From positions 1 through 23,108 of IMG/VR virus record IMGVR_UViG_3300045120_000129: a stretch of 23,108 nt of DNA; one strand, written 5' to 3'. The translations under genes and the position numbers were made by a program. Source of the DNA: a virus. A model generated the notes under the pieces. That model had not been told where the DNA came from and made no database searches. It saw nothing but the letters and a program-made list of their open reading frames with translations. This document shows positions 1 to 23,108 of this stretch, piece by piece; positions within the stretch are counted from its first letter, which is position 1, and each line of letters opens with the position of its first letter.

Positions 1-1510
1 TGGCCTGATCTTCCTCAATTTCCTTATCAATTACTTCAATTTCTTCATCATTCTGGTGAAGGATTTGATGACGAACCTGGGTATGGGAGAAATACTGTCC
101 AACAAATGGAGCGGCCATGGTCAGGAGGTTCAGACGGTTTTGCATAAGCTGATCATCCACCGCTTCCTTGAAATAATTGTCTTTGATGAAATCGAACCGA
201 ATATAAGGGGCTATTTTCTGGAAATCTTCAAAGGTCATAACCTCTTTCAGGACCAGTTGCTTTTCCAAAAGCTTAACAAATAGCATTCCGAAGCGGGTTC
301 GCATCCGGGTAATCATCTTCCCGAACTTGATCTCATTGCGGGTAATACCGGTGGCGGTACCGATACCCTCATTATACTCATTATCCGGGTCCAGACGGGT
401 AACCGGAACATGCAAGGAAGCATAGAGTTTCTTCTGAAAATACTGAATATCGTCCAGGTTATTGAAGGCCGTCCCGGGCTGGAGAACATCAACTTTGGTA
501 CCTTGTCCTTCCCCTCTGGTCGGTAGCCAATAGTCTTCCAGCATATTCATGAATTTGCGGTTGTCGGAGATAGTCCCGTCTGAGACATTATAATCCAGCC
601 GATTCTTGTGCTTGACCATAATGTCTCTAACGTATTGTTCGGCCTTCATTTTTGGGAGATTACCAACATCGATATGCCAGACCCTTCGTTCCGTTGACCG
701 GGCCAGACGATAGATAACGGCGGCATCTTCCAGGGTCCGAAGCTGGTTTAGGGGTTTAATGGCATTATGAAGATAGGAAATAACCCTGGTTCCGGCCGGA
801 TCAGTCAGGCCAGATGTCACATAGACGATAGTATCCTTGGCGATCTTGATACCCCCGACATTAGTCGCCCCGGCCGGACTACCCGGCTGGTTAATAAAGG
901 ATTTGGAATTGTAAAGATAATACTCATTGACGGTCTGTTGGATAGTCTCTGATGTACTGAGAGGGCTGGAGGTACCGCTAATCTTCCTCTGAACGACTTC
1001 CCGGATTTTTCGTATCTTACGGGGGTCAATCAGACGAACCTCTTGAAGCCCATTTTTAAGATTTTCCTTGTCTTCAATGGCATGAAAATACATCCTTCCG
1101 TCAATATACCAGCGACGAATCAGGTCATAGCCATGCCGCCGAAAGTCAATCATCTGAAGGACTTCATCAAAGGCATCTTCAACGGCGGACTTAACGGCGG
1201 ACGATTGGGCTAGGTCATCCAGAATGATTTTGACGGAATCGGCTTCATCCCCGGAGATCATCTCAGAGACGACTTCATCAATGGCACTCTCCACCTCCGG
1301 ATGCATTGCCATCTCTCTGTATTTGGTGATTAATTCCGCATCCGAACGGGTGTTTCCGTCCAGGTCAATATACTGACCATGGGCCCCGGAAGCTGCGATG
1401 GTAACGGCCCCGTCGTCCGCATCTTTCAGCGGAGTAGGGGCCAGGGCTACCGGTTCAAGTGTGGGTTCTTTCTTGAAGAGCCAACCAAAAAGTTTATCGA
1501 CTTGGGACAT
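1..1510 (-). CDS. 20: Portal vertex protein, gp20-like (C-terminus cut by window edge)
   Basis: The minus-strand frame is open from the ATG at 1510 to the window edge, giving 503 codons; T4 gp20 has 524, so only the end should be missing. It begins MSQVDKLFGWLFKKEP and contains stretches typical of T4-like portals: RRWYIDGRMYFHAI, RLIDPRKIRKIREV, RLARSTERRVWHIDVGNLPK, KAEQYVRDIMVKHKNRLDYN, MLEDYWLPTRGEGQGT and YFQKKLYASLHVPVTRLDPD. Portals of this family form the dodecameric ring at the unique capsid vertex, nucleate prohead assembly, dock the terminase and join the neck. A GGGAG ribosome site lies 10 bases before the ATG. It follows the tube gene (19) by 42 bases, as in T4. Identification is by family resemblance and gene order together. 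Confidence 0.97.
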   Translation of the reverse strand, partial: MSQVDKLFGWLFKKEPTLEPVALAPTPLKDADDGAVTIAASGAHGQYIDLDGNTRSDAELITKYREMAMHPEVESAIDEVVSEMISGDEADSVKIILDDLAQSSAVKSAVEDAFDEVLQMIDFRRHGYDLIRRWYIDGRMYFHAIEDKENLKNGLQEVRLIDPRKIRKIREVVQRKISGTSSPLSTSETIQQTVNEYYLYNSKSFINQPGSPAGATNVGGIKIAKDTIVYVTSGLTDPAGTRVISYLHNAIKPLNQLRTLEDAAVIYRLARSTERRVWHIDVGNLPKMKAEQYVRDIMVKHKNRLDYNVSDGTISDNRKFMNMLEDYWLPTRGEGQGTKVDVLQPGTAFNNLDDIQYFQKKLYASLHVPVTRLDPDNEYNEGIGTATGITRNEIKFGKMITRMRTRFGMLFVKLLEKQLVLKEVMTFEDFQKIAPYIRFDFIKDNYFKEAVDDQLMQNRLNLLTMAAPFVGQYFSHTQVRHQILHQNDEEIEVIDKEIEEDQA

Positions 1511-1552
1511 TATCTATTTACTCCCGTCCCCATGGGGATATTTCACTGTTTC

Positions 1553-2194
1553 TTAAACATTACCAATTCTAGATGATAATGATGATCCAAAATCACCAAC
1601 GTCATAAGATGCAGGAGCAATTTCAGTGGAGTCAGCCTGGAATGTACCGGCCGGTGCCCAAAAGTCGTAGGCAAAACGTACATCGAACATTTCGATGGCA
1701 TTACCTTCCCGCCAATTCAACATGATGTCGCCCACCCCAATCGGAAACATACCGTAGAAGTGATACTGTCGAACGATTTCGCCGGAACGACTAAGCTGTT
1801 TGACAATCACGTCGTCAACTTTAGTGTCCATAATATCAGAGGATTGAGCTAGGTTGCCGACATGAGAATTCATCTGGTTGGACCAAGCTTCGAAGAAATC
1901 TCTGATCTTGAAATCCTCATCTTCCATGATGGAGATCGTCCAGGGATCAAAGGTTCGTTCTCCCGGAAGCGGAATGGTTCGGCCCATATAAGCCACCGGG
2001 ATAGCTCCCATCATTGAGGATGGAAGGGTTGCGGCTGTACAACGAAACTTGAAGAGATCATCCCCAAGCTGAACGGTCTGGGGGGCAATTGTCCGAAGGT
2101 TGGATATGTTCGGAAACATGACTTCGAAGAGAGAAGGACGCGCTCCTCCCTTGGGAAGGGCGTTACTGCGAAATTGCGCGATATTGAAACTCAC
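1553..2194 (-). CDS. 19: Tail tube protein, gp19-like
   Basis: 213 residues starting MSFNIAQFRSNALPKGGARP. The centre has the pattern of T4-like tube subunits: FRCTAATLPSSMMGAIPVAY, GRTIPLPGERTFDPWTISIM, a FKIRDFFEAW segment, then the YHFYGMFPIGVGDI and IEMFDVRFAYDFW strands. These proteins polymerise as hexameric rings to make the inner tube through which DNA passes. It is about 50 residues longer than T4 gp19 (163), the excess being mainly the C-terminal tail after FWAPAGTF, which is Ser/Asp-rich. The start is GTG with AGGGAG nine bases upstream. A late-promoter-like motif lies 32 bases upstream, overlapping the stop of the preceding gene. It sits between the sheath module and the portal, the T4 order. 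Confidence 0.95.
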   Translation of the reverse strand: MSFNIAQFRSNALPKGGARPSLFEVMFPNISNLRTIAPQTVQLGDDLFKFRCTAATLPSSMMGAIPVAYMGRTIPLPGERTFDPWTISIMEDEDFKIRDFFEAWSNQMNSHVGNLAQSSDIMDTKVDDVIVKQLSRSGEIVRQYHFYGMFPIGVGDIMLNWREGNAIEMFDVRFAYDFWAPAGTFQADSTEIAPASYDVGDFGSSLSSRIGNV

Positions 2195-2224
2195 GGTTGT
2201 ATTCTCCCTAGACTGTTATTCTTG

Positions 2225-2233
2225 TTATTTATC
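2225..2233 (-). promoter_or_regulatory. T4-like late promoter motif before gene 19
   Basis: The minus strand reads GATAAATAA, one base from the T4 late consensus TATAAATA. It lies 32 bases before the GTG start of gene 19 and overlaps the TGA stop of the upstream gene. The same (G/C)ATAAATA core precedes six other genes here at mostly similar distances, which supports it as a real signal read by a phage late sigma factor (inference; no such factor is in the window). Confidence 0.65.
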
Positions 2234-2801
2234 ACGAATTGAAATACTTCCTACGCTTGCTATCAACGTCGGTATCACCGGTCTTAAAATGCTTATGAAG
2301 ATGTCGGGCCAAAGCACCATTGAAATTGTTATTAATGGCATCGGCTAGAGAATGACCTTTTTTAAGGTCTTCATGGGCCCGATCAGCCGCTCCCAGATAA
2401 TGACCTAAAGCGTAATGATTGTAATAGTGTTTTGGGTTTTTAATGGACTTTTCTTCTTGCTTACGATCATATCTGGTAACGGCATGACCCATTTCAATTC
2501 GAACATCATCATGACCTTCATAAATCGGGATGGTTTCTTCTTTATGGAGATTCCCAAGATTGTTAAATTTACCCTTTTTGAAAAGCTTCCGGGCTGTCCC
2601 CATATGCTTTTCATGTCGGGCCTTAATCCGGGCTGAATCTTTCGGATGATGACCAGCCGGACCCCAATACATCATTGGTGCGGCCCGGGATTGTCTTTCG
2701 ACGCTCCCAAGCTTTCGGAGATAGGACCTTTTGACCTTATCGGAAATCTCATTTAACTGAGACTCCCGGATTTCAGTGTATAGCTTTTTCCATTTTCCCA
2801 T
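2232..2801 (-). CDS. Basic protein of unknown function with possible head-targeting leader
   Basis: 189 residues, not recognised as a named family. It is rich in Lys, Arg and His. The first residues, MGKWKKLYTEI, align with MGRFKEILNEI at the start of the gene at 8727-9287 and resemble the capsid-targeting peptide of T4 internal head proteins (for example MKTYQEFIAE). T4 gp21 protease cuts after (L/I)xE; here IRE (11-13) and LNE (16-18) would fit. The C-terminal half (about 105-185) is His/Tyr-rich and probably helical, including the stretches HYYNHYALGHYLGAADRAHE and ARHLHKHFKTGD. It lies between sheath and tube genes, with 15 bases after the sheath stop and only a weak ribosome site (AAGGG), so it is probably co-transcribed. 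A role as a packaged, DNA-associated or injected protein is inference. Confidence 0.75.
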   Translation of the reverse strand: MGKWKKLYTEIRESQLNEISDKVKRSYLRKLGSVERQSRAAPMMYWGPAGHHPKDSARIKARHEKHMGTARKLFKKGKFNNLGNLHKEETIPIYEGHDDVRIEMGHAVTRYDRKQEEKSIKNPKHYYNHYALGHYLGAADRAHEDLKKGHSLADAINNNFNGALARHLHKHFKTGDTDVDSKRRKYFNS

Positions 2802-2816
2802 GGTTCTTTACCCTTC

Positions 2817-5138
2817 TTAGAACTGAATCTTTTCGGCTTCATCGAAGGACAAAGTAGGCGGCACTGATATAAAATTAAGCTTGATCCAGTTAATAGAGTA
2901 GTTAGGACGAATAAAGATGTCCGCTATGAACTGGTTGCTCTGAATGACAAACGCCGTATTGTTGGTTGCGTCACAACGAACAAGGAAGTCCGTAATACCT
3001 CTCCTGCTCTTGATGTCCCGCAGGAATGGATTAACCATTGCCTTGAACTGTGAGCGGGTAAACTCATCATTGAATTCAAAGAGGGTAAACTTCGCGGCCG
3101 TCGCAATGGACTTCTCCAAAACAATGAACAAACGACGGACATTGATTCGATTGAAGGCCGATGGCTTAGCCAACATGGTCTTGTCGCCAAAGAGAACGGT
3201 GCCCAGACCCTGGAAGCGAACAACCGGGTTCACCCCGTTGGTATAAAGGGTATCTCTTTCAGACTCCCGGGGATTCCAGGCAAGTTGAACAACGTTTTTG
3301 ATGTTGCCTCTGTTGAAGCCCGCAGGAGACCACCATTGAGCGTTGGTGAAATCGACTTGAGCACAAAGACCCGCCATATCACCATTCAAAGGTACCCACC
3401 GGAAAACGTCATTATACCTATCGTACATTTTCTTGTAACCCGAATCCATGAAGGCATAAGAAGAAGAAGGCATGGTATTGCGGGCCGTCACAATATCAGA
3501 AGCCTCAAAGCCTCTGTTATTCACCACAAAGCTGGGATCGGGGGATGAAAAGACCACACAATCCTTACGCTTTTCCGCGATGTTGTTAATCAACCAAGTC
3601 GCAAGCTGAGTGTTGGCATTGATCGCCTCTCCTCTGGCCTTACCGGTCATGATCAGAGAAATATCAATATTTTCCGTCGAAGAAAATAGATCATAGCCTC
3701 TGACGATTGCTCCCAGTTGGATTTCTGATTCATCCAAACCGTCCGAACCCCCATAAAACTGCAAGTTTAGAGGGGCTGTTCCGGTTGCGGAAGTAAGCAA
3801 TGCCGCTGTTCCGGAAGTTGCCGTTGAGCGATCCGTCGCCCACCAGATTTTGGTGGAACGTTGGTTGATGACGTTCTTATAGTAATTGGTTGTACCATTA
3901 CCATTCTTGGAGTCGGTAGCCCGACTCATGGAAGGAAAGACCTCCAGGACTGTCCCCGGAACACCAGAGAATTCCCCGCCTTCATCAACGACAACCACAT
4001 GCAATTCGTCATAGGCTGAGGTATTACCAAACTGTAGTTGATAATCGGACTGTCCGGGACGAACGCCCAGGACATTATAGAATTCCCAGAAACGAACTAG
4101 GGTGTTCTGGCTGGAGTTAGCAACCAACTTCAGGGTTTCTTCCGCAGTGATTGTGAAAGAATAAACGTTGGAGGTTGCTGAGACTGTACCGGTATTAGAA
4201 ACCTTCATGAACTGAAAGCCCATGGTGGAGTTACCGATTTGAATTAGGTCACCTAGGGTCAAAGATGCATGGGCCGCTCCCGCAACAGCGTTCGCCGCCG
4301 TAACATTCCCGGCATTGGCAGTATCGGCAGGAGTAACCGTTATAATGATGCTGTTGGAGCCAACGTTGGAAACCAAACCAGAGGCCGTTGCGTTGATCTG
4401 GGCGTTGGGAAGAAGGTTGGTATTGGATGAATATTGGGTATTGGAGTCACAAACCCCCACTCTCAGGGAGTTACCCTTTGAGCCCGGATAGCGGGCAATA
4501 TACAGGGTTTCAGAGTCAAAAGTGCCATCTTTGGTGGAGTAGTCAATTTGGTTATTGACGGTTTGTCCGGCCCATTCGATATTTTGTGTGACAACTTCCT
4601 GACCAATAGCGGAATAAAGGGTAGGGTCCCGGAAGATTGCATCAACGGAAGTGACGTTAGCCCCGGCTGAATCAGAGAGAATAACAGCCGTAGAGTTAAC
4701 AGAAGCGATGGTAATACCCCCGCCTTTGTTAGGGTCTAGGTTGGCGTTATTGGTATAGAACAACTCCTGACCAACCTCCAGACCAGTGGTGTTGGAAAGC
4801 TGAAGAATGGTATTTGCGCCCGAAATCGCAAAGTTTGTGGAGTTACCAACAAAGGTCTTGTGATAATGCGTTCCCGCTGTATTTCCCACCCGGACGACAT
4901 GAGCCTGTCCCCCATAGGCAAAGAAAGAAGCCAGAGTGAACCAGGATTCGGCGTTATAATTGGACGGCTTCAGAAAACGGTCTAGCTGGTTGGATTCCGA
5001 ATCCACCAAAACTGTCTGATCAAGAGGACCCCAATGAAATAGGCCAGCAAATGCGGCGGGGGTAGCGGCGACGGCGGGAACGGTTCCGGTAAGATCGAAT
5101 TCCTGGACACTTACGGCGGGTGAAATGTTAAACGTCAT
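2817..5138 (-). CDS. 18: Contractile tail sheath protein, gp18-like
   Basis: 773 residues. The N-terminus (MTFNISPAVSVQEFDLTGTV, then PAAFAGLFHWGPLDQTVLV and SWFTLASFFAYGGQAHVVRV) is the usual start of T4-family sheaths. The C-terminal 200 residues carry the conserved sheath core: WNPRESERDTLYTNGVNPVV, GTVLFGDKTMLAKPSAFNRI, NVRRLFIVLEKSIATAAKFT, FNDEFTRSQFKAMVNPFLRD and the last strand IKLNFISVPPTLSFDEAEKI. Sheath rings stack around the tube and contract to drive it through the host envelope. It is over 100 residues longer than T4 gp18 (659); the extra length falls in the Ser/Thr/Asn/Ala-rich middle (about 100-350), the surface-exposed and variable part of sheaths. The ATG has AGGAG about 12 bases upstream and a late promoter motif 41 bases upstream. 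Confidence 0.97.
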   Translation of the reverse strand: MTFNISPAVSVQEFDLTGTVPAVAATPAAFAGLFHWGPLDQTVLVDSESNQLDRFLKPSNYNAESWFTLASFFAYGGQAHVVRVGNTAGTHYHKTFVGNSTNFAISGANTILQLSNTTGLEVGQELFYTNNANLDPNKGGGITIASVNSTAVILSDSAGANVTSVDAIFRDPTLYSAIGQEVVTQNIEWAGQTVNNQIDYSTKDGTFDSETLYIARYPGSKGNSLRVGVCDSNTQYSSNTNLLPNAQINATASGLVSNVGSNSIIITVTPADTANAGNVTAANAVAGAAHASLTLGDLIQIGNSTMGFQFMKVSNTGTVSATSNVYSFTITAEETLKLVANSSQNTLVRFWEFYNVLGVRPGQSDYQLQFGNTSAYDELHVVVVDEGGEFSGVPGTVLEVFPSMSRATDSKNGNGTTNYYKNVINQRSTKIWWATDRSTATSGTAALLTSATGTAPLNLQFYGGSDGLDESEIQLGAIVRGYDLFSSTENIDISLIMTGKARGEAINANTQLATWLINNIAEKRKDCVVFSSPDPSFVVNNRGFEASDIVTARNTMPSSSYAFMDSGYKKMYDRYNDVFRWVPLNGDMAGLCAQVDFTNAQWWSPAGFNRGNIKNVVQLAWNPRESERDTLYTNGVNPVVRFQGLGTVLFGDKTMLAKPSAFNRINVRRLFIVLEKSIATAAKFTLFEFNDEFTRSQFKAMVNPFLRDIKSRRGITDFLVRCDATNNTAFVIQSNQFIADIFIRPNYSINWIKLNFISVPPTLSFDEAEKIQF

Positions 5139-5176
5139 TTTATTATTTCTCTCCTGAAAAGGCTAGATTTCTTTGA

Positions 5177-5186
5177 GATATTTATG
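5177..5186 (-). promoter_or_regulatory. T4-like late promoter motif before gene 18
   Basis: The minus strand reads CATAAATATC in the 70-base gap between the large terminase stop and the sheath ATG, 41 bases before that ATG. The AGGAG ribosome site lies between motif and start, the layout expected of a true promoter with a short leader. Confidence 0.7.
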
Positions 5187-5208
5187 AAAATTGCTTTTTC
5201 CAAATTTC

Positions 5209-6969
5209 CTAGAAATTCAAATGAGTTATAATCGGTTCCAGGGGCCACTCCCGCTCATTTTCATCGTGCCAAGACATTGACCAGGGGTCGGCTTTAGCCG
5301 GTTGAACCATTTCCTCTTCAAGACTAGGGGCAAACCCAAAGGGCGTTAGATTATCCTCAATATATTGTTGGGTATGATCTCTTAATTCAGCTAAGGTGTT
5401 GATATCAGTAAGATTTTTAAAATAAACCTGATTGCTTAACCATGCAAAAACAACATAAGACATGACAAGATCATCATGACACCCTTCTTCGGCACAAAAC
5501 GATTTGGCTTTTCGGGAAAAGGTTGATAATTCTTGAATGGTGTTGTAATCGTTGATAATCAATTGGTTTTGCTCAATTAAGAGCTTTAGAAGAGAACAGC
5601 CGGTGGACTTGACGATGGTGGACATCTTAATGCCCCGGTCGATCATCTTCCCCTGCATATCGGAGATTCGTTTTCCCCGGGAGCCAGCCGATTCAGTATG
5701 AAGGAGGTTGTCGTATTGCAGGTCATTAAAAAGGGTATCAGAGACTTCCGGACCTAGGGATGCATACTCAATCAGGACGGCGGCAGAGTTATAGGCCAGG
5801 GCCGTCCCATGAATGATTTGGGCAAATTCTGTGGGGGTGATCAGGTTGGAGCGAAAAGTACAGACCTGTTCAAATGGCATTTTGGTAATATCGGTGACCT
5901 GGAAGGCGGAATAATCCATCCCCTTGCCCTCCGACACATCCACCGTCATGACGTAAGTGTTTGTTTTAATAGGGTCTTTATACTTTCGAAGATTTTCCTT
6001 CTCATAGATAGGGACCTTGGGAACTAGTTCTTTTAGTTTCCATCCCGCAATAAGTGTGCCGGAACTACCCAAGAATTCGCATTCATACTCAGCGTTGAAC
6101 TTATCCATATCAAAGTTAAGTTCAGCTAAAGTCTCTTTATACCACTTTTCACCGCGCCCCGGAACCTTATGCCAAGTCACATGAAGGGGAACATAGCCGT
6201 TCCATTGAATGCCGGGGGGTAGAGTTGTCGGGTCTTTTCCATAGTGCTGAGCCATTTCCCAAGTCTTATAGAAGGAATTTAATCCCTTAGGAGTGCTGAT
6301 CAGTACCAGCTTTGTAGTTTCACCAGAGGTAATAGTCGGGATAACAGAGGCCGAAAACTCTTCCCAATGTTCAACGAACGCCGCTTCATCAATAATCAGC
6401 ATGTTAGAAACGAATCCCCGGATAGCATTAGAGCTTGTGGCTTCGGCAATAGCCCTAGAGCCGTTTTCTAAAATGATGGAGCCTTTATTCCACTCTTCCA
6501 CCCCCATCTGTAACCAATGAGGGAGTGCCATATAGGCAATTTGGGCTTTTCCTAGAATTTCCCGGGCAGTGGCCGCTTTGTTCGCTAACAACATAACAGT
6601 CTTGTATTCATTGAAGAGAATGTACCAAAGGAGATAACCCACCACTGTCACACTTTTACCGCTTTGTCGGGCCATTGTAATAATGTTACGACGATGGGTA
6701 TGTACGTTATGAAGTAGTTCTTTTTGATAATCCCGAAGAATAAAGGGAACAAGTCCATGATCAACATGGACAACTTTCATGTAATTTTCGATAAAATACA
6801 GGGGGTCGGCGGCACATTTAGCGTATTCTTGAAGAGAATACTTGGTCCATTGGACCTTGACGCCTGCCCGCTTAAGATTGCGATTCCCCAAATAACCTTT
6901 AAAATCAACAACTTGGGCGTCTTCTTCAGAGACTTCGATGTCACCTAATTCAGTTTTAATTGTTGGCAT
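5209..6969 (-). CDS. 17: Terminase large subunit, gp17-like (ATPase and nuclease)
   Basis: 586 residues (T4 gp17 is 610). The N-terminal packaging ATPase shows a Walker A-type ARQSGKSV (100-107), Walker B plus catalytic carboxylate LIIDEAAF (191-198) and a coupling-type ISTPKG (224-229). The C-terminal RNase H-fold nuclease shows the acidic triad: D344 in MTVDVSEGKGMDYSAF, E401 in VLIEYASLG and the CHDD pair at 497-500. It docks on the portal, pumps DNA into the prohead and cuts the concatemer. The ATG at 6969 is the first possible start, because an in-frame TAG lies 39 bases upstream with no ATG, GTG or TTG between. No ribosome site is well placed: GGGGAGG is 22 bases away. A late promoter motif ends only six bases before the ATG, so the message may be leaderless. 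An opposite-strand cassette separates it from gene 16, its usual neighbour. Confidence 0.98.
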   Translation of the reverse strand: MPTIKTELGDIEVSEEDAQVVDFKGYLGNRNLKRAGVKVQWTKYSLQEYAKCAADPLYFIENYMKVVHVDHGLVPFILRDYQKELLHNVHTHRRNIITMARQSGKSVTVVGYLLWYILFNEYKTVMLLANKAATAREILGKAQIAYMALPHWLQMGVEEWNKGSIILENGSRAIAEATSSNAIRGFVSNMLIIDEAAFVEHWEEFSASVIPTITSGETTKLVLISTPKGLNSFYKTWEMAQHYGKDPTTLPPGIQWNGYVPLHVTWHKVPGRGEKWYKETLAELNFDMDKFNAEYECEFLGSSGTLIAGWKLKELVPKVPIYEKENLRKYKDPIKTNTYVMTVDVSEGKGMDYSAFQVTDITKMPFEQVCTFRSNLITPTEFAQIIHGTALAYNSAAVLIEYASLGPEVSDTLFNDLQYDNLLHTESAGSRGKRISDMQGKMIDRGIKMSTIVKSTGCSLLKLLIEQNQLIINDYNTIQELSTFSRKAKSFCAEEGCHDDLVMSYVVFAWLSNQVYFKNLTDINTLAELRDHTQQYIEDNLTPFGFAPSLEEEMVQPAKADPWSMSWHDENEREWPLEPIITHLNF

Positions 6970-6973
6970 AATG

Positions 6974-6982
6974 ATATTTATG
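6974..6982 (-). promoter_or_regulatory. T4-like late promoter motif abutting gene 17 start
   Basis: The minus strand reads CATAAATAT six bases before the terminase ATG; the other motifs here sit 29-41 bases from their starts. A start site a few bases downstream would fall at the ATG itself. It stands back to back, two bases apart, with the -35 box (6985-6990) of the plus-strand promoter. Confidence 0.5.
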
Positions 6983-6984
6983 CC

Positions 6985-7012
6985 TTGACAACCTCCCCAA
7001 AAATGCTATTCT
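6985..7012 (+). promoter_or_regulatory. Sigma70-like promoter P1 of the plus-strand cassette
   Basis: A perfect -35 TTGACA (6985-6990), a 16-base spacer and a -10 TATTCT (7007-7012). The stretch TTGACAACCTCCCCAAAA recurs 90 bases downstream with one change, at promoter P2. It would be read by host RNA polymerase, so early or middle expression is likely, in contrast to the late motifs on the other strand. Confidence 0.65.
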
Positions 7013-7036
7013 TTTGATTCTGAAAAGGAGGAAGGC

Positions 7037-7078
7037 ATGTATGATTATGCCGTCGAAAAAGGTAAAAAAGAAGATTGA
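7037..7078 (+). CDS. 13-codon mini-ORF with strong ribosome site
   Basis: ATG to TGA encoding MYDYAVEKGKKED. A strong Shine-Dalgarno run, AAGGAGG, lies in the bases just before the ATG. Its TGA lies inside the TTGACA of the second promoter. It could be a leader peptide, a tiny functional peptide, or the remnant of a gene whose body was deleted, leaving promoter, ribosome site and start. The perfect start signals are seen; translation and function are not established. Confidence 0.4.
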   Translation: MYDYAVEKGKKED

Positions 7079-7103
7079 CAACCGCCCCAAAATCGAATAA
7101 TGT
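7075..7103 (+). promoter_or_regulatory. Sigma70-like promoter P2 of the plus-strand cassette
   Basis: TTGACA at 7075-7080, followed after 17 bases by TAATGT (7098-7103); an alternative -10 is AATAAT at 7096-7101. It matches P1 at 17 of the first 18 bases (ACCG for ACCT). It lies 31 bases before the first cassette gene's ATG at 7134, with AAGGAGG in between. Confidence 0.6.
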
Positions 7104-7133
7104 CATTTTACGATGAAAGAAGGAGGAAATATC

Positions 7134-7457
7134 ATGAACAAGGTGAATTTTGGCACGCTGGTGGCATTTGTGTCGGGTCTTTTGCATCACGGTTACGATC
7201 AATTGACGCACGCCCACATCGAAACCCTGGATGCCATTACTGATGAGCCGCCCGTTGTTGTGGCGGGGCCTCCATCCGAATTTCTTTCCGCCGAACAACG
7301 GAATCTTGTTTGGGATTTGATTCGATGTGTAGCTGAAAACCGAAAGATTGAGGCCATCAAAATTCACCGGGCTCTGACGGGTTTCGCGCTTAAGGAATCT
7401 AAGGATGCCCTTGAAACCTTGAACGAACAGTTCAATATTAAGAAGAGGGAAACATGA
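7134..7457 (+). CDS. Small protein with ribosomal L7/L12 C-terminal-like segment
   Basis: 107 residues starting MNKVNFGTLVAFVSG. The ATG at 7134 is preferred to the in-frame ATG at 7113, because AAGGAGG lies eight bases before 7134 and would be inside the longer ORF. The C-terminal part, with IEAIKIHRALTGFALKESKD at about residues 76-95, matches the L7/L12 C-terminal pattern (xVIKxVRxxTGLGLKEAKDLVE). That domain contacts translation factors on the ribosome stalk, and lone copies of it occur in small bacterial and phage proteins of unknown role. The first 60 residues are not recognised. It is first in a four-gene operon on the strand opposite to the structural genes; its last four bases (ATGA) overlap the next start. 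Interference with host translation is a guess from the fold resemblance. Confidence 0.85.
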   Translation: MNKVNFGTLVAFVSGLLHHGYDQLTHAHIETLDAITDEPPVVVAGPPSEFLSAEQRNLVWDLIRCVAENRKIEAIKIHRALTGFALKESKDALETLNEQFNIKKRET

Positions 7458-7684
7458 AGAAGAAAAACTTTCAACTGAATGATTACGTTCGGATTGTTGG
7501 AGTTCCGAACGATAATTTCAACGAATTGAATGGGATGGTGTGTCTTGTCTTGGGAAAGGCCTATATACAAGTAATTGACACCTATATCATTCAGCTTCCC
7601 CAATGGATAAAGACCAATGATCCGGATTTTCCGGAGACCCGAACAATCTGTCTGACGGAAGGTTGTCTTGAATTGGAAACCTAA
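7454..7684 (+). CDS. Small protein, possible SH3/KOW-like beta barrel
   Basis: 76 residues, MKKKNFQLNDYVRIVGVPND at the start. The pattern of a basic start, then DYVRIVG, LNGMVCLVLGK and TYIIQLP, with alternating hydrophobic residues and a Gly turn, looks like the small barrels (SH3, KOW, Hfq-size) that bind nucleic acid or protein; this is by eye only. It starts within the ATGA overlap with the previous gene, and an AGAGGG site precedes it, so translation is probably coupled. Function unknown. Confidence 0.75.
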   Translation: MKKKNFQLNDYVRIVGVPNDNFNELNGMVCLVLGKAYIQVIDTYIIQLPQWIKTNDPDFPETRTICLTEGCLELET

Positions 7685-7694
7685 GGAGGAAACC

Positions 7695-8018
7695 ATGACA
7701 TATGGAAAACTGATTGGTCTGATCTCAAAATATGGCCTGGGACGCAATCCCGCAAGCGGGGAGACTCAATGCCTGCGATGGGAGACTGACAAACATACTC
7801 CCTGGTGGAACAAAGACGCCCATCAAAAAGGCAAGGCGTCTATTGAACTGACTGTTTGTCCGGAACGGGAAGATGAGCCCTGGGTGGAATTTGACGTGCG
7901 GGAGGGCACTACCGGGCCGTCTGGACGCATCATGTCGAAGGTGATCCATATCACTATGTCTTTGGAGGATGCCAAGGCCTTTGCCAATCATATCCTGACA
8001 GGAACATTCAAAGCATGA
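7695..8018 (+). CDS. Hypothetical small early-type protein
   Basis: 107 residues starting MTYGKLIGLISKYGLGRNPA. I place the start at the ATG at 7695: AAGGAGG (7684-7690) lies five bases before it. The TTG at 7668 would add nine residues, overlap the previous gene and have no ribosome site. It is Trp-rich (for example RWETDKHTPWWNKDAH) with a mixed beta pattern in the middle and a probable helix near the end (SLEDAKAFANHILTG). No family recognised. It is third in the plus-strand cassette and overlaps the next start by four bases. Confidence 0.8.
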   Translation: MTYGKLIGLISKYGLGRNPASGETQCLRWETDKHTPWWNKDAHQKGKASIELTVCPEREDEPWVEFDVREGTTGPSGRIMSKVIHITMSLEDAKAFANHILTGTFKA

Positions 8019-8353
8019 AATCTCTAGTGAAAATTGACAACCGGGCGGCTTGGGTTATCGCTGTAAAGAAGCGAATTAAATTCATTGAGGACTATCGAAA
8101 AAATCATGATGATGCCTATGAAAAGATATGGGCTGAGAAATATCATCGGCGTCCCTGGATTCGATGGCTGATTGGTCCTAGTACAGAAAAACCCTATGAG
8201 GACCTGGGGGATTATCCTTGTATCCGCTGGGGGGGCATTCTGAATGACGCCAAACATCTATTGAAAGTGTTAGAGAATGAACACTATACCGATGATATCT
8301 TTGTTGATATCGAAACAGTAAATATATTTACTTCTTCTGAGCATTCAGAATAG
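8015..8353 (+). CDS. Hypothetical small early-type protein
   Basis: 112 residues starting MKSLVKIDNRAAWVIAVKKR. The N-terminal 40 residues look helical and charged; the middle holds Trp/Arg-rich RRPWIRWLIGPS. The second half has another likely helix (GILNDAKHLLKVLENEH) and an acidic, hydrophobic end (DDIFVDIETVNIF). No family recognised. It is the last gene of the cassette, starts in an ATGA overlap, and its last 26 bases overlap the 3' end of the convergent small terminase gene. No hairpin with a T-run was seen at this junction. Confidence 0.75.
   Translation: MKSLVKIDNRAAWVIAVKKRIKFIEDYRKNHDDAYEKIWAEKYHRRPWIRWLIGPSTEKPYEDLGDYPCIRWGGILNDAKHLLKVLENEHYTDDIFVDIETVNIFTSSEHSE
8317..8332. repeat. 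16-base perfect palindrome at a convergent gene end
   Basis: AGTAAATATATTTACT reads the same on both strands and straddles the point where the plus-strand cassette meets the gene 16 stop (8328). It holds TAAATA on each strand. It is too AT-rich for a standard terminator. It may be a protein-binding site or chance. Confidence 0.4.
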
Positions 8354-8726
8354 ATAATAGCTCCCCGGTAGTACCAACGAAAAGGTTGTTGGTGATCCCA
8401 TCGTTCTTTTCCGGGACCTTGTTCATCTTGGCAATATCGGCTTTTTGCTTCTGAAGATGCATGAGGTCCCGGCTGGACTCAATGCTGAATTTAATCATAT
8501 TACCCAGGACTTCATAAAAACGGGGATGTTGGGATTGAGAAGCCAAATCCTTAGTCTCTGATATCACTTCCTCCAGGTCCCCCATCCGTTCCAAGATGTT
8601 GGAGCGGGCCTTGTCGAAATCAGAGGAAACATCCGGAGAGACCACAATCTCTTTATCTTCCTTTAGGGGCTCCAGAATTTCTCCATTCAGACCGATACCC
8701 AGGCTTTTTGCAATTGAATTATCCAT
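8328..8726 (-). CDS. 16: Terminase small subunit, gp16-like
   Basis: 132 residues (T4 gp16 has 164). The core, FDKARSNILERMGDLEEVIS then SQHPRFYEVLGNMIK and SRDLMHLQKQKADI, is the paired-helix coiled segment typical of the small terminases of cyanophage and other T4-like phages. The end NNLFVGTTGELLSIL is also typical of them. The protein forms an oligomeric ring that recognises viral DNA and regulates the gp17 ATPase. AGGAG sits just before the ATG at 8726, which directly follows the stop of the upstream gene. The next minus-strand gene is gp17, but four opposite-strand genes lie between. Confidence 0.9.
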   Translation of the reverse strand: MDNSIAKSLGIGLNGEILEPLKEDKEIVVSPDVSSDFDKARSNILERMGDLEEVISETKDLASQSQHPRFYEVLGNMIKFSIESSRDLMHLQKQKADIAKMNKVPEKNDGITNNLFVGTTGELLSILNAQKK

Positions 8727-9287
8727 CTATTCTCCTATCGGTTTATGAGCCACCAGGGTGCTGTTGCGTCTTTGCCACTGGGAGTGATCTCCGGGGGCGG
8801 CGTGGGTATACCCCTTCCCAATTCTTGGGGTAGATGATGCTGTTTGGCTTCCGCTATCCCACTTATGGACATTCACCCCCGGTATCTTATGCAGCCGCCG
8901 CCACGTTTTCAAACCCCCTTCCGACTGAGAATTGTCGGAATGAATAATCATATTATGGTGATTGATTAGGTGGTGATATAGCTCATGGGCTTTGATAGAG
9001 GAGTTCTTGCTTCCCGAAAGATTTGTGACTTTAAGCGTTTCGGAACCGTTAGAATGCTTTTGAGTTGAGCCGACAACATGCATCTCAATTTTCTTACTGA
9101 CCGGATGGACAGCCGCAAAGCCCGTAAATCCTCCATGGGGACTAGTTTCCCGATAGATATGATGACCGGAGGGGGCGTTTGAAATGAGCTTGCTTCCCTT
9201 TGATTTAAACTTCTGATCGGGAAGCTTAGCCGTCATCGGAACATCCCCCAGGGCAATTTCATTTAGGATTTCTTTGAAACGTCCCAT
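8727..9287 (-). CDS. Unknown protein with T4-type capsid-targeting leader; possible internal head protein
   Basis: 186 residues. The start MGRFKEILNE ends in LxE and resembles the N-terminal capsid-targeting peptides removed by T4 prohead protease gp21, so mature protein might begin at residue 11 (IALGD). A similar leader starts the gene at 2232-2801. The body alternates beta-like segments with KAHELYHHLINHHNMIIHSD and SQSEGGLKTWRRLHKIPGV. The order 'helix, SDxxQSxGGxxxWxxL' recalls a recurring phage protein type that may have a GNAT-like fold; I cannot confirm it. The C-terminal third is Ser/Gly/His-rich and likely disordered. It sits between tail completion gene 15 and small terminase gene 16, two bases after the gene 15 stop and flush with the gene 16 start. 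Injection with DNA is inference. Confidence 0.8.
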   Translation of the reverse strand: MGRFKEILNEIALGDVPMTAKLPDQKFKSKGSKLISNAPSGHHIYRETSPHGGFTGFAAVHPVSKKIEMHVVGSTQKHSNGSETLKVTNLSGSKNSSIKAHELYHHLINHHNMIIHSDNSQSEGGLKTWRRLHKIPGVNVHKWDSGSQTASSTPRIGKGYTHAAPGDHSQWQRRNSTLVAHKPIGE

Positions 9288-9289
9288 CT

Positions 9290-10138
9290 TTAAGTCCCCG
9301 TAAAGGTATCAAAATCAACGACATAACCCCAATTATCATCAACGGCGATCTCTAGATAGCTAATAGTTTCGGAAATATTAGAGGTTGGTTCACCATTTGC
9401 GGTAAGACCCGGCTGGAGTGTTGATGCAATTGCAATGGGGTTGGCGTTGGTCAAGGATGGGTTAGTAGCCTCATTCTGAAGACGCTGATTGATGGTAACG
9501 AACTTGATGATTGGCTTTTTCTTGACCGGTCCAAAAAACCAAGCTTTCATGCGGAACTGAATGGTCCAAATTAGGGTGCGACGTTCCTTATAGTCCTTAT
9601 CATAGACATCCTCACAAGAAACGCTTTCGATGGTAATAGGAATATCTCTGATTTCATCCATTTCTGGGACCAGTTCGACCGTCATGGTATAGTCCGGCGT
9701 AAAGAATGGGATAATCTGTTCCATAATTTTGTTGGCATCTTCAATGTTTTTAGCATAAACGTACAAATTGAACATGATGTCATAGGGAACGGCGGCATAC
9801 AAAACATTCAGCTTGTTCTTGTCTCCGTCAATCTTAGTAACCTTCTTCTGAATGCTCCCAAACTTCCTGTCTGGATCATAGACATAACCTCCCGGAGCTA
9901 TCTCAAAGGATATCTGGGGAAGGACGGCCGCCGCCGGTCGATTAAGGTCCGGATCAGCCGTCAGTCGAACCAGCATCTTTTCTTTGGGACCAAATGATAG
10001 AGGTACTTTAATAGTTTGAGAAACGGTGACCCCATCATCCTCAAAACGTTTGATTACAATGGTGTTGAACATGTTACCAAAAAGGGCGACATACTTGGTG
10101 ATTAGACCGTGATAGAAGTTTTCGGCATTCCAGATCAT
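9290..10138 (-). CDS. 15: Tail completion / sheath stabiliser protein, gp15-like
   Basis: 282 residues (T4 gp15 has 272). It opens MIWNAENFYHGLITKYVALF with GNMFNTIVIKR, and shares with T4 gp15 the segments LYVYAKNIEDANKIMEQIIP followed by FFTPDYTMTVE, and RRTLIWTIQFRMKAWFFGPV. The family forms a hexameric ring capping the tail tube and sheath and joining tail to neck. The Asn/Ser/Thr-rich C-terminal 60 residues are less conserved. Its ATG overlaps the gene 14 stop by four bases (ATGA), and it precedes the head-protein candidate at 9287. The order 13-14-15 matches T4. Confidence 0.93.
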   Translation of the reverse strand: MIWNAENFYHGLITKYVALFGNMFNTIVIKRFEDDGVTVSQTIKVPLSFGPKEKMLVRLTADPDLNRPAAAVLPQISFEIAPGGYVYDPDRKFGSIQKKVTKIDGDKNKLNVLYAAVPYDIMFNLYVYAKNIEDANKIMEQIIPFFTPDYTMTVELVPEMDEIRDIPITIESVSCEDVYDKDYKERRTLIWTIQFRMKAWFFGPVKKKPIIKFVTINQRLQNEATNPSLTNANPIAIASTLQPGLTANGEPTSNISETISYLEIAVDDNWGYVVDFDTFTGT

Positions 10139-10872
10139 ACGACGTTCCCGCTATCACCTTGGGAGAATGGGTCCGTCTCTGACCAATTCAGGATTTCATC
10201 GGCTTTGTCTCTGGTATCTTTATTATCAGATAGCGGGGAGACATCTTCGAAGTCAAAGGCATCGATGACTATAAAGTCTCCGTCTTCTGTTAATAGCAGA
10301 GAGCCGTCTGTATCCAGAAGGGAATAATCCTGGACGTTGATGGAGCTTCGAAGTTGAATTTCATCAATCTCTGGAATTCCGGTATCAAAAACTTCATTGG
10401 AATATTCAAACAGTTCGCACGTCAATTTCCAGGACTGAAGGGTACCCAGGGCATAGAACATGTTATATTGATCGACAAACTTGATTTGAAAAACCTTTTG
10501 GTTCATGGGAAAATAGATGATATCACCTTCCCGGGGTCGGGCTATGACAGCCGGAAAACCTACTTCACTCTCAAAGCTACGTCGGGGAATGGAGACGGTG
10601 ATTTGATCCCGAATTTCCGCTCCCATGAACTTAGTCATGAGGTCACGGTCCCCCCCGAAACCCATGATGTTCTCAATATAACACTCAACCATATAGGAAT
10701 TTTCATAGAGGCTTTGATCGTCGGTAAGGTATGTTCTATCCAGATTGACTAGGGTACGGGTAATGTAATACATATCCATTCCATAGATTTTGGTTGCTTC
10801 CACAATCAGGTCTTCAAGAAACTCTTGTTCAGTGGAAGCACCATAATTGTTGAAGAATTGATTGGTAGGCAT
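10135..10872 (-). CDS. 14: Neck protein, gp14-like
   Basis: 245 residues (T4 gp14 has 256). Shared features with T4 gp14: an early EQEFLEDLIVEATKIYGMDM followed by YYITR, EIRDQVTVSI-like EIRDQITVSIPRRSF, the strand-turn segment REGDIIYFPMNQKVFQIKFV and YNMFYALGTLQSWKLTCELF. gp13 and gp14 form the neck that closes the filled head and accepts the tail. The acidic C-terminal tail (about 200-245) is probably disordered. The start has no clear ribosome site; the preceding gene ends nine bases upstream, so coupled translation is likely. The bases between include GTAAATATT, a poor match to the late motif. Confidence 0.92.
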   Translation of the reverse strand: MPTNQFFNNYGASTEQEFLEDLIVEATKIYGMDMYYITRTLVNLDRTYLTDDQSLYENSYMVECYIENIMGFGGDRDLMTKFMGAEIRDQITVSIPRRSFESEVGFPAVIARPREGDIIYFPMNQKVFQIKFVDQYNMFYALGTLQSWKLTCELFEYSNEVFDTGIPEIDEIQLRSSINVQDYSLLDTDGSLLLTEDGDFIVIDAFDFEDVSPLSDNKDTRDKADEILNWSETDPFSQGDSGNVV

Positions 10873-10880
10873 AGGAATAT

Positions 10881-11642
10881 TTACCCAATCATATCAGTTA
10901 CGGGTAAACTGTAACTTTTTATCATATCGTGTTCCAGTTGAGTAATTTCAGCAACGGCATCATCATAAATCTTTTGAGCATTGAACTGAAGGCCCCCTAA
11001 CATCTGGGCCCCGACATACTTAGTTAGATGAGAGCCCCATTGTCGTTTAATCAAAGCCGTAGCATATTGTTGTAGCCAGCGATCCCCCCAGGCATCATTG
11101 AAAACGTCGGGATCAATCACGTTATATGCCTCAATAATCAGATATTGCCCAACCTGAAATTTCTGGGACCAGTTTGTATCGACGTACAAACGGTTGGAGT
11201 GGCGATTATAACGGATAGGTTGTTTACCCGATAGAACATCCTGAATGAAACCTAATTTGGTCATGGTCATGACGTAGGGTAGGAGATCAACGGAAGAAAA
11301 ATTATACAATTCAGACATGAAAATCTGATAGGGAACGTTATTCAAAATGTCTCCAGAGCTTTGATTAATGCCCCCCTCAAAGATACGGATAGCCCCAATG
11401 ACGTTATCAGGCATGGTAATGTATTTGTTATCGATATCATCTTGTGTGATCTGATATTTGTAATAAAGTTTTTCGGACCCATCCATGTGGAAATCAAACC
11501 AGTATTTCAGGGCATCATCAATGCGATCATCAATCTGTTCGGCGCTGACGTTAATCTCAATAACTGGGGCCCCCAACCGCCGCAGACAGTAGGCTTTGAA
11601 TTGTGCTCTGGTGGTCGGACTACCCGAAAGGGGGAAGGTCAT
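10881..11642 (-). CDS. 13: Neck protein, gp13-like
   Basis: 253 residues (T4 gp13 has 309). Typical family segments are TRAQFKAYCLRRLGAPVIEI, EQIDDRIDDALKYWFDFHMD, GSEKLYYKYQITQDDID, GAIRIFEGG and WGDRWLQQYATALIKRQWGS, the last containing the YATALIKRQWG that is conserved across T4-like neck proteins. It assembles with gp14 on the portal after packaging. AAGGA lies six bases before the ATG. The gene opens a transcription unit: an intrinsic terminator and a late promoter motif lie directly upstream. Confidence 0.94.
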   Translation of the reverse strand: MTFPLSGSPTTRAQFKAYCLRRLGAPVIEINVSAEQIDDRIDDALKYWFDFHMDGSEKLYYKYQITQDDIDNKYITMPDNVIGAIRIFEGGINQSSGDILNNVPYQIFMSELYNFSSVDLLPYVMTMTKLGFIQDVLSGKQPIRYNRHSNRLYVDTNWSQKFQVGQYLIIEAYNVIDPDVFNDAWGDRWLQQYATALIKRQWGSHLTKYVGAQMLGGLQFNAQKIYDDAVAEITQLEHDMIKSYSLPVTDMIG

Positions 11643-11654
11643 GGGTTTTCCTTA

Positions 11655-11690
11655 ATAAAAAAGGCGGACATGACTATTTATCATGCCGCC
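11655..11690 (-). terminator. Intrinsic terminator with a late promoter motif in its loop
   Basis: On the minus strand a ten-base-pair GC-rich stem (GGCGGCATGA pairing TCATG-t-CCGCC, one bulged base) has a seven-base loop, TAAATAG, and is followed directly by TTTTTT. It ends transcription of the 44-codon gene upstream. The loop bases are part of the GATAAATA motif serving gene 13. Confidence 0.8.
11674..11682 (-). promoter_or_regulatory. T4-like late promoter motif before gene 13
   Basis: GATAAATAG on the minus strand, 33 bases before the gene 13 ATG, set in the terminator loop. A transcript beginning a few bases downstream would contain only the second arm of the stem, so it would not be stopped by the hairpin. 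Confidence 0.65.
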
Positions 11691-11736
11691 AAGGTTAATA
11701 GCGTTCTTTTCTTCTTATTGTATAGAGACTTAACCC

Positions 11737-11871
11737 TTACGTGTTGGCGGTTGGGTGGGGGTGAACCTTAGATTCAACGCTATCGGCCGTAGACTTGAAC
11801 AAATCAGGCTTCATCCAAGCAAAAGCTCCTGCCGCTACTGCCCCTAATGCCAATCCTAATAGAAATTCCAT
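11737..11871 (-). CDS. 44-residue single-span membrane peptide
   Basis: Starts MEFLLGLALGAVAAGAFAWM, one hydrophobic span at about residues 3-20 with glycines spaced as in helix-packing membrane segments, then a polar tail KPDLFKSTADSVESKVHPHP. The ATG at 11871 is chosen because GGAGGA lies eight bases upstream; the longer in-frame ORF from 11934 overlaps the previous gene and has no ribosome site. The N-terminus is probably outside and the Lys-bearing tail in the cytoplasm (inference). It has its own late promoter motif (11905-11914) and a terminator after it, so it is a separate short transcript. It could be a holin-like, envelope-modifying or structural peptide; nothing in the sequence decides. 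Confidence 0.75.
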   Translation of the reverse strand: MEFLLGLALGAVAAGAFAWMKPDLFKSTADSVESKVHPHPTANT

Positions 11872-11904
11872 AGTATAATCCTCCGAAATGAGTGTTGTAA
11901 CAAT

Positions 11905-11914
11905 TCTATTTATG
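11905..11914 (-). promoter_or_regulatory. T4-like late promoter motif before the membrane peptide gene
   Basis: The minus strand reads CATAAATAGA, overlapping the TAG stop of the PP-loop gene and 36 bases before the ATG at 11871. Confidence 0.65.
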
Positions 11915-12913
11915 AAGATAGAGAGTTGTCCCATCCTCCCTCAGAGCTAACCAATCGGGAGCGGTATAGGAGTGTTGGGATACCATTTTTGTCTTGTTAT
12001 TGACATAATGTTGATCCCTGATCGTCCCCCGGATAATCTCCCGGAGCGGCCACTTATAGCTGTTTTTGTGGCCTTTTAGGATGGATGGCTCAATATCCCG
12101 GGCCGACACCGCCCAACGCTGAAAGTCCTCTGACCCATAGAAATTGATAATTCTGGGCTGAATGGCCGGATCAATCATCACATCATGATGATATTTGACG
12201 GACTGCCAGGAGAAATTGAAGGAATAAAACCATCCAAAATCAAATAAAGTCTTGATTTTAGTAGGAAATTTCTCTAGGGGCGGTTGACAAAACTCCAAAA
12301 GATTTCTGTCAATATGGTCTTCGAAGGGTTCAAAAAGTTGATTTTCGGTAAAAGTCTCTAGGAGGTCGGAACGGCCAAAGAGTTGATCCCCCAGACCGCC
12401 CGTCACAAATAGCTCATCGGAAGGGAACTGCTTGTAGAGGTCCCCCCGGTACTGGGTGGTCGTCAAATGATATCTGAAGTTATTTTTAACAAATCTATCA
12501 AAAATGGAACCCGATTCCAAAACAGAGTTGTAAGTCAGGATCACCCGCAGCCGTTTTAGCTCTTCGGGTTTAGCAAGGGCTAGAAAGGTCCCTAGCATCG
12601 CTGTAGAGTCCAGGCCGCCACTCCACATCAGGTTGATGGGTTTTTTCTTATCCAGAAGGCTTAAAACGCGAAGGATCATACATTCCCAAAACAAGGGAGG
12701 GGGGGACTTTTGAAGGGGAGGAAGAGGCTCAAACCTCATGTTCAGAAAATGAGGAATAGACCCGGTACGGTCCACTACAGAATGATTGATTTCTTCCAGA
12801 GGAATTTTCTTATATTTTTCAATAAGATGTCCCAGAAAAAACTTAGACCAGTAGGGTTGCAACTGGTCTAAGTTCGGGTAGGTATGAAAGGGGTTATATT
12901 TAAGAAGCTTCAT
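11906..12913 (-). CDS. Asparagine-synthetase-like PP-loop ATPase without glutaminase domain
   Basis: 335 residues. The ATP pyrophosphatase P-loop SGGLDST is at 98-104 within NLMWSGGLDSTAMLGTFLAL, and the second signature TGGLGDQLFGRSDL is at 171-184, where AsnB-type enzymes have SGxGxDExFGGY. The C-terminus holds YKWPLREIIRG and NNKTKMV, also synthetase-like. There is no N-terminal Cys-2 glutaminase, so the 97 residues before the P-loop are something else. Such enzymes adenylate a carboxylate and join it to an amine; the lasso peptide cyclase is one example. Here the Glu/Asp of the second motif is replaced by Gln (GDQLFG), so substrate handling may differ. It overlaps the radical SAM gene by 14 bases (AGGA before its ATG lies inside that gene), so the two are probably made together. 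Substrate unknown; a neighbouring peptide is my preferred guess. Confidence 0.85.
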   Translation of the reverse strand: MKLLKYNPFHTYPNLDQLQPYWSKFFLGHLIEKYKKIPLEEINHSVVDRTGSIPHFLNMRFEPLPPLQKSPPPLFWECMILRVLSLLDKKKPINLMWSGGLDSTAMLGTFLALAKPEELKRLRVILTYNSVLESGSIFDRFVKNNFRYHLTTTQYRGDLYKQFPSDELFVTGGLGDQLFGRSDLLETFTENQLFEPFEDHIDRNLLEFCQPPLEKFPTKIKTLFDFGWFYSFNFSWQSVKYHHDVMIDPAIQPRIINFYGSEDFQRWAVSARDIEPSILKGHKNSYKWPLREIIRGTIRDQHYVNNKTKMVSQHSYTAPDWLALREDGTTLYLHK

Positions 12914-14510
12914 AGTTCCTCATAAAAATGAATTTATCATCGCGTTTCTGAATAACGGCATCTTTCCACGAAATAGCAGTAGGTAATAGTTCCAGAACCC
13001 TTTCCTTGAATTCCGGGTCCTCCAAACCGTAAAGCTGATCTTCCGGAATAACTACAGATTTTTCAGTTGTGGTATAATTCTTATCTGTCTCTGAATTATA
13101 CCAAAAACGGTTATTCACATAGAACCAATTGGGTACATCCTCAACATAGATTAGTTCCCAAACCCAGCCGTTAATGGTTGGTCCATCTTGTTTTTTCTTT
13201 TCAGCCACGATTGGGGTTCTTTTCTCCAGCATGGCCGGGTCCGGTCGGGCAATCCTCCCGTTCACTTCCTTGAGAACCCAACCATCCGTAATGATGAAAA
13301 GAGCCCCCGCAAGAATTCCCATATTATAAGCATATTCAGAGGAACAAGAATGGAACCAATTAAAATCATTGGGAAGATACATGCAAGAGCCGCCACAAAG
13401 CTGTAGAACTGGACAATTTGAACACTCATCCCTGTTACTCCAATGCCAAGAAGTGTCTAGTTTAACTTGGTCCATCAACATAACATGACCAATACGATGG
13501 TTCTTGTCAGAAGTAGTATTCTGACAAGTCATGACGTTGCCCAAAAGATCACAGGCCAGATTGTCTTCTTTGTCCATCCCACACTTCTGCCCCAGGGCAT
13601 AGGAAGGCTTCCGATACTTCAAAGACATGGCGAAGTTGATAATTCGATTGACGACTGTCGATGGTAGAGCATCGACTTTATCATCTACCTTAGCCTGGAA
13701 GATCATTGTCGCCATATTGTGGGTCAGTTGATCGTACTGAGCGGGAGTGAAGCCGGTCACAAACTCCGGAGCGTCAGCATAGGAGGTAACTACCCCTTCG
13801 AATTCCACCCGGACATCTCCGTCTAGCTGTTCCCTAAAGAATTTGAAAATGGCTGTAAGGTCGATGTTATTAGGTGTCAGAACCACATTAAAGGACATCT
13901 TTGGTCCTCTGATGGCATAAAGTCTCTTGATCATAGCAAGCTGTTCAAGATTTTGGAAAGGATCATCACCCCGCAAAGCTTGACCCGGGCCATCATGAGA
14001 GATAGCCATGTTAATATCAAACGTCTCAACAAACTCAATAAATTCATCATCAATTAGAGTTCCGTTGGTGATAATGACATATCGGGTTTTAGTAAAACGT
14101 TGGGATAGCTCTTGTAGCAGATATTTGATCTTCTTCCAGTATAACAACGGCTCCCCGCCCCAGAACTCAATAACCTCTGGTTCGCCTTCCAACCACTTGT
14201 CCAAATTCTTGATGAAAATCTTGGCATCGGCCAGATTGGTGTTGATTGCCGACTCCACATGAACACTCTGAGAGCAATAAGAGCATTTCATATTGCACTT
14301 CAACCCAAGCTGGATTTTCAGCTTCTTCGGGGCCCGAATTTTCTTGCCGGGATTGGAAGGAGACACCTTGTCAACCGGGTCCCAAGCCTTAGGCTCTGAC
14401 TGAACCACTTCGGACCCATCCTGAAAATGCAATTCAGAAGTATGGGGGTTGTATTTCAGAACGTGTTTCTGCCCGTTTCGGTCTTCCATCACCAAGTTGT
14501 AAATGCTCAT
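12900..14510 (-). CDS. Radical SAM/SPASM peptide-maturase-like enzyme
   Basis: 536 residues. The N-terminal 60 residues are unrecognised and Lys/Asp-rich. The radical SAM core begins IQLGLKCNMKCSYCSQ, with the CxxxCxxC cluster ligands C72, C76 and C79. WGGEPLL (117-123) is the SAM-binding GGE motif, followed by YVIITNGTLI. A SPASM domain for auxiliary iron-sulphur clusters is complete by eye: C310, C320 (CDLLGNVMTC to C329), then C363-x2-C366-x5-C372-x3-C376 and C389. SPASM enzymes mostly modify peptides or small proteins (sactipeptide, PqqE, QhpD and anaerobic sulfatase maturases). Residues 430-536 form an extra C-terminal part (INGWVWELIYVEDVPNWFYV) of unknown role. It follows the 158-codon gene by four bases without a clear ribosome site. 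No leader-binding PqqD-like domain was seen. It shares a late operon with fibre-like genes and the Cys-tailed peptide, hence a virion protein is the likely substrate (inference). Confidence 0.93.
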   Translation of the reverse strand: MSIYNLVMEDRNGQKHVLKYNPHTSELHFQDGSEVVQSEPKAWDPVDKVSPSNPGKKIRAPKKLKIQLGLKCNMKCSYCSQSVHVESAINTNLADAKIFIKNLDKWLEGEPEVIEFWGGEPLLYWKKIKYLLQELSQRFTKTRYVIITNGTLIDDEFIEFVETFDINMAISHDGPGQALRGDDPFQNLEQLAMIKRLYAIRGPKMSFNVVLTPNNIDLTAIFKFFREQLDGDVRVEFEGVVTSYADAPEFVTGFTPAQYDQLTHNMATMIFQAKVDDKVDALPSTVVNRIINFAMSLKYRKPSYALGQKCGMDKEDNLACDLLGNVMTCQNTTSDKNHRIGHVMLMDQVKLDTSWHWSNRDECSNCPVLQLCGGSCMYLPNDFNWFHSCSSEYAYNMGILAGALFIITDGWVLKEVNGRIARPDPAMLEKRTPIVAEKKKQDGPTINGWVWELIYVEDVPNWFYVNNRFWYNSETDKNYTTTEKSVVIPEDQLYGLEDPEFKERVLELLPTAISWKDAVIQKRDDKFIFMRNYEAS

Positions 14511-14514
14511 GAAT

Positions 14515-14991
14515 TTATATCTTTATTGGGGGCACTGGACCAAATTCTTGTGCTCCGGTGATCGAAAGAAGACAACCCGGCGCGCCGATTAGACCCATAA
14601 TCGCCCCATGTTCAAAACTTAAAGAGGTCGGACGAATTGCCAACCGACCAACAACAGGCTTACCAAAATCAAATGGTTTGGTCGGATCAGGCCCGAACAT
14701 TCCCGAATGATATTCAAGGGGAGGGGGATTTGAAGTATTGGTAATCCCTACGGACGGAAGCGGAAACAACCAACTATCGTCATGACATGCTTCGGGGCGA
14801 CTCAGAAGATCATCGAAATGGCATTCATAATCCATGAAGTATTCGTCTTCTTGAAGAGGGGGGTTACGATCATTGGCTAGATAGATTTCCTTGATTTTAA
14901 CTGAAAGTCTCAGACTATTTTCATCAAAAACCAACTTAATTTCTTTCGGGGCCAGAAGATTTAGAGCATCGGAGATCAAACGAATATACAT
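14515..14991 (-). CDS. Unknown 158-residue protein between the Cys-rich peptide and the maturase
   Basis: Starts MYIRLISDALNLLAPKEIKL with alternating strands (VFDENSLRLSVKIKEIYL). The middle is acidic and aromatic (DEYFMDYECHFDDLLSR), and the end is Gly/Pro-rich (FDFGKPVVGRLAIRP, GAIMGLIGAPGCLLSITGAQ). No family recognised. It holds three Cys (at about 76, 89 and 140), one each in the segments YECHF, EACHD and PGCLL. Its ribosome site GGAGGG is formed by the last two Gly codons of the Cys-tailed gene, and its ATG directly follows that gene's stop. The tight link to both neighbours suggests a partner: a structural protein that carries the modified peptide, a substrate, or a recognition factor for the enzymes. 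The choice is open. Confidence 0.8.
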   Translation of the reverse strand: MYIRLISDALNLLAPKEIKLVFDENSLRLSVKIKEIYLANDRNPPLQEDEYFMDYECHFDDLLSRPEACHDDSWLFPLPSVGITNTSNPPPLEYHSGMFGPDPTKPFDFGKPVVGRLAIRPTSLSFEHGAIMGLIGAPGCLLSITGAQEFGPVPPIKI

Positions 14992-15246
14992 TTACCCTCC
15001 ACAATTACAAGCACAAGCACAAGCCGAAGTACAATTAGTGTCAAAATTGACGGAAAGGGTTGAATTAGCAGAACTGTAGCTCACTGTATTTACTCTGGTA
15101 CCAGATGATCCTTGAACATTGGTATTATCCCCCGAAGCGGTAATCACCAGATTCTTGATGAATTGGGTGGGGGTGTCGATAAACTTAGCCCAATCTACAC
15201 TGGGGGTGTTGGTGATCACTCTGGTCGTATTGATGAAAATTGCCAT
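14992..15246 (-). CDS. 84-residue Cys-tailed small protein, candidate maturation substrate
   Basis: Residues 1-70 resemble the 59-residue protein at 15435-15614: both have MxIxIN-T at the start, NT-x-(I/V)DW near residue 18, and N-x-TL-x-(V/I)-x-F near the end. To this is added a 14-residue tail, NCTSACACACNCGG, holding every Cys of the protein: C72, C76, C78, C80 and C82. Alternate Cys with Ala or Asn between and a C-terminal Gly-Gly suits cross-linking or metal binding and is unusual for a phage protein. The order peptide, unknown gene, radical SAM/SPASM enzyme, PP-loop enzyme is that of a RiPP locus, with a folded structural-type domain in place of a leader. Start overlaps the previous stop (TAATG). 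No ribosome site of its own is seen, so coupling is likely. Modification is a hypothesis. Confidence 0.8.
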   Translation of the reverse strand: MAIFINTTRVITNTPSVDWAKFIDTPTQFIKNLVITASGDNTNVQGSSGTRVNTVSYSSANSTLSVNFDTNCTSACACACNCGG

Positions 15247-15431
15247 TACGAATTCAAACTTTTCTTTAGGACCAAGGTCTTAGAGGTTGATAGGAAGGTC
15301 GCCGTATAATAGAGATTAGACCCAAAAATGTCCACAATTTCTACTATGGTAGACGGCTTCCCCGAAACATTATTATATGATAAAATCCCGGAGTTGTCAA
15401 TAAGAGTATTGGCGTTTTCTTTGATGGACAT
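15246..15431 (-). CDS. 61-residue small protein, possible distant relative of its neighbours
   Basis: Starts MSIKENANTLIDNSGILSYN and ends in a two-strand-like segment YYTATFLSTSKTLVLKKSLN. No Cys. Length, MxI(K) start, Asn/Ser/Thr richness and the late 'KTLVLKK' strand resemble the adjacent 59- and 84-codon genes, but it lacks their DW motif, so relationship is weaker. It starts three bases after the previous stop and its stop overlaps the next ATG, with no independent ribosome site. Probably a small virion or fibre-associated beta domain (inference from context). Confidence 0.7.
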   Translation of the reverse strand: MSIKENANTLIDNSGILSYNNVSGKPSTIVEIVDIFGSNLYYTATFLSTSKTLVLKKSLNS

Positions 15432-15434
15432 GGA

Positions 15435-15614
15435 TCAGGGTCCGAATGTAATTGTGAGGGTGTTGCCGCTTTTTGCTATATTGATAATTGGCTTGGTATT
15501 TGCTCCCGCCAGTAGATTGGCGTTGGTTGTGATGGTCGCCGGAACATTGGTGATCAGGCTCCAATCAATCGTATTTGCATTGTTAAAAACCGTGCTGTTG
15601 ATCTTGATGATCAT
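15435..15614 (-). CDS. 59-residue small protein, paralogue of the Cys-tailed protein without the tail
   Basis: The protein starts MIIKINSTVFNNANTIDW and ends SGNTLTITFGP. It is easily missed at a 60-codon cut-off. The ATG lies three bases after the fibre gene's stop, and its own stop lies three bases before the next start, filling what would be a 186-base gap. Against the 84-residue protein, the start (M-I-IN-T, then NT-DW) and the final strand (N-TL-F) correspond, but the Cys tail is absent. This makes it a natural unmodified comparison. Function unknown; being in a late fibre operon suggests a virion component. Confidence 0.75.
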   Translation of the reverse strand: MIIKINSTVFNNANTIDWSLITNVPATITTNANLLAGANTKPIINIAKSGNTLTITFGP

Positions 15615-15617
15615 CCG

Positions 15618-18029
15618 TTATCCCGTGTAGAGCCTTGTACCCTTGAAAGTGATATTATTCGAAGCCATGATAAAGTTCAGAATGGCGTGAGTGGCGTTGG
15701 CCGTTACTGTAAAGCTTCCAAGATTGGCGGCCGAATTTGATATCATGCCGATTTCAATAAACCCGGTTTGAGCCCCGTCGCCCTGAACAACAAGAACATC
15801 AGAAATCTGATTGTTGGAAGTGTTGTTGTCCTTCAAGGTTAGCGTATATTTAGCACTTAAGTAGGATGCTATCGGGAAGGAATCAATGATCTGAGTATTC
15901 GGTAGGGTCGTGACCGCCAAGGTCTGATTCATCGTCATCAACGTACAGGGGCCCATGATCAAAGCCGTTGAATTAATGACGCTATTGGCTGTAGAGTTTC
16001 CAATCAACAAAGCCGATGTGTTAAGAGATAGGTTGGCCCCCACAGAAATAGCAGTTGTATTAACCTGAGAGGAACCAACTAGCAGCTTGCCTGGGTCCAT
16101 ATTGGCCGAAGCAGTGGAATTTGCCACAGAAAAGAATACGCTATTCAAGGAGGCATTAGCTGTAGTATTTCCAATAGCCAGATGGATTGTATCCAGAAGA
16201 ACATTTGCCCCATGTGCCGTGGCCGAAGCATTCACCACAGAACCCCCAATTGCCAACTTCAAAGGATCAAGGTTGGCAATAGAAGTGGCGTTGGCTAGGG
16301 AGATAAGAACTGAGTTGGTTGACAGGTTGGCGGTTGAGTTTCCAAATGAAGCTTTAACTGTGTTGATAAAGACATTGGACCCAATTGAAAGTTGGGTGGA
16401 ATTTGAAATCACATTAACAGTGGAATTACCAACCGTCAGGCCGGTAGTGACAACTACAAGACCTGATTGAAGGGCGGTTGAATTGACAATACTTACCCCG
16501 ACCAACAATTGGAGGGGTTGGATGTTCATTGTGGATGTAGAGTTTGCCAGGGATATAAGAATGCTATTGGCCGTCAGGTTGGCAGTTGTATTACCCACAA
16601 AGAATTTGACGGTGTTTAGGGTGACGTTGGCCCCCACCGTCAGGGTATTTGAGAGGAATACGGTGTTGGTTGTTTTATCAAAGGTATGACCCGCACTAGC
16701 ACCATAGACGCCAGAATCATTAAAAGGAATTTGAGTATTTGCTCCTGCCGCCGCTATCGAAAGGACCGCCCCGTTCACATAGATACCCAAGGAATTCACT
16801 ACACAGTTTTGTGTGGTATTCCCCAAGGAAAGGCGGATTGTGTCCAGGACAATATTGGCTCCAAGACCCAGGGCGGTAGAATTTAACACAGAAGTACCAA
16901 TAGACACTTTCAGAGGGTCGATATTGGCGATAGAAGTAGAGTTTGCCAGGGAGATAAGAATGCTATTGGCTATTAGGTTGGCAGTCGTATTTCCAATAGA
17001 TAGCTTGGTTGTATCCAGGAAGACGTTGGAACCGGCAACCAGGGCCGTTGCATTGACCTGGGCAACGCCGATAACCAGCTTTAAAGGATCAAGGTTGGCA
17101 ATTCCGGAAGCATTTTGAAGAGAAAGAAGAACACTGTTGGTTGATAGATTGACGGTGGAATTACCGAAAAAAGCCCGGACGGTTGTGAAAGAAACATTAG
17201 CTCCGATAGAAATTTGGGTAGAGTTCGAAACCACATTGACGGTGGAATTACCGGAAGTCCAACCCGTTGAGAAAATTCCCAAAGGAGAAGAGATAGCCGC
17301 TGTATTGACTATAGAAGACCCAACTGAGATAATACCCGGCTGAATGTTGGAAATACCAGTGGAGTTTGCGGAACTAATCAATATTGAGTTGGCGATTAAA
17401 TTAGCGGTGGAGTTACCAACGGCCAGCTTGTTGACATCCAGAGTGACGTTGGCTCCTGCCATAAAGCTGGTGGAGTTAACAAGAACATTGGCTCCTACGG
17501 CGATTGCCGTGGTATTGGCGATGATATTAGCCCCTACCGCAACTACTGTAGAATTGACCGTTGAAACACCAATAACAAGCTGGGTGGGTTGAAGATTGGC
17601 ATTTCCTGTAGAATTTGCTACTTTAATGCCGGTATTTGAAATTTGAATATTGGCAGTGGAATTACCGAAAGAGGATAAGAGAGCCCCTCCCATGAAATTA
17701 TTGGCATCAATGGAAATGGTGTCGGAGCCAGAATCATAGGAAAGACCAATAGAAACGACATTGGTAGTATCGGCCGTGACCCCGTTCCAGTTACCGGACG
17801 TATAGGCTTCTAGGGCCCCGGTGTCCGTATTATACCGGAACATACCGTTAGCGCCTGTTACGGGGCGTTCCGCCGTATTACCCCGGGGGATAAGGATGGC
17901 ATCGTTAGACGCAATGTGTAGGGAGGTGTTTGGGGTGCTGGTATTGATACCAACTTTGCCATTATTTGCAAAAAGCAAAGAAGTATTTACAATTATGCCA
18001 TTTTTAACCCGAAAAGGTCCGTCGCTCAT
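15618..18029 (-). CDS. Repeat-built tail-fibre-like structural protein
   Basis: About 803 residues from the ATG at 18029, which has GGGGA 11 bases upstream; a GTG at 18038 would add three residues but sits too close to that site. The N-terminus (GPFRVKNGIIVNTSLL, GKVGINTSTPNTSLHIAS, GMFRYNTDTGALEAYTSGNW) is a common start of phage fibre and collar proteins. Residues of about 120 to 690 hold 11 copies of GN(S/T)TxN, in units near 57 residues that also carry NSxLISLANSTS-ANIDPLKL and a GANV-LDT stretch. Between copies 6 and 7 a different segment, NTQIPFNDSGVYGASAG, recalls a domain common in phage fibres. Repeats 2-5 and 7-10 run in the same order, a higher-order duplication. In T4 the genes before 13 are the short fibre and fibritin, so a fibre or whisker role fits. 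Confidence 0.8.
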   Translation of the reverse strand: MSDGPFRVKNGIIVNTSLLFANNGKVGINTSTPNTSLHIASNDAILIPRGNTAERPVTGANGMFRYNTDTGALEAYTSGNWNGVTADTTNVVSIGLSYDSGSDTISIDANNFMGGALLSSFGNSTANIQISNTGIKVANSTGNANLQPTQLVIGVSTVNSTVVAVGANIIANTTAIAVGANVLVNSTSFMAGANVTLDVNKLAVGNSTANLIANSILISSANSTGISNIQPGIISVGSSIVNTAAISSPLGIFSTGWTSGNSTVNVVSNSTQISIGANVSFTTVRAFFGNSTVNLSTNSVLLSLQNASGIANLDPLKLVIGVAQVNATALVAGSNVFLDTTKLSIGNTTANLIANSILISLANSTSIANIDPLKVSIGTSVLNSTALGLGANIVLDTIRLSLGNTTQNCVVNSLGIYVNGAVLSIAAAGANTQIPFNDSGVYGASAGHTFDKTTNTVFLSNTLTVGANVTLNTVKFFVGNTTANLTANSILISLANSTSTMNIQPLQLLVGVSIVNSTALQSGLVVVTTGLTVGNSTVNVISNSTQLSIGSNVFINTVKASFGNSTANLSTNSVLISLANATSIANLDPLKLAIGGSVVNASATAHGANVLLDTIHLAIGNTTANASLNSVFFSVANSTASANMDPGKLLVGSSQVNTTAISVGANLSLNTSALLIGNSTANSVINSTALIMGPCTLMTMNQTLAVTTLPNTQIIDSFPIASYLSAKYTLTLKDNNTSNNQISDVLVVQGDGAQTGFIEIGMISNSAANLGSFTVTANATHAILNFIMASNNITFKGTRLYTG

Positions 18030-18057
18030 TGGTTCCACTATCCCCGTTTATTTCTTG

Positions 18058-18065
18058 TATTTATC
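18058..18065 (-). promoter_or_regulatory. T4-like late promoter motif before the fibre and maturase operon
   Basis: GATAAATA on the minus strand, overlapping the TAA stop of the 1427-codon gene and 29 bases before the fibre ATG at 18029. No further full match at a promoter-like position is seen until 11905-11914, so it probably serves fibre, three small genes, 158-codon gene, radical SAM and PP-loop genes together. A one-mismatch TATAAATT ends three bases before the radical SAM ATG and is probably chance. Confidence 0.7.
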
Positions 18066-21000
18066 TAAATTTACCTTTGATTGTCGTCTCCGGTCTCATG
18101 TGGGTCTTAATGGCCCTCAAGGTCTGTGGTTTGACTTTGATCTTAGAAGGTAAGGCATTTCGGAGTTCAACTGAAAGGTCCACTGTCTGAGGATGAATAT
18201 GATAGATCGTTGAACCCAAAGTTATTCGGTAATTGTTTTTTGTAAGATTAATATCATTCCGCCCCAGGGTATAAGACCCCGACCCCACAGCCATCGGGTA
18301 TGCATGAGGGAATGTTACGGTTTTCCCGCTTAAATTAAAGGTCCCAGAGATAGCGGTTATATTGAAATTCTTAAGAAGACCCGCTGATTTCCCCGAAAGA
18401 ATATAGGACCCGGTATTTGCATAGAGTTTTCTTGTCGAAGTCAAGGATGCATTCTGACCGGAAAGATTGAATGATCCCGTTCCAGAGCTTCGGAAGTTAC
18501 CGAAAGCCACGATGGCGTTCTTACCAGAAAGAGTATAGGACCCGGTAGAAGCGGTTAACACAAATGTTGTCTTAAGACTGACCGTCTTTCCACTTAGAGA
18601 ATAAAGGGTTGTGTTTGCTGAAGTGTTTAGGCCCCGTAGTAATCTAATGTCATTTCCTTGTACAGGGAAGAACCGGGTTCCTGCTATATCAACAAAGTTA
18701 TGACGAAGAGAAATAGCATTACCTGTAGTTGAATATGAAGTGGTATTTGAGTTTAATATTCGGTCTGCTTTGAGAGTTATATTATAACCAACTATATTAT
18801 AGGTACCAACATCAATACTGATGGAAAGTTCTGAATTTATTGACAATATTGTTTGCTTACCACTTAAGATATATGTCCCATTATTTGCAGAGAAGATATA
18901 ATTTCTGGTAAATGAGACTGTCTTGCCGGAAAGGGTATAAGAATTTGTTGAAGAGATTAATGTATGACCGAAGACCAGATTGGCTGTCTTACCGGCGATA
19001 GCATAGGAATTTGTGTTCGCGGTTAGTTTCGATACCTTGATGAAAGATGCGTTGGAACCGGTGATCAGGTATGAACGGGTATTGGAATTAAGCTGGTTAC
19101 CCTTATTGAAAGTAACCGTTTTACCAGAGATTGCATAAGAATTGGTGTTGACAATAAAGGTTTTTCCGGAACCTAATATAGCAGATTTTCCAAGAGAGGT
19201 GTAAACTCCTTGTGTCGCTGGTGTATTTGAAGTCTTGGTCAATGAAGCGGTGCTTCCGATAGAGAGATAGGAACCGTTTGAGGCGACCGTATTTGAAGTT
19301 TTCTTCAGAATCGCCACCTGTCCGGAGATCAGGTATGTTCCGGAATTTGCGACATTTGTATGATTATATATAAAGGAAACGGCCTTACCAGAGATTCCAT
19401 AAGATGACGTAACAGCAGGCATACCGATTCCAAAGGAAACTGTTTTTCCAGAAAGGGAATAAATACCTCTTGACGAACCTGTTGTCAAGAGACCAACACT
19501 CTGTCCGGTAATACCATAAGAAGCAGTGTTGGCCGGTCCAATAATATCGTTAAAGGAATTGGAATAGGCTCCGGAATATGAACCGGGATCGGCCACAAGG
19601 TTTAAGTTCGTAGCTCTATCGTTTAGTTTGGCGGCAGAAATTGGCTGAGAACCAATAGGAGTAGAACCGATACCAAACCAACGATGATTTACCGGAGGTA
19701 TCAGGAATGCAACCTGACCGGTAGAAATATATGATCCAAACTGAGCGGTAAGTATAATCGGAGCCGCCAAAGCTGCGGTACGACCGGTGACTGAGTATGT
19801 TCCGGATGAAACATCCAAATTATATAGATTTCTTATTGCCCCCCGGGCAGAGGATTGGAGATTTGGTCTATGCCAAGTCGTCCAGGGTCGGCGGAAGGTC
19901 CATTTTTTATTTGACATTCCTCTTTGAGGTCTGACATTCGGGGCGGAGATTATAATTGTGGCCTGGGTTGCCCCAAAACTTACAGAGCCCCCACTTATAG
20001 CATATGCAGAGGTATTGGCATTAACTTGGAACCCTTCCCGAAGACCGGCCACCTTTCCGGCGATGGCATAAGAATTTGTATTCGCAACAACATTGTATCC
20101 CTTTGAGGTCGCCGCGTTTTTACCGAAAAGAGTATAAACCCCCATTCCATCGACCAATTTACTGGTCTTTGTAAATGTTACAGTTTTTCCAGAAAGACTA
20201 TAAGTTCCCTTATCAAACAGGGATGATGAACTATTAGTTGGATATCCGGTAATACCATAAGAAGCAGTATTGGCCGGGCCAACAATGTCATTGAAGGAGT
20301 TGGAATAGGCTCCGGAATATGAACCGGGGGACGCTAGAATAGTTATAGAACCACTTGAATGGTCGGAAAGTTTCGCTCCGGAGATTGTTCCGGAAGAAAT
20401 TGGACCAGATGAAATTCCTTCCCAGAGCGTAGGAGCAACTGTGGTTCTTGTTAGGGTAGCAGCGTTTCCTGTAGTTGAATATGTGGTTCCCCCCAGGGAT
20501 AGTGTAAAGTTTCTTAGGTCTGTTGCCCTTGCCCCTGAGATGGCAAAAGACCCAATGGCTCCCACTGAGATACCCGCTTGTATGGTGGCTGTTCGAATAA
20601 AGGTAACATTTTTACCGGATATTGAATATACTGTTGCGCCGCCCGGAGAGGACAGAAGTCTGACTAGGAGAGTAAATCCGGGACTAACTCTTTCGGATGA
20701 AGGTGTTGTTGCGATTAGGGTCGCGGCAATTGTATTTTTACCGAATGTGGTATAGGAACCAAAGGCTGGTCCTATACCCTTACCATACGTAAAGGTAACG
20801 GTCTTTCCACTAAGAGAGAATAAACCCGCAGAATCAGAGAGTGAAATAAGGGTATTCAGGCCGCCGCCAATCGCGGTGTCTGATATAGCAAAAGAGCTAA
20901 TCCCTACTTCTTTTTGACGCAGCGCAAAATTTCGATCAAGACTGACGATCTTTCCGGAAATTGAATAGGAGGAGGTAGATGGCAAAAAGAGATAGGTTTG

Positions 21001-22344
21001 GTTAAAAGTGACAGTTCGTCCGGTAATGGCGAAAGTACCAGAAACCGCATTTACTTTATGACCTTCGCTTAGCGCCGCCGCATTCCCGGTTTGAGTGTAG
21101 GAACCAGTTGCGGCATTAATAATATGACCATAATTTAGATTGGCTGTTCTTCCCACAAGGGGATAGACTGTGAAAAGAAGAGAAAACGGGCGATCTCTAA
21201 CAAGAGAAACAGTCTTTCCGGATAGGGAAATGCTTCCTTGAGCCGCAATAATAGCCCGGGTTAGAGGGAAGTTTACAGTTTTTCCGGATAGGGAATAGAC
21301 ACCGGTATTATAGGTACCGGGAATATTTCCCCTTGCCAAATCAGCAACTTTACCGGAAATATTATAACCGGTGCCTATTTCAAATAGGTTATGAGTCTGT
21401 TTTAAACTTGCGTTTTGTCCGAACCGGGATAGAAGATTGACCAGGAGTGTGAAACCCGGGTAAAGTTTCTGTGTTGAGGTTGTTATTGAATAAGTGGTGG
21501 CCGCCGCCGGAATATTTCGCGTTCTGACAAGAGTGGCGGCTCTACCTGTAATAGAATATGAGCTTGTATCGGATATAACGCCGTGGCCAGAGGCGGAGAA
21601 GGTAACGGTCTTTCCCGACAGGGCGAAGGTCCCGGTCGCGGCCGAATGCGTAAGGAAGCGTCGGGGAGAACCCGCAATAGAAGCATCACTAATAGTTGAT
21701 GTTCCAATGCCCATCGGCGGGGCCCGGGCGGAGTAGGCCAGAATGACACTTTGCCCCGTTGTAACATAAACCCCGGAAGTCTCTACTTGAACATATGTCC
21801 GAACAAAAGTAACAGTTTTACCAACTACAGCATAAGTGCCGCAGGTTGCAACAACACTATAACCTCTGGGCATACTAACGGAACGTCCGGTCACTGAGTA
21901 AGTCCCGGTAGAGGTCGTTAATATATATGAAGAGATTGTCGATACGCCGGTTACGGAGTAAGTCCCGGACCCGGCATTCAAGGTCAGAGAACGCTGCGAA
22001 GAACCACTAAGAGACTGAGACCCGATTGCGAAAGAACCGATACCCTCTGTGATTTTAACATATTTTGCTAGAGAAGCGATTGCCCCTGAGACGGCATATG
22101 TCGTAGTTGCGGCTGGTAATACATACGTCTTGACAAGGCTAGTTGACCGACCCGTTATGGCATAGGTAGTATTTGCAGACGGAAATACATACGCCCGGGC
22201 CAGAGTAGCCGTCCGTCCCGTTATGGCATAGGAGGATGTATCTAAAGAAAGGGTATAAAGTACATGTTGCTTAACCGCAGGTTGGCGATCTCCTGCTAGT
22301 CGCCAATTTCTCCACGGTCGTCGGAACGTCCAGGTTTTTGCCAC
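18061..22344 (-). CDS. Giant short-repeat protein (1427 residues), apparent fusion of two related genes
   Basis: Nearly fifty units of about 20-27 residues follow the pattern (S/G)xYxI(S/T)GKxVxF, for example SYAISGKTVTF. A second motif, IGSxxIGSxxISGA, interrupts about six times (as in GIGSFAIGSQSLSG and FGIGSTPIGSQPISAAK). The start, KTWTFRRPWRNW, recurs at residue 812 as NKKWTFRRPWTTW right after an internal Met810 (ATG at 19917), and in both copies it is followed by a TGRTA-L repeat. Two 84-base stretches, at 19504-19587 and 20245-20328, match at 77 of 84 positions. Start is GTG with AGG about nine bases upstream; an in-frame TAG lies four codons upstream. The family is familiar from repeat-rich tail proteins of environmental phages, role unknown; the C-terminal 60 residues are basic and non-repeat. 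A long fibre or baseplate-linked adhesin is likely (inference). Confidence 0.8.
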   Translation of the reverse strand: MAKTWTFRRPWRNWRLAGDRQPAVKQHVLYTLSLDTSSYAITGRTATLARAYVFPSANTTYAITGRSTSLVKTYVLPAATTTYAVSGAIASLAKYVKITEGIGSFAIGSQSLSGSSQRSLTLNAGSGTYSVTGVSTISSYILTTSTGTYSVTGRSVSMPRGYSVVATCGTYAVVGKTVTFVRTYVQVETSGVYVTTGQSVILAYSARAPPMGIGTSTISDASIAGSPRRFLTHSAATGTFALSGKTVTFSASGHGVISDTSSYSITGRAATLVRTRNIPAAATTYSITTSTQKLYPGFTLLVNLLSRFGQNASLKQTHNLFEIGTGYNISGKVADLARGNIPGTYNTGVYSLSGKTVNFPLTRAIIAAQGSISLSGKTVSLVRDRPFSLLFTVYPLVGRTANLNYGHIINAATGSYTQTGNAAALSEGHKVNAVSGTFAITGRTVTFNQTYLFLPSTSSYSISGKIVSLDRNFALRQKEVGISSFAISDTAIGGGLNTLISLSDSAGLFSLSGKTVTFTYGKGIGPAFGSYTTFGKNTIAATLIATTPSSERVSPGFTLLVRLLSSPGGATVYSISGKNVTFIRTATIQAGISVGAIGSFAISGARATDLRNFTLSLGGTTYSTTGNAATLTRTTVAPTLWEGISSGPISSGTISGAKLSDHSSGSITILASPGSYSGAYSNSFNDIVGPANTASYGITGYPTNSSSSLFDKGTYSLSGKTVTFTKTSKLVDGMGVYTLFGKNAATSKGYNVVANTNSYAIAGKVAGLREGFQVNANTSAYAISGGSVSFGATQATIIISAPNVRPQRGMSNKKWTFRRPWTTWHRPNLQSSARGAIRNLYNLDVSSGTYSVTGRTAALAAPIILTAQFGSYISTGQVAFLIPPVNHRWFGIGSTPIGSQPISAAKLNDRATNLNLVADPGSYSGAYSNSFNDIIGPANTASYGITGQSVGLLTTGSSRGIYSLSGKTVSFGIGMPAVTSSYGISGKAVSFIYNHTNVANSGTYLISGQVAILKKTSNTVASNGSYLSIGSTASLTKTSNTPATQGVYTSLGKSAILGSGKTFIVNTNSYAISGKTVTFNKGNQLNSNTRSYLITGSNASFIKVSKLTANTNSYAIAGKTANLVFGHTLISSTNSYTLSGKTVSFTRNYIFSANNGTYILSGKQTILSINSELSISIDVGTYNIVGYNITLKADRILNSNTTSYSTTGNAISLRHNFVDIAGTRFFPVQGNDIRLLRGLNTSANTTLYSLSGKTVSLKTTFVLTASTGSYTLSGKNAIVAFGNFRSSGTGSFNLSGQNASLTSTRKLYANTGSYILSGKSAGLLKNFNITAISGTFNLSGKTVTFPHAYPMAVGSGSYTLGRNDINLTKNNYRITLGSTIYHIHPQTVDLSVELRNALPSKIKVKPQTLRAIKTHMRPETTIKGKFR
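19504..19587. repeat. 84-base intragenic repeat, copy A
   Basis: Matches 20245-20328 at 77 of 84 positions without gaps. It encodes the segment AYSNSFNDIIGPANTASYGI in the second half of the 1427-residue protein. Confidence 0.9.
20245..20328. repeat. 84-base intragenic repeat, copy B
   Basis: Partner of 19504-19587, in the first half of the same gene; encodes AYSNSFNDIVGPANTASYGI. The identity is much higher than that between the surrounding protein repeats. Confidence 0.9.
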
Positions 22345-22373
22345 ATCATTAGCCTACTATTGGATGCTAAACT

Positions 22374-22405
22374 TTGGAGTAAAAATAAAAACCATTATAC
22401 TCCAA
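22374..22405. repeat. 8-base inverted repeat between two structural genes
   Basis: TTGGAGTA (22374-22381) and TACTCCAA (22398-22405) are perfect inverted copies around a 16-base A/T-rich loop, spanning the stop of the 156-codon gene. No T-run follows on the minus strand, so it is not a standard terminator. It could be an mRNA-processing or stability hairpin, or chance. Confidence 0.4.
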
Positions 22406-22865
22406 GTTCCTCCCAGACGATCACACCTGAGACGGTCATTGAGGCAGATGGAGCGGTTGGAAGCTTTAGACTGAAAGCTGTGGAAGGAGCAAAGAAAAGG
22501 CGATCTTCCGGAGCGGGAAGATAAAAATAACCATTCAGAAACTGCCAGACATCACTTTGAATCTTGGTATCAGTACCAGATGAGGTACATTGAGTGGTAA
22601 CGTCGTTGATACGGGCTGTTACTGTAGAGGCTGCTCCCCCCGGAGAATGTAGAACGGGGGTAGGGGCTGTTCCACCGGTACCCTGGGTGACAGTCGCGGT
22701 CAGACGATGGAACTCAATTTCCTTACCTTCCGTCGCCGTCAGGGTCTTTTGTCCCAACCGAATTTCATGGATCAGGATAGGATAAGTTGTGCCGACTTTC
22801 AGAGAAAATAGGTCTTGTATAGCGGAAACAGCTACGGCGTTGATAGGGGCAGAAAAAATTGCCAT
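22395..22865 (-). CDS. 156-residue putative virion protein
   Basis: Starts MAIFSAPINAVAVSAIQDLF, with GGGAG seven bases before the ATG and a late promoter motif 31 bases upstream. Beta-rich appearance: YPILIHEIRLGQKT, EIEFHRLTATVTQGTGG, DVWQFLNGYFYLPAPEDRLF and a final strand SMTVSGVIVWEELG. Such single-domain beta-sandwich-like proteins are common in tail and decoration genes of environmental phages, but I cannot name the family. It precedes the 1427-codon gene by 50 bases. The one Cys (TTQCTSSG) is unremarkable. Confidence 0.75.
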   Translation of the reverse strand: MAIFSAPINAVAVSAIQDLFSLKVGTTYPILIHEIRLGQKTLTATEGKEIEFHRLTATVTQGTGGTAPTPVLHSPGGAASTVTARINDVTTQCTSSGTDTKIQSDVWQFLNGYFYLPAPEDRLFFAPSTAFSLKLPTAPSASMTVSGVIVWEELGV

Positions 22866-22893
22866 TTTGAACTCCCAAGTATTGAAATTACTT

Positions 22894-22903
22894 GGTATTT
22901 ATC
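22894..22903 (-). promoter_or_regulatory. T4-like late promoter motif before the 156-codon gene
   Basis: GATAAATACC on the minus strand, in the 67-base gap after the glycine-rich gene and about 31 bases before the ATG at 22865. Confidence 0.7.
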
Positions 22904-22932
22904 ATTTTTCGTTTTAACAAATTTGAAATGAC

Positions 22933-23108
22933 TTATCTTCGAATATACTTCCGGAGTCCGGGAGAAAATCGGTCAAAACGATGAGGATTATCCGTAAAGA
23001 TTATCAGGCCCTTTTGAGAAGAACCGCCCCCCGCAGACGAACCATTTGATTTTCCGCCGCCGCCGCCTGCTCCCCCATAAAGACCCCCATTCGAACCGAT
23101 ATTAGCGC
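22933..23108 (-). CDS. C-terminus of a glycine-rich structural protein (start outside window)
   Basis: 57 residues and a TAA stop at 22933-22935; the frame is open to the window edge. It reads GLYGGAGGGGGKSNGSSAGG, then SSQKGLIIFTDNPHRFDRFS and ends LRKYIRR. The Gly-rich run followed by G-x-IIxFT is a common ending of phage tail-fibre or adhesin proteins, where glycine-rich loops form the receptor-binding tip. The basic extension after IIFTDN is not usual. The frame was read by hand and is below usual ORF size, but codons and end fit a real gene. Confidence 0.75.
   Translation of the reverse strand, partial: ANIGSNGGLYGGAGGGGGKSNGSSAGGGSSQKGLIIFTDNPHRFDRFSPGLRKYIRR

Follow-up and report, generated by a model that had tools for sequence, protein, structure and literature searches.

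A cysteine-tailed fibre-module protein and an adjacent radical SAM enzyme as a probable phage-encoded maturation module for a fibre tip

Why would a phage keep genes for a radical SAM enzyme and a PP-loop enzyme among the genes for its virion? This question is raised by a 23,108 nt viral sequence (IMG/VR record IMGVR_UViG_3300045120_000129, positions 1 to 23,108; the window in the following). A preliminary description reported a contiguous run of four ORFs for an 84-aa protein, a 158-aa protein, a radical SAM enzyme and a PP-loop enzyme, and all four were present on the minus strand as listed in Table 1. The first two genes abut, the second and third are 4 bases apart, and the third and fourth overlap by 14 bases; the upstream gene for the 61-aa protein shares 1 base with the 84-aa gene. 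Neck gene 13, expected directly after the cassette, was identified by its phrog_211 match and is followed by genes 14, 15, 16, 17, 18 and 19. The gp13-like gene marks a late structural operon, and gp13 homologues were found near the radical SAM gene in 9 other loci. The 806-aa protein had weak matches of unknown function in PHROG and falls into one cluster with the fibre genes that precede the cassette at other loci. A late promoter common to the cassette and the fibre gene had also been proposed. No exact T4 late promoter box (TATAAATA) was found in the window, and sites with one mismatch were at chance level (24 vs 27 +/- 5). The 65-aa protein, with a weak holin-like PHROG match (0.03), is probably not part of the module.

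Table 1. Genes of the cassette and its surroundings in the window.
Feature	Position	Strand	Assignment
806-aa fibre-like protein	15618..18038	-	NST-rich repeats, GTG start; heads the run (ORF list)
59-aa small fibre module	15435..15614	-	paralogous to the 84-aa protein's N-terminal part, without Cys (alignment)
61-aa small fibre module	15246..15431	-	Cys-less paralogue (alignment; syntenic equivalents)
84-aa small fibre module with C-terminal Cys array NCTSACACACNCGG	14992..15246	-	proposed substrate
158-aa orphan	14515..14991	-	occupies the slot of a conserved ~260-aa partner protein in other loci
SPASM radical SAM maturase, 536 aa	12900..14510	-	phrog_1802 family; proposed Cys-tail modifier
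PP-loop enzyme, 335 aa	11906..12913	-	asparagine-synthetase fold without glutaminase domain; proposed carboxylate-activating accessory
65-aa small protein	11737..11934	-	hydrophobic N-terminal stretch; overlaps the PP-loop gene
T4 gp13-like neck protein	10881..11642	-	phrog_211 head-tail adaptor, 4.3e-39; context gene

The 84-aa protein carries 5 Cys within its last 14 residues. Since Cys makes up 0.58% of the residues in the other 14 proteins of the window, such a tail is expected by chance at about 1e-8 per protein. The N-terminal part of the protein is homologous to Cys-tailed proteins of other phages (loci L164, 4.5e-6; L156, 7e-6; L147, 1.2e-5). Residues between the tail cysteines were small and polar, with counts of 263 for Asn, 64 for Ala and 53 for Asp. 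All nine Cys columns of one tail family mix TGT and TGC and some of the intervening residues vary; this pattern suggests purifying selection on the tails. The tail of the window is Ala-rich (ACACAC) and differs in this from the Asn-rich majority.

We analyzed the linkage of tail and enzyme in both directions. For the forward direction we used 105 relatives of the radical SAM gene, all non-redundant and with sufficient upstream sequence. An upstream ORF with at least three CxC in 24 residues was present in 88 of these loci, and after the misses had been read, an upstream CxCxC-array protein on the same strand was recognized in 90/105, the array being nearly always C-terminal. When a strictly C-terminal position was demanded, 91 of 1752 upstream sense ORFs qualified, compared with 12 of 7747 ORFs in antisense orientation, an odds ratio of 35 (p 3e-54). 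Reciprocally, among phage ORFs with NCNCNC-type tails and room downstream, 41 of 43 had the enzyme gene at most 3.5 kb downstream, while for NCNCNC matches outside an ORF or not at the C-terminus this was the case for 1 of 21. The preliminary description had named enzymes that regularly occur without a Cys-rich neighbour as the outcome that would refute its proposal, and this was not what we observed. An in-frame NCNCNC also occurs in short ORFs that end in CEHEECEVCQ; no enzyme is linked to these, and as a family they appear unrelated. The linkage of tail and enzyme holds in T4-like phages, in siphophages and in prophages from several bacterial groups, with Limnohabitans and Polynucleobacter prophages among the carriers of the module. 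The only cultured carriers are two phage isolates, Achromobacter phages JWF and 2-1, besides many uncultured phages. A search of plasmids with one enzyme of the radical SAM family as query found no relative.

The radical SAM enzyme has the CxxxCxxC motif (C72, C76, C79) and a full SPASM set (C310, Gx4C329, C363x2C366x5C372x3C376, C389). Among 67 relatives C72, C76, C310, C329, C363, C366, C372, C376 and C389 were invariant and C79 was conserved in at least 90%. The complete cysteine sets noticed at the outset were confirmed, as was the SGGLDST motif of the PP-loop enzyme. The enzyme matched Pfam Radical_SAM (2.3e-10) and by score belongs to phrog_1802 (8.7e-56), a family filed as 'other' with no function and no mention of the Cys tail. 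In NCBIfam it reached no equivalog cut-off and scored far below them: PapB was best with 94 bits (cut-off 340), CcpM had 70 (cut-off 500), and all others were lower. The AF2 model was closest to CteB (5why, 1.9e-12), ChlB and anSME, with TigE also among the best structures. By sequence and model, it belongs with the SPASM enzymes that modify peptides.

Like the ranthipeptide and sactipeptide maturases PapB and CteB/SCIFF, it combines a SPASM radical SAM protein with auxiliary-cluster cysteines and an adjacent Cys-rich substrate. Those systems act on a small secreted peptide; here the putative substrate is a C-terminal tail on what is probably a fibre protein of the virion. The model has an N-terminal beta domain of ~55 aa in place of a recognition domain known to Pfam, and no Pfam match to a PqqD-like RiPP recognition domain was found in the enzyme. 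PapB forms thioethers between Cys and Asp/Glu and accepts Cys-Xn-Asp for n from 0 to 6 (PMC9413430); the spacing is CxC here vs Cx3D in PapB.

The carriers of the tail among the relatives are fibre-like, collagen-like or small fibre-module proteins. In locus L243 collagen-like repeats run into the tail, the tail protein of phage JWF was described as T4 gp36-like by its annotators, and an S74 fibre was found in an adjoining position. Loci L163 and L164 harbor syntenic fibre-module cassettes beside gp13-gp19, with equivalents of the 59-aa module in the same position (L163, 1610-1783; L164, 7391-7567 and 7571-7741). The occurrence of the tails on fibre-like proteins supports a virion substrate and, together with the linkage to the enzyme, the earlier idea that the phage modifies its own virion protein, which we infer from these data as well.

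In about 18 distinct proteins of the relatives a self-cleaving Hint domain (Pfam) abuts the array, and 13 of the 18 have an [ST]xxH block 55-64 residues past the nucleophilic Cys at the start of the domain. Since the Hint domain directly follows the tail, cleavage would leave the tail as mature C-terminus; in some loci the domain would thus remove a follower, not a leader. For the protein of gene PJWF_00028 of phage JWF, Hint cleavage is predicted to fall before CFPAGT and to leave a tail ending in NCNCDCNCNCS. The 84-aa protein of the window itself has no Hint domain.

As a tail-bearing protein of the fibre type stands next to a peptide-modifying enzyme in many phages, these phages probably rework their own fibre tip chemically. 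We consider it likely that with this cassette the phage encodes a maturation module for a fibre-tip protein, and the sequences make it quite likely that the radical SAM enzyme has a fibre protein of the virion as substrate and modifies its Cys tail. The fibre module would fold and expose its C-terminal tail. The enzyme would bind the tail, generate a 5'-deoxyadenosyl radical and oxidise residues next to the tail cysteines. The likeliest product would be a series of thioether bridges from Cys to neighbouring residues, with mostly Asn, Ala and Asp as acceptors. For thioethers as the actual chemistry we see an even chance, and with regard to the acceptor residue the Ala-rich tail of the window was counted against this reading. 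The bridged tip would be rigid and redox-stable, and accessory enzymes, different ones in different phages (2OG-Fe(II) oxygenases, or the PP-loop enzyme here), may tailor the same tail, before the modified tip becomes part of the adhesion apparatus.

On balance, we favor the view that the maturation of viral proteins seen here forms a class of its own, in which several virion types share a cross-linked C-terminal Cys tip, a dedicated radical SAM enzyme and interchangeable enzymes for tailoring (2OG oxygenase, AS-like PP-loop), with exposure by Hint in some. In agreement with the preliminary description, which knew of no such phage system, no published description of the module was found in the open-access literature. 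If true, radical chemistry of the RiPP type is at work in the virion itself, on a structural component that is probably the tip contacting the host. The receptor-binding tip would then be chemically non-canonical and not specified by the genetic code alone, and host recognition would gain a layer that sequence-based prediction misses. This would also explain why hundreds of environmental phages have a radical SAM gene in their fibre operons, and it would give access to a large group of enzymes for peptide modification, with their substrates, that is as yet untouched. With a small module, a predicted site in the tail and two cultured carriers, the proposal is directly testable.

Of the other explanations, the one that fares best, and that we still regard as improbable, is a fibre tip that binds a metal or iron-sulphur through its Cys array, while the radical SAM enzyme only helps in assembly or acts on another fibre residue. 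Alternating CxC arrays with small, polar residues between the cysteines are plausible metal ligands. HxH iron sites are reported for the T4 long-fibre tip, and both tips have alternating residues of the metal-ligand type at the fibre C-terminus; unlike the T4 tip, the tail has Cys for His and a dedicated modifying enzyme. Metal binding alone needs no SPASM radical SAM enzyme, yet it accompanied 41 of the 43 tails, and its best matches are peptide-modifying enzymes.

Conversion of Cys to formylglycine by an anSME-type oxidase appears quite improbable. The resulting aldehydes in the tail could bind the host surface covalently. The closeness of anSME by sequence and fold, the shared SPASM fold with a Cys-containing protein substrate, and the annotation of the JWF homologue as anSME are in line with this. 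However, the dense Cys arrays are unlike the single-Cys motif of sulfatases, a linked sulfatase with the CxA/PxR motif would be expected and no sulfatase was found among the window proteins scanned with Pfam, and PapB and other peptide maturases outscored the sulfatase maturase in NCBIfam.

A secreted small RiPP, such as a bacteriocin-like or superinfection-exclusion peptide made from a phage precursor, is very improbable. The length of 84 aa is precursor-like, the enzymes are of the RiPP type, and the tail weakly matches the bacteriocin precursor family TIGR04065 (E 0.035). Against this, the same tail occurs on fibre proteins of 300-700 aa in many phages, the Cys-less paralogues adjoin the fibre gene, and no exporter or protease family was found among the cassette proteins scanned. 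That both enzymes are hitch-hiking auxiliary metabolic or counter-defence genes unrelated to the tail is hardly credible: other radical SAM genes such as QueE-like ones occur in phages (PHROG) and the PP-loop protein has one weak QueC-like PHROG match, but the strict C-terminal test and the reciprocal linkage across diverse phages and prophages largely refute it, and the tail-less relatives include YcaO or peptide-export loci.

About 15 of the 105 loci lack a recognisable tail. They include bacterial clades with YcaO or with C39 peptidase/ABC export. Among the 14 or so tail-less loci that were inspected, L224 has YcaO, and a clustered upstream ORF of the same size recurs in 5 loci; L242 has C39/ABC and HlyD, and L252 has ABC and an RTX protein. 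L152 is a second enzyme copy, and the other copy on the same contig has a tail.

The 158-aa protein had no family match and no phmmer homologue. By eye it resembled the conserved partner protein of other loci; hhalign to the partner alignment gave no support for this. Oxygenases of the 2OG type were present at some radical SAM loci, and their presence did not correlate with Asn in the tail (p 0.86).

Homologues of the PP-loop protein were found in 16 of 123 radical SAM loci and in 14 of the 90 with full context; we concluded that it is not essential to the system. Its relatives came only via the radical SAM neighbourhood, and as sole query the window protein found no relative in viral contigs or in 50,697 phage records. 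SGG.DS was invariant among the relatives. The AF2 model (pLDDT 87.7) best matched TsnB9, beta-lactam synthetase and asparagine synthetase in the PDB (Z 11-13). An N-terminal glutaminase (Ntn) domain with Cys2 is absent; the protein starts with MKLLKYNP, and its 335 aa leave no residues for one. The suggested likeness to lasso cyclases held only for the asparagine-synthetase fold without glutaminase. Neither a lasso precursor (Gly1, Asp/Glu 8-9) nor a B-protein protease was found among the cassette genes. SGGLDS, the fold and peptide-modifying enzymes as neighbours are shared with AS-like natural-product enzymes (beta-lactam and carbapenam synthetase, lasso cyclase, the C-terminal amidases PesC/TsrC/ScdTA); unlike these, the window protein has no glutaminase domain, and at the GDQLFG motif most relatives read GNQLFG. 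The PP-loop enzyme would most likely adenylate a carboxylate, probably the C-terminal one, leading to amidation or ligation; activation of the C-terminal carboxylate is a tentative assignment. AS-like enzymes amidate or nitrilate peptide C-termini (PMC13060819).

On its - strand the window, a viral contig of 23.1 kb, encodes a T4-type late block, as seen from the ORF list and family searches. The block runs in the order 1427-aa repeat protein, 806-aa fibre-like protein, related small proteins of 59, 61 and 84 aa, 158-aa orphan, radical SAM enzyme, PP-loop enzyme, 65-aa protein and genes 13, 14, 15, 16, 17, 18 and 19. The genes of the RiPP-like maturation cassette proposed in the preliminary description were indeed present at the positions given there. 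The 1427-aa protein, directly upstream of the fibre-like gene, is built from repeats of about 30 aa (Y.ITG...ATL.R / SGKTV.F) and had no matches in Pfam and PHROG. Of four small ORFs between genes 16 and 17, which run opposite to the late block, one resembles the C-terminal domain of ribosomal L7/L12.

Coordinates of features in the window and in loci of relatives
Feature	Source	Position	Strand
Proposed maturation cassette	window	11906-15246	-
1427-aa repeat protein	window	18061-22344	-
Four small ORFs	window	7113-8353	+
DctP protein (example)	L005	9811-10755	
DctP protein (example)	L001	9801-10748	
Two radical SAM genes	L020	1672-2694, 2675-4015	
Tail-less neighbourhood	L224	7357-9690	
Tail-less neighbourhood	L242	5578-9885	
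Tail-less neighbourhood	L252	7771-19640	

The 84-aa protein ends in NCTSACACACNCGG. With 5 Cys in 14 residues versus a Cys background of 0.58%, such a tail has a chance of about 1e-8 per protein. The N-terminal part aligns with the 59- and 61-aa proteins, both of which end where the Cys tail starts; the tail is thus appended to a small fibre module. Tail-bearing proteins of relatives range from 60 to more than 700 aa and include small modules like that of the window. T4 gp36-like similarity of tail-bearing fibre proteins was recorded by the annotators of Achromobacter phage JWF. In locus L243 collagen-like repeats lead directly into NCNCACDC, and in L001 the tailed protein adjoins an S74-chaperone fibre. 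Two T4-like phages (L163, L164) share much of the window's arrangement: after a fibre come two small modules lacking Cys and one that bears the tail, then a conserved partner protein, the radical SAM enzyme and genes 13 onward. In one tail family both TGT and TGC were used at all nine Cys and some intervening residues varied, which points to selection on the cysteines.

The radical SAM protein matched Pfam Radical_SAM and phrog_1802 (8.7e-56), and also many NCBIfam peptide-maturase models, all well under cut-off, with PapB at the top (94 bits). Its radical SAM and SPASM cysteines were invariant in 67 diverse relatives, bar one Cys conserved at ≥90%. The AF2 model (mean pLDDT 83.7, residues 1-420 predicted well) was closest to CteB, a thioether-making enzyme, followed by ChlB, anSME and TigE; sequence profiles matched TigE, anSME and CteB. 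Two adjoining or nearby radical SAM genes of the same or a related family occurred in L020 and on the contig of L149 and L152. The PP-loop protein, too short to hold a glutaminase domain, had no matches in Pfam and NCBIfam. In Foldseek its AF2 model (pLDDT 87.7) matched asparagine synthetase, carbapenam synthetase and AsnB. Z-scores of 11-13 were obtained with TsnB9, beta-lactam synthetase and asparagine synthetase, higher than with other PP-loop enzymes (Z about 9-10).

A single-enzyme query found 22 loci in IMG/VR. With a ten-sequence alignment as query the number rose to at least 579 relatives, the best 80 of which were retrieved; in GTDB genomes this query found 78 loci, mainly in Proteobacteria (e.g., Limnohabitans, Variovorax, Polynucleobacter, Rhodospirillales). 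After removal of near-copies 123 loci were left, 105 of them with ≥4 kb upstream. A same-strand upstream ORF with at least three CxC in 24 residues was present in 88 of these 105. The strict C-terminal test was positive for 91/1752 upstream sense ORFs versus 12/7747 antisense ORFs (odds ratio 35, p 3e-54). By locus, 80/105 were positive; individual reading of the misses added 10 loci, mostly with Hint-fused tails (90/105). The residue between paired cysteines was most often Asn (263 times), followed by Ala (64 times), Asp (53), Cys (13) and Val (10). In L199 the NCNC tail is replaced by a long CKCKCKCK array on a 246-aa protein, whose ORF lies 6.5 kb upstream of the enzyme.

Reciprocally, an NCNCNCxC DNA pattern was run through IMG/VR without the enzyme as query, and ORFs with a C-terminal or Hint-followed tail were retained if 3.5 kb of sequence was available downstream. 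Among the matches listed, the enzyme followed on the same strand within 3.5 kb in 41 of 43; the two exceptions (33 and 71 aa) are doubtful as real ORFs. Of the listed matches that lay in no ORF or were not at a C-terminus, 1/21 had the enzyme. These figures are sample rates, since ORFs were called mechanically, IMG/VR contigs are often fragments and only matches listed were counted. Short phage ORFs with internal NCNCNC and a CEHEECEVCQ end (L033, L040, L060, L101 and alike) had no linked radical SAM gene and apparently form a separate family.

In 18 distinct proteins, a descriptive count because the search demanded Cys ahead of the motif, a Hint domain begins at the end of the Cys array or ≤4 residues beyond, as in JWF (RQNCNCDCNCNCS followed by CFPAGT). 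An [ST]xxH block followed 55-64 residues further on in 13 of the 18, and Pfam assigned Hint families to three tested fusions. Hint self-cleavage would leave the array as the mature C-terminus, in agreement with its C-terminal position elsewhere.

Tail-less loci include bacterial clades, which fall in two clusters of the tree. Their neighbourhoods contain a YcaO enzyme (L224), C39-peptidase/ABC and HlyD genes (L242) or ABC plus RTX genes (L252), and are possibly undescribed RiPP clusters. This RiPP-like context (YcaO, ABC-type export) supports a peptide-modifying role of the enzyme family.

The analysis shows that the components are present, conserved and linked. The radical SAM enzyme is predicted to modify the Cys tail. 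Its likeliest products are thioether cross-links, since the top matches, by sequence as well as by structure, are maturases that form thioethers and since PapB accepts Cys-Xn-Asp at any n between 0 and 6 (PMC9413430). AS-like enzymes of RiPP pathways amidate or nitrilate C-termini (PMC13060819), and the PP-loop enzyme may therefore act on the C-terminal carboxylate of the tail. A search of mainly open-access literature found no description of such a system. In a set of 50,697 phage records, close relatives of the enzyme were confined to two Achromobacter phages, JWF and 2-1, where the annotation reads anaerobic sulfatase maturase or radical SAM protein. The enzyme kinds are already known; their application to a virion fibre tail, with a chemistry predicted from sequences and models, appears new.

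In the 90 loci with full context, the conserved partner of about 260 aa, encoded between tailed gene and enzyme, occurs 54 times, a 2OG-Fe(II) oxygenase 37 times, the PP-loop enzyme 14 times and a DctP-type binding protein 9 times. This TRAP-type solute-binding protein (Pfam 5.8e-43) has no obvious signal peptide; in about ten T4-like loci its gene separates the radical SAM gene from the PP-loop gene.
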